Origin: Neocallimastix lanati (nom. inval.)
Taxonomy: Eukaryota > Neocallimastigomycota > Neocallimastigomycetes > Neocallimastigales > Neocallimastigaceae
DNA: 64,000 nt
NCBI GenBank assembly: GCA_016946835.1
Contig: JACVTC010000084.1
Span: 481,501-545,500 of the forward strand
Direction of reading: 5' to 3'
This document shows positions 1 to 64,000 of this stretch, one piece after another. The notes beneath the pieces are model-generated. The model was not told the origin of the DNA. It made no database searches and was given only the letters and a program-made list of their open reading frames with translations. Numbering within the stretch: position 1 is the stretch's first letter; each line of letters begins with the position of its first letter. Both the position numbers and the translations under genes were made by a program.

Positions 1-450
1 TTTGTCTAAAACCTCTAGCTACAAGACGTGCTTTTCTTTTGGTAATAATATATTCACCATTATATTTATTTGCAAAAACCCACTTTGAAGAAATAATATT
101 TTTTCCTTTAGGAATATACTTTACAAAAGTAAAAATATTATTATCATATAAATTTTTAAGTTCATCCTGAATTGCTTTTTCCCATTCTTCGTGGTTTTTA
201 CATGTTATAGCTTCAGTATAGGAAAGAGGAACATTTGTGGAAATGGTAGCAACATATCTATTATTATTTATTCTTTTGTATTTAATAGGCCGTAAAATAC
301 TCTCTTCATAATCAACTTCAGAAAAATTTCTTTTTAAATTAATATTGTTATTAATGATATTTGAATTATTTTTAATAAAAGCAACATTACTTTGGCTATT
401 ATCAATATAGGAAGTATTTTCAGAATTATTATAATATAAATTATTTTTAT
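1..450 (-). pseudogene. Copia reverse transcriptase, N-terminal fragment
   Basis: The minus strand of roughly positions 1-200 reads as the start of a copia-type RT (RVT_2). It has the pattern A-I-Q-D-E-L, then P-K-G-K-N-I-I-S-S-K-W-V-F near 75-115, then K-A-R-L-V-A-R-G-F-R-Q at the edge. These are the conserved N-terminal motifs of copia RT; the catalytic YVDD box would lie beyond position 1. The RT frame is one base off the integrase frame, and stops separate them between about 300 and 450, so at least one indel has occurred. The stretch from about 200 to 450 is Asn/Ser-rich linker. Confidence 0.85.
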
Positions 451-2217
451 TTATATTTTTATTCTTTTATTATTTGAGATTTTATTATTTAATAATTTAT
501 TATTTAAATTTTTATTTAAATTAAAATTATTATTAATATTTAAATTTTTATTAAAATTTAATATATCTTGTGAAACATTTTTTGTTTTGTCAATAACAAG
601 TTGCCTTCTTCCTCTTTTAAAGTTTAGTTTTATCCTTTTGTTTACATTAAGAGAAGGTGTTTTTACACTTTTATTTTGTAATATATTATTATTTAACTGA
701 TTGTTATTAATATTGAATTTTGGATTTAATTCTGATTTATTTAATATATGGGAATTTACATTTTGTAAAATATTATCTGTATATTCTTTATTATTTGATT
801 CATTTTGAATTTTATTATTATTATTCAAATTTTTAATTTCATGATTATTAATATTATTTCCATTTATGGAATTATTATTATTGTCATCAGAAATTTTATT
901 ATTTTCATATGAATTAGAGTTTTCAGTAGAAAAATTTTTTTCAGAACTTAAATTATTATAATTTTCTTCAATATTTACATTTTCAGATTTTTCATCAAAA
1001 TTTTGAAAATTTTTATTAATAAAATTTTTTTCATCCACTGATTCAAAAAATTCATCATCAGAAAAATTATTAGGATCTTCTATTTCTTTTTCTTGGGTTA
1101 CCTCAATATTGCTTTTCTTTTTCATTTTATTTTCATTTTTATTTACATCATTATTATGGTTTTCATTTAATGTATTTTCAATATCATTTTTAGTATTAGT
1201 AATAGTATTAAAATCAGTATTATTAATATCACCAGAATTTTCTTTTTCAGAATTATTTTTATTTTCATTTTCTACTGAATTTGAATCCAAGTTTTTATGG
1301 TCATTTTGACCAGGAAAATTAAGGATTGTACCACTTTTTATCCTGTTTGTCTTGCTAAAATTAAAGACAAAATTTAAAAAGGATGGATATCCATTTTCTT
1401 CACCTACTGAATTAGATAGTGAGAGTTTTGCTGGCTCATTTTCTTTACATATTATTTCTCTAACATTATGGATTTTATAATCTTCATAATCCATAACAAT
1501 ATTAGAGTTAGTAACTTCACTAAATCCAAGGAAAATTCCTTTCTTTGAATTTGGTGAAAACTTAGATTTATTTTGATCAAAAAATTTATAATAGGTAATA
1601 CATCCAAAAGTCCTAATATGATCAATTTTAACTTTTTCATTGAAGAAAACTTCATCTGGGATAGTTTTCTCAGAGATAAGATGCGGAGTTTTATTATATA
1701 AATAATTTGCATATTGGATAGCGAAATCCCAAAAATTTTCAGATAATTTGCTCCAATATAGCAAAGTTTTAGTACAAGAAATAATGGTTTGATTAAACCT
1801 TTCTGCTAAACCATTATTTTCTGGATTGTAGGGAGGAGAATAAATTTTATTTATTCCGTTATCTTTACAAAATCTAGTTAACTTTTTATTTCTATATTCC
1901 TTAGCATTATCAGACTTAAAATTTTTTACTTTTTTATCATTAAAAATATTATTTAAATATTTAATAAAATCAATAAGTAAATCAATTGTTTCTGATTTAC
2001 TTTTCATCAGAAAAATCCAACTTTTATGTGATTTTTCATCAATTACTGCTAGTATAAATCTTTTCCCAGTAATTGAATCATTAATTGGTCCAATAATATC
2101 GGAATGTATTATTTCTAATATTTCTGTTGCTTTTGGAGTTTCTTTGTTATGTGGGAATCGTTTTAATTTCGCAATTTTACGGTCAATACATTCTGATTCT
2201 TTAATATTATGAATATC
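451..2217 (-). pseudogene. Copia integrase core with Asn-rich C-terminal tail
   Basis: The frame is open from just after a TAA at 2218-2220 down to 451. The upstream part carries C-I-D-R-K-I-A-K, where the HHCC zinc finger normally has C-x2-C; the second Cys is Arg here (CGT for TGT). The DDE catalytic residues can be placed: Asp in H-S-D-I-I-G-P, Asp in K-S-D-N-A-K-E-Y, and Glu in N-N-G-L-A-E-R-F. The copia signature R-T-F-G-C and the G-I-F-L-G-F-S segment follow. After about residue 200 (counting from the Met at 2007) the protein becomes an Asn/Glu/Lys-rich tail of about 300 residues, the variable linker before RT. It would insert the cDNA if intact; as written the stop and the lost Cys make it non-functional. 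Confidence 0.9.
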
Positions 2218-2748
2218 TTAATATTCATTTAAATTTTCTAAATAATAATGGCCTAATTTTCTATGCCATAATAATTTACTTTCATTATTTAGTTTATTTA
2301 TTGCCATTATATTATTTTTTATATTTTCTTTTATTGAATTATCATGTATTGCTGTAATAATTAATTCATTGCGACTATTTGATACAAATGATCCTATAGT
2401 TTTGTATAGGTTATCCATTAAAGTAATTTTAACTGTATCATTATTAATTGATTCAGTTAGAGTCTTAATGCCTAATTTAGCTAATTCCACACCACTTATC
2501 ATGTTCTTGGCAACATCTTTTGAGTATAATACGAGCTTTAAAATAATTTTATAATTATTTATAAAGAAAGAAAATTCTCCATAACCTTCAAAGGTGCATA
2601 CAGTATTATTAGCACAGGTTAATTCAATTTCTTCTTTTTTGTAGTTTTTTAATAAGTTTTTATTGTTTGTTAAGTGTTCTCCTGCTCCAGAATCATATAA
2701 CCAGTAGGATTTATCATAGAAATGTTCTTTAACACTTTTGACGCGTTA
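2218..2748 (-). pseudogene. Copia aspartic protease and GAG-pre-integrase segment
   Basis: This frame is the same as the integrase frame and opens just downstream of a TAA at about 2749. It begins with W-L-Y-D-S-G-A-G-E-H-L-T; the D-S-G triad of a retroelement aspartic protease is encoded around 2686-2694. It runs through to L-W-H-R-K-L-G-H near 2250, the two histidines of the pre-integrase HHCC finger. The reading ends at a TAA (2218-2220), after which the same frame continues as integrase. One nonsense mutation therefore splits an otherwise continuous pol. The frame overlaps the end of gag by about 78 nt and is reached from gag by a -1 shift. Confidence 0.85.
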
Positions 2749-3755
2749 TTTTTATAATTAATTAAATATACTGATTTATGAGATTTATTAGTGTCCTTTT
2801 TAAACATGATCTTTATATCTTCATAATCTACATTAGCATTGAATTGTTCATTTATATTATATTGTTTAATTATTCCTGTATAATATGTTCCTTTTCCTTT
2901 TTTCTTTGAAGATGATTGATTATTATTATTACTTTTACTATTGTTTGTATTCTCTTCCTTGGAATACTCTTGGTTTACATATTTATTAAATTTACTGTTC
3001 TTATTTAACGCGTTAAACCAGCAATCAGAAGTGTTGTGATTATTTTTATTACATATATGCCAGTATTTTTTATCTGCTTTCTTTGTCTGGTAGTTTCTTT
3101 TATTGTTATTTTTATTCTTCTTTTGGAATTTACCAGCATAGTCTATTTCCATTGGATCATCCATAGGTTGATTATTTAAGTTCCATTGTTGGATATAAGC
3201 AAGTTTGTTTATGTCTTCCACTATTTTCTTACTAATACTAGTAAAATTATCTATATCAGTAAGAGTAAATTTATTTGTATAATCTTCTGGCATAGCGTTA
3301 AATAGGTATCTTAATTTTTCATCTTCAGATAAGTGGAAATTTATATTATCCATGTTTTCAAAAATATCTTTTAACTGATCTATCACGTCTAGAATTCCTT
3401 GTTTATTAGTTGTTTTTATTGAGTTTAATTTCTTCAACCAGTATGATGAATCAGTAGTTGAACTACCATATTTCTTCTTTAATTTTGATATAATTTCATA
3501 GGAAGTATTTAGTCCTACTATTTCTCTATGGATATTTATATTTATTGTATTTAGAATTTTAGATACAACTTTTGCATCCTTTTTAATTTGTTCTTTCTTA
3601 TCATTTGGTGGATTATCAATATCCACGTTATTCAATACATTTTCTTTAATGTAGTGTAATAAACCTTCCTTTCTTAGTTCATTGCATAGATAATTAAACC
3701 ATAACGCATAATTATCTGTACCTTTTAATATTATATAATTATTAATCTCGCTCAT
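2670..3755 (-). CDS. Copia Gag polyprotein (361 aa, zinc knuckle damaged)
   Basis: An open frame of 361 residues starts at the first Met after a long poly-T/leader stretch. Residues 1-200 match the copia Gag layout (DUF4219/UBN2 type): an N-terminal L-K-G-x-D-N-Y-A-L-W-F-N motif followed by helical capsid-like sequence. A zinc knuckle stands near residue 230: x-H-I-C-N-K-N-N-H-N-T-S-D-C fits C-x2-C-x4-H-x4-C except that the first Cys is Trp (TGG, one base from TGT/TGC). A basic, Asn/Ser/Lys-rich tail follows. Gag would form the virus-like particle in the cytoplasm. With the knuckle altered and pol broken, this is a relic despite the intact frame. Confidence 0.85.
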   Translation of the reverse strand: MSEINNYIILKGTDNYALWFNYLCNELRKEGLLHYIKENVLNNVDIDNPPNDKKEQIKKDAKVVSKILNTININIHREIVGLNTSYEIISKLKKKYGSSTTDSSYWLKKLNSIKTTNKQGILDVIDQLKDIFENMDNINFHLSEDEKLRYLFNAMPEDYTNKFTLTDIDNFTSISKKIVEDINKLAYIQQWNLNNQPMDDPMEIDYAGKFQKKNKNNNKRNYQTKKADKKYWHICNKNNHNTSDCWFNALNKNSKFNKYVNQEYSKEENTNNSKSNNNNQSSSKKKGKGTYYTGIIKQYNINEQFNANVDYEDIKIMFKKDTNKSHKSVYLINYKNNASKVLKNISMINPTGYMILEQENT

Positions 3756-3804
3756 GGAAAAAATAATAAATTTTTAATTTATTAATATATTAAAAATTTT
3801 TATT

Positions 3805-3839
<35 letters not shown>

Positions 3840-3960
3840 ATATTTTAGTCTCTGGTCTTCTTTGAGACTCTTAATCTATTAACCGACTATCGGTAGAAAA
3901 AAGACACAAAGATAAAATAATACCTTTAATATTGTTTTGTATTAATAATTATTATTAACA
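3756..3960 (-). other. Copia leader with poly-A tract and possible primer-binding region
   Basis: Directly upstream of gag the sense strand carries a run of A (T at about 3809-3838 on the plus strand) and then a more complex stretch at 3840-3905. The plus strand at 3866-3876 reads GACTCTTAATC, which I recall as the anticodon-arm core of eukaryotic tRNA-Lys(CUU). An 11-nt match here could be a half-tRNA primer-binding site of the copia type. The stretch also contains ACCGA-CTA-TCGGT, a small perfect inverted repeat. No LTR end (CA) can be fixed next to it, so this stays tentative. Confidence 0.3.
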
Positions 3961-6743
3961 CTTTATTTATTTAAGTTTTTTATAAAAGAGAGAGAGTACA
4001 GTTTTTAAAGTATAACAATTGTTTACATAAATATATGAATAAAATTAAATTATAAATAAATACATGTGACGTAATATGTTAGAATAAATTTATATGTATA
4101 TACATTTTTATTAAATTAAATTTATGTTATTATATAATTATTATATAATAATCTTGATTGTTAACATTTATATTATTATCTTAGTTTATATTATCAATAT
4201 CAAACTTATATTAATACTATTACATATTCATATTAATAATTAATATTTTAATAATTAATTATTTTATACAAATACATGTTTAAATCTTTTGATTAATTCT
4301 TCGTAGGATTATTGTAATTTAAATTATAGTAATAATTATATAAAATAATAATGTAATAAAATATTATTAAGTTTAAATAAAATTTATATTTTAAATAAAA
4401 AACTTAATTATAAAATTTACTAATAACAATATGTTTTAAATAATAGTAAAATTAAATTATTGATTAATTACTATAATTTGGCATCTTGACCTAATCGTTA
4501 AGACCAAATTAACTCAAAACTTTAACAAAACTATTAAGATTAATTAATATATAAATAAGAATAAAATACTAAAGTATTAAAATATATAATAAGGAAATTA
4601 AATATGTATAAATAACTAAATTATTTAAAATAATGTATTAATTGTATTTATTTAATATTGTAATAGTAAACAATTAGATATTTTATTATAAATAATTAAA
4701 ATTATATTTATTATTATTTTATATTTTCATTATAAAATTTTTATTATACTTTATTATATTTTTATTATTATCCTATATTAAATATTATATTAAAATTATA
4801 TTTATAATATTTTACTATTATAAAATTATTATATTTTTTTATTATATTTTTATTATATTTTATATTTTTATTTTTACTCCAATCAAATAAATGTTTTAAA
4901 GATATAAAAAGAACAAAGTAAAACAATACTTTAGTTCTTCCTCTTCTTTCAACTTTATTTTTATATTTTTCTTTTAATTTTTCGAGAATGAAATAGTAAA
5001 TATTTAATATTAGTATTAATAAATAATTAAATAAATAATTAAATAAAATCAAATTGTTCTCTAGTTAAATTGATTAGTTTTGTTTTTGTGTTTTATTATA
5101 GTTAAGGATAAAAATAATTTTGGTTAGTTTAAATATTTAGTATGTTAGGTAATTTAGTTTTAATTTAGAGATAAATTTTATTAAAATATCTATTTAAGTT
5201 ATTTATATTAGAATAGTTAAAATAATATTTATTTTGTTAGTGAAAAATTAGAATTTTAATTATTAGAATATATTATTTTTTTTTTATAATCTTCAATTCT
5301 GTACCATTGTATGTTAGAAATTGAAATAAAAATTCTTTTATATCAATTTCTAATCTACAATTTTATATTAATAATATTATTATTAACTAAAATTGAGAAA
5401 TTTAAATTTTTTTTATTAAAATAAATCGAGTTTATTATAAGAAAATTTAAAGAAATTTAATTTATTTTTTTTTTTTAAAAAAAATAATAAATAAAATTTA
5501 TTTTAAGATTAAAAAAGAATAAATTTATTGCTATTAATTTATAAAATTTTATTGTTGTTATTTTTCTTATAATAATAACTCTTAATTTCTAAAAGAACTT
5601 AAGAGTCTCTATTTATACTTTTTCAAAATTTTAAATTAAATATTGTTTAATCTTAACAAATTTCTTATTTAGGAAAATATTAGAAGAATAACCTAAATAA
5701 GTTTCGATTAATATTCTAAACATATTAATCATCGGATCATTAAGTAAAACCGATACCAATCAGTATTCGGGAAAACCTTAAAGATCGATTTTCAATAATA
5801 AATAATTTTAATTAAATGTTCAAAATAATAAATAAAAAAAAAATTAAAAATTGAATAAATTTGTCCAAATTTAGAAAAAATTTTTTGTTATGAAAAATTT
5901 TAAATAATTTTTGATTATGTCTAAACATTTAAATAATAATTATAAAGAATAAATATTAACTAATATTAATAAAATTTTTAATTATTAAGTTTAACTAATA
6001 ATTGGTTAACTACTCCTAATTTTTAAATAATTTTACATGTAATAGTTATAGTACATTATTACAAAATAAATAATGATAATGTAAAAATAATGTATTTAAT
6101 TATTAAGTATTTAATATATTAATACATAATAAGAAATAATAATAAAAATTTAAAAATTTATTATTATTTCTTACATTGTAACAGATACATGGTAACTTCA
6201 AGCCTATTCAATGATAGTTCTTTGGTTACGTAACGTATCTCTGAACAGTTAGCAATTCCGGCTAATCAAATAAAATCTTTTATTAATTTCGTACATTAAA
6301 TTTTATTATTTTATAATTAATTATATAGTTAAATACTTAGTTAAATATATTTTATTTAGTGATTAGTAAACTAAGTTAAATTAAATTATTTACCAATCAT
6401 AAAATTATTGACATGTATAAATAATAATTGAACTTGTAACTGTAACGCACTAGGGTTACTATTAACGTAAATTGTTATTATAAATATTAATATTAATAAA
6501 TAAAATATAATTATTAAAATAAAGATATATTACTTAGTGTAAGCCCAGTAACTGATAACAAATAGAGTTATAAAGTGCTGCGCTATATTCTAGTGTGATA
6601 GAAAATAATAGTTATAAATTTAATTAATTTAGTGTTTATTATTAACAACTCGAATAGAGAGGTGTTAAGTTATCTTAGCCTTTAAATTTAATTGTTATTC
6701 GTTATTCTAGTTAATAATAAACTTAACTTTTACATTGTTTTTT
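3961..6743. other. Gene-free AT-rich stretch with LTR relics
   Basis: No convincing reading frame is present; the longest open stretch (4768-5052, minus) is plain AT composition. Around 5565-5800 the sequence is a diverged, reverse-oriented relative of the LTR-like repeat at 10050-10330: both share AATAATAACTCTT, then a short palindrome, TTAGAAGAA, and AATCATCG or GATCATCG followed by ATTAAGTAAAACC. At 6166-6175 an ATTTCTTACA end, the terminus of the TGTAAGAAAT...ATTTCTTACA family, is followed by a less AT-rich stretch (6176-6600), perhaps internal sequence of a lost element. I see nothing else. Confidence 0.5.
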
Positions 6744-6973
6744 TGTAAGAAATTTAGATAAATTTATTATAAAATTTATCTATCTTTCTTATTTAATACA
6801 TTAATTTAATACATTAAATTATTGTATTCATTTTAACTAATAATATTTATTTATTAATTTATATATATTTGATTCTCTTGAGTTCTCTTCGAGAAATCAA
6901 GAGTTATTATTTTAGAATTTGTATAATAAATAATAATTCAAATACAATAATTAATTAATAAACAAAACTTTTC
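6744..6973 (+). repeat. LTR fragment, TGTAAGAAAT family, copy 1
   Basis: This stretch starts TGTAAGAAATTTAG and is nearly identical over about 225 bp to 9301-9524. It includes the motif ending GAGAAATCAAGAGTTATTAT. Only a few substitutions separate the copies (for example AACTAAT versus AACCAAT). Such identity in otherwise diverged DNA fits fairly recent LTR copies. Similarity stops at about 6973, so this copy is truncated or interrupted on its right. Confidence 0.7.
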
Positions 6974-7560
6974 ATAATGGATAAATTATTATTTAAATAA
7001 TTTTGGATAATTTATTCAATTTAGTTATTTTATTTTAGTTAGTTAATTTAGTTTAGTTAGTTTAAAATACTTTAAAATTAATTACGGAATAGTTTTAAAT
7101 AGTTAAAATTAGTATAAATAGTTTACAAAAATAGTTTTGAATTGTAAATATATAAACATTAGTATTAATAATATTTATATAATAAATATCTAATAAATGA
7201 GTTTTTATTGAATTTAATTATTATTGTAAATAAGTTGAAAGTTTATTGAATTAATTATTGTTTAGTTTTAGTTAATTATTATTTAATAAAATTATTAATA
7301 AATATTTTGTTTATAAATAAATAGTAATATATGTAAATTAGATAGAAATAATGTATTATAATATAATCATAAAAAATTATAAATACATGTAAATTTCTAT
7401 AATTAAATCGATGTATTAGTTATTGACTATCAAATAGTTAATAACGAGAAGAGATTTATTTTAATTTAATAAAAGATTATTTATTAAAAAGGAATTTTTT
7501 TATTACGTGTTTTTATATATATTTTGTGTATTTTGTTATTTGTAATCTGTTTCATATAAA
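6974..7560. other. Gene-free AT-rich stretch
   Basis: Only A/T-dominated sequence with short direct repeats of TAGTTTAGTTAG type at 7020-7075. No coding frame, RNA gene or mobile-element end is recognisable. Confidence 0.5.
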
Positions 7561-7570
7561 CTCTTTACAA

Positions 7571-7850
7571 CATATATATATATATATTTTTTTTAAAAAA
7601 AAAAAAAAAAAAAAATAAAATAAACCAAAACAAAAACAAAAACAAAAACAAAAACAAAAAACAAAAACAAAAACAAAAACAAAAAACAAAAACAAAAACA
7701 AAAACAAAAAACAAAAACAAAAACAAAAACAAAAAACAAAAACAAAAACAAAAACAAAAACAAAATAACAAAATAAAACAAAACAAAGCAACAAAACAGG
7801 AAACAAAACAAAACAAACAAATAAACAAACAAAAAACAAAAAATAAATAA
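7571..7850 (+). repeat. Low-complexity CAAAAA-type repeat after TA and poly-A runs
   Basis: A short (TA)n run and a poly-A run of about 20 are followed by about 200 bp of CAAAAA hexamers interrupted by CAAAAAA heptamers, decaying to CAAAA and CAAA on the right. Because 6 is a multiple of 3, all three minus-strand frames stay open and give Phe/Cys/Val/Leu strings. These are not genes. Confidence 0.9.
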
Positions 7851-8279
7851 AATAAATTAATAATTTAAAAGATAAGTTATTCAGTTTTTTTTTTCTTTAA
7901 AATAAATAAAAATAAAAAAAAATAAATAATTTAAATAATAATAATAGTAATAAATAAAATTAAAATTATGATAAATAAAGTAATAATAATAAATAATAAT
8001 AATAAAAAAGTTTTTAATATTGATCATACAAACGAAAATAAAATTTTAAAAAATTATAAGATATGTTTAAATATATAATTACAATGTTCTATGATCACAT
8101 ATAGATATTAACACGAGGGCTGAAGTGATATAAAAATTGAAATTCACTTCTATGTAATTGGAATAATATATTATTATTAATAATATAATTGTTAGTTACT
8201 AATTGCCCTTTGTTAAAAACAGATATCGCCACAAGCTATATCTTGTTATATCTATTAAAAAAAAAAAACTTTGGCAATA

Positions 8280-8653
8280 ATAAAATTATAAATTATTACC
8301 ATTATTTATTCGTTAATGAATAACATAAAATATATATAATATAAAAAATTATAAAATATTATTATTATTTATTTAATATATATTGCAAAATATACATATA
8401 AAATTTAATATAAAAAATTATAAAATATTATTATTTATTTATTTAATAAATAATTCATATGTATAATTTAAATTATTACTTATTTATTCATCTAATGAAT
8501 AATATAACATATATATAATATATATAATAAAATGTTATTATTATTTATTTAATAAATATGAAAAATATATTATATATAATATATAATTTAAAATTATTAT
8601 TATTTTCATTCATTTAATGAATAATATACAATATATATATATTGTAAAATTAA

Positions 8654-8684
<31 letters not shown>

Positions 8685-8720
8685 TAGATACAAAATATAT
8701 ATAATATATAATAAATATAA
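8280..8720. repeat. Degenerate tandem repeat built on TTATTCATTTAATGAATAA palindromes
   Basis: About five or six units of 60-100 bp each centre on an inverted repeat of the form TTATT(C)-NNTTAATG-AATAA, separated by ATATATATAATATA segments. Clear cores lie near 8308, 8480 and 8608, with weaker ones between. The pattern is visible by eye, but the units are too diverged for exact boundaries. Confidence 0.55.
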
Positions 8721-9300
8721 ATTTATAAATTATTATTCATTTAATTATTTATTTAAAATAAATTTTAATTCAAAATTTAAATTTCAATTTTTTAAATTGA
8801 AATTGCAATTAAATATTTATTTTAATTTTATTTAAATTTTATTTCTTTTTAATATCTCTTAATTTATTATTTCTTAAATTGTTCTTCTTTCATTGAACAA
8901 TTCAAATGAAAAGGAGCAATGTAAGAAATACAAATAAATTTATTAATAATTTATTTACATTTCTTAGTTATTATAATTTATTTAATTTTATATTTATTTA
9001 TACACTTAATAATTATATTTATTTTATTTAATTTATAATTATTTATTCACTTATATTTATATATTAGTTTGGAAAACAATATTAAGATTTTTCCAAAGTT
9101 AATTGGTTTTACTTAATATTGATTCATCTAGAGTTTTTCCGCTAATCTTTTCTCTAGATATTAAAAAGTTAAGGTTAGCAAAACTTTCAATAAATTATTT
9201 AATTTTATACTTTTTTTTGGTTAATTATAATTTTTATTTTAAACTTACTACTTCCTTTATAATAATGAATTTGTATAAATTCATTAAGTAAAGGGAGCAA

Positions 9301-9773
9301 TGTAAGAAATTTAGATAAATTTATTATAAAATTTATCTATCTTTCTTATTTAATACATTAATTTAATACATTAAATTATTGTATTCATTTTAACCAATAA
9401 TATTTATTTATTAATTTATATATATTTGATTCTCTTGAGTTCTCTTCGAGAAATCAAGAGTTATTATTTTAGAATTTTTATAATAAATAATAATTCAAAT
9501 AAAATAATTAATTAATAAAACAAAACCCTTTTAATAAAACATATTTTATAAATATTTGTGTCTTTTATTCCTTTTGTGTTATTGTTTATTATAAACTTTC
9601 TATAATAAACTCTATCTTGTATTTAAGTTAAGTATAATTATTTATTTATATTATTTCATATTTATTTAATTATATTTAATTTATTTTCTCAAATTAATGT
9701 TAATTAGTTATAATTAGTGTTAATTTGTAGTTAAGAAATTATTTATAATTAATTTTATAAGTAATTTCTTACA
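9301..9773 (+). mobile_element. LTR, TGTAAGAAAT...ATTTCTTACA family, preceded by a polypurine tract
   Basis: The element begins TGTAAGAAAT at 9301 and ends ATTTCTTACA at 9773, so the termini are perfect 10-bp inverted repeats with TG...CA ends, as expected of an LTR of about 470 bp. Directly upstream is AAAGGGAGCAA (9290-9300), a polypurine tract, so this is a 3' LTR or solo remnant of a plus-strand element. The same arrangement, AAAAGGAGCAA then TGTAAGAAAT, recurs at about 8909-8929. No flanking pol can be read. Confidence 0.65.
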
Positions 9774-9778
9774 TTTTT

Positions 9779-10770
9779 TGTAATAATTCTATTAAGAACT
9801 AACTCAAAATAGAATTATTAACTACAACTTAACGACTAATTCATTAAGTTGAGGAAAATAAAATAAAAAAAAAATAAAATTATACCTTTGTTGAGTTTAT
9901 TATAAAATTAATTATAATATTAACACAAAAGTAAAAGAAGGAATATTTGGATAAATTTGGTTTATAAAATATGTTTCTTAAATAAAATATTTGATTAATT
10001 TATTAAAGATTAAAATATAAAATTGTTAGTATTATAACTATATTTTTTATAATAATAACTCTTGATTTCTTAAAGGGAAATCAAGTGCCTTATTTATATT
10101 TTTTTTATGGAGATAAGGTTAAATAAAAAGGGTTTTCTAATCTTAAAAAATATCTTATCTAGAAAAAGATTAGAAGAAAAAACTAGATAAGTTTTTTGAT
10201 CGATATTCTATTCATATCGATCATCGTATATATTAAGTAAAACCAAATATATTATTTTATATTTGGATAAAACCTTAATATATCGATTTTCTAAATTTTA
10301 ATTTAGATCATCAAATAAAAGGAAAAATCAATAATAACCGGAATGATCTAAATTATTCTATTTTTCTAAATATTATTTTTAAAATCTAATCTAAAATTAT
10401 TAACATAAAACTATCTTTAAAGTTAAATACAGAATTATAAAAAATACAGAAACTTATTAATTGTTCTTTTAAATGTACAATGTAAAAAATAAATAAAACT
10501 AATGTTTACATTAACTCAATAATTAAATGAATAACTAAATAAAATTAATAATATTAATAAGTGTACATATAATAATTATTTAAATAAAATTTCTAATATT
10601 ATTTAAGTGTATGAATAATTATAATTATAATAAATTTGATAATAATATCTCAATGTATGAATTAATTATAATTTAAATAAATTTATAATTATTATCAATA
10701 ATTATAAAGACTAAGAAATATTAATTATTTAATAACAAATAATTATTATTTCTTACTTTCTTACATTTTT
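9779..10770 (-). mobile_element. Diverged LTR relics, partly in reverse orientation
   Basis: On the minus strand 10330-9880 follows the same order of motifs as the plus-strand LTR at 9301: an AGAAATCAAGAGTTATTAT block, then AACATATTTTATAAA, then CTTTTGTGTTA, then ATAATAAACTC. It is therefore the same family inverted. A further partial copy at about 10480-10755 starts TGTAAAAAAT and ends CTTTCTTACA. Nesting prevents exact limits, and no target duplication was found. Confidence 0.5.
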
Positions 10771-10887
10771 GATAAGAATGTATCAAATAATGCATTCTTA
10801 ATTAAATCTACGATTCATTTCTAATACATTATGTGTACATTATTATTTTTGTACTTTAATAAATTTTTAAATCCAAAGATCAAAAAT

Positions 10888-11086
10888 TGTAATGTAAGTC
10901 TCATAATTAAAATCAAAAATCCTTTTCTTTAATGTATGCGCCACACATTATAATATATGCGCCACTACAATTAAATAAATGGACATAATATATTATTTCA
11001 GCCATTAGTATTTTTACATTATGTCCAAAAAATATTTGTAATGAAATACTATAAAAATAAATAATATTTCGAAGAATTAGAAATCT

Positions 11087-11119
<33 letters not shown>

Positions 11120-11312
11120 CCTTCTTCCCAATTTTACTTCTCAATAAAAAGATCAATTTTGAGAAGTCTACATATTAGGAATAGACAAACTATAATCCAT
11201 CCATCAAGGATATTAATGTTACTTATATAATTAATAAAATAAAATAATAAATAAAGTTGAATAATTGAGTGATATCCCGGTAAACACTAATCTATTGCTA
11301 ATATATTTAACA
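10888..11312 (+). repeat. 5' LTR of the Ty3/gypsy element
   Basis: It begins TGTAATG and ends TTAACA. It matches 15880-16289 almost base for base; the main differences are a longer poly-T tract (about 11090-11119), a few substitutions and a two-base change near 11225. A TATA-like ACTATAAAAATAA lies at 11048-11060, then the pyrimidine tract, then 11136-11167, where ACTTCTCAA and TTGAGAAGT form a 9-bp hairpin arm pair. The self-complementary primer segment (11141-11156) lies in the first arm and the loop. Transcription would plausibly start close to 11141. Confidence 0.93.
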
Positions 11313-11328
11313 TTGATCTTTTTATTGA
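11313..11328 (+). promoter_or_regulatory. Self-priming primer-binding site
   Basis: The 16 bases immediately after the 5' LTR, TTGATCTTTTTATTGA, are the exact reverse complement of TCAATAAAAAGATCAA inside the LTR at 11141-11156 (also 16117-16132 in the 3' LTR). In Tf1 of fission yeast the 5' end of the transcript folds onto such a site and is cleaved to prime reverse transcription, so no tRNA is needed. No TGG start, typical of a tRNA 3'-end primer site, is present here. The match is seen directly; the mechanism is inferred. Confidence 0.8.
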
Positions 11329-11349
11329 CCATACCCCGATATCACAATC

Positions 11350-12363
11350 ATGGAAGCTAGTAAATCTAAGGCCGATACTGTTAATAAGAATGCTAGCTCG
11401 TCATCAGATACTACCAACAAAGACGATCTAACAACGAATATCACCACTTGTCTCAGCGCGATAGCCCAAGCTATGGAAACCCAAATACAACTTATGAGAA
11501 GCCTACAACCACTATTGGATTCGATGCGTGACCTGAATGAAAAGCTCACTGGAAGGAACCAGGTCTCGAACACCAGCATCAAAAATAACGGGGATATTGT
11601 TATCACTTCCTTAGAAGTCCCCTCAAATCATCTAGACAACATTAATTCATTCAAGGGTAAAGATACTGACATTGAAAGATTCTTTTCAATGTGTCGCCGC
11701 CAGTTTGACTACTATGAGAAGTTTTATGCCTCAGAAAAGAGAAGGGTAGAATTTATTGAGGCTCACTTAGGCTCCGCTTCTGAATGGTATTACATCTTTA
11801 TGAGTGAAAAACAAAGGGAGAATCCCGATTCGGAGTTACTCTTGGACGAGCTTAGGAAATTCCATCTTACTGATCTCCCAGATTCCCTTAAACTCAAAAG
11901 ACTTAAAGAACTTAAACATAAGTGGGGTAACGCGTCTGACTTCGTTACCAAGTTTAAGTTGTACGCAACCCAACTGCAAATACCCGAAATTCTCCAGTTG
12001 GAACTCTTTGAAGACCGCGTTCATCCGTTGGTTAAGAAGAAGCTATTAGACTTGGAACCTCAGAGAAGAACCATTGATAACTACTTAAGTATGCTTATGA
12101 CATACGACAGCGAGAGGGATCGCCATTGGGATTTTGATCCGAACAAAAGGAAAAGTAACTCTGCTGACAAGGAACAGAGGAAGAAGAAGAAGTTTAAATC
12201 ATGGAAGGAACACTCATCGTCTAGAAATAATAACAACGAAACCTATAACAAATTCAAAGACAATAAGAATAGTATGTCCCAAAATAGTAATATTAATCAC
12301 AACAAACATATTGATACGAAGAATAGAATGGGACCAAAAAACTCAAAGAGCGATTTCCAATAA
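11350..12363 (+). CDS. Gypsy Gag protein (337 aa)
   Basis: The frame starts at the first ATG after the primer-binding site and runs 337 residues. Residues 1-80 are polar. Residues 90-260 resemble the retrotrans_gag capsid domain: F-K-G-K-D-T-D-I-E-R-F near 98-108, R-V-E-F-I-E-A-H-L-G-S-A-S-E-W-Y near 133-148, then helical sequence ending in L-S-M-L-M-T-Y. The tail (265-337) is strongly basic and Asn-rich (K-K-K-K-F). No CCHC zinc knuckle is visible; the basic tail may do nucleic-acid binding, as in some Tf1/sushi-like elements, or the knuckle may be lost by a frameshift. It would build the particle in the cytoplasm. Pol follows in another frame. Confidence 0.85.
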   Translation: MEASKSKADTVNKNASSSSDTTNKDDLTTNITTCLSAIAQAMETQIQLMRSLQPLLDSMRDLNEKLTGRNQVSNTSIKNNGDIVITSLEVPSNHLDNINSFKGKDTDIERFFSMCRRQFDYYEKFYASEKRRVEFIEAHLGSASEWYYIFMSEKQRENPDSELLLDELRKFHLTDLPDSLKLKRLKELKHKWGNASDFVTKFKLYATQLQIPEILQLELFEDRVHPLVKKKLLDLEPQRRTIDNYLSMLMTYDSERDRHWDFDPNKRKSNSADKEQRKKKKFKSWKEHSSSRNNNNETYNKFKDNKNSMSQNSNINHNKHIDTKNRMGPKNSKSDFQ

Positions 12364-12452
12364 ATAAAATTGGGAATCCAGTGAATAAACTCTCCTTCAT
12401 GAATACTCCTCTTGGGTCTATTCCAAGGATTTTCATCAAGGTCAAATAGCGG

Positions 12453-13979
12453 ATGAAAATTCCATCTACCGGTGAAGTGAGGGAAACCGTTGCCATATTG
12501 GACTCCGGTTCCGGGATAAATCTAATTAACGAAGACCTTGCTCACGACTGGGGGATACCACTATTAAGGGATAGAACTAAAATCATATTTCCAAACCAAA
12601 AGGAAGTCTCGAATAACATCACTCAAGAGTTGAGTGTCGAGCTTAAACTACCTAATGATGAAGGAAAAATAATCAAGAAAAAACAAGAACTTCGCTTTAT
12701 GCTTTCGAAAAATATTCCTTATGGGTGCCTGCTAGGTATACATACCTTATTTGACCTCAGGATAGGCTTCAAGGTTGAAAAAGAGGGTTACCAACCCTAC
12801 TTCAATGAGGAAGAAATAGGTTCGATGGATTCATCATTACTGTTAGAGGATCTAAATAGAAACAAGGTCTCATTCGTATTGATTGAAGATGGAAATATTT
12901 CGAACCTTGAGCAGCTCCCGGAAGAGTATCGAGAGTACTCTTCCGTATTTAATCAGCAATTAAATAACCAGTTACCTCCCCATCGGATTGGTTTTGATTG
13001 CGAGATTGAGTTGCTTCCTGGGGCTCGTCTTTTTAAAGGACCAATTTACCCGATGAATCCTACGCAATCCGAAGAAGCTGACAAGTACATCAGCGAAAAT
13101 TTAGCAAAAGGATTCATCCGTCCTTCAAAATCACCAGCAGCATACCCAGTACTTTTTCAAAGGAAGAAGGATGGATCTCTACGCTTCTGCGTAGACTATA
13201 GAAAGTTAAACGAAGTTACAGTAAAGGATTCGTATCCTTTACCATTATATAATCTATTCTTTGAAGAGATAAGAGGATCCAACTATTTTACTAAATTAGA
13301 TCTTAAAGCAGCTTACAACCTTGTACGAATAAGAAAAGGCGATGAATACAAAACCGCTTTTCGTACTCGTCGGGGTCAGTATGAGTATTTGGTAATGCCT
13401 TTTGGGCTCACCAATGCTCCAGCTGTTTTTCAAAGATTTATAAATTTTGTCTTAAACGATTTTATTAATAAATTTGTTGTTGTTTATTTAGATGATATCC
13501 TTATATATTCTAGGACACTTGAAGAACACAAAGAACACGTCAAAGCCGTGCTGAAAGCTCTTAAGGAAAACCACCTACTTGTGAACCTAGAGAAATGCTT
13601 GTTCCACGTAAAAGAACTGGAATTCCTAGGTCATGTCATATCTGGGAAGTTCATCAAGACAGATCCAAAAAAGCTAGAAGCAGTTCTATCTTGGCCGGAA
13701 CCAACAACTGTGAAACAATTCCAGTCGTTTCTTGGATTTGGAAATTACTACCGCCGGTTTATAAAGAATTTTTCATTAATAGCAAGCCCACTCTTCCATT
13801 TAACTAAGAAAGGTACCGATTTCGATTGGAATGAGGAGTGTCAGAAATCTTTCGACAGACTTAAGAAGCTCTTAACTACCACACCAATACTGTTACTTCC
13901 CGATCCTGAGAAACCCTTTATCTTAAGAGACCGATGCTTCACATTATGCTTTAGGGTGTATCCTGTCGCAAAGAGATGA
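12453..13979 (+). CDS. Gypsy Pol: protease and reverse transcriptase (truncated by frameshift)
   Basis: Residues 1-110 are an aspartic protease with A-I-L-D-S-G-S-G (D-S-G at 17-19). RT follows: F-I-R-P-S-K-S-P-A-A-Y near 221-231, F-C-V-D-Y-R-K-L-N near 245-253, L-D-L-K-A-A-Y near 282-288, M-P-F-G-L-T-N-A-P near 315-323, the catalytic Y-L-D-D at 345-348, and F-L-G-F-G-N-Y-Y-R-R-F further on. The ATG at 12453 is the first after a TAG at 12447-12449; the same frame upstream of that TAG looks coding, so the true start may lie earlier. The frame is lost at about 13925 by one extra A, just before the RNase H motif T-D-A-S, and ends in unrelated residues. Confidence 0.92.
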   Translation: MKIPSTGEVRETVAILDSGSGINLINEDLAHDWGIPLLRDRTKIIFPNQKEVSNNITQELSVELKLPNDEGKIIKKKQELRFMLSKNIPYGCLLGIHTLFDLRIGFKVEKEGYQPYFNEEEIGSMDSSLLLEDLNRNKVSFVLIEDGNISNLEQLPEEYREYSSVFNQQLNNQLPPHRIGFDCEIELLPGARLFKGPIYPMNPTQSEEADKYISENLAKGFIRPSKSPAAYPVLFQRKKDGSLRFCVDYRKLNEVTVKDSYPLPLYNLFFEEIRGSNYFTKLDLKAAYNLVRIRKGDEYKTAFRTRRGQYEYLVMPFGLTNAPAVFQRFINFVLNDFINKFVVVYLDDILIYSRTLEEHKEHVKAVLKALKENHLLVNLEKCLFHVKELEFLGHVISGKFIKTDPKKLEAVLSWPEPTTVKQFQSFLGFGNYYRRFIKNFSLIASPLFHLTKKGTDFDWNEECQKSFDRLKKLLTTTPILLLPDPEKPFILRDRCFTLCFRVYPVAKR

Positions 13980-14460
13980 ACTAGGAAAACTACATCCAGT
14001 AGGATACTACTCTCGTTCTTTCACCAAAGCCGAACGTAATTATTCAATTACTGATAAGGAATTACTTGCCATCATTACAGGTCTCGAGGAATTGGAAACA
14101 CCTACTTATTGGAGCAAAGGAGCCAATCAAGATCTTCACAGACCATAGAAACTTATTATTTGCTAGCAAACCCCAAAAGATAAGTATGCGTCAAGCGCAT
14201 TGGCAGGAAATTTTGTCTTACTACAACTACAAAGTTATTTATAGACCAGGATCCATGAAGGTAAGGGCTGATAGTTTATCAAAGGCGCCCTGACTATTCA
14301 AACGATCAAGATATCCAATATGAATCAATCCTCGATCCAAGTAAATGTTCCTTTTACTGCTTCCTAAACCTTGCTAACGACACTTCCTTACTCAACCTAA
14401 TTAAAATAAACCAAGTGAAGGGATCCAATTCTCGGTCCAATAATTAATGTCTTAAACGGG
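13925..14460 (+). pseudogene. Gypsy RNase H and connection region, frameshifted
   Basis: From about 13927 the shifted frame gives E-T-D-A-S-H-Y-A-L-G and Y-S-R-S-F-T-K-A-E-R-N-Y, the start of the RNase H domain. After an extra T near 14092 the frame of 14066-14293 continues with I-F-T-D-H-R-N-L, then Y-R-P-G-S-M-K-V-R-A-D-S-L-S. Another extra A near 14281 moves the following residues (R-R-P-D-Y-S-N) to a third frame. The family would remove the RNA strand from the RNA/DNA hybrid. Each break is a single inserted base in or beside a short A or T run. Confidence 0.85.
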
Positions 14461-15655
14461 AACGAGTCCGAATTAAAGCACGTTCGCAAATATGACTTGT
14501 CTAAATTTTCTTTAGAGAACAACTTCCTTCTCTTTAACGGATTGATTTGCGTTCCTGAATCTTTCAGAAAGGAAATTCTCTCCGCCTGTCATGACTATGC
14601 ATCTGCGGGACATTTAGGAATTGGGAAAAGTGCCGAACTAATCAGTAGAAACTTTTACTGGCCTGCTTGGATGAAAGACGTTCAAAACTACGTAAAATCC
14701 TGTAAAAATATATGTTCCAGTATGAAGTCTTCTCGTCATAAAACCCTACGGTGAAATGATCCCTCTGGACATTCCGTCCTGTCCTTGGAAAGTCGTAAAG
14801 ATAGATTTCATTACTAATGTTCCATCAAGAAACCAAGATTTTTCGATTATGGTCTCATGCGATAGGCTAACTAAAATGGTCCACCTTTACGCCTTTCCAG
14901 GACTTCCCACTGCTAACCAAGCTGCTATTGCTTTCCTTAAAAGTGTCTTCTACCTTCATGGACTACCAACCGAAATTATAATTGACCGTGGTTCTCAGTT
15001 CACATGTGAACTATGGAAAGAAATAATGGGTATCCTTTCTAATAAGCATAGCACTGCTATTACCGGTCATCATACTACTGTAGGACAAGTCGAGAGGTTG
15101 AATCAGTCTATTGAACAATTCATCAGATGTTTCCTTAGAGCTTACCCTTCTGAAGACTGGTTGGATTGGTTGTTTGTATTTAATCGAATTTATCTACAAC
15201 AACAGTAAGAAATTCATCTACTGGACAACCACCATTCTTAGCATTCAATGGGTTCCTACCTTCATTCTCTCCACTCAGCAATTCTGCCATCTCTACATCT
15301 GGTAGTGTCTTCCATATCCCAGATTTCGCTGCGAATGTGAAAAAACAAAAAAACACGTATTAGCTGCTTCCCAAGAACTCTACAAGCACTATGCTGATTC
15401 AAAAAGAAGTTTCCCTCCATCCTTCAAAGTTGGAGACCTAGTTTGGTTGAAAAGACCTTCCAATTATATTCCATACTCCTCAACAAAATTATGCCCGAGG
15501 AAATACGCGGACCTTTCAAAATTATGGAGGCCTTAGAATTTAATAACTACAGACTAAATCTTTCGAATTCCCCTTTTCCGCGTAAATATGATATTTTCAA
15601 TATTTGTGAATTAGAACCCTTTACTAAACGAAACAAGTCTCTCTCTGATTATTGA
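14461..15655 (+). pseudogene. Gypsy integrase, split by frameshifts
   Basis: The H2C2 zinc-binding domain is read at 14497-14754: H-D-Y-A-S-A-G-H-L-G-I-G then C-K-N-I-C, where C-x2-C would be usual and one extra residue sits between the cysteines. An extra A near 14742 breaks the frame before M-I-P-L-D. The catalytic core (14756-15208) has Asp in K-I-D-F-I-T, Asp in I-I-D-R-G-S-Q-F-T, and Glu in G-Q-V-E-R-L-N-Q-S, the complete DDE set. More shifts near 15170-15215 scatter the Y-N-N-S and S-S-T-G-Q-P-P-F segments. The C-terminal part (about 15361-15655) reads G-D-L-V-W-L-K-R and G-P-F-K-I. No chromodomain follows. Confidence 0.88.
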
Positions 15656-15864
15656 TCACTCTCCAGAAATTCATTCAATTTTAAATTTTAAATTGCAGAA
15701 TTAATCCAGAAAACCAAAATTGCGAATACTTAGTATCTTTACATAGAGCCTTGGGTTTTCAAATAAATGAGTGGATTCCTCAATTGAAGACGAGGACGAC
15801 TACTATTCTGACATACTGGCTCTACTTTAATAATATCTCCAGCAATTCTCCTATATAATCTGGG

Positions 15865-15879
15865 GCTTGAAGGGGGTAG
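15865..15879 (+). promoter_or_regulatory. Polypurine tract of the Ty3/gypsy element
   Basis: GCTTGAAGGGGGTAG lies directly against the TG start of the 3' LTR. The purine-rich GAAGGGGG core is the expected plus-strand primer site. About 210 bases of untranslated DNA (15656-15864) separate it from the end of pol. Confidence 0.85.
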
Positions 15880-16289
15880 TGTAATGTATGTCTCATAATT
15901 AAAATCAAAAATCCTTTTCTTTAATATATGCGCCACACATTATAATATATGCGCCACTACAATTAAATAAATGGACATAATATATTATTTCAGCCATTAG
16001 TATTTTTACATTATGTCCAAAAAATATTTGTAATGAAATACTATAAAACTAAATAAAATTTCGAAGAATTAGAAATCTCTCTTTTTTTTTTTTTTCCTTC
16101 TTCCCAATTTTACTTCTCAATAAAAAGATCAATTTTGAGAAGTCTACATATTAGGAATAGACAAACTATAATCCATCCATCAAGGATATTAATGTTACTT
16201 AACATAATTAATAAAATAAAATAATAAATAAAGTTGAATAATTGAGTGATATCCCGGTAAACACTAATCTATTGCTAATATATTTAACA
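15880..16289 (+). repeat. 3' LTR of the Ty3/gypsy element
   Basis: It begins TGTAATG, ends TTAACA and repeats the 5' LTR. The poly-T tract is shorter (about 15 versus 30), and there are roughly five to eight point differences. The following AAAAT (16290-16294) equals the five bases before the 5' LTR. Confidence 0.93.
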
Positions 16290-16294
16290 AAAAT

Positions 16295-16665
16295 TAAATC
16301 AAAAATTATATTAAACTTAATATTTTTATATTAAATCTTATATTAATAGTAATATTTTTTATATATTTAAAACTTTATTTGCAATATTAATAATAAATCT
16401 TATTTTTTTTTATTTTTATATTAATAATGAAAATTTGTATTAATAATATTTTTATATATTGATAATTAAAAAATTTATATATTATATTTTAACTTTTTAT
16501 TATAAAATTTTATATCGAAATGTTTTATATTGAAAAATTTTTTATTTTATTAAAAACCTTTATATTAGAATAGTATTTTTATTTTTATTTGAATATTTTA
16601 ACAGATTGTAATAAAAATTATAGCCAATTAAATAAATTCTTATTAGTAATATTTTAGATAGATTA

Positions 16666-16704
<39 letters not shown>

Positions 16705-18140
16705 TTTTATTAATATTATAAATGTATTTTATTTATATTGTTATAATTAAATTTTATATAATTGATTATAAAAATCAATTTAAATTTAATTTTTATAAAA
16801 AAAAAAAAAATAAAAAAAAAATAAAATGTAATTTAGTGGCAAGAACAACTTTTATGCCTTAAAAAAAAAAAAGTATAAATAGTTGTAAATTTTTCTACCA
16901 ATTTTTAAAAATCATGAAATCAATTAATAAAATTAATAAAATAAAATAATAAATAAATAAATAAAATTTGTGTTTCTTTTACTTTTATTTTTATTTAGTT
17001 CTCTAAAAACCTTAACATTTGAGATAAAGAAGAATGAAGTAATAAATTGATTTTTATTAAAAACCTCTTAATATAGTCAGTGTGATTTTTAAAATATTAA
17101 TAAATTTATGTATTCTTTACATTAATAGTTTTACTATATTATTTGATCTAAAAATTTAAGTTTATACATAAAATTTAATTTAAAATATATGTTTATTCTT
17201 TATAAAGATAAATTAAATATATGAGAGTTTATCAACAACATAGTACTAATTACTTTTAGTATTATTTTTCTAAATAAGGAATAATTGCTGTATATAAAAA
17301 GTTTAAATAACTTTATCAATATTTCTGTCTTTCGAATTAGGAAATAATTGAAATGAAAGAAATAAATAAAATAAAATTTTCTGTACTTAAAATTGTAAAA
17401 GATTTTTCATATATTAATAAATGTATTTTATTTTCTATTATGTCATTCAAATTAATATATATAAGATTACATATTAAATTAGTATCAAAATTAAGTTAAA
17501 GTATTCAATTTTTATTGTAATGCTGCTTCTTTTTTTTTTTTTTTTTTTTTCTGTTTAATTCTTATCTATAATGCATCTTTTATATTATAGATTTATTTTG
17601 GTTAATTTGAATATTAGGAAATAATAAAATTTCTATTTATTACAATAAAGAAATAATCAATAAGATTTAAAAATCTATTTTTTTTTTCCATCTCTTCAAC
17701 TACTTCCAGAGGCTTTGCTACTTTTATATCTTCAAAAAGATATAAATTGACTACCTTGGAATCCCTTTCTAGGGGAGAGAAAAAAAGAGAATAAATAGAA
17801 ATAATAAAAAAAAAATAGAAATAATAAATAAAATAAATAAAAATAAAAATAGAAATAATAAATAAAAAAATTAAAATAAAAATAAATAAATATAAATAAA
17901 ATAAATAAAAAAAAAAATAAAAATATAAATATAAATAAATATAAATAAAATAAATAAAAATAAAAATAGAAATAATAAATAAAAAAATTAAAATAAAAAT
18001 AAATAAATATAAATAAAATAAATAAAAATAAAATAAGTAAATAAAAATAAAATAAATAAATAAAAATAATAATAAAAATAAAAAAGAAATATATTCCAAA
18101 AAGTCTTTAAACTTCTAAATGGGAGCAGAAGCACTCCCAA
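16295..18140. other. AT-rich stretch with a possible coding scrap at 17640-17790
   Basis: Mostly poly-A/T, with a poly-A run at 16669-16702 and a poly-T run at 17529-17551. At 17640-17790 base composition becomes more mixed, and the minus strand reads P-L-E-R-D-S-K-V-V-N-L-Y-L-F-E-D-I-K-V-A-K-P-L-E-V-V before running into low-complexity AAATA repeats (17790-18090). This may be a retroelement remnant; I do not recognise it. At 18119-18139 TGGGAG-CAGAAGCA-CTCCCA is an inverted repeat. Confidence 0.4.
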
Positions 18141-19260
18141 TGACAAAAAAAAATAGCTTCATTAAATAATTTACAAAATAATACTTTTACCAAGAATACT
18201 CCAATTGATAATAATTCCTTTAATGAAGAATCTGAAGAATCTGATTTTAGTGACACAACTGAAAGTGAGGATGATAATCATTATAAATGCTATAAAAAGA
18301 AAAATGAATGATAATTAACAGCGAAAAAGAAGAAAATAATTCCAAGAAAGAACATAAAAGTTTAAAAGATAAACCACGTCCCTTTGCAACACCTGCTTTA
18401 AGAAAGAAGAAAGAAAATGAACTTTACACTAAACTAAATAAAGTTTATAAAAATCAAAATACTTCCTTCAATTTTTTAACTCAACCAAATATTAACAAAG
18501 AAAAACAAAAAAGAAAAGGAATTAAGAAATATGACAAGAGTAAAAGAAAGTAAAGAAGAAAACAACAATTATTCATCAAAAGGAAAGGAAAAAGTTGAAT
18601 CTGAAGATATACTTGAAATTGATAATGAAAATAGAAGATAAAGAAAGGAATAAAGATAATCAACAGAAATAAAACTAATACTTTGGAAAAATTAATTTCA
18701 ACAAAAACTAAAGAAACTAATAATAGAAATACTCAGTTAATAAAGAGGGGATATCAAAATGATAAATAATAAAGAACCTTACAAATATAATGGATGATTT
18801 AAATCATCTTAAATCCAGCATTACGATAGGACAACTTTTAAACGCATGTGCGAAGATTCGTTCACAATTAACTCAAGGTTTAACGTTAGAAAAATCTAAA
18901 ATAATTGGAACTGTAGACAATGTGATAGCACGAACTTTATTAGTGAATAACTATGATCATAGCTACATAAGTAAAAGTAATGAATTAGCTGAAGAAGACT
19001 TAGCAATGGTTGATGCAAGTGTAGATGAAGTACTGGTGAAAACTTTTAATTGAAATTCTTGTAGTAATCTTAGCATCGTTACTAAACAGTATTTTGATAA
19101 ATTACCTGGTGAATATGAAACAGTTGGAAAAAGTCATGGAAGAATCCAACAACTAGCAACACAAGATGAAGAATACTCGGGAAGGAATTGTTGTTCGACT
19201 ACCAGTAAAAAAATTAATAATTATGAATTTAATGCAGACTTTAGAATTATTGAAAAAGAA
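18141..19260 (+). pseudogene. Gag-like and protease relic of the old gypsy element
   Basis: Fragments are S-F-N-E-E-S-E-E-S-D-F (about 18219-18251), a Lys-rich block at 18308-18553, and an 87-residue frame at 18790-19053 containing I-T-I-G-Q-L-L-N-A-C-A-K-I-R-S-Q-L, which I take as the segment that precedes the protease in such polyproteins. Right after it the frame stops (TGA), and the continuation reads N-S-C-S-N-L-S-I-V-T-K. The protease signature should be D-S-G-S-N-L; both Asp and Gly are changed, so the active site is lost. Confidence 0.6.
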
Positions 19261-19660
19261 GATTTTTTTTTTATGATATGTTAATAAACTTTAAAACTCA
19301 AATCGATCATTTGTTTATTTATTCATCCAACCTTAAACAGTTTATGTAAACTTTTGTCAGAAAGTGAATACGAAGAAATAGATAAAAATAAATAATCAAT
19401 AGTATGATGAAGAAAGTATAATCTACACTATTAGAAAAGTTAAAGAATCGAATAATGAAAAGGAAATGATAAAGGAATTAACTCTAATTGAATTTATTGA
19501 AAGTGATGAATTTTTAAGTACCTTAAATAAAGATTATAAAGAACAAATTATTAAAATTCTCGAAGAAAGGATTGACATAGTTGTTTACTTCAACAGAAGA
19601 ACTAATTCCTTCTAAACTTTCACCACATAAGATCCGTTTTAAAAGCTAATGCAAAGTCAG

Positions 19661-20709
19661 TAAAAATTAAGAAGTTATAGGTTAACTAAATTAAAATCAG
19701 ATATCTTAAAAGAAGAACTTATAAAGCTTATTAAGAAAGGATTGATAGAACCATCCTGTTCATAATGGTCATCTCCAGTAGTACTTATTCTTAAACATAA
19801 TGGAAAGTGGCGCTTGAGCATTGACTACCGAAAAGTCAATGATATGACAGAAAAAGATTCTTATTCAGTTCCATTATATAGATGAAATTTTTGATAGTCT
19901 CGGAGGACCTAAAATATTTACAACTCTTGATTTATTTTCTGGTTTTCACCAAATCTTTAATGGATGAAGGAAAGGAAACGTTGAAGTAATCACTTTCACT
20001 ACTATGTTTGGAAATTATCAATTTAAAATTATGCCCTTTGGACTTACTGGAGCTCCCTCAACCTTCCAAAAAAAGAAATGAATAAAATTTTATTTCCTTT
20101 TATTGGTGAATTTGTTTACGTATTTATTGATGATGTTTTGATCTATTCAAAAAGTATCAAAGAACATTTAATTCATATTAAACAAGTCTTAGAAGTATTT
20201 TAAAGAAAACAAGTTAAAAAATTAATATTGAAAAGTGCCATTTTCTTCAAACTGAAGTTGATGTGTTAGGTCACAAACTTACTACTAAAGGATTAAGTCC
20301 CATGGAAAGCAAAATAACAGCTATTAAGAAGTGGGAAGCCCCTTCATCACTTCATGAATTAAGATCATTTCTAAGAGTAGTAGGATATTATCGTGACTTT
20401 ATTCCTAAATATGCTCAAATTACCTCACCTTTATGTAAATTATTGAAAAAGAATACTAAATATGAATGAAATAAAGAACAACAAGAAAGCTTTGAACTCT
20501 TAAAAGAAAAATTAATCAATGCACCTATTCTAAAATTTCCGTTATTTGACAAACCTTTTATCATTAGAACTGATGCTTCGTATAATGGAATTGGTGGAGT
20601 TCTTTTACAAAAAGAAGAAGAAACCGGTAAGGAGCATCCAATACACTATAAAAGTAGAAGTTTGAAGAAAGCTGAAAAGAATTATGGTATAAATGTAAAT
20701 AAAGTTTAA
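19661..20709 (+). pseudogene. Reverse transcriptase and RNase H relic of the old gypsy element
   Basis: RT motifs appear in several frames: L-I-K-K-G-L-I-E-P-S near 19728-19757, then W-R-L-S-I-D-Y-R-K-V-N near 19808-19840, then T-L-D-L-F-S-G-F-H-Q near 19925-19952, then M-P-F-G-L-T-G-A-P near 20030-20055, then F-I-D-D-V-L-I-Y-S near 20125-20150 (catalytic box FIDD). The stretch 20263-20469 carries L-G-H-K-L-T-T-K-G and V-V-G-Y-Y-R-D-F, then a TGA where Trp is expected, then the RNase H start I-I-R-T-D-A-S-Y-N-G-I-G-G. Everything after N-Y-G-I-N-V-N is missing. Confidence 0.88.
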
Positions 20710-21175
20710 TTAATTAAATAATGTAAATAATTTTAGTTTTAATATAAAATATAATCAAATTTTATTTTAATTATAAATAGGAAATATAATGTTATAGTTT
20801 ATACTTTATTTACAAATAACAAAATAAAAATATTATTGTTTAAATTTAGTTATAAATAGTTAAATTTGTAAAAATAAAAACAAAAAAAAAAAAATAATAA
20901 TAATAATAATAATAATTAAAAATTATTGTTTAAATAATGTAAACAAAAATAATAATAATAATTAAAAATTATTGTTTAAATAATATAAACAAAAATAATA
21001 ATAATAATTAAAAATTATTGTTTAAATAATATAAACAAAAATAATAATTTTTATTTTTTATTTTATTTTATTTTTTTACATTACATATTTTTTTATTGAT
21101 TACTTTTAAAAAAAATAATAGATCATCTCTTTATAAAAAAAAATTTTTTTTAAAATATAAAATAAAATAATTAAT

Positions 21176-21221
<46 letters not shown>

Positions 21222-21587
21222 TATAAAAATAAAATAATTAATAAAAAAAAATTTTTTTTTTTTTTAAAATATAAAATAAAATAATTAATAAAAAAAATTT
21301 TTTTTAAAATATAAAATAAAATAATTCATAAAAATAAATAAATTATAAAATATATTTTTTTTTAAAATAAAATAAAAATAAATAAATATATAGATAAAAT
21401 ATTTATAATTATTATTTAAAAATATAATTTCATTTACATAAAAATATTATTTTAAAAAAAAAAAAAAAAAGTAAAAAAATTTTTTAAACTTTTTTAAGTT
21501 TTAATAAAAATTTCAGTACTAAAAAATAAAAAAATAAAATAAAATAAAATAAAATAAAATAATATTAATTCATATTATTTCAACATT
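20710..21587. other. Gene-free stretch with AATAAT repeats and poly-T runs
   Basis: At 20880-21050 a unit of about 55 bp (TTGTTTAAATAATRTAAAC plus (AAT)n) is repeated three times. A poly-T run of about 36 lies at 21179-21214, and a block of about 60 bp ending in AAAATATAAAATAAAATAATTAATAA is repeated at 21120-21320. No coding frame is seen. The right end would hold the 3' UTR of the minus-strand LRR/CBM18 gene. Confidence 0.5.
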
Positions 21588-21890
21588 TTAATGACATTTT
21601 CCAAAGGCAGATTGACATCCCGTACCACAATAGCCTTGACTTTTACCGCACCATCCATATTTACTACAACATTGACCTGAAGGACAAGATCCATATTCTC
21701 CTCCACAACGTCCTTTCACAAAAATAATGGTATCATCACAAATACCATACTTAGATTGACAACCGTTCGTGACCGCACAATGACTTTTACTGTATCCACA
21801 CCAACCATATTTACTACAACATTGATGATGAGGACATTTTCCTTTTCCTTTACCACATTGATAATTAGTACTAATGAAATCTTCTTCATC
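21588..21890 (-). other. Two CBM18 (hevein-like) chitin-binding modules
   Basis: Within the last exon two modules are read: about 21742-21862 with C-G-K-G-K-G-K-C-P, C-C-S-K-Y-G-W-C-G and C-Q-S-K-Y-G-I-C, and about 21588-21717 with C-G-G-E-Y-G-S-C-P, C-C-S-K-Y-G-W-C-G and C-Q-S-A-F-G-K-C. The spacing of cysteines and the S-x-[YF]-G-W-C-G core with its aromatic residues match chitin-binding type 1 domains. The nucleotide sequence is notably less AT-rich than the rest of the gene. Confidence 0.9.
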
Positions 21891-22602
21891 ATCAGAAACT
21901 ACATCATCTGATTCAATTTCAGTTTCAACTTCAGATTCATTATCAGATTCTGTAGTATTATATCCTTTTTCATCCTTAGTTTCTTGGTCATCTTTTTTGG
22001 AATCTTTATTTTCTTTTTGACTATTCTTCTTTTCTCCTTTCTCTTGTTCATCATTTTTAGTATTCTTGTCATCTTTCTTGTCATCCTTTTCATCTTTTTT
22101 AGAATCTTTATTATTATTTATATCCTCCTTATCATTCTTTTCATCCTTACCATTCTTTTCATCCTTATCATTCTTTTCATCCTTATCATTCTTTTCATCC
22201 TTATCATTCTTTTCATCCTTATCATTCTTTTTATCTTTATCGTTCTTTTCATCCTTATCATTCTTTTCATCCTTATCATTCTTTTTATCTTTATCGTTCT
22301 TTTCATCCTTATCTTCTTTATTATTATTAATTTCTTGTTTTATTTCTTCTTCTTTTTCATTCTCAGTACATAATTTAAAGTAATATTCACTTACACATGC
22401 TATATCTTTAGCTATACATAAATCATATTTATCAGAATAATAACATGATTCAAGACTATCATTGATTAATGTTTTTCCTTTTATATTAACATTATCTTCT
22501 AAATATCTAAATAAATTAAAAAATAAAAAAAAAATATATTATCAATAATTAAGTTTATTTATATTTTTTAATTTAATTTAAAATAATAAAATCATCCAAA
22601 TG

Positions 22603-22639
<37 letters not shown>

Positions 22640-23811
22640 TTAAAAAATTAATAAAGATAAATTAATTTAAAAAATATATATATATATTTAAAAAAATTTT
22701 TTTAATTAAATTCAATTATGTATAATATTTGAATATTTTTTTTTTTTTTTTTTTTTTTACATTTCTTTAAGTTTTTTCAATTGATTTAAGGATTCTGGAA
22801 GAACATCATCAATTTTATTTCTACCAAGACTAAGTTCAACAAGATTGGAAAGTGTTTCTAAATTTTTAGGGAATTTTGTAAAGCTATTTATGTATAATTC
22901 TAATATCTTTAAATTTTGAAGCCCACTAATCGTTTCAGGAAGGGAGGTTAATTGATTATCCATTAAATCTAATGTCTCAAGATTTTTAAGTTGACCAATA
23001 CTATCAGGTAATTTTGAAATTTTATTAAATTCTAAATCTAACTCTTTAAGATTTTGAAGCCCACTAATTGTTTCAGGAAGGGAGGTTAATTGATTATCCA
23101 TTAAATTTAATGTCTCAAGATTTTTAAGTTGACCAATACTATCACGTAATTTTGAAATTTTATTAATTCCTAAAAGTAACCTTTTAAGATTTTGAAGATT
23201 ACCTATGGCATCCGGTAGAGATGATAATCGATTTGATTTTATTGATAAAATTTCAAGATTTTTAAGATTTCCTATGACATCAGAAATTGTTTTGAAATTA
23301 TTACTTTCTAATATGAATTTGTTAAGATTTTGAAGATTCTTGATGGCATCAGGAAGAGATGATAATTGATTTGAGGATAGGTCTAATTCTTTAAGATTTT
23401 GAAGATCAGTTATAGAATCAGGAAAAGTAGATAACTGATTTTTCATTACGTTTAATATTTTAAGATTTTGAAGATTACTAATGGATTTAGGAAGAGATGA
23501 TAAATCATTTGAGGATATATCTAATTCTTTAAGATTTTTTAAATTACCAATAGAATCAGGAAGTGATGATAATTTATTAATTCTTGATATGCATAATACT
23601 GTAAGATTTTGAAGATTACCGATAGAATTGGGAATAGTTGATATTTGATCATCCCTTAAGATCAATTCTTTTAAATTTTTTAATTGACTAATATTTTCTG
23701 TGAGAACGACTGAGCTTTCTCCAATCATTAATTTTTCAAGACTAGAAATTTTAGAAATATGATCAAATCGTTCCTGATTTATTTCACAATCATGAATTTC
23801 TCTATTTTTAA

Positions 23812-23842
<31 letters not shown>

Positions 23843-25793
23843 TAAGGAATTATCAGTGTTAAAATAATAATTTTTTTTTAATTTTTTTTTTATTGTCTTA
23901 AAAAAGTGATTATAATTAATTTTTTTTTATAATAAATAGTGTCTATAAGTATCAGAATGACTTACAATGTTATCAAAGTTGTAAAAAAAGAAATATATTC
24001 ATACATTTTATCTACTTTATCTTGTTCTCCATAATTAACACATGAAATAAAGCTAATTAAATCATAAAAAATAGTGAAAAATAAATATATTAATATTAAT
24101 ATGACTTTTTTAAAAAAAAAAAAAAAAAAAACTTATTTAATGGTATATTTAATTATTATAATATAAATTAAATTCTTTTTTTTTTTTTTTTTTACTTACC
24201 ATTCAATTCCAGTTTCCTTTTTATTAACATTACAATAACTATTTCCTATAGATTCTTTTATTTCTAAAACATAATCTTCAAATTTTTTACAATCTTCTTC
24301 AAGAGTATGTAGATCCTTTTTCGTAGTATTATTTTCTTTATTATCATTTATATCCTCCTTATTTTCTTCTTCTTTATTATTATCAGTACAAGGTTTAAAG
24401 TTATAACCATCCGAATTTTGATGAAGACATTTTATATCTTTAGCCATACATAAATCATAATCATCAGAATATTGACATTCACTATCTTCCTCATTAAGAC
24501 TATCATTAATTAATGTTTTTCCTTTTATATTAATATTGTCTTCTAAATAACTACATTAAATTAATATAAGTTTATAAATAAATTATTAAATAAAATAAAT
24601 TTAAAATATTATCATTAATATATAAATAATAAAAATAATTAAAAAAATATTTCAATTAAATTTAATATTTAATGAACTATACTATTAGTATAATTAATAA
24701 ATGATAAATATATTTTATTTATTATATTATCATTATCATCATCATCATCATCATAATTAAACCATTAAATATGTGGAATAAATAAATGCATTAATATTTT
24801 ACATTTGTTTAAGTTTTGGTAATTGATTTAAAGAATTAGGAAGGAAATCATCAATTCTATTATCAGAAAGATTAATTGTGGCAAGATTTGTAAGTGTTTC
24901 AATATTCTTGGGGAATTTCCTTAGATTATTTTTTAGTATATTTAAATTTTTAAGATTAGATAGATTACCAATGGTATCAGGAATACTTTCTAAATTATTA
25001 GCAGCCAAATTCAACATCTCTAGATTTTTAAGTTCGCCAATACAATCTGGTAATTCTTTTAATTGATTTTCATATAAAGATAAATATTTAAGATTTGATA
25101 GACCACAGATGCTATCTGGAATACTTTCTAAATAATTTTCATCATAATACAATACCTCAAGGTTTTTAAGTTGAAAAATAAATTCAGGTAATTTTTCAAA
25201 ATTGGAATTAAAACTTAAATCAAAAATTTTAAGATTTTTAAGATTGCCCAAAGTGGTGGGAAGGGTAGTTAATTTATTCTCATGTAAATCTAATTCTTCA
25301 AGGTTTTTAAGTTGTCCAATATTATCAGGTAATTCTTTTAAATTTTCATTATTACTTATAGTTAATTTCTTAAGATTATAAAGTTCACCCAAAGAATGAG
25401 GTAATTCTTTTAAATTATAATTACTACTTATAGTTAATTTCTTAAGATTATAAAGTTCACCCAAAGAATCAGGTAAATTTATTAATTCATTATTACTAAT
25501 AATGCGAAGGTCCTCAATATTATTAAGTTGTTTAACATTTGGAATTTCGGATTTTATACAATGATTTATCTCTAATACTTTAAGATTATTAAATTTAGCT
25601 ATAACATCTATATTTTTATTATTTAACTCAAGTTCCAAAAGGCCTCTTCTTTCATAATAGCAAGCAAACGTCCTAATAATCCATCATATGAAATATTCAA
25701 TATTATCAATAATATTTTTTTTATTAATAAATTCAATATTTAATATTTATCATTAAAAATTTTTTATTCTTTTTTTTTTTTTTTTTAAAATTT

Positions 25794-25858
<65 letters not shown>

Positions 25859-25980
25859 TTTTTTTACAATGATAGCATAATATTATAAAAATTATCAAAA
25901 CTTACAATTGGGAAATATCATCAAAAGTTGAGATGCTTTCCAAAATTTCATCTAATTTTTCTGTTATGTATTCGAATTCT
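21588..25980 (-). CDS. LRR and chitin-binding (CBM18) protein, six exons seen, 5' end unresolved
   Basis: Minus-strand exons joined at GT..AG sites: 25980-25906, 25672-24803, 24550-24200, 24052-23966, 23801-22761, 22506-21588. Every junction is phase 2 and the whole joined frame is open for about 1100 residues, which strongly supports the model. Exons 2 and 5 each encode about 11-13 leucine-rich repeats of the L-x2-L-x-L-x2-N-x-L-x2-L-P type. Exons 3 and 6 both open with Y-L-E-D-N-(I/V)-N-I-K-G-K-T-L-I-N-D-S-L and a Cys-bearing segment (unknown domain). Exon 6 goes on to an acidic/Lys repeat and two hevein-type chitin-binding modules (C-C-S-K-Y-G-W-C-G in each), ending in G-K-C-H. The LRRs would bind a partner and the CBM18 modules chitin, so wall or surface location is inferred. 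No signal peptide or start codon could be found upstream of 25980; the gene may be 5'-truncated. Confidence 0.82.
22100..22320 (-). repeat. 18-bp coding repeat, K-D-E-K-N-D
   Basis: About eleven units of an 18-bp repeat (plus strand TTCTTTTCATCCTTATCA with ATCTTT variants) encode K-D-E-K-N-D or K-D-K-K-N-D hexapeptides between the Cys segment and the CBM18 modules. This is a charged linker. Repeat number is likely to vary between strains. The long open frames seen on the opposite strand and in a second minus-strand frame are shadows of this repeat. Confidence 0.85.
25798..25866. repeat. (TA)n and poly-T run inside an intron
   Basis: About 20 TA dinucleotides followed by about 25 T lie in the intron between the first two exons of the LRR/CBM18 gene. 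The run is outside coding sequence. Confidence 0.9.
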
Positions 25981-26304
25981 CTAAAATTTTTCAAATAAAA
26001 TTTAATTAATTATTTAATAAATAAATACAAAAAGTAATCAATTTAAAAATTTTATTATTAATTTTTTATATAATTTTTATTTATATAAAAAAAATTTTAT
26101 ATATACTAACACACAAATTCCATCATCAATTTCACTTTTGATTAATTTGACATACTAATTCAACTACTTGCATATCCTATATTTTACTTTTCCATGGGAA
26201 ACCAATGAAGTCTCAAACATTTCTAAATCTAACATAAGAAGAATGAGTTAAGGTAATTTTAATCATTAAAACCTTCATAATAAAACTTTCTAGCATTATT
26301 AATT

Positions 26305-26644
26305 TTATTTCTTAAAACTACTCTTTTTTTGTTCTAATTCTTCATTAGTACCAGGAACTTTATCTGTTTCTTCTAAAAAAAATCTTCCATAAAATCTTCC
26401 ATAAAATCTTCTTTCAAATCAAACAAGGTGTCAGTCACTGTTTCAATACTTTCAGAGGAACCAATTGCCAAATCTGCAGTAGAAGTAGAACGTTCAGAAT
26501 AAACATTATTAAGAGGAGAGCTATAGCGGTACTGCTAGGTTAATCATCTTCACCATTTAATATATATTTTGTAAATGATTGGGGGATAATCCTAAAATAT
26601 TTTGATTTTGATTTTCTTTTTTCGTTATCTTGAATATTGATCAT
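26305..26644 (-). pseudogene. Unknown broken coding sequence
   Basis: From an ATG at 26644 the minus strand reads M-I-N-I-Q-D-N-E-K-R-K-S-K-S-K-Y-F-R-I-I-P-Q and stops after G-E-D-D (TAA). In another frame it continues with N-N-V-Y-S-E-R-S-T-S-T-A-D-L-A-I-G-S, then an acidic block with two tandem E-D-F-M repeats. After a one-base shift in a T run it reads E-E-T-D-K-V-P-G-T-N-E-E-L-E-Q to a TAA at 26307. Composition is coding-like (Ser/Thr/Glu-rich). I do not recognise the family; a retroelement N-terminus is one possibility. Confidence 0.5.
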
Positions 26645-27000
26645 AATAATGTTTTTTATTAATAGTACTTAATTTTATTATTATATAAATTAATAGAGAA
26701 ATTATCATATATTTTATAAATAAAAATTTTTGAAAACTATATTCATAGAATATATAATCAATATATTAATATAATATATCCTATTTATTTATAATAAACT
26801 ATTTAATTATTTAAAATGATAATAAAAGTTGTAATAAAAAAAAAAAATATTAATTAAAGTGTTAATTAAATTTATAAACTAAAAATACTAATTTTCTAAC
26901 ATGGGGAGAGTTGCATTTCTCCAAATTGCATTTCGCCAAGTGACGTAGTATTGATATAAATAAATGAATAAGTAAATAAATATTAATTCAAAATAATTTC
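26645..27000. other. AT-rich stretch with a GC-richer island at 26899-26946
   Basis: The island GGGGAGAGTTGCATTTCTCC (26902-26921) is followed by a second TTGCATTTCGCC and AAGTGACGTAG. It stands out sharply from almost pure A/T. TTGCATTTCG also occurs on the minus strand at about 44948-44957 beside GGGAG, so this may be the terminus of a DNA-transposon family. No opposite end was found here. Confidence 0.35.
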
Positions 27001-27231
27001 TGTTAGAAGTAGAAATTTATGATATAAAAATAAATGTTAAATTAGATTAAATTAATATGAATATACGAATCATATTATGTAATACATTAATTAAATAAAT
27101 TAACATGTATCTAAATTTAGCCACAGTTCTTGTATAAATAGAACTGGTTTTACTTTAATTGTAAATCTGAGGTTAGTTATTAACAAATAATAATAAACAT
27201 TTATTATAAAACCCATTTTTACCTTCTAAAA
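27001..27231 (+). mobile_element. Solo LTR with target-site duplication
   Basis: The 231-bp stretch begins TGTTAGAAG and ends CTTCTAAAA, nearly inverted termini (CTTCTAACA would be perfect). It is flanked on both sides by ATTTC (26996-27000 and 27232-27236). Inside is a TATA-like GTATAAATAG at 27134-27143 and, further on, AATAATAATAAAC before the 3' end, so promoter and polyadenylation-like parts are in LTR order. No internal element sequence flanks it, so it arose by LTR-LTR recombination. Its termini differ from the TGTAAGAAAT family. Confidence 0.75.
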
Positions 27232-27277
27232 ATTTCTTTTAAAACTTGTTTTTTATTCAATATTAATAATATTTAAT

Positions 27278-27278
27278 T

Positions 27279-27369
<91 letters not shown>

Positions 27370-27371
27370 TT
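27278..27371 (+). repeat. (ATTT)n microsatellite
   Basis: About 23 perfect ATTT tetranucleotides in a row, followed by AT-rich unique sequence. It lies between the solo LTR and the ankyrin relic. Confidence 0.95.
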
Positions 27372-28019
27372 ATTAGTTATACTTTTATTATGTTTGTTTG
27401 TATTTATTATTTAATTAAGTTTAAAATTTTTTTTATTTTAATATTTAATTATAAAAAAAGTTTTTAATTAAATGAAATTAAATTAAATCAATTATAAATA
27501 TATTGAATAAATTAAATCAATTGAATTGAATATATTGTTTTAATTAATTTCAATATATTATTTTGAAAAAGTATAAAAAAAAGTCAAAAAGTAAAAAAAA
27601 AAGTCAAAAAAATTATAAAAAAATTTTAATAAAAAAATTATTTCAAAATAAAATATATATATATTTTTTTTATAAAAAATTTATTTATCTTTTAAAAATT
27701 TTGTATTAATATTATATTAATTTATTTATATACTATTAGTGATTTCAAGTAATAAAAAGTAAAATTATTTATTAAAAAAAAATATACAAATAACCAAATC
27801 TTATTTACTATTTTTTTTTTTTAAAAAAAAAAAAATTAGATAAAAACTCTAATATTATAGTAATGAATTCTTCAAATTTTTCATCAATCATCTCCATTTT
27901 CTTGATATGTTCTTCTCAAAGTTTCATAAGTTTCTCCTCAAAAATATTTAACTAATGTTCTATTTTTCTCTTTCGTTTGCCCTATCTAACCTTTTTTTTC
28001 AGTTATTATTATATGCTCT
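27372..28019. other. Gene-free AT-rich stretch
   Basis: Mostly A/T with short self-similar ATTGAATATATTG-type motifs (27480-27560). The right part (27840-28010) is less AT-biased (TTCATCAATCATCTCCATTT) and may be the eroded 3' end of the minus-strand ankyrin gene; no clean frame was found. Confidence 0.4.
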
Positions 28020-28529
28020 TTATTTTTTTAAATATTTTACTATTTTGAAACTAGAATTTCTGTAGGCTTCAGATAATGGTGTTTCTTTGTCTTCATTCTC
28101 TTTATTTATATCTGCTCTATGTTCTATTAAATATTTTACTATTTCTATATTTCCACTTTGACATGCTTTAAATAATAGAGTATCTCCGTATCTATTTTCT
28201 TTATTTGTTCCCTGTTCCACTAAATATTTTACTAATTCTAAATTTCCATTTCGACATGTTTCAAATAATGGTGCTTCTCTGTCATCATTCTCTTCATTTA
28301 TATCTGCTCCATGTTCCACTAAATATTTCACTATTTCTAAATTTCTATTTAAAGGCTCAACAATATTTATTACTTCTTTTACATTTTTATTACTATTTCT
28401 CTTGTTAATTATATTTTCAGAATTTTCAATAATATCATTATTATCTTTATTCTTTTTACTATTTAAATTAATACTTTCATTGTTATCAATAGTTTTAATA
28501 TTTATTGTTACAATACTATTAATTTCCAT
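28020..28529 (-). CDS. Ankyrin-repeat protein, probably a fragment (169 aa)
   Basis: The N-terminal 60 residues are Asn/Ile/Lys-rich. Residues 60-169 hold about three and a half ankyrin repeats of 33 residues, each with N-x-E-[IL]-V-K-Y-L-[VI]-E-[HQ], then G/R-A-D-I-N, then T-P-L or A-P-L-F. The second repeat lacks the usual D-x-N loop (it has T-N-K-E-N). Ankyrin repeats mediate protein binding; no catalytic domain is attached, so no function can be given. The frame is open 5' of the Met for some 17 more residues and then meets stops in a poly-A run, which suggests that the 28658-29135 Asn-rich frame was once its N-terminus. Probably a decaying gene. Confidence 0.7.
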   Translation of the reverse strand: MEINSIVTINIKTIDNNESINLNSKKNKDNNDIIENSENIINKRNSNKNVKEVINIVEPLNRNLEIVKYLVEHGADINEENDDREAPLFETCRNGNLELVKYLVEQGTNKENRYGDTLLFKACQSGNIEIVKYLIEHRADINKENEDKETPLSEAYRNSSFKIVKYLKK

Positions 28530-28657
28530 ATTATTATTTTGATTTTTCTTAATATCTGTATTACTAGTGAAACTATTTTTATTTTATTTTTTTTTTTTTT
28601 AGTAATAATAATATTACTATTTGTTTCACATTTTCTATTATTAGCATTTCTTATTTT

Positions 28658-29137
28658 CTAATTTTTTTCTCTGAAATTATCTATTTTTAATGCGTATAAT
28701 TTATTTTGTTCCACGTTTACTATGTTATCCAATGTGTCATTTAATATTATTATTTTTTTATTATTATAAATATCATTATAATTATTATCATTATTACCAT
28801 TATTACCATTATTATCATTATTATTATCATTATTATTATCATTATTATTATCATTATTATTATCATTATTATTATCATTATTATTATTATTATTATTATT
28901 ATTTGTAGCCAAGTTAGATATACCATTATTGATAATATTATTAATTGAATTATTATTATTAATTGTATTTTCATAAACATTATTAATATTATTGTTATTA
29001 TCTTTATTATTATTACTGTTTATATTATTATTATCCTTAATATTATTATTTGTTGAACTATTTGTTGAACTAATTTTAAATTTACCATTAAAATTTAAAA
29101 TATCCCCACCAATTTTTGATATGCCGGACTTTTATGT
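28658..29137 (-). pseudogene. Asn-rich coding stretch, likely lost N-terminus of the ankyrin gene
   Basis: The minus strand is open from about 29137 to a TAG at 28658-28660. It starts S-G-I-S-K-I-G-G-D-I-L-N-F-N-G-K-F-K, followed by long N/D-rich runs from (AAT)n and (GATAATAAT)n repeats, then K-I-I-I-L-N-D-T-L-D-N-I-V-N-V-E-Q. No ATG is found at the upper end, which abuts a dispersed repeat starting near 29117. A stop and a frameshift in poly-A separate it from the ankyrin frame below. Joining them as one former gene is inference. Confidence 0.45.
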
Positions 29138-29520
29138 GCAATAATTTATAAGCAGTAGGCTTTTAAAATAATGGTTGTTTAGTAAAATTTATTATTAATA
29201 AAATTTTAATATTCATACAATTAAAATAATAATTCTAATTTCTATAATTTTACAAGAGAGTCTTCTTTTTCTAATATAAATTATTTAATCTATTTATAAG
29301 AAATAGGTAATATATTAATTTTATATTCTAATATATAGAACTATATAAATTTTATATTAATTAAATTATTATAATTATAATTATAATTATACATATTGAA
29401 ATAAAATAAAATAAAAAAATTATTATCAAAAAGATATAAATTTAATATTTAATAATAATTATTAAATATACAAATATGTTACTATACATATTTGTTTTAT
29501 ATCAAAAACAAATATATATA
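29117..29520 (+). repeat. Dispersed direct repeat, copy A (partner 48808-49193)
   Basis: About 390 bp match 48808-49193 in the same orientation, with roughly 85-90% identity by eye. Shared blocks are GCAATAATTTATAAGCAGT, then AATAATGGTTGTTTAGTAAA, then AGAGAGTC, then AAAAAGATATAAATTTAATATT. It ends with the inverted repeat CAAATATGT-TACTAT-ACATATTTG. The two copies lie at the outer edges of the transporter cluster. Confidence 0.75.
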
Positions 29521-30275
29521 TATAACTAACATATATAACATATAACAGTACAGCATTATTGTTGATTACATATTATTTTAAAAACTCGTAACTTTTTAAT
29601 AATAAAGATTATATTTATAATATTAATTATTTACAAATTAAAAAATATTTAAAATAACTTATTATGTGATAAAATAATATTTAAAATAACTTATTATGTA
29701 ATAAAAAAATATTAATTTAAAAATTTATTTAAAAATTTCAATAACACGAGCAAAATATAAATGAATTGTTATTAATTGTTAACGTTTTTTCTTTTTTTTT
29801 TTTATTTTTAAATTATTTTTATTTCTTTTATTTTTTATTTTTTTTTAAAAGATAAAAATATATATAAAGTTTTCTAATATTTTTGGCATTAAATTTATAT
29901 ATATGCTTTCGTATAATATAGTATTAAATCAATTAATACTATTTTTATTTTTAAGTATTATATTATTATTAAGTTAAGTTTAAGTTAAGTTTTAAGTTTT
30001 CTATTATTTTTTGGTATTAAATCAATTAATACTGTTTTTCAATTTTTTAAAAAAAAAAAAAATAAACAATTTCAAATTTTTTGTCGCTTTTATGGATTTG
30101 ATTTTAATGGTTAATATATTTATGAATATAAATGTAAATAAATAAGATTTCTATATAATTTTATTAAAATATTTCAAATTATTTAATTAATCCTATATAT
30201 ATATCTTATATATGTAAATAAATTAAATATTTTAATTTTTTTATTTAAAGAATTTAATATTTATTTAAACTTTTT
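29521..30275. other. 3' flank of transporter copy 1
   Basis: Homologous, inverted, to the 3' flanks of the other copies (37524-38200, 42129-42900, 45600-46151). It contains two copies of the palindromic motif GTATTAAATCAATTAATAC (29922-29940 and 30014-30032), AAGTTAAGTTTAAGTTAAG, and GCTTTTATGGATTTGATTTT near 30085. No gene is seen. The motifs could act in 3'-end formation or simply mark the amplified unit. Confidence 0.6.
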
Positions 30276-31796
30276 TTAAGCTTTTCCGGCCATTTTAGCA
30301 TCCATTTCTTCAAGATTAAGTCCTTTACTTTCAATAACATAGAATTGAGAGTAAATCCAGGCAAGAAGACAGGCTGCTGCAAAAAGAAGGAAAGTCTTAG
30401 TACTCCAGGCTTTCATAAGAGCTGGGCCAACAAATGCAATAATCCAGTTGTTAAGGAAATTGGAAACCGTACCAACTGCACTACCTTTAACTCTGACACG
30501 AAGTGGGAAAACTTCAGCTTGATATACCCATGGAACTGGTCCCCAAGTCCAAGCGAATGAGAAGACCATAAGGAAAATACTAGCAACGGCAAAGTATTGC
30601 CACATCTTTCCTCTAAAAGTTTGAGTAGAGAAAGCCCAAGTGGAGATATGGAAAACCATCATCATAAGTGATCCAATAATTAATAATGTTTTACGTCCTA
30701 ATCTTTCAATACCCCACATACCTGGGAATGTAGAAATGAAATTGACAAAGTTGTTAATGATTGGAAGAACAACAGTAGACATAAATTTAGTAAAACCAAT
30801 TTCACCATAAATTTGTGATTGATAATACATAATGACATTAATACCAGTCCATTGTTGGAAAAGTTGCATTAAGAAAGTAATGAAAGTACGACGACGAATA
30901 ACAGGACTGAAAAGTTCACCGACAGAAGAAGAACCTGCAGCACGAGTAGCCGCAACATCTTCTTGAATAGCTTTGAGTTCTTCTTGAACAACCGAATCTG
31001 AAATGGAGGTAGCATTAAGTTTAGCTAAAACTTCGGCAGCTTCTTCATCACGATCTTTTGAACAAAGCCATCTTGGAGATTTTGGAAGGAAACTCATAAG
31101 AATGGCAAGACCAAGACCTGGAACTACTTGGAAAAGAAGTGCAAATCTCCATTCGAAATTTGGAACTTCTTCCCAAATATTTGATCTTGGCTTTCCTAAA
31201 CCTTCTGGTTTAATATTAGTATAATACCAAACAATAGAATTGATGATGGCAGCAACAATAATACCGAAAGTGGTCATAAGTTGATAACAAGAAGAAAGCG
31301 TACCTCTAATCTTAGCAGGAGCAACTTCAGAAATGTAAGTTGGACAAAGAACACCATTACAACCAATAGAAAGACCAGTGATAAGACGACCAATAGCAAT
31401 CATAATCCAAGTACGAGCAGATAAACCTTGAATGATGGCACCACAAGTAAAAATACAAGCACCAATCATAATAGTTCTTTGACGACCGAATTTTTCACCA
31501 AGATAAGTGGCCATCAGAGCACCACAAAGAGCACCAAGAACGAAACTTGAAGTGATAACTCCTTCAAGCATAGCTTTATTATCGGCTTCTTTTAAATCAC
31601 GATACCATTTTTCTTGAGTATCATTTTTAATTTTTTTACCATTTTCATCTAGAGCATCACCATTCCAATTATGAAATTTAAAGAAGATACGGAAAGCATC
31701 CATGACAAGAACGACATTCATAACACCACATTCATAACCGAAAAGAAGACCACCTAAAGAAGCAGTCACAGCTACTAAAAATTGAAAAGAATTCAT
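30276..31796 (-). CDS. MFS sugar transporter, copy 1 (506 aa)
   Basis: A single-exon membrane protein of the sugar-porter branch of the major facilitator superfamily (Sugar_tr), with about 12 hydrophobic segments. Signature motifs are G-G-L-L-F-G-Y-E at 15-22, G-R-Q-R at 104-107, R-L-I-T-G at 137-141, P-K-S-P-R-W at 238-243 (P-E-S-P-R in most relatives), Q-Q-W-T-G-I-N at 314-320, L-G-R-K-T at 366-370, and E-S-K-G-L at 489-493 (the P-E-T-K-G position). Length is normal for fungal hexose/xylose permeases. It would carry sugar across the plasma membrane; the substrate cannot be told. Differences from the other copies are Ile265 and Pro203. It lies divergent from copy 2 across 4.2 kb, within an inverted repeat. 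Codon use is C/T-ended and much less AT-rich than the flanks. Confidence 0.95.
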   Translation of the reverse strand: MNSFQFLVAVTASLGGLLFGYECGVMNVVLVMDAFRIFFKFHNWNGDALDENGKKIKNDTQEKWYRDLKEADNKAMLEGVITSSFVLGALCGALMATYLGEKFGRQRTIMIGACIFTCGAIIQGLSARTWIMIAIGRLITGLSIGCNGVLCPTYISEVAPAKIRGTLSSCYQLMTTFGIIVAAIINSIVWYYTNIKPEGLGKPRSNIWEEVPNFEWRFALLFQVVPGLGLAILMSFLPKSPRWLCSKDRDEEAAEVLAKLNATSISDSVVQEELKAIQEDVAATRAAGSSSVGELFSPVIRRRTFITFLMQLFQQWTGINVIMYYQSQIYGEIGFTKFMSTVVLPIINNFVNFISTFPGMWGIERLGRKTLLIIGSLMMMVFHISTWAFSTQTFRGKMWQYFAVASIFLMVFSFAWTWGPVPWVYQAEVFPLRVRVKGSAVGTVSNFLNNWIIAFVGPALMKAWSTKTFLLFAAACLLAWIYSQFYVIESKGLNLEEMDAKMAGKA

Positions 31797-32264
31797 CTTC
31801 TTATATTTTTTAATTTTTATTTATTAATTATTAAATAATTTATTAAATGTATTAAACTAAATATTTATATTAATAATAGTTTAATAATAATGTAATAGTC
31901 TATATAATATTATTTTTAATTTTTTTTTTTTTATTTTAACTATATTTTAAATAAAACTAATTATATAATATATAATTATCATAAATAAAAATAATTTTGA
32001 AGAAAAATTTATCTCTTTATATATAATAAAAATTTTAGTAATTATTTTATATTATAAAGTTAATTAATACTAATATGTATAATACTAAACTTAAATATTT
32101 GAATATTATTATAATAAATAATAATATAATTAAATTATTGAATTAAACTAAATAAAAATAATAATAACAATAATAAAATTATTTAAAATTAAATAAATAT
32201 TAATATTAAAATATATATATTATATATAAATAATATATATGTATATTTTTGAAATCAAATGATT

Positions 32265-32343
32265 AAAAAAGAAAATATTAAATAAAATCATTAATGAGTA
32301 TGGTATCTTCATTCCTTAATGATTATATTTAATATTTTCTTTT
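32265..32343 (+). repeat. Conserved hairpin element, copy a
   Basis: Two arms of about 30 bp, AAAAGAAAATATTAAATA... and ...TATTTAATATTTTCTTTT, enclose a short asymmetric centre GAGTATGGTATCTTCATTCC. It lies about 470 bp upstream of transporter copy 1. The centre is conserved in all five copies although it does not pair, which is unlike a plain palindrome. Confidence 0.8.
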
Positions 32344-33356
32344 CGTATGAGTTTCAATATATAAAGTCTTAAAACATAAACTTATTAATATTATTAGTAA
32401 AAAAACAAGTTTATTTATTCCACATTTTTATATATTTTTATTCATATTATGTCAATATTTAAGTTATTATAATGAAACACATGAAATATATATATATATA
32501 ATAAAGGTATTTATAAATTGTTTAATATAAAAATTATTTTTTCAAAATGTCCGAAATAATTAAATATAAATTAAAAAGTATATTTTCAGTCATTTTTTTT
32601 TAAAATAAAACAAATTATTAATAATTTAATTTAAAAAATATTAATATTATTTGTATATATTTTATTATTATTTTTCTATATAAATAATATTGTGCAAAAA
32701 ATTATTATCTACTTTTATGTATTTAAATATGCAATATTTTCAAAGACAGATATTAATAAACAATATATTTAATAAATAAAATTCATGAATTCTTTAATAT
32801 ATATACATAACACATATTATAATTAAAATAACCTAAATAATTAAAAGTTAATTAAAGAAAACACTAATGAATTAAGATTTTTTTTATATTAAAAATTGGC
32901 CATTTATTTAAAATTTTTAAATTTTTCCACATAATATCTATTAATTATTTAAAAAAATTCTGTCCACAGATTATCTGATTTTGTTTAGATAATTAAGATA
33001 AAGCTAAAATTAAAAATAATACATTAAAGTATTATAAAAATTTTATAATATATTAATAATTTGTATGTTAGAGTATAAAATAAATTTTATTTTAAAAATT
33101 TTAGAGCCAAGGAGTTTTTAAATATTATATAAAGTTGATATTTTTTAAATAAAATAGTAATATTTAATAAATTTTTATTTATTAAATAAAATTACTTGTT
33201 TCTATTATGTATTTGTCATTTGGAATTTGAATACTTAACAGATCAAGAACCTCAAATAAAAGAGACTGTTGTTATTAATTTATAAAATATTAATACATTT
33301 TAATAATATAGACTTAATTTTAACTTATTTAATATTTTTATTTGATTTTTCATATA

Positions 33357-33990
33357 ATGGCTGAAAAAAAATAATAAAAATAAAATTATTAATGAAGAGA
33401 GCTGGACCTCATTCATTCCAACTGAAAATAAAAACGATTGATAATTCTCTTCTTATGATGATGAATCTAATAATAAAAGAATCATAAATATTATGGTAAC
33501 ATATCAAAATCCCCCTTTGAAATTAATGATTTTAAATTAGATAAAGAAAAATTTTTGGTTGGTATGAAACATTAAAAAGACAATTAATAGCCAATAATTT
33601 AAAGAATTATATTGAATTAGATATTAAATTTTCAGAAATGAATAGAAGTCAAATTAAATTTGACAATGCCGCTCAGTCTATAATAATAAATAGCTTAGAA
33701 AAATCAAAACAGGAATAATTATAAGATTGTAAGACTGCTTTAATATTCATAATTGTAATAATACAAATTTTAAAAATTATATTAATTCCATATATTGGAT
33801 TATTAATAGTGATACAAGAATTAATTTAACAAATAATATAGACAATCTAACAAATGTCAATGACAAAAATAATAAAAATATTATTTATCCAAAAGGTGAT
33901 TTTTATTTAAATAAAAATTTTTGTACTTATGTGACAAATTGAAAAAGAGTAATTTTATTTTATCAAATGTATATTTCACATCCAACATTA
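33357..33990 (+). pseudogene. Decayed copia gag/protease fragment
   Basis: The plus strand reads N-D-F-K-L-D-K-E-K-F, then W-Y-E-T-L-K-R-Q-L-I-A-N-N-L-K-N-Y-I-E-L-D-I near 33560-33625, then Q-S-I-I-I-N-S-L, typical of copia Gag (UBN2 type). Around 33780-33900 it reads Y-W-I-I-N-S-D-T-R-I-N-L-T-N-N. There the protease should have D-S-G, but Asp is Asn and Gly is Asp. Several stops and shifts interrupt it. It sits in the centre between the divergent transporter copies 1 and 2 and is distinct from the copia element at the left edge. Confidence 0.7.
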
Positions 33991-34340
33991 AAAAATAATT
34001 TAATTAATAAATATTTATTTTTTTTTTTTTTAAAAAAATTTTGTTAATCATTATAAAATATTATTATAAATCTAAATAAAAGAAAAAGAAAATTGAAATT
34101 TTATCTATATATGAATAATATTAATAAAAGTACATTTCAATGAATTAATGAATATAATAATATTTTTATATTAATTATTTTTAATGAAAATAAAAATGTT
34201 TTATACATAATAATTATTTTTATTAACATAATTGGATCAAATAATAAGTGAACAAAATTCAAATAATATACAAATAAATTATTATATTGAAAACTATAAA
34301 AATTTAAAGTAATAAATAAATGGTCAATTTTTTTATATAT

Positions 34341-36002
34341 AAAAAAATCTTTATTTAGGAGTATTTTTATTTTTTAATTAATTTTTAATAATTTTGGATA
34401 TTTTAATTTTAATATGTATTATGCATTTATATTAAAGAATTCATGAATTTTATTTATTAAATATACTGTTTATTAATATTTGCCTTTGAAAATAATACAT
34501 ATTAAAAATAGATATTAATTTTTACTCAAAATTATATATTGTTAACATATTAATATGTTTTATATTAAATTATTAAAATTAGTATGAAAATATACTTACT
34601 TTATATTTAATTATTTCGGACAATTTGAAAAAAATAGTTTTTATATAAAATAATTTATAGATACTTTCATTTTATATATGTATATAATATTAAGTACTTC
34701 ATTATAATAACTTTAATATTGACATAATAAAGATAAAAATATTTCATTATGCAATAAATATACTTTTTTTCTTTAATAATGATATTGATAATTTAGAGTT
34801 TTAAAACCTTATACATTGAAACTCATTCTCAAAGAAAATATTAAATATAATCATTAAGGAATGAATATATCACACTCCTTAACGACTCCATTTAATATTT
34901 TCTTTTTTAATCATTTGATTTAATAAAGAAAAAAAAATTAAATATTTCATTATTAATATTTATTTAATTTTAAATATTTTATTATATTTCTTAGTTTCAT
35001 TCAATAATTTAATAATATTATTATTTTTATTCTTAAATATAAATATTATTTATATAAATATTATAATATATTTATGAATATAAAAAAATTTCAATAAAAT
35101 ATTATAATTTTCAATATTTAAAAACTATAATAAATAATAAATTTATTCTTAAATATAATTTTTATTTTTTAAAGTATTCATATTCAGGAAAATAATAGAA
35201 TTAAACATATTAAAATTTTTGAATTAAATTATAAAGTGGATATTTATAGAGTATTTATATTTATATTAAAATTTATTTTATTCCAAATAATTGAATAATT
35301 AATAGATAAATAATCATAAATATTATTTGCCACGTTTTATTTTTTTTTATAAATAGAGAAGTGAATCTTATTTCTTTTATTTCATTTGTAATACGTCACA
35401 TTATCATTCTTATTATATTAAATAAAGTTTATTAAATATTTATTATATAAAATTAAAAAATGAAAAAATTTATATAAAAATAAATAAAACAAATTTATAA
35501 AATAGAAATATTTAATATTTTAATATATATACAAATAATAATATTGAAATACTTTTAAATATGATTAATACATATTAATAGTAGACCTTGAAATTATATT
35601 TTTTTACATATTCTTAAATAATATTTTTATTATTATAAATAAAAAAACTCCTTCAAAACAATATTCAATTATAATTGTTTCGAAATATAATTAACATTAT
35701 TAATTAACTTTAAAATTTATAATATTTTAATTCGAAATTATTATAATTTATATATAATAATTAATAAATTTTTATTTTATATATAAAGAGATAAATTTTT
35801 CTTTTAAATTATTTTTATTCATAAAAATTATATATTATATAATTAATTTTATTTAAAATATTGTTAAAAAAAAAAAAAATAAAAATAATAATATATAGAC
35901 AATATTACATTATTATTAAACTATTATTAATATAAATATTTAGTTTAATACATTTAATAAATTATTTAATAATTAATAAATAAAATTAAAAAATAAAAGA
36001 AA
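34341..36002. other. 5' flank of transporter copy 2
   Basis: Mirror image of the copy 1 upstream region. It contains the hairpin at 34831-34907 and a block TTTCATTTGTAATACGTCAC (35379-35398), repeated at about 40000 and, inverted, near 43820 and 48295. This block is relatively rich in G+C for the region and could be a promoter element (CGTCA core). No coding frame. Confidence 0.6.
34831..34907 (-). repeat. Conserved hairpin element, copy b
   Basis: Reverse-oriented relative to copy a and about 1.1 kb upstream of transporter copy 2. The centre on the minus strand reads GGAGTGTGATATATTCATTCC. Arms are GAAAATATTAAATA and TTTAATATTTTC. Confidence 0.8.
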
Positions 36003-37523
36003 ATGAATTCTTTTCAATTTTTAGTAGCTGTGACTGCTTCTTTAGGTGGTCTTCTTTTCGGTTATGAATGTGGTGTTATGAATGTCGTTCTTGTCATGGA
36101 TGCTTTCCGTATCTTCTTTAAATTTCATAATTGGAATGGTGATGCTCTAGATGAAAATGGTAAAAAAATTAAAAATGATACTCAAGAAAAATGGTATCGT
36201 GATTTAAAAGAAGCTGATAATAAAGCTATGCTTGAAGGAGTTATCACTTCAAGTTTCGTTCTTGGTGCTCTTTGTGGTGCTCTGATGGCCACTTATCTTG
36301 GTGAAAAATTCGGTCGTCAAAGAACTATTATGATTGGTGCTTGTATTTTTACTTGTGGTGCCATCATTCAAGGTTTATCTGCTCGTACTTGGATTATGAT
36401 TGCTATTGGTCGTCTTATCACTGGTCTTTCTATTGGTTGTAATGGTGTTCTTTGTCCAACTTACATTTCTGAAGTTGCTCCTGCTAAGATTAGAGGTACG
36501 CTTTCTTCTTGTTATCAACTTATGACCACCTTCGGTATTATTGTTGCTGCCATCATCAATTCTATTGTTTGGTATTATACTAATATTAAACCAGAAGGTT
36601 TAGGAAAAACAAGATCAAATATTTGGGAAGAAGTTCCAAATTTTGAATGGAGATTTGCACTTCTTTTCCAAGTAGTTCCAGGTCTTGGTCTTGCCATTCT
36701 TATGAGTTTCCTTCCAAAATCTCCAAGATGGCTTTGTTCAAAAGATCGTGATGAAGAAGCTGCCGAAGTTTTAGCTAAACTTAATGCTACCTCCACTTCA
36801 GATTCGGTTGTTCAAGAAGAACTCAAAGCTATTCAAGAAGATGTTGCCGCTACTCGTGCTGCAGGTTCTTCATCAGTCGGTGAACTTTTCAGTCCTGTTA
36901 TTCGTCGTCGTACTTTCATTACTTTCTTAATGCAACTTTTCCAACAATGGACTGGTATCAATGTCATTATGTATTATCAATCTCAAATTTATGGAGAAAT
37001 TGGTTTTACTAAATTCATGTCTACTGTTGTTCTTCCAATTATTAATAATTTTGTCAATTTCATTTCTACATTCCCAGGTATGTGGGGTATTGAAAGATTA
37101 GGACGTAAAACATTATTAATTATTGGATCACTTATGATGATGGTTTTCCATATCTCCACTTGGGCTTTCTCTACTCAAACTTTTAGAGGAAAGATGTGGC
37201 AATACTTTGCTGTTGCTAGTATTTTCCTTATGGTCTTCTCATTCGCTTGGACTTGGGGACCAGTTCCATGGGTATATCAAGCTGAAGTTTTCCCACTTCG
37301 TGTCAGAGTTAAAGGTAGTGCAGTTGGTACGGTTTCCAACTTCCTTAACAACTGGATTATTGCATTTGTTGGCCCAGCTCTTATGAAAGCCTGGAGTACT
37401 AAGACTTTCCTTCTTTTTGCAGCAGCATGTCTTCTTGCCTGGATTTACTCTCAGTTCTATGTAATTGAAAGTAAAGGACTTAATCTTGAAGAAATGGATG
37501 CTAAAATGGCAGGAAAAGCTTAA
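36003..37523 (+). CDS. MFS sugar transporter, copy 2 (506 aa)
   Basis: Identical to copy 1 in protein except Thr203 for Pro and Thr265 for Ile, so all family motifs listed for copy 1 are kept. The frame is complete with the same start and the same C-terminal K-M-A-G-K-A. It is transcribed away from copy 1 and towards copy 3 (same strand, 3.1 kb downstream). Coding identity at the nucleotide level is far higher than that of the flanks, pointing to recent amplification or gene conversion. Its product should have the same role in sugar uptake as copy 1. Confidence 0.95.
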   Translation: MNSFQFLVAVTASLGGLLFGYECGVMNVVLVMDAFRIFFKFHNWNGDALDENGKKIKNDTQEKWYRDLKEADNKAMLEGVITSSFVLGALCGALMATYLGEKFGRQRTIMIGACIFTCGAIIQGLSARTWIMIAIGRLITGLSIGCNGVLCPTYISEVAPAKIRGTLSSCYQLMTTFGIIVAAIINSIVWYYTNIKPEGLGKTRSNIWEEVPNFEWRFALLFQVVPGLGLAILMSFLPKSPRWLCSKDRDEEAAEVLAKLNATSTSDSVVQEELKAIQEDVAATRAAGSSSVGELFSPVIRRRTFITFLMQLFQQWTGINVIMYYQSQIYGEIGFTKFMSTVVLPIINNFVNFISTFPGMWGIERLGRKTLLIIGSLMMMVFHISTWAFSTQTFRGKMWQYFAVASIFLMVFSFAWTWGPVPWVYQAEVFPLRVRVKGSAVGTVSNFLNNWIIAFVGPALMKAWSTKTFLLFAAACLLAWIYSQFYVIESKGLNLEEMDAKMAGKA

Positions 37524-40500
37524 ATAAATCTTAAATTATTTGAAATAAAAAATTAAAATATTTAATTTATTTACATAAATAAAAATTGTAAATAAAATAA
37601 ATCAAATAATTTAAAATATTTTATTAAAGTTATATTAAAATCATATATACATATTTACATTAATATTTATAAATATAAAATCATTAAAACAAAATTAAAT
37701 CCATAAAAGCAACTAAAAATTTAAAATTGTTCATTTTTTTTTTTTTTTATGAAAAACTGAAAAACGGTATTAATTGATTTAATACCAAAAAATAATAGAA
37801 AAACTTGAACTTAACTTAAACTTAACTTAAACTTAACTTAATAATAATATAATACTTAAAAATAAAAATAGTATCAATTGAATTAATACTTTTTTTACAT
37901 AAAAGCATAAACAAAAGCACTATTCATTATATTTTTTAATTAATTGTAAAAGGTATTTATAAATTTAATACCATAAACAAATAGAAATTTTCTTTTTTTA
38001 TTTTTAAAAAGAAAATTAAATAATAAAATTATAAAAATAAATTAAAAAATAAAAAAAAAATGTTATTATTAATGATTCATTTATATTTTGTTTGTGTAAT
38101 TGTAATTTTTAAATTAATATCATTTTATCAATAAAAATTGCTTTAAATATTAATAAAGATAATTTTTATATAATATTATTAGATATATATTAATATTAAT
38201 ATTGAATTATAGATAATAAATATTAAAAAATAAATGAAAGTAAGAATTTTAAAATATAATACAAGTTTATATTTAGAATATTCATATTTTAATTTTATAA
38301 AATAGATATAACTTGTCAATTTATTTACGTTTTTCTTTTGGATTATTAAATTTATGATTTTAAGTTTTCTTTTTATTTTTTATAATTTTTGTAAATAGTT
38401 ATAATATATAATAAAATTATAGCAAAAGAAAAAGAATATCAAATTTTTATTAAATTATGAATAATATTAATAAAAGTACTTTTCATTGATTTATTCAATA
38501 TAATAATAATAATAATAATTTATAATAATAATAATAATAATAATAAAATTTTATAATAATTATTTTAATTAAATTAAATGTTTTATACATAATTCTTTTC
38601 TTTTAATATCATGATTAAATTAAACAATCAGTAGACAAAATTCAAATAATATATAAATAAATATTAAATTGAAAATTTTAAAAACTTAAAATTATTTATA
38701 TAAAAAAAAAATCTTTATTCAGGAGGTGTTTCTTTAATTAATAATTATAAATAAATGAACAGATTTTTTATATAAAAAAAATCTTTATTTAGGAGTTTTT
38801 TCTTAATTTTTAATAATTTCGGATATTTTAATATGTATGATGTATATATATTAAAAATATTCATGAATTTTATTTATTAAAATACTGTTTATTAGCATCT
38901 GTCGTTGAAAATATGCATATTAAAAATAAATATTAATTTTTTACACTAATTATGTATTAAACATAGAAAAATAAAATAAAATATTTAAAATTAATATTAT
39001 TATATTAATATAATTTATATTAAATTATTGATAATTTACATTTTTATATAAATTTATTTAATTTTAAAATAAGAATGAAAATATACTTAATTTATATTTA
39101 ATTATATCGGACATTTTAAAAAAATAATTTTTATATAAAATAATTTATAAATACCTTTATTTATATATATTCTGAGTACTTCATTATAATAACTTTAATA
39201 TAGACATAATAAAGATAAATATACTAAATAGTGTAATAAGTAAACTTATTATTTTAATAATATTATTGATAATTTTGTGCTTTAAGACTTTACATAATGA
39301 AAATATTTAATATAATCATTAAGAAATGAATATACCACACTCCTTAATGACTTTATTTAATATTTTTCTTTTTAATCATTTTATTTCAAAAATAACAAAA
39401 AAAATAAAATTCTATTTCAGTATTAATTTTTACTTAATTTTAAATATTTTATTATTATTTTTTTTTTTTAGTTTCATTTAATAATTTAATAATAGTAATA
39501 TTCTTTTTTATTTTTAAAAATTATAATTTATATGTATATATTGTATTTTTAAATGTTTTTATTATATTTTTGATTCGTTTAATAATATAATAATATTATT
39601 ATTCTTTTTTATTTTTAATTATAAATATTATAATTTATATACATATTATTATTTATTACTCTATTCATTAATATAAAATAATTCCAATAAATTTTAAAAT
39701 TTTCAATTTTCAAAAACTATAATAAATAATGAATTTATTTTTTAATATAATTTTTATTTTAAGAATATTCATACTCAAGTATATTATAGAATTAAACATA
39801 CATTACTTAATTTTTAAAATAAATATATTAAAGAGGATATTTATAGAGTATTTATAGAGTATCCATATTTATATTAAATTTTATTTTCATTCCAAATAAT
39901 TAACAAATAAATAATCATAAATATTTATATTATTTATGGCGTTTTAATTTTTTTATAAATAGAGAAGTGAATCTTATTTCTTTTATTTCATTTGTAATAC
40001 GTCACATTTATCATTCTTATTATATTAAATAAAGTTTATTAAATATTTATTATATAAAATTAAAAAATGAAAAATTTTATATAAAAATAAATATAACGAA
40101 TTTATAAAATAGAAATATTTAATATTTTAATATATATACGAATAATAATATTGAAATACTTTTAAATATGATTAATACATATTAATAGTAGACCTTGAAA
40201 TTATATTTTTTTATATATTCTTAAATAATATTTTTATTATTATAAATAGAAAAAACTCCTTCAAAACAATATTCAATTATAATTGTTTCGAAATATAATT
40301 AATATTATTAATTAACTTTAAAATTTATAATATTTTAATTCAAAATTATTATAATTTATATATAATAATTAATAAATTTTTATTATATATATAAAGAGAT
40401 AAATTTTCTTTTAATTTATTTTTATTTATAATAATTATATATTATATAATTAATTTTATTTAAAATATAGTTAAAATAAAAAAAAAATAAAAATAATATT

Positions 40501-40608
40501 ATATATACTATTACATTATTATTAAATTATTATTCATATAAATATTTAGTTTAATAAGTTTAATCAATTAATTTAATAATTACTAAATAAAAAAATAATT
40601 ATAAGAAG
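37524..40608. other. 3' flank of copy 2 and 5' flank of copy 3
   Basis: 37524-38200 holds the downstream motifs: GGTATTAATTGATTTAATACC at 37766-37786, a weaker one near 37878, and AACTTAACTTAAACTTAACTT at about 37808. 38390-38700 is a segment also found near 34040-34300 and 42960-43080. 38750-40608 is the upstream unit with its hairpin at 39299-39374 and the CGTCA block near 40000. There are small (AAT)n runs at 38500-38545. No gene. Confidence 0.6.
39299..39374 (-). repeat. Conserved hairpin element, copy c
   Basis: It lies about 1.2 kb upstream of transporter copy 3, with the same orientation relative to the gene as copies a and b. The centre on the minus strand reads GGAGTGTGGTATATTCATTTC. 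Confidence 0.8.
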
Positions 40609-42128
40609 ATGAATTCTTTTCAATTTTTAGTAGCTGTGACTGCTTCTTTAGGTGGTCTTCTTTTCGGTTATGAATGTGGTGTTATGAATGTCGTTCTTGT
40701 CATGGATGCTTTCCGTATCTTCTTTAAATTTCATAATTGGAATGGTGATGCTCTAGATGAAAATGGTAAAAAAATTAAAAGTGATACTCAAGAAAAATGG
40801 TATCGTGATTTAAAAGAAGCCGATAATAAAGCTATGCTTGAAGGAGTTATCACATCAAGTTTCGTTCTTGGTGCTCTTTGTGGTGCTCTGATGGCCACTT
40901 ATCTTGGTGAAAAATTTGGTCGTCAAAGAACTATTATGATTGGTGCTTGTATTTTTACTTGTGGTGCCATCATTCAAGGTTTATCTGCTCGTACTTGGAT
41001 TATGATTGCTATTGGTCGTCTTATCACTGGTCTTTCTATTGGTTGTAATGGTGTTCTTTGTCCAACTTACATTTCTGAAGTTGCTCCTGCTAAGATTAGA
41101 GGTACGCTTTCTTCTTGTTATCAACTTATGACTACTTTCGGTATTATTGTTGCCGCTATCATCAATTCTATTGTTTGGTATTATACTAATATTAAACCAG
41201 AAGGTTTAGGAAAGATAAGATCAAATATTTGGGAAGAAGTTCCAAATTTCGAATGGAGATTTGCACTTCTTTTCCAAGTAGTTCCAGGTCTTGGTCTTGC
41301 CATTCTTATGAGTTTCCTTCCAAAATCTCCAAGATGGCTTTGTTCAAAAGATCGTGACGAAGAAGCTGCCGAAGTTTTAGCTAAACTTAATGCTACCTCC
41401 ACTTCAGATTCGGTTGTTCAAGAAGAACTCAAAGCTATTCAAGAAGATGTTGCGGCTACTCGTGCTGCAGGTTCTTCATCAGTCGGTGAACTTTTCAGTC
41501 CTGTTATTCGTCGTCGTACTTTCATTACTTTCTTAATGCAACTTTTCCAACAATGGACTGGTATCAATGTCATTATGTATTATCAATCTCAAATTTATGG
41601 AGAAATTGGTTTTACTAAATTCATGTCCACTGTTGTTCTTCCAATTATTAATAATTTTGTTAATTTCATTTCTACATTCCCAGGTATGTGGGGTATTGAA
41701 AGATTAGGACGTAAAACATTATTAATTATTGGATCACTTATGATGATGGTTTTCCATATCTCCACTTGGGCTTTCTCTACTCAAACTTTTAGAGGAAAGA
41801 TGTGGCAATACTTTGCTGTTGCTAGTATTTTCCTTATGGTCTTCTCATTCGCTTGGACTTGGGGACCAGTTCCATGGGTATATCAAGCTGAAGTTTTCCC
41901 ACTTCGTGTCAGAGTTAAAGGTAGTGCAGTTGGTACGGTTTCCAACTTCCTTAATAACTGGATTATTGCATTTGTTGGCCAGCTCTTATGAAAGCCTGGA
42001 GTACTAAGACTTTCCTTCTTTTTGCAGCAGCATGTCTTCTTGCCTGGATTTACTCTCAGTTCTATGTTATTGAAAGTAAAGGACTTAATCTTGAAGAAAT
42101 GGATGCTAAAATGGCCGGAAAAGCTTAA
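40609..42128 (+). pseudogene. MFS sugar transporter, copy 3, frameshifted near the C-terminus
   Basis: The frame matches the other copies up to residue 457 and then runs into F-V-G-Q-L-L and a stop at 41989-41991. The cause is one missing C: GGCCAG at about 41978-41983 where the other copies have GGCCCAG. The remaining 49 codons follow intact in the next frame to the TAA at 42126-42128. The lost part covers the last membrane segment and the E-S-K-G-L motif, so the product is probably non-functional unless this is a sequencing error. Other differences are Ser58 and Ile203. All upstream motifs are intact. Confidence 0.93.
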
Positions 42129-43209
<1,081 letters not shown>

Positions 43210-44070
43210 ACTTAAGCTTAACTTAAAGAATCAGATACTCTAAAAAAGAGTATAAATTTTTAAATTTTTATTTTTTTTTAAAAAAATAAAAAAAATGGTA
43301 TTAATTGATTTAATACCAAAAAATAATAGAAAACTTAACTTAATAATAAAATATTACTTATTTTTTACCGAAAATATTAGAAAACTTTTTTTAAAAAAAT
43401 AAAAGTTAAAAAAAAAAAAATTAATAAAAATTTATAGTGATTCATTTATATTTTGTTCATGTAATTGTAATTATATAAATTAATATCATTTTATCAATAA
43501 ATAAATGCTTTAAATATTTATTAATACAAATAATTTATATATTTTATAAGTATATTTGAATATTGTTTTGAATATGTTTTTTTATTTATATTTATAAAAA
43601 TTATTTTTTAGAAGTATGTATAGCAAAATAATTTTGAGGTCTACTATTAATATTCTTAAATGATATTTAATAGTATTTCAATATTATTCTTTTAAATATT
43701 TATTATTTCTATTTTATAAATTTTATTTATTGAATTTTATATAAAAATTTCCATTTTTTAATTTTAAGTGATAAATATTTAGCAAACTATATTTAATATA
43801 ATAAGAAAGATAAATGTGACGTATTACAATTGAAATAAAAATAAAAAAGATTGAACTATTTATTTATAAAAAAAATTAAACGCAGTAAATAGTGTAAATA
43901 TTTATGTAAATATTTATGTTTAATTATCTAATTATTCAATTATCTGGAATAACAAAATTTTAATATAAAAACGGATACTTTATAAATATACACTTTAATA
44001 TATTTATTTTAAAAATTGAATAATATATGTTTAATTCTATAACATAATATTATTAAATTATTGTATGAAA

Positions 44071-44107
<37 letters not shown>

Positions 44108-44446
44108 AAAATTAAATAAAAATTAATAATAATGATTCAATTTAGTATTTTCTTTTTTATTCATTTGATTTCAAAAGATAAAAAAAAATATATTTTAATA
44201 TTAATTTTTATTTCTTTTTAACAATCAAAAGATTAGAAAATAAAATATTTAGTCATTAAAGAGTATGGTATATTCTTTCTTTAATGATTATATTTAGTAT
44301 TTTTTTTTTCGGATCAATTTCAATATTTAAAATATTAAAATACTAAATTATCAATATCGTTGTTAAAAAATGTTTATTTATTGTAAATTTTAATGCTTTA
44401 GTACTTATTATGTTAATATTTAAGTTTCTATAATGAAGTACTTAAA

Positions 44447-44479
<33 letters not shown>

Positions 44480-44810
44480 CAATAATAGTATCTATAATTA
44501 AATATTAATTAAAAAGTATACTTTCATTCATATTTTAAAAATAAATTAGTTTATATAATAATATATATTATCAATAATTTAATATAAAGCATATAAATAT
44601 TAATAATATTTGTGTATATACTTTATTTTATTTATCAATGTTTAATACATAATATAGTGTAAAGAATTAATATCTATTTTTAAAATGCATATTTTCAAAG
44701 GCATGCGTTATTAAACAATATATTTAATAAATAAAAATTTATAAATTCTTTAATATATATATTTAATACATATTAAAATATCAGAAATTATTAAAAATTA
44801 ATTGAAGGAA
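43210..44810. repeat. Fifth transporter unit without its gene (flanks only)
   Basis: 43230-43550 repeats the 3' flank of the plus-strand copies (GGTATTAATTGATTTAATACC at about 43290, GTGATTCATTTATATTTTGT near 43437). 43560-44810 repeats the 5' flank in minus orientation (GAGGTCTACTATTAATATTC at about 43634, TGTGACGTATTACAA near 43815, hairpin at 44235-44310, ATTTAATAAATAAAAATT near 44730). The two join directly with no transporter sequence between, although flanks of a unit normally enclose 1.5 kb of gene. It is the scar of a rearrangement. Confidence 0.6.
44235..44310 (+). repeat. Conserved hairpin element, copy d
   Basis: The centre GAGTATGGTATATTCTTTC is flanked by arms AAAATATTTAGTCATTAA and TTAATGATTATATTTAGTAT. 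It belongs to the gene-less fifth unit and has the orientation expected for a minus-strand gene. Confidence 0.75.
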
Positions 44811-46151
44811 ACAATCTTTAAAATTAAATATTATTAAATACTATTTTTTAATTTATTAAATATTTATTAATTTATTTTATAATTTAAGCCATTATTACAT
44901 AAATGATATATTTAATTACATCACATTTCATATGAAACTACTTTCCGAAATGCAACATTCTAGTACTAGCTCCCTTGACAAATACATAAACGTCAGAAAG
45001 ATTGTGACTTAGTTTAATATATCTACATTACTTATATGGAATATATAACTACATGGTCACATGATATGTACCCAAATGCTAGTAATTCCATCTTAAATAT
45101 ATTAAATGATAATACTTGCGCAACCCTCTCAGTCCCACAGTTAAGACAGTATCTTTTCTATATTTCTTTGAAAATTTAGACTAATAATAATATATATAAA
45201 GAGGAAATATACAAATCTGAATATTATATTTATTATTTTAATTTTGTCCACTGATCATTTGATTTAATTTTATTAAATAAAAAAATTTATAAAGTATAAA
45301 ACATTTTAATTATATTAAAATATAATATAATAATAATATAATTATTATATTCATTAAATCAATGAAAACAACTTTTTTAATATTATTTATAATTAAATGA
45401 AATATAATATTCTTTTTCTTTAATTTTTATTTATAACAGTAATTAATATTGATTAACAAAAATTAAAAAAAAAAAAAAATAAAAATAAAAATAAAAATAA
45501 AAATAAAAATAAAAATAAAGAAAAATTTATTATCATAATAATTGTAACTTTTTCTTTTTTTTTTTTTTTTTTTTTTTATTCTTTAATTTATTTTTATATT
45601 TTTATTTTTTATTTTTTTTTTTCTAATTTTCAAAATATAAATATTAAAGTTTTCTATATACTTATGGTATTAAATTAATAAATACCTCTTATTTATGATA
45701 AAAAAATATAATGAATTAGTGCTTTTGTTTATGCTTTTGTATAATAAAATACTAAATCAATTAATACCTTTTAATTATTTTTTTATTTTCTAAAAAAATA
45801 AGTTGTAATTTATTATTATTAAGTTATGTTTAAGTTAAGTTTTAAGTTTTCTATTATTTTTATGCATTAAATAATACACCTTTTCAATTTTTTTTTAAAA
45901 AAAAAATGAACAATTTTAAATTTTTAGTTGCTTTTATGTTGCTTTTATGGATTTGATTTTGTTTTAATGGTTAAATTTATATATGAATATATACATTTAT
46001 AGATATTTGATTACATTTTATGATCTAAATAAAATATTATGAATTATTTGATTTATCTTATTTACAAATTTTATGTATATAAATTAATTAAATATTTTAA
46101 TTTTGTATTTAAAACAATTCAAGATCTATTTAAAATTTATTTAAGCTTTAT
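44811..46151. other. Spacer with GC-richer island, then 3' flank of copy 4
   Basis: 44930-45160 is unusually mixed in base composition, with TTCCGAAATGCAACATTC, CTAGTACTAG and CCCTCTCAGTCCC. It looks like the inside or ends of a foreign element but holds no frame. 45470-45580 is an (AAAAAT)n run followed by poly-T. From about 45600 the 3' flank of copy 4 runs (inverted relative to copies 2 and 3), with two weak palindromic motifs near 45668 and 45750. Confidence 0.45.
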
Positions 46152-47672
46152 TTAAGCTTTTCCGGCCATTTTAGCATCCATTTCTTCAAGATTAAGTCCC
46201 TTACTTTCAATAACATAGAATTGAGAGTAAATCCAGGCAAGAAGACAGGCTGCTGCAAAAAGAAGGAAAGTCTTAGTACTCCAGGCTTTCATAAGAGCTG
46301 GGCCAACAAATGCAATAATCCAGTTGTTAAGGAAGTTGGAAACCGTACCAACTGCACTACCTTTAACTCTGACACGAAGTGGGAAAACTTCAGCTTGATA
46401 AACCCATGGAACTGGTCCCCAAGTCCAAGCGAATGAGAAGACCATAAGGAAAATACTAGCAACAGCAAAGTATTGCCACATCTTTCCTCTAAAAGTTTGA
46501 GTAGAGAAAGCCCAAGTGGAGATATGGAAAACCATCATCATAAGTGATCCAATAATTAATAAAGTTTTACGTCCTAATCTTTCAATACCCCACATACCTG
46601 GGAAGGTAGAAATGAAATTGACAAAGTTGTTAATAATTGGAAGAACAACAGTGGACATGAATTTAGTAAAACCAATTTCTCCATAAATTTGAGATTGATA
46701 ATACATAATGACATTAATTCCTGTCCATTGTTGGAAAAGTTGCATTAAGAAAGTAATGAAGGTACGACGACGAATCACTGGACTGAAAAGCTCACCGACA
46801 GAAGAAGAACCTGCAGCACGAGTAGCCGCAACATCTTCTTGAATAGCTTTGAGTTCTTCTTGAACAACTGAATCTGAAGTGGAGGTAGCATTAAGTTTAG
46901 CTAAAACTTCGGCAGCTTCTTCATCACGATCTTTTGAACAAAGCCATCTTGGAGATTTTGGAAGGAAACTCATAAGAATGGCAAGACCAAGACCTGGAAC
47001 TACTTGGAAAAGAAGTGCAAATCTCCATTCGAAATTTGGAACTTCTTCCCAAATATTTGATCTTGGCTTTCCTAAACCTTCTGGTTTAATATTAGTATAA
47101 TACCAAACAATAGAATTGATGATGGCGGCAACAATAATACCGAAGGTAGTCATAAGTTGATAACAAGAAGAAAGCGTACCTCTAATCTTAGCAGGAGCAA
47201 CTTCAGAAATGTAAGTTGGACAAAGAACACCATTACAACCAATAGAAAGGCCAGTGATAAGACGACCAATGGCAATCATAATCCAAGTACGAGCAGATAA
47301 ACCTTGAATGATGGCACCACAAGTAAAAATACAAGCACCAATCATAATAGTTCTTTGACGACCAAATTTTTCACCAAGATAAGTGGCCATCAGAGCACCA
47401 CAAAGAGCACCAAGAACGAAACTTGAAGTGATAACTCCTTCAAGCATAGCTTTATTATCGGCTTCTTTTAAATCACGATACCATTTTTCTTGAGAATCAT
47501 TAGTAATTTCTTTACCATTTTCATCAAGGGCATCACCATTCCAATTATGAAATTTAAAGAAGATACGGAAAGCATCCATGACAAGAACGACATTCATAAC
47601 ACCACATTCATAACCGAAAAGAAGACCACCTAAAGAAGCAGTCACAGCTACTAAAAATTGAAAAGAATTCAT
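46152..47672 (-). CDS. MFS sugar transporter, copy 4 (506 aa)
   Basis: A complete frame identical in domain layout and motifs to copies 1 and 2. Differences cluster in the first extracellular loop (Glu55, Thr57, Ser60), with Pro203 and Thr265. It is convergent with copy 3 across about 4 kb that includes the gene-less fifth unit. Its upstream sequence (47673-49900) again carries the CGTCA block and a hairpin. Synonymous differences relative to the others are more numerous than amino-acid changes, so the protein is under constraint and this copy is likely active. Confidence 0.95.
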   Translation of the reverse strand: MNSFQFLVAVTASLGGLLFGYECGVMNVVLVMDAFRIFFKFHNWNGDALDENGKEITNDSQEKWYRDLKEADNKAMLEGVITSSFVLGALCGALMATYLGEKFGRQRTIMIGACIFTCGAIIQGLSARTWIMIAIGRLITGLSIGCNGVLCPTYISEVAPAKIRGTLSSCYQLMTTFGIIVAAIINSIVWYYTNIKPEGLGKPRSNIWEEVPNFEWRFALLFQVVPGLGLAILMSFLPKSPRWLCSKDRDEEAAEVLAKLNATSTSDSVVQEELKAIQEDVAATRAAGSSSVGELFSPVIRRRTFITFLMQLFQQWTGINVIMYYQSQIYGEIGFTKFMSTVVLPIINNFVNFISTFPGMWGIERLGRKTLLIIGSLMMMVFHISTWAFSTQTFRGKMWQYFAVASIFLMVFSFAWTWGPVPWVYQAEVFPLRVRVKGSAVGTVSNFLNNWIIAFVGPALMKAWSTKTFLLFAAACLLAWIYSQFYVIESKGLNLEEMDAKMAGKA

Positions 47673-48807
47673 CTTCTTATAATTATTTTTTTATTTAGTA
47701 ATTATTAAATTAATTGATTAAACTTATTAAACTAAATATTTATACGAATAATAATTTAATAATAATTTAATAATAGTTTAATATTATACAGGATATTATT
47801 TTTAATTTTTTTTTTAACTATCTTTTATATAAAATTAATTATATAATATATAATTTTTATGAATAAAAATAATTTAAAAGAAAATTTTATCTCTTTATAT
47901 ATATAATAAAAATTTATTAATTATTATATATAAAAGAAAATTTTATCTCTTTATATATATAATAAAAATTTATTAATTATTATATATAAATAATAATAAT
48001 TTTAAATTTTAAAGTTAATTATACTTTTTGAAGGAGTTTTTTTATTTATAATAAAAATATTATTTAAGAATATGTAAAAAAATAAAATTTCATGGTCTAC
48101 TATTAATATGTATTAATTATATTTAAAAGTATTTCAATATTATTATTCGTATATATATTAAAATATTAAATATTTCTATTTTATAAATTTGTTTTATTTA
48201 TTTTTACATAAAATTTTTCATTTTTTAATTTTATATAATTCATTATTTATAAACTTTATTTAATATAATAAGAATGATAAATGTGACGTGACGTATTACA
48301 AATGAAATAAAAGAAATAAAAAGATTCACTTTTTTATTTATAAAAATATTTAAACGCCATAAATAATATAAATATTTATGGTTATTTATCCGTTAATTAT
48401 TCAATTTTCTGGAATAAATAAATTTTAATATAAATATGGATACTCTATAAATATCTACTTTAATATATTTTATTTTAAAAATTGAATAATATATGGTTAA
48501 TTCTATAATATACTTGGATATGAAATACCTTTAAAAATAAAAAATTATATATTTAAGAAGAAATTTATTATTTGTTATAGTTTTTATTTAATATTTTATT
48601 GAAATTTTTTCATATTCATAAATATAAAAATAATAAAAATATATATAAATTAAAATATTTATATTTAAGAATAAAAAATAATATTAATATTAGATTGAAT
48701 GAAACTAATAAAAAAAAATAATAGAATTATTTAAAATGAAGTAAAAATTAATATTGAAATAGATTTTTTTTTTTTTTTGTATTTTTGCAGTCAAATGATC
48801 AAAAAAA

Positions 48808-49193
48808 TAATATGCGGGAATTTTATATGCAATAATTTATAAGCAGTGTGTTTTTTAAATAATGGTTGTTTAGTAAAATTTATTAATAAAATTATAATAT
48901 CCGTACAATTAAAATAATAATTCTTATTTCAAAAATTTATGAGAGAGTCCTCTATTTCTTATATAAAATAATTTAATCTATTTATAAGAAATAATTAATA
49001 TATTAATTATATATTCTAATATACAGAACTATATAAATTTTATGTGAATTAAAGGTTTATAATTATTATAATTATAATAATACATATTGAAATAAAATAA
49101 AATAAAATAATTATTATCAAAAAGATATAAATTTAATATTAAATAAATATTATTAAATATACAAATATGTTACAATACATATTTGTTTTATAT
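48808..49193 (+). repeat. Dispersed direct repeat, copy B (partner 29117-29520)
   Basis: Same orientation and block order as copy A. In this copy it lies inside the upstream flank of transporter 4, directly before the hairpin element, whereas copy A lies at the 3' side of transporter 1. Confidence 0.75.
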
Positions 49194-49195
49194 CA

Positions 49196-49273
49196 AAAAG
49201 AAAATAATGAATGTAGTCATATTATGGAGTGTGGTATTTTCATTCCTTAATGATTATATTTATTGTTTCTTTT
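49196..49273 (+). repeat. Conserved hairpin element, copy e
   Basis: The centre reads GGAGTGTGGTATTTTCATTCC. The left arm is degraded (AATGAATGTAGTCATATTAT) and the right arm is CTTAATGATTATATTTATTG. It lies about 1.5 kb upstream of transporter copy 4. Confidence 0.7.
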
Positions 49274-50847
49274 CTAATGAGTTTCAATATATTAACTCTT
49301 AAACAAAACTAATCAATATTATTATTTAAAAAATAAAATTATTTATAGCACAATTTAATATATTAATACTTATTATTTCAATATTTAAGTTACCATTGAT
49401 GAAATACATGAAATATATATATTAATGAAATACATGAAATATATATACTAAAGATATAAACATTTATAAACTATTTTATATGAAAATTATTTTTCAAAAT
49501 GTCCGAAAGAATTAAATATAAATTAAATATATTTTCATTCTTAATCTAAAATTAAATAAGCTTATTTAATTATGTAAATAATTAATAATATAATATAACC
49601 AAATTAATATTAATTGTATAAACTTAATTTTTTTTACACTATATTATGTGTTAAACATGGATAAATAAATTAAATATCTATATTTAATATGAATATTTTC
49701 TAAGATAGATGTTAATAAACAATATATTTAATAAATAAAATTCATGAATTCATTAATATATATACGCATAACACATATTAAAATATCCGAAATTATTAAA
49801 AAAATAATTTAAAGAAAAAACTCATATATAAATTTTTTTTTTTTTTTTTTTTTTATATAAAAAATTTGACCATTTATATATATTAATTTAAAATTAATTA
49901 TAGAAACATTAAAGACTTTTTTTTTTTTTTTTTATATGAAAAATTGTACCATTTGTTTATACTTTTAAATTATTAAATTGTTAAATATAATGTTTATCTA
50001 ATTATTTGAAATTTGTCCATTGAATATTATTCAGTAGTAAAATATGTATAGTAATGAAATTTCAATTTCTACTATTAAAAATATGTATGTTTTTTTTTTT
50101 TTTTTTTTTTTTTTTATTTAACTTTATTTAATATAAAAATGAAAAATGTTAAACGTATTACAAAATAGAAATGAATGAAATAAGAATAACCTTTTTAAAA
50201 AAAAAAAAAAAATCATATAATAATTAATATTAACTACTTATATTTATAATTAATAATTAATTCAATTATATGGAATAATAATTTATAATACAAATATGGA
50301 TACTTTGAAAATTTGCACTTTAATAGATTTATTTTAAAAGTTAAATAATATATTCTTACAAATTTATTAAAATTTATTTATTATTATTATTTAATTATTT
50401 ATAATAATAAAAATTTTTAAGTTTTCTCAAATGTTCATAATAAAATGAAAAACAAGAAAAAAGAAAAAAAAATATAATAATATTTTTATTTTATATTATA
50501 TACTGGAATCACCCATAGTATATTTCATTAATGTACTATTATTGCAATTTCTATTAAAATTATTAAAACTACTATTATTATAATTATTATTATTATTATT
50601 CCAATACATCATAATCTAATACAATTAAAAAAATAATAAAAATAATAATAATAAATGAATAAATTAAATAAAATGGTTATGTTAAACTCGCTATAGAAGT
50701 ATTTTTTTTTTTTTTATTACTGTAAATAAAAAAAATTAATTAAGTATTATATCATAATTAATAAAAAGCATCATAATAATATAATAAATATAATTATGAT
50801 AATAATACATAAAAAAATGATAAATAAAACAATAATAATAAAGAAGA

Positions 50848-50904
<57 letters not shown>

Positions 50905-51079
50905 TTTATTTTATTTTATTTTATTTTATTTTATTTTATTTATATTTAATTTATAAAAGCTTATTATATATTATTAATATTAAATAGTAAATAATAAATA
51001 TAAAATTACATTTTTTTTTAAATATTAATATTTATAAAGTTCATTTATTTATAAATTTATTAATATATTAAATTTTTGT

Positions 51080-51697
51080 TTATTGATTTTTCATTGCTTG
51101 GAAGAAAGTCTATATATAAATGTATAATTAAAAAATTAATAAATAAATAAATATTTTAAAAAAAAATTTTTTTTCATTAATAATACTGTTATTGAAGTAT
51201 ATAATATGTATATTTTTATTATTATTATTATTATATTTTACATACTTTTAGGTATTTTGAAAAGGTTTTCTTATCTGAGTTTTGCATAGCATTAACAAAA
51301 TCACTGGCAGCTTGAGATGGACAATTAATGGAAGGGAAGAAGTAGGATAAAAGATATTGGGCATATTTGACACCTTGTTTTTGTAAAATGGTTAAATGAA
51401 GATTTGAAATTTCATTAAGAATCTATATATATATATATACAGATACATAATTAAAATTTATGAAAATATTTTATAAAATGTTAAACAAAATGTCACTATA
51501 ATTATTTTAATATCTTTAATATCTTTTATTTATATATTTATTTATGTATTTATCATCATTATTATAAAATAAAATAAATAACTTATATGTATATAACATT
51601 ATTACTAATATTATAAAAAAAAAAAAATAGTATTTATATATTCCCATATCTCCATATCTCCATATAACTATATATTTATGATGTAAAAAAGAAGAGG

Positions 51698-51750
<53 letters not shown>

Positions 51751-52009
51751 TACAAGTAAAGTTTCAGCACTTTGGAAGTTGAAACCATCCTTCATAACAA
51801 TTTCAAAGATAATGGTAACAATTTGTTGATAGATGAAATCAGCAAATCCTGGTATAGATGTATCTTCCGTAATACCACCCCATACATTAACCATTTTTGC
51901 TAAAACAGAAAGGGCAGCTCTTTGACTTTGAACATCGGCTGAATCGCGAGCACAATGAACAATAGATTCCATAATCATTGGTAAATGTCTATTATTATCT
52001 ATTATTTTT

Positions 52010-52056
<47 letters not shown>

Positions 52057-52131
52057 TAAAAAATTAAAATATATATTTACATATATATGTTAATAAAAAT
52101 CATAATATAACATAACAAAACAAAACAAAAA

Positions 52132-52188
<57 letters not shown>

Positions 52189-53236
52189 CTTACTTTCACT
52201 AATAAGAACATTTTGAAGTGAGCTGGTGAATATGTTACCTAAAAAGTTCATATAAGCTCTTCTAAGTTCAAACATAGAAATAATTTCATCGGTACCATTT
52301 GCAGGTTGATTTAAGAAAATGAATACTCTTTCAACAATTGGATATAATAATTCATTCATAATCGGTAAAGCATTATTCTAATGTAAAATAATAAAAAAAA
52401 AAAAAATAAAATAAAAGTAAAAATATAAATAAAAACAATAAATAATAATAATAATAATAATAATAATATATATTATAATATTTATAAATATATATATATT
52501 TAATAAATTAATCATGCATATTCAAATTTAAGATTCTATTGTATAATAATAAATAATAATAATAATTCAAAAAAAAAATACCTTAAATTTATGAATTATG
52601 AGATCAAAGAAGGAGGTCAATAAGGAAGAAAGTTCATTCTTGGAACATTTTGTAAGTAATCCACCATTCATGACTGGAATAATGAATTTCACAATTTCAT
52701 TACCCATACATGGAATAAGACGTTGGAAAATGTATCGTACGGATTCTCGAATACTACTTTGATCGGAAAGACGTTCCAATACGACGATCATAGTTTCTAT
52801 AGTTTTATTATAAATAGCAATCCATGGTGGAGTAATATTACTTTGTAATAAATTAATATGTGGAAAACTATGACCTATACTACCAATGGCATGAATTATA
52901 TGATTAAGTTGATGAGTAAATTGCATATTTTTTGGATTATCCATTTGATATAAGGATTTTGATATAATTTCGTCAATAGTATTAAGCATTGGTTGAATAA
53001 TAGTCTAAAAAAAAATTTTTTTTTTTCAAAAAATTTATATATATACATATAATAAATTTAATAATATATATTAGATATTAATAATTATATATATATTATA
53101 TATATATAAATTTAATTGATTTATAAAAAAAAAAAAAAAAAAAAAAAAATAATAATAATAATTTATTAATAATTTTAATAATTTATTAACTTATTGATTT
53201 ATTTTGTACTGCTTTAATTATTTTTATTAATTTATG

Positions 53237-53270
<34 letters not shown>

Positions 53271-54062
53271 TTAATAAAATACTTACACCAAGATATTCGG
53301 ATTGCTGTTCTAAAGGTATAGCATCTAATGAAATTAATGTACCCACTGCTTCAAATAAATATAAATCATTATACGATTGAGAATTTAAAACATTTAAAGT
53401 GACTGGAGTTGGTTGTATAATTAAAAGTGTTTGAATGTTGGTTAAAACAGTTTGAACAAATGGAGCTAATTTAACCTTCATTGCTTTAACAAATCTTGCA
53501 AATAAATAATTTAATCTAGTTCTAATGATAATTTCTGAATTATGAAGACCACTATTAAAATAATAAAAAAAAAAAAAAATTTTTTTTTCATATATATAGA
53601 AACATAGAGTATATTTATTATATACATAGTAAATAATACATATAATAAATAAAAAAAAAAAAATTTTTATTTATTTATTAATATTAATTTTGAATATTAA
53701 TGTTTATAATAATACTATATATAAATATATATATTATTTATTGACTTATTTATCTATCTTATTAATTTGATTTATCTTTATTTACCGACTACAAACAAAA
53801 CCTTCTAGTACATTTGGAATAAATTGATTATGAATATCAAAGAAATTAGTATATCTAGTAATGATTTCAAAGTACATAATTGGGATAGAGTTATGTGGAT
53901 AATAAATTACGTCTAAGATAAAATAAATAAATAAATAATTAATTAATTAATTAATTAATAATTAAAATATATATATATATATTAATTTATTTTATTGATA
54001 TGAACGTATAATTATTATAGATAATATTTATATATATTTCAAATAATATATATATATATTTA

Positions 54063-54097
<35 letters not shown>

Positions 54098-55951
54098 AAG
54101 AATTTTTATAAAAAAAAATTTTTTTTTTCAATTCATTAAAACTTACTTGATTGGAACATTTTTTCAATCATTTGATAAAAGACACCTCCAGGTTCATAAT
54201 TTAAGGTACTTCTCTTAGACTCACCAAAGATAAAAATTAAATAAAGAGCTAATTCAGCTTCAGACCAAGTGGCACTAATAGAAGAATTTAAGGAAACATT
54301 GGAACCATCCACCTTTTCAATATTAATACGATCAAAAGTAGAGCTAATCACAGAAAAGACCGTTTGGGTACAAATATTTTCATCAATAGCAAAAAGAGCA
54401 TCATAAAAGACCTTTAAACTTTTTCTCATTTCAATGAATAAAGCTTCATCTTCATCTTCACCAAAGGAGAATTCAATATCTTCATCATATTTCATTTTAG
54501 AAATAACTACCTTTAATAATTCTAAGATATCTTGTTGGAAGTTTGGAATATCAGCAAAATTGATTTTCTTTTGTTGTTTTAATAAATTAGTGTAAGATGT
54601 GACAAATGGGAAAAGAGCAGAAGAAGTATCATCATATTCATTGGCTAAAAGTTTTAACATATAAGGGAATAAAGTCTGAATATAACCATAGGTCAATGTT
54701 TTTGCCTCTGGGACATCCTTAACATCTTCACAAATGGAAGTTAATTCAACACCTAAAAGATTTATTAATTTAGCAATTTGTTCTTCAAAATCAATATTAT
54801 CAAATTTAAGTTGACCGAGAAGATTTGGAATATTTAAGAGTTGAATTAATTGTAACTTTTCAAGAGGTCTCATACCCTTAGAAATAATACTGCAAAGACA
54901 TTCGGTAGCAGCCATACGTAAATCTTCTACATTCATAAATTGATAAAGCGCTGTCATGAAAGTATCTGTAACAATTAATTTAATATCAATCCACATAACA
55001 TACTGACCAATAATATTTAAACATTTATTAGAAATAGCTGGATTAGTTTGACAATTAGCCATTAAAATCTTGAACCAATATTCGACTAATTTCATGACTG
55101 CTCCTTCTCTCATGGTATCCTTAATAAATGTATTCTTTTGTAATTCATTATCTGTTCTATTAATAAGTAAAGATACAACTTCTTCATCAATAGTAGAACA
55201 AACACGTAAAAAGAAATCAACAATGATTTCTGAACGTGGAGTACTCATAGCTTGTTCAACTAAACCAATTAAATCATCAAAGAAAGTTGGCCAATTTTCT
55301 GGATATTGAATTTTAAAGATTTGGACAATAGCTTGAGCTAATTTATTTTTAATAAATGGTTTTTCGTTAGCATCTAAAGAAGTTTTTATCCATTCCCAAA
55401 GAGTTTGCTTTATGAGATCTTGTTGAGTTTTGTCTAAAATATTAGTACGATTTCTAATAGTTTCTTCAACCACTTGAAGTGCAAAATATCTAACTTCAGG
55501 AGTACTTTAAATTATTAAAAATTAATATATATATATAATATTATATAATATATAAATATATTTAAATTTTATTTTATTTTATTTTAATTGTTAAATTTTA
55601 ATTTTAATTTCAATAATAAATTTAATTTATTATATTTATGGATTATTTTTTTATTTTTTTTTTTTTTTTTTTTATTTTATTTTATTTTATCTTTTCAATT
55701 AAATTATCACTTTTATATATTTAAATAGAATAACCAATCTTAATAAAATTAATGTATATATATTATAGTATAAAATATTAAATTTATTTTTTTTTTTACC
55801 TTGGTGGAGTTTTAATAAATAAGTTTAAGCAAAGTTGCCAACCATCATTAGAACTTTTAATTTGTTCACAATATTGGGTGGCTTGAGTTTTCATTTCAGC
55901 ATTGGAGCTGGAAGATAAAGCACATTGAACTGCTGCTTCTAAATTTTCCAT
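51080..55951 (-). CDS. XPOT: Exportin-T (tRNA nuclear export receptor), nine exons, 986 aa
   Basis: Exons on the minus strand: 55951-55800, 55504-54147, 53912-53786, 53551-53287, 53004-52582, 52377-52194, 51998-51754, 51422-51246, 51109-51080. All junctions are GT..AG and in phase, giving 986 residues, close to human exportin-T (about 960). The N-terminus has Y-C-E-Q-I-K-S-S-N-D-G-W-Q-L-C. A diagnostic segment is F-I-K-D-T-M-R-E-G, followed by L-V-E-Y-W-F-K-I-L and W-I-D-I-K-L-I. The acidic F-G-E-D-E-D-E-A-L-F-I-E-M-R-K region, W-G-G-I-T with G-F-A-D-F-I-Y, and the end K-Y-L-K-T-F-F-Q all match the family. The protein is an importin-beta-type HEAT-repeat solenoid that carries mature tRNA out of the nucleus with Ran-GTP. 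Single copy here, with no sign of decay. Introns are rich in long poly-T (sense strand), often right behind the 5' splice site. Introns 51110-51245 and 51423-51753 are the least certain in detail, but both are in phase. Confidence 0.95.
51687..51748. repeat. Long homopolymer next to a splice donor of exportin-T
   Basis: About 60 A on the plus strand (poly-T in the sense strand) directly follow the donor GTAAGT of exon 7. Similar runs of about 30-37 follow in the introns at 52014-52052 and 52134-52170. They are non-coding; frames reading into them as Phe strings are artefacts. Confidence 0.9.
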
Positions 55952-56292
55952 TATAAAATTCTATACTAATACAATATAAAAATATATATATATATATTAG
56001 AAAAAAAAAATAATTGAATTATCATAATTATTAATTAATTGAATTGATAATACTAAAAAAATACTATATATATAATAGATATATTATTATTATTATTATT
56101 TTGTCTTCTCTTCTCATTTCTTTATTTTATTTTATTTTAATGATAAAAATTTTAAAATTTGATATTTGGAATTTCACTTTAAATTAAAAAAAAAAAAAAA
56201 GCAACAGAATTATTAATTAATATATATATAAATTTATTAATTTAAAAAAGTATGATTATATGTTTGATAACTTCAAAAAGAATAAATATTGA

Positions 56293-56337
<45 letters not shown>

Positions 56338-59037
56338 TTTATTGAGTGTTAATTTATTATTATAATTTAATTAAATTAATTTTATATTTTCATTTATAAC
56401 CTCGATAATTATTTTAAAAATTGATTTCCAAAATAAAATTTCAATTACTAAAAAAAAAAATATTTTACTACTTTTAATCTCACATATGTTAAATACTAAT
56501 TGTTAATTTATATAAATTATTGATAATATCAAGTAATATATTATAAATTGACATTTTGAATATATGTATATAGATATAAATATAACTAATTTATAGGTTT
56601 TAATCAATTTCAAATTAAAATATTTAATTAATTGAATTTAATAATATGTAATTAAATTTGAATTAAAATAATTATTTTTATTGATTTTTAAATTATATTT
56701 ATTACTTTATTTGTTATAAAAATTTCATTTCTCGCTTTTTTTTTTTTTTTTTTTTCCTTTAATTCATTTAGTTCTATATATATATTATAAATCTTTTTTA
56801 TAAATCTTTTTTTATTTTTCATATATTAAAATTTATCCACCAATAGTATTTTATAAAACAAAAAAAAAAAAAAAGTTGAAGTAATATATTTAATAATACA
56901 TATTTGTGAAACCTTGAGTTTCTTTAAAAGTTATGAAGAATATATCTATAATATTGTATAATATTGTATAAAAATAAGAAAGAATGAAAGAAAATGAGAG
57001 AGATAATAACAATAATAAAATTATCTTTAATAATATCCAAAATCCTTAATACAATTTGATAAGATTGTTTTAATCTTTTTTTATATATATATTATATTTG
57101 AAAAATAATTAATAATGAATATTTACGTTTAAATATATATAAAAATAAAAGTAATAAAATTTCCCGTTATGTATTATGAATTAATCATATTACGTATGAA
57201 ATAAAGAAGGATATAGATAAATTTTATCTCTTTTCTATTATTATTATTAATATATGAAATAAAGTTTAAATTATTTCAATATATTATATATTAAAAAAAA
57301 AAAAAAGAGAGAGAGAGATAAATTCTTTTATATTGTGTAAAGGGTTTTCTTATAATTAACAAAATGAATATATTATTTTTTCTTTTTTCTTTTCTTTTTT
57401 TTGGGGGGTTTATATAAAATATTTGTTATATTAACAATTTTCTATAAAAGTGATTAAAATATGAAATTGAAGATAGTCTATTATTTTTTTGTTCGAAAAA
57501 TTAATATCTATAATAAAATAATGATTAAATTTTTTTGGTTTGTAAATTAAATGTTTATAATTATTATTATTTGATTATTAAATTATTGATAAATAAAATA
57601 AATGTTGTTGATTATTGTTAAATAAGATATAATAATACTGTTTTTTTTTTTTTTTTAAATATAAATTAATGTTTTTTTATAAATAAAAGTTTTTAATCTC
57701 TTTTCTTGATATATTAATAAATATAATTTTTTTATTATTATTTCTTTTTGTTCGTTAACCTTCTATAATATTAATATTCTATATATAAAATAAATAAATA
57801 TAAAAAATATATATATACATATAATTATATATAATTTTTAATATTTTTAATAATTATTTAATAATTATAAAAAAAAAAAAAAAATTTTTTTTTCTTATTT
57901 GTTATTTTTTAACTTTTTTTTTTTTTTGCTATCTTCTGAATGGTTGAAATTTAATCATTGAAATATTAATGTATATATAATTAGTACATAAATAAATTAA
58001 ATAATGTTAATAAATGAATGTATTTATTATAGCATAAATAAATATGCAAATATATATTTATTATAAAATTTTTTCTTTCATTAAATCATTGAAGCTTTTT
58101 TTATATTATTAATTATAAAATAAATTTATATTAATTAAAATATATTATGATTCAATTAATAGTATATGTTTTCTATTTATTCAATTCAAATATTTTGATA
58201 ATCTTTTTTTTTAATTAAAAATTTCAATATAAAAATATTCAATACATAAATAATAATAATTGTATATAACAGAATATATGCCAATATACCTATTTAATTG
58301 ATTTTTATTATATGTGAAATCCAAGATTTAAATAAAAACAATTGAATTTTAATATATTATGATCTTTTTTTATTCACCAAAAAAATAAAGTTAACATTTA
58401 ATTAAAATATTTACAGTCAATTATTAATATATGACAGCAATTGAATTCCATATATTAATGTTGTTTACATTTTTTTTTTTTTTAATTTTTTTAATTTTTT
58501 TTTAAATTTCTGGTTTTTAAGTCTTTACTTTGATGTATAATTTATATAATTGATATAACAAAACAATAAAAGAATAATTGTTATATATATATATATTTTT
58601 TCAAAGGAATAAAACAACAAACAGTAATAAAAAACTATATATATTAATATTAATTAAAGCTAGAATGAAGTTAACTTTACCTGTTATTAATTGATTTTAA
58701 TAGAAATATAAGATTGAAATAATAATACTATCTAAATTGAAGTTTAGTTTTATTTTTTGTTTTAATTTTTTTTTTTCAATTCACTACTTTATGATGAAGG
58801 CTATTTTTTTTGACAATATAGTTTTTGTTATTTGGTTCTAATGATTTGAATAACATGGTAATTATTATTATTAATAGAAATACTACTACTTTTATAGTAA
58901 CTATATTGATAAAATTATAATTATAATTATAATTATTATTACAATTAATTATTAGTATGGTTATTGTTACTATTTAATGATAATTTATATTTGCAATTAT
59001 TTTATTATTATTATATTATTATTACTAATAATAATTG

Positions 59038-59086
<49 letters not shown>

Positions 59087-61567
59087 TAATATTAATTGTT
59101 AATAAAAAAATTAATTAATTATTTAATTATTTTTTATTAATTATTTATTTTTTGTTATATTTGATTAATATATTTGATATATATTAACAATATATTATAA
59201 ATATATATAAAACTCTTTTTTTTAAAAGGAAAAATATTTAAATTTTTTTAAATTAAAAAAAAATATATAAAAATAATTTTAATATATATTGAAAAAAGCA
59301 ATCAAATTAAAAAATTATAATTAGATATATATGAAGTATATGCAGTTCAAGAGGATGTTTTTTTTTAATTTTTAAAAGATAGAATAAATATATCTTTTCT
59401 TTCTTTTCTACTTTTTTTTTAATAAAAAAGAGTGAATTTTTTTAAAAAAAGATGGGAAATTTAATATCTTTTTATACTTTTTTTTATTTTTTTTTTTTAT
59501 ATTGCATATATATTATTTATTAAATCAATTTTAATTATTAATAAAAAATAATTTGGAGATGGCACAGATAAATAATTTATAATTATAGGAAAGACCACAC
59601 TATTTTATTTTTATTCCTTTTTTTTTTTTTTTTTTTAATCTTATAAATTAAAATACTTTATTTTCATATAAATACAGAAATATATAAATATAGCTTACCT
59701 TTTTTATAATTTATAATTATTGAAAACATAAAATGCAAATGTATTTAAATTTTATAAAACATAGTAGTATAAAAAGATGATAAAAAACCAAAATAAAATA
59801 GAAATACTTTTTTTTTTTATGATAAACTTACAATATTTTTCTGTTAAAAAAGAAAAATAAATATATATTAATATTTTTATTATTAATTAATTAATAAAAA
59901 AAAAGAATAAATTATCCAAAGTATTTTATATTTAAGATTAAAATATTAAAGTCATTGATTGTTATTGTTATTTTTTAAATTAGATATCTTGATATTAATA
60001 TACATTATTATATTGAAATTATTTAATTTAAACCATGTGTGTTGTCACATTATAAATTATTTGAATTAATTGATTATTCCAGTATATATGATTTATTATT
60101 AAATAAGATGAGGATGGTTAATGAATTAAATAATTTTAGTTTTTTTTTTTTTTTTTTTTTTTATAACATATACTATCTTTATTATTTTAATTAATGGTGT
60201 ATTTAATATCTTATGATTATTATTATCATTATTATTATTATTATTATTAATTTATGAAATTTAAATTATACAAACTTTCAACTTTTTTCTATAATGATTT
60301 ATATTCAAAAAATAGGTATTATAATTATAAATTATATATATTATTTTTTAATAAATATTAAAAAATTTCAATTAGTAATTTAATACATTTTATATTTTAT
60401 TTTTTTTTTTTTTTTTATTTTCTTTTGTTTTTATTAATGAATTTATACAATTAAAAAGATAAATAATAATGAATTTATACAATTAAAAAGATAAATAATA
60501 AAGATATATATATTTAACTATTATTTAAAATAAGTTAACAGAATATATATAATTTATAACTAATTTTTCAATTAAACTAAGTTGCATAATCATTAAATTA
60601 ATTTTATTTTATTTTATTTTATATTTTACACTTTTCTATTTAATATTGTAAATATAAAATGAGAATAGTTTTTATTAATTATTAGGATCATTATTAATAT
60701 TAATTCTAAAAGTTACTACTTCCATCAACTTTATATATATATTTAACTATATATATATTTTTTTAGTCATAACTAAATAATTAATGATTATATTTAAATT
60801 AAAAACACAAATAATAATAATATTAAACTTTTTTTGGTTGGTTAATTATGCAGATATTTTATGACCTTTATATTAAAAATTATTTTCTATGTAATTACAT
60901 AAATTATAAATTATAATTAACTAATTAAATTATAAATAATAAATAATAAATAATAAATAATAAATAATAAAGAATAAATAATAAAATAATAAATAATAAA
61001 TAATAATAATAAATAATAAAAAGAGTATTTATTAATAATAAATAATAAATAATTGAATATTAAATAATAAAAAGAATTAATAAAAAAATATATTATATTT
61101 ATAAATAATAAAAAAGATTGTAATTATAAATAATAAAATTATAAATTATTAAATGCATATAATTAAAACAATACTATTACAATATCTATAATTTAATGCA
61201 ATGTCATTGTTTAAAAAAAAAAAAAAAAAAAACTAAAATGGTAATAAAAAATAAATATTTAACAATTTATAATCATCATATTTTAATTATATTAATGCAA
61301 TAACTAGATTAATATATGATTTTTATTACTATTACTATTGCTCTATAGAATTTATAATAAAAAAATATATGTTGTTTTTTAAAAGATAAAATAATTAATC
61401 ATAGACATCCTTAATAAATTTATTTAATTTATATTAAATACATTTATTTATTTATTTATTATTATTATTATTATTTAATACATTTTATATAAATTTATTA
61501 TTAAAAGCCATATTAACAAAAAACTATTATTTAAAATAAAAAGCCACGTTGATTATTAGTATTATGA

Positions 61568-61605
<38 letters not shown>

Positions 61606-61907
61606 ATTTTGTTAGTTCATTAGTAAATTTTAAATATAAATAGTTCATTAGTAAATTTTAAATATAAATATAAATATATATTACATATTAATATATATAT
61701 ATGTAGTTTTATCTTTATTTTTATTTTTATTTTTTATGTTTTAAAAAGAAAAGTTAATAAATTGTTCAACTTTAACTATAAAATAGGATTTCTTCAATAA
61801 AAAAAAAAAGTCTTCCTTATTTTAATTAATGAATTTTTATTAATAAGAAACATATAAAATATATAAAAAAAACATAAATTATATAAAATAAATAAAAATT
61901 AAATAAA

Positions 61908-61909
<2 letters not shown>
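55952..61909. other. Gene-free AT-rich stretch of about 6 kb
   Basis: No coding frame above background on either strand, and no tRNA-, rRNA- or LTR-like pattern. Noted content: poly-A runs at about 56301-56335 and 61567-61600, an (ATT)n run at 59037-59085, tandem AATAATAAAT units at 60938-61080, a duplicated segment at 60434-60500 (AATGAATTTATACAATTAAA twice), and a duplicated TAGTTCATTAGTAAATTTTA at 61613-61665. The left part would hold the promoter and 5' UTR of exportin-T. Confidence 0.6.
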
Positions 61910-61990
<81 letters not shown>

Positions 61991-62046
61991 TTATTATTCA
62001 TTATTATTCATTATTATTCATTATTATTATTATTATTCATTATTAT

Positions 62047-62084
<38 letters not shown>
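61910..62084 (+). repeat. (ATT)n microsatellite with ATTC interruptions
   Basis: About 27 pure ATT units, then a phase with ATTATTC blocks (ATTATTATTC repeated), then pure ATT again up to a GGGAGAGG island. Confidence 0.95.
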
Positions 62085-62085
<1 letters not shown>

Positions 62086-62150
62086 GGGAGAGGTCCAAAA
62101 CGCCAATTTTTTTCACGTGATATATCAAATTTTGAGGCTTTTTAAATTAA
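62085..62150. other. Short non-AT island with CACGTG
   Basis: GGGAGAGGTCCAAAACGCCA at 62085-62104, then TTTTTTTCACGTGATATATC. The G/C density is the highest for several kb around. It starts like the island at 26902 (GGGGAGAG) and could be the end of a DNA-transposon family inserted at the (ATT)n tract. No partner end is visible before the satellite begins. Confidence 0.35.
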
Positions 62151-62329
62151 TAGTTATATGATACTATTTTGTTGTATTATTAATTTGTAATTTTTTTCTT
62201 AAAATTTATTAAGTGAATAATTAAATAAATTATAATGGTTAGATAAAAATAAATATTTTTTTACAAAAAAAAAAAAATTAAAATAAAATATTCAAACAAT
62301 TAAAAGGTTTAATATTCAAACAATTAAAA

Positions 62330-64000
62330 GGTTTATTTTAAAAAAAAATATATTAATAAAATACTTTAACAATTATATAGATTTATTTATTTAAAAAATA
62401 TTAATAAAATATTTAAACAACTATTAATAAAATACTTTAGCAATTATATAGATTTATTTATTTAAACAACTATTAATAAAATATTTTAGCAATTATATAG
62501 ATTTATTTATTTAAAAAATATTAATAAAATATTTAAACAACTATTAATAAAATATTTTAGCAATTATATAGATTTATTTATTTAAAAAAAATATTAATAA
62601 AATACTTTAACAATTATATAGATTTATTTATTTAAAAAAAAATATTAATAAAATACTTTAACAATTATATAGATTTATTTATTTAAAAAAAAATATTAAT
62701 AAAATACTTTAACAATTATATAGATTTATTTATTTAAAAAATATTAATAAAATATTTAAACAACTATTAATAAAATACTTTAGCAATTATATAGATTTAT
62801 TTATTTAAAAAAAATATTAATAAAATACTTTAGCAATTATATAGATTTATTTATTTAAAAAAATATTAATAAAATACTTTAACAATTATATAGATTTATT
62901 TATTTAAAAAAAATATTAATAAAATATTTTAGCAATTATATAGATTTATTTATTTAAAAAATATTAATAAAATATTTAAACAACTATTAATAAAATATTT
63001 TAGCAATTATATAGATTTATTTATTTAAAAAAAATATTATTAAAATACTTTAACAATTATATAAATTTATTTATTTAAAAAAAAAATATTAATAAAATAC
63101 TTTAACAATTATATAGATTTATTTATTTAAAAAAAAATATTAATAAAATACTTTAACAATTATATAGATTTATTTATTTAAAAAATATTAATAAAATATT
63201 TAAACAACTATTAATAAAATACTTTAGCAATTATATAGATTTATTTATTTAAAAAAAATATTAATAAAATACTTTAGCAATTATATAGATTTATTTATTT
63301 AAAAAAAATATTAATAAAATACTTTAACAATTATATAGATTTATTTATTTAAAAAATATTAATAAAATATTTTAACAATTATATAGATTTATTTATTTAA
63401 AAAAAATATTAATAAAATACTTTAACAATTATATAGATTTATTTATTTAAAAAATATTAATAAAATATTTAAACAACTATTAATAAAATACTTTAGCAAT
63501 TATATAGATTTATTTATTTAAAAAAAATATTAATAAAATATTTTAGCAATTATATAGATTTATTTATTTAAAAAAAATATTAATAAAATACTTTAACAAT
63601 TATATAGATTTATTTATTTAAAAAAAAATATTAATAAAATACTTTAACAATTATATAGATTTATTTATTTAAAAAAAAATATTAATAAAATACTTTAACA
63701 ATTATATAGATTTATTTATTTAAAAAATATTAATAAAATATTTAAACAACTATTAATAAAATAATTTAGCAATTATATAGATTTATTTATTTAAAAAAAA
63801 TATTAATAAAATACTTTAGCAATTATATAGATTTATTTATTTAAAAAAAATATTAATAAAATACTTTAGCAATTATATAGATTTATTTATTTAAAAAAAA
63901 ATATTAATAAAATACTTTAACAATTATATAGATTTATTTATTTAAAAAAAAATATTAATAAAATACTTTAACAATTATATAGATTTATTTATTTAAAAAA
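62330..64000 (+). repeat. Satellite array, about 51-bp unit, at least 30 copies, runs off the right edge
   Basis: The unit is roughly AATATTAATAAAATACTTTA, then ACAATTATATAGATTTATTT, then ATTTAAAAAA. I count 30 occurrences of the CAATTATATAGATTT core (one as ATAAATTT). Two subtypes alternate (TTTAACAATT and TTTAGCAATT). A longer variant of about 71 bp, with an extra ATTTAAACAACTATTAATAA, recurs every four or five units. Two copies of a 24-bp unit AATATTCAAACAATTAAAAGG precede it at 62289-62335. No coding potential. Confidence 0.95.

Follow-up and report, generated by a model that had tools for sequence, protein, structure and literature searches.

What primes minus-strand DNA synthesis in the Gypsy element of this locus? 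The window, by which we mean the whole 64,000-nucleotide stretch of DNA that was analysed, carries an element whose bases directly behind the 5' LTR are the reverse complement of a segment inside that LTR, and the original prediction held that the element primes from its own LTR, as Tf1 does, instead of from a tRNA. As judged from its sequence and its relatives, it is very probably a decayed Ty3/Gypsy element, likely of the Tf1/sushi sort, from a family that self-primes minus-strand DNA synthesis.

The window element and its primer:PBS match

The features of the window copy, all on the + strand, are as follows.

10888-16289, +: Gypsy element, 5.4 kb
10883-10887 and 16290-16294, +: 5' and 3' copies of the target site duplication (TSD) AAAAT, 5 bp
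10888-11312, +: 5' LTR, TG...CA, 425 nt, from alignment with the 3' LTR
11050-11059, +: TATA motif TATAAAAATA, 91 nt 5' of the primer segment
11090-11119, +: T30 tract, 16 nt shorter in the 3' LTR
11141-11156, +: putative self-primer TCAATAAAAAGATCAA, kept in many LTR relatives
11313-11328, +: primer binding site (PBS) TTGATCTTTTTATTGA, directly 3' of the LTR's CA
11350-12363, +: ORF in the gag position, 337 aa, without a Pfam match
12453-13979, +: reverse transcriptase (RT) ORF, about 508 aa, with RVT_1 and the start of RT_RNaseH_2, the frame being lost thereafter
14497-14754, +: integrase piece, Integrase_H2C2
14756-15208, +: integrase piece, rve, 29.8 bits against a cut-off of 32.6 (E 7.4e-7)
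15398-15652, +: integrase C-terminal piece, with a weak SH3_Tf2-1 match of 20.8 bits against a cut-off of 30
15869-15879, +: polypurine tract GAAGGGGGTAG, adjoining the 3' LTR
15880-16289, +: 3' LTR, TG...CA, 410 nt, in which the primer segment recurs at 16117-16132

With its LTRs, TSD, polypurine tract and Gypsy-type RT and integrase, the window copy showed the make-up of a Ty3/Gypsy element, and the best solved-structure relatives of its RT were Ty3 RT and Ty3 Gag-Pol (4ol8, 7q5b). The two LTRs differed by 5 substitutions in 409 aligned columns, with 17 further gap columns. The integrase pieces lie in separate frames, so the pol of this copy is broken, and the copy is therefore probably dead. 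Longer open RT frames, of 624 and 687 aa, were found in some close copies, compared with about 508 aa in the window. The sequence composition was 81% AT, and the genome measured 199 Mb.

Elsewhere in the window, Copia-type gag (Retrotran_gag_2) and integrase ORFs were seen on the minus strand at 451-3773, and chitin-binding and sugar-transporter genes were present; together with the AT content and the genome size, these genes would suit the gut fungus that the original prediction took as host. Four ORFs on both strands (30276-31820, 35997-37523, 40591-41991 and 46152-47690) looked nearly identical by eye, and the one of the four that was tested, 30276-31820, matched Pfam Sugar_tr, so that a recent sugar-transporter expansion is likely.

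The noted complementarity between PBS and LTR was exact, 11313-11328 being the reverse complement both of 11141-11156 and, as had also been noted, of the segment in the 3' LTR. On 3' extension the match ended at 16 nt, with one extra pair within the LTR (11157 with 11312). None of 3000 dinucleotide-shuffled LTRs equalled it, the longest match among them being 13 nt. The exact 16-mer occurred 32 times in the genome and its reversed control pattern 0 times, and 29 of the 32 occurrences were placed within matches of the window LTR family.

Among 30 LTR loci of this family (window included), seven showed a PBS and coding region behind the LTR. The exact 16-nt PBS was kept in four of the six PBS-bearing siblings; the PBS of L054 had one mismatch, and that of the decayed sibling L052 had several mismatches and began TGG. 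None of these six PBS-bearing siblings showed a compensatory change.

Sister families with the same layout

Fifteen sister Gypsy copies were examined, in their 5' regions, for a primer:PBS pair. The pair was found in 11 of them, in five sequence lineages including the window's. Among the matches listed for the RT query, other families showed 59-62% identity and one decayed copy 76%; in a comparison of 30 loci, different families stood at 56-66% and some closer groups at 72-82%. The copies with a pair were:

Family B (C190, C744): AGCGTTAACAA, pair present
Families C, F and C2 (C16, C155, C287): GTAAGATTAT, pair present
Family K (C355): GTAAGGTTAT, pair present
Families O and G (C208, C588): AGTTGGAAAAT, pair present
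Families D and D2 (C1, C81): GTATTAGTTAT, pair present
Relative of the window family (C90, L069): pair with one mismatch

Of the other four, C45, C14 and C747 showed no pair, their LTR not being located within the fetched stretch, and in C23 a PBS was present and its AGTTGG partner was absent from about 1470 nt upstream.

In the ten copies tested (window included; five PBS lineages), primer and PBS were perfectly complementary over 10-16 nt, and the PBS always began at the first base after CA, 160-418 nt downstream of the primer segment. The chance per single match was at most 0.45% (2000 shuffles each). In four families, namely the window's, B (query 275), O (372) and D (262), the end of the LTR was set without recourse to the complementarity, while the LTR edge of C, F, C2 and K was deduced from the CA and that of G and D2 from their resemblance to O and D. 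The match was said to be longer than the 11 nt of Tf1, and this was true of the window family with its 16 nt, the sister families having 10-11 nt.

Comparison of the C-type pair (GTAAGATTAT/ATAATCTTAC) with that of family K (GTAAGGTTAT/ATAACCTTAC) revealed a compensatory change from A-U to G-C on both sides. The paired pattern GTAAG.../...CTTAC, with the variable position left free, was found at 98 places in the genome, and the reversed control at 0. In family B, 14 strips extended past the LTR, of which 6 were exact, 1 had a G-U pair and 7 were mismatched or without the primer segment; the remaining 6 of the 20 strips had no PBS after the LTR or were unaligned there.

The integrase C-termini were searched as well. 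SH3_Tf2-1, the Tf2-type integrase SH3 module that we ourselves chose as a clade feature, scored above the Pfam cut-off in all four sister families (B, C, O and D). Chromo scored above its cut-off in two of the four, O and D; no match was found in the integrase C-termini of B and C, or in the two integrase C-terminal pieces of the window that were searched. Taken by sequence, the window element is probably a Ty3/Gypsy element of the Tf1/sushi (chromovirus) sort.

Several further observations were made in the genome. When lists were compared by eye, Gypsy RTs had chromodomain ORFs at a distance of about 3.2-3.4 kb, in sense and upstream of RT at C1:46150, C79:366240 and C112:2080115, and antisense and downstream of RT at C74:25599, C231:38832 and C511:55109. 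The 40 copies scored in each of families C and K, of 466 and 748 candidates, were 95-100% and 98-100% identical, respectively, which suggests recent bursts. Evenly spaced RT copies were seen on C287 (L024-L027; four, about 6.9 kb) and C173 (three, about 5.7 kb), representing either tandem arrays or an assembly effect. The leader of family D (L071) held a repeat at 36-nt spacing, varying in copy number, between PBS and gag.

Primer position, RNA folding and alternative primers

For self-priming, the element RNA would fold back and bring the LTR-derived segment 11141-11156 into pairing with the PBS immediately behind the 5' LTR. By analogy with Tf1, the RNase H of RT would then cut 3' of 11156, and the 3' OH so freed would be extended into U5 and R. 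Since the PBS starts with the first base after the LTR, no gap would be left.

The position of the primer within the RNA depends on where the transcript starts. In all eight non-window copies compared (B, C, F, C2, K, O, D and G), a TATA motif lay 33-39 nt before the primer segment; the chance of this is 3-14% per copy, copies of the same lineage not being independent. In nine non-window copies the primer segment opened with a purine and was preceded by a pyrimidine. The TATA spacing and purine start of the sister families fit a primer that, as in Tf1, is the 5' end of the RNA.

The window copy differed in both respects, and its family in the TATA spacing. The transcript had been predicted to start near 11141, just behind a TATA box, and that description failed, as the TATA motif lies 91 nt upstream of 11141 with the 30-nt T tract between them; the spacing is 75 nt in the 3' LTR. 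In the 18 sibling LTRs with a primer segment that matched the search motif, the spacing was 64-70 nt in 12 and 58-97 nt in four, and two had no motif. Unlike that of the other families, the window match opens with T and not with a purine. A start at 11141 fits the sister-family spacing and not that of the window family, and it is unproven because the latter departs from 33-39 nt.

Both departures speak for self-priming from an internal site. The transcript would then start 33-39 nt behind TATA, at about 11083-11089, and the primer would lie some 52-58 nt inside the window RNA and about 25-37 nt inside that of the 12 siblings. On the other side, a CAA preceded by a pyrimidine-rich tract is among the known arrangements of fungal start sites; here it would place the start near 11143. 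A further TATA motif at -38 is present in L059, one of the 12 siblings, and the Tf1 precedent, in the available part of its description, uses the RNA 5' end (PMC7175516). We regard an internal priming site as possible but rather unlikely, and the fuller version of it, in which the self-primer of the window family lies some 25-60 nt inside the RNA, counted from the cap, within a hairpin that would have to open for priming, as somewhat less likely again. If true, it would be a variant of self-priming whose primer lies away from the RNA 5' end, and the RNA fold could act as a switch between translation and priming. The window's primer segment probably lies at the 5' end of the transcript or close to it.

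The RNA around primer and PBS could form the following structures.

11136-11167, +: 9-bp hairpin ACTTCTCAA/TTGAGAAGT, overlapping the primer segment, its local energy being reached by 2% of flank shuffles
11172-11185 with 11291-11304, +: nested duplex flanking the PBS helix (p 0.155 alone, not significant)
11269-11282 (LTR arm) with 11332-11345 (3' arm), +: crossing duplex, 12 of 14 pairs (p 0.06)

Part of the primer paired locally in ten of ten copies, with 0-25% of flank shuffles reaching the local energy; these figures no more than suggest that a hairpin at the primer is general. The crossing duplex, which joins the LTR with sequence just 3' of the PBS, gave p 0.005-0.06 in eight of ten family representatives and 0.115-0.16 in two, that of family B being a low-complexity T/A run; across six window siblings p ranged from 0.02 to 0.70. 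For the nested duplex, p was 0.05 or below in two of the ten representatives. All duplex p values are uncorrected and come from 200 shuffles with our own scoring. Duplexes like those of the Tf1 'pretzel' can thus be drawn beside the window PBS with partial support from these models.

The window leader folded better than 200 of 200 shuffles. The primer:PBS helix appeared in the best fold of seven of eight leaders with a 30-nt tail, and of five of ten with a 40-nt tail. We rejected leader folding as proof of self-priming because the outcome depends on the length of the 3' tail, shifting with 10 nt more of it; modelled folding lends self-priming weak support.

A host tRNA, acting through its 3' end or as an internal half-tRNA fragment, would be a different kind of primer, and the LTR complement would then be incidental. 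Priming by tRNA is the usual mode, some plant copia elements are reported to use half-tRNA primers (PMC6317226, as far as its text is available), and there is the decayed sibling L052 with its TGG. Against this, none of the six PBS types begins TGG, the first bases being TTG in the window and TTG, ATA or ATT in the sister types. The exact copies of the window primer fall mostly (29 of 32) in the window LTR family, and none of the 32 lies within the 63 tRNA places listed (63 of 9278 candidates scored). The pair moreover recurs in sister families with different sequences. The genome placement of the primer copies and the comparison with tRNA places disfavoured tRNA or half-tRNA priming, which we consider very unlikely. 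A clear tRNA-primed PBS in intact sibling copies had been named beforehand as a sign against self-priming; a TGG start was lacking from the six PBS types and occurred among the siblings only in decayed L052. ARAGORN found no tRNA gene within the 64-kb window. As a separate observation, 34 of the 63 listed tRNA places, with near-identical scores, sat on one stretch (C555:170-399 kb), which is either a tRNA gene cluster or a tRNA-derived repeat.

An inverted match produced by chance in AT-rich DNA, or belonging to an unrelated palindrome, is extremely improbable: matches of 7-10 nt arise readily in such sequence, but the LTR shuffles never reached 16 nt and the geometry at the LTR edge was identical in five PBS lineages, and chance was rejected on both grounds.

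Tf1-style priming from the element's own LTR is supported by the geometry that sister families share with differing sequences and by the one compensatory change, and is also backed by PBS types without TGG and by the Tf2-type integrase C-termini of sister families.

Comparison with known self-priming systems

In the available portions of the sources, self-priming is reported or predicted in yeasts, other fungi, vertebrates and mosses (PMC4600332, PMC6317226, PMC10085805). For anaerobic gut fungi, no report was found among titles and abstract openings, a body of literature with subscription papers largely outside it. If the host is a gut fungus, the range of self-priming would grow by a deep branch of the fungi. 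At least five primer/PBS lineages, differing in sequence and two of them present as many almost identical copies, share a single genome, so primer:PBS coevolution would be directly readable there. PBS finders that rely only on tRNAs are expected to miss such elements.

The Tcn1 clade (Cryptococcus, mosses, club-mosses, Batrachochytrium) consists of chromoviruses related to Tf1/sushi and was compared here by description only. In the excerpts available, self-priming is proposed for the Cryptococcus Tcn1 element (PMC6317226, PMC7175516) and predicted for most plant Tcn1 elements (PMC6317226), and the clade occurs in a chytrid (PMC2864245). The part of the same source at hand describes SM-Tcn1 as having neither tRNA priming nor self-priming found, and that of PMC5006619 describes Skipper of Dictyostelium as without such a complement.

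According to the accessible text, Tf1 of Schizosaccharomyces pombe uses the first 11 nt of its own RNA as primer, RNase H cutting that RNA between nt 11 and 12 (PMC7175516), and self-priming is a common feature of the Tf1/sushi group, for whose elements a three-duplex 'pretzel' has been described (PMC10085805). Like Tf1, the window element has a PBS beside its 5' LTR that is complementary to an LTR-derived segment of its own RNA, its LTR ends in CA, and duplexes flanking the PBS are possible (PMC7175516, PMC10085805, in part). Unlike the 11 nt of Tf1, its match is 16 nt long; the TATA spacing of its family is unusual, and the window copy has a broken pol and no chromodomain match. Its self-priming is deduced from sequence, as it is, by the available accounts, for Tj1 (S. 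japonicus), Tosmo1-3 and Tcry1 (PMC4600332, PMC10085805). Tj1, unlike the window element with its sequence evidence, is described there as shown to transpose (PMC4600332, PMC10085805).
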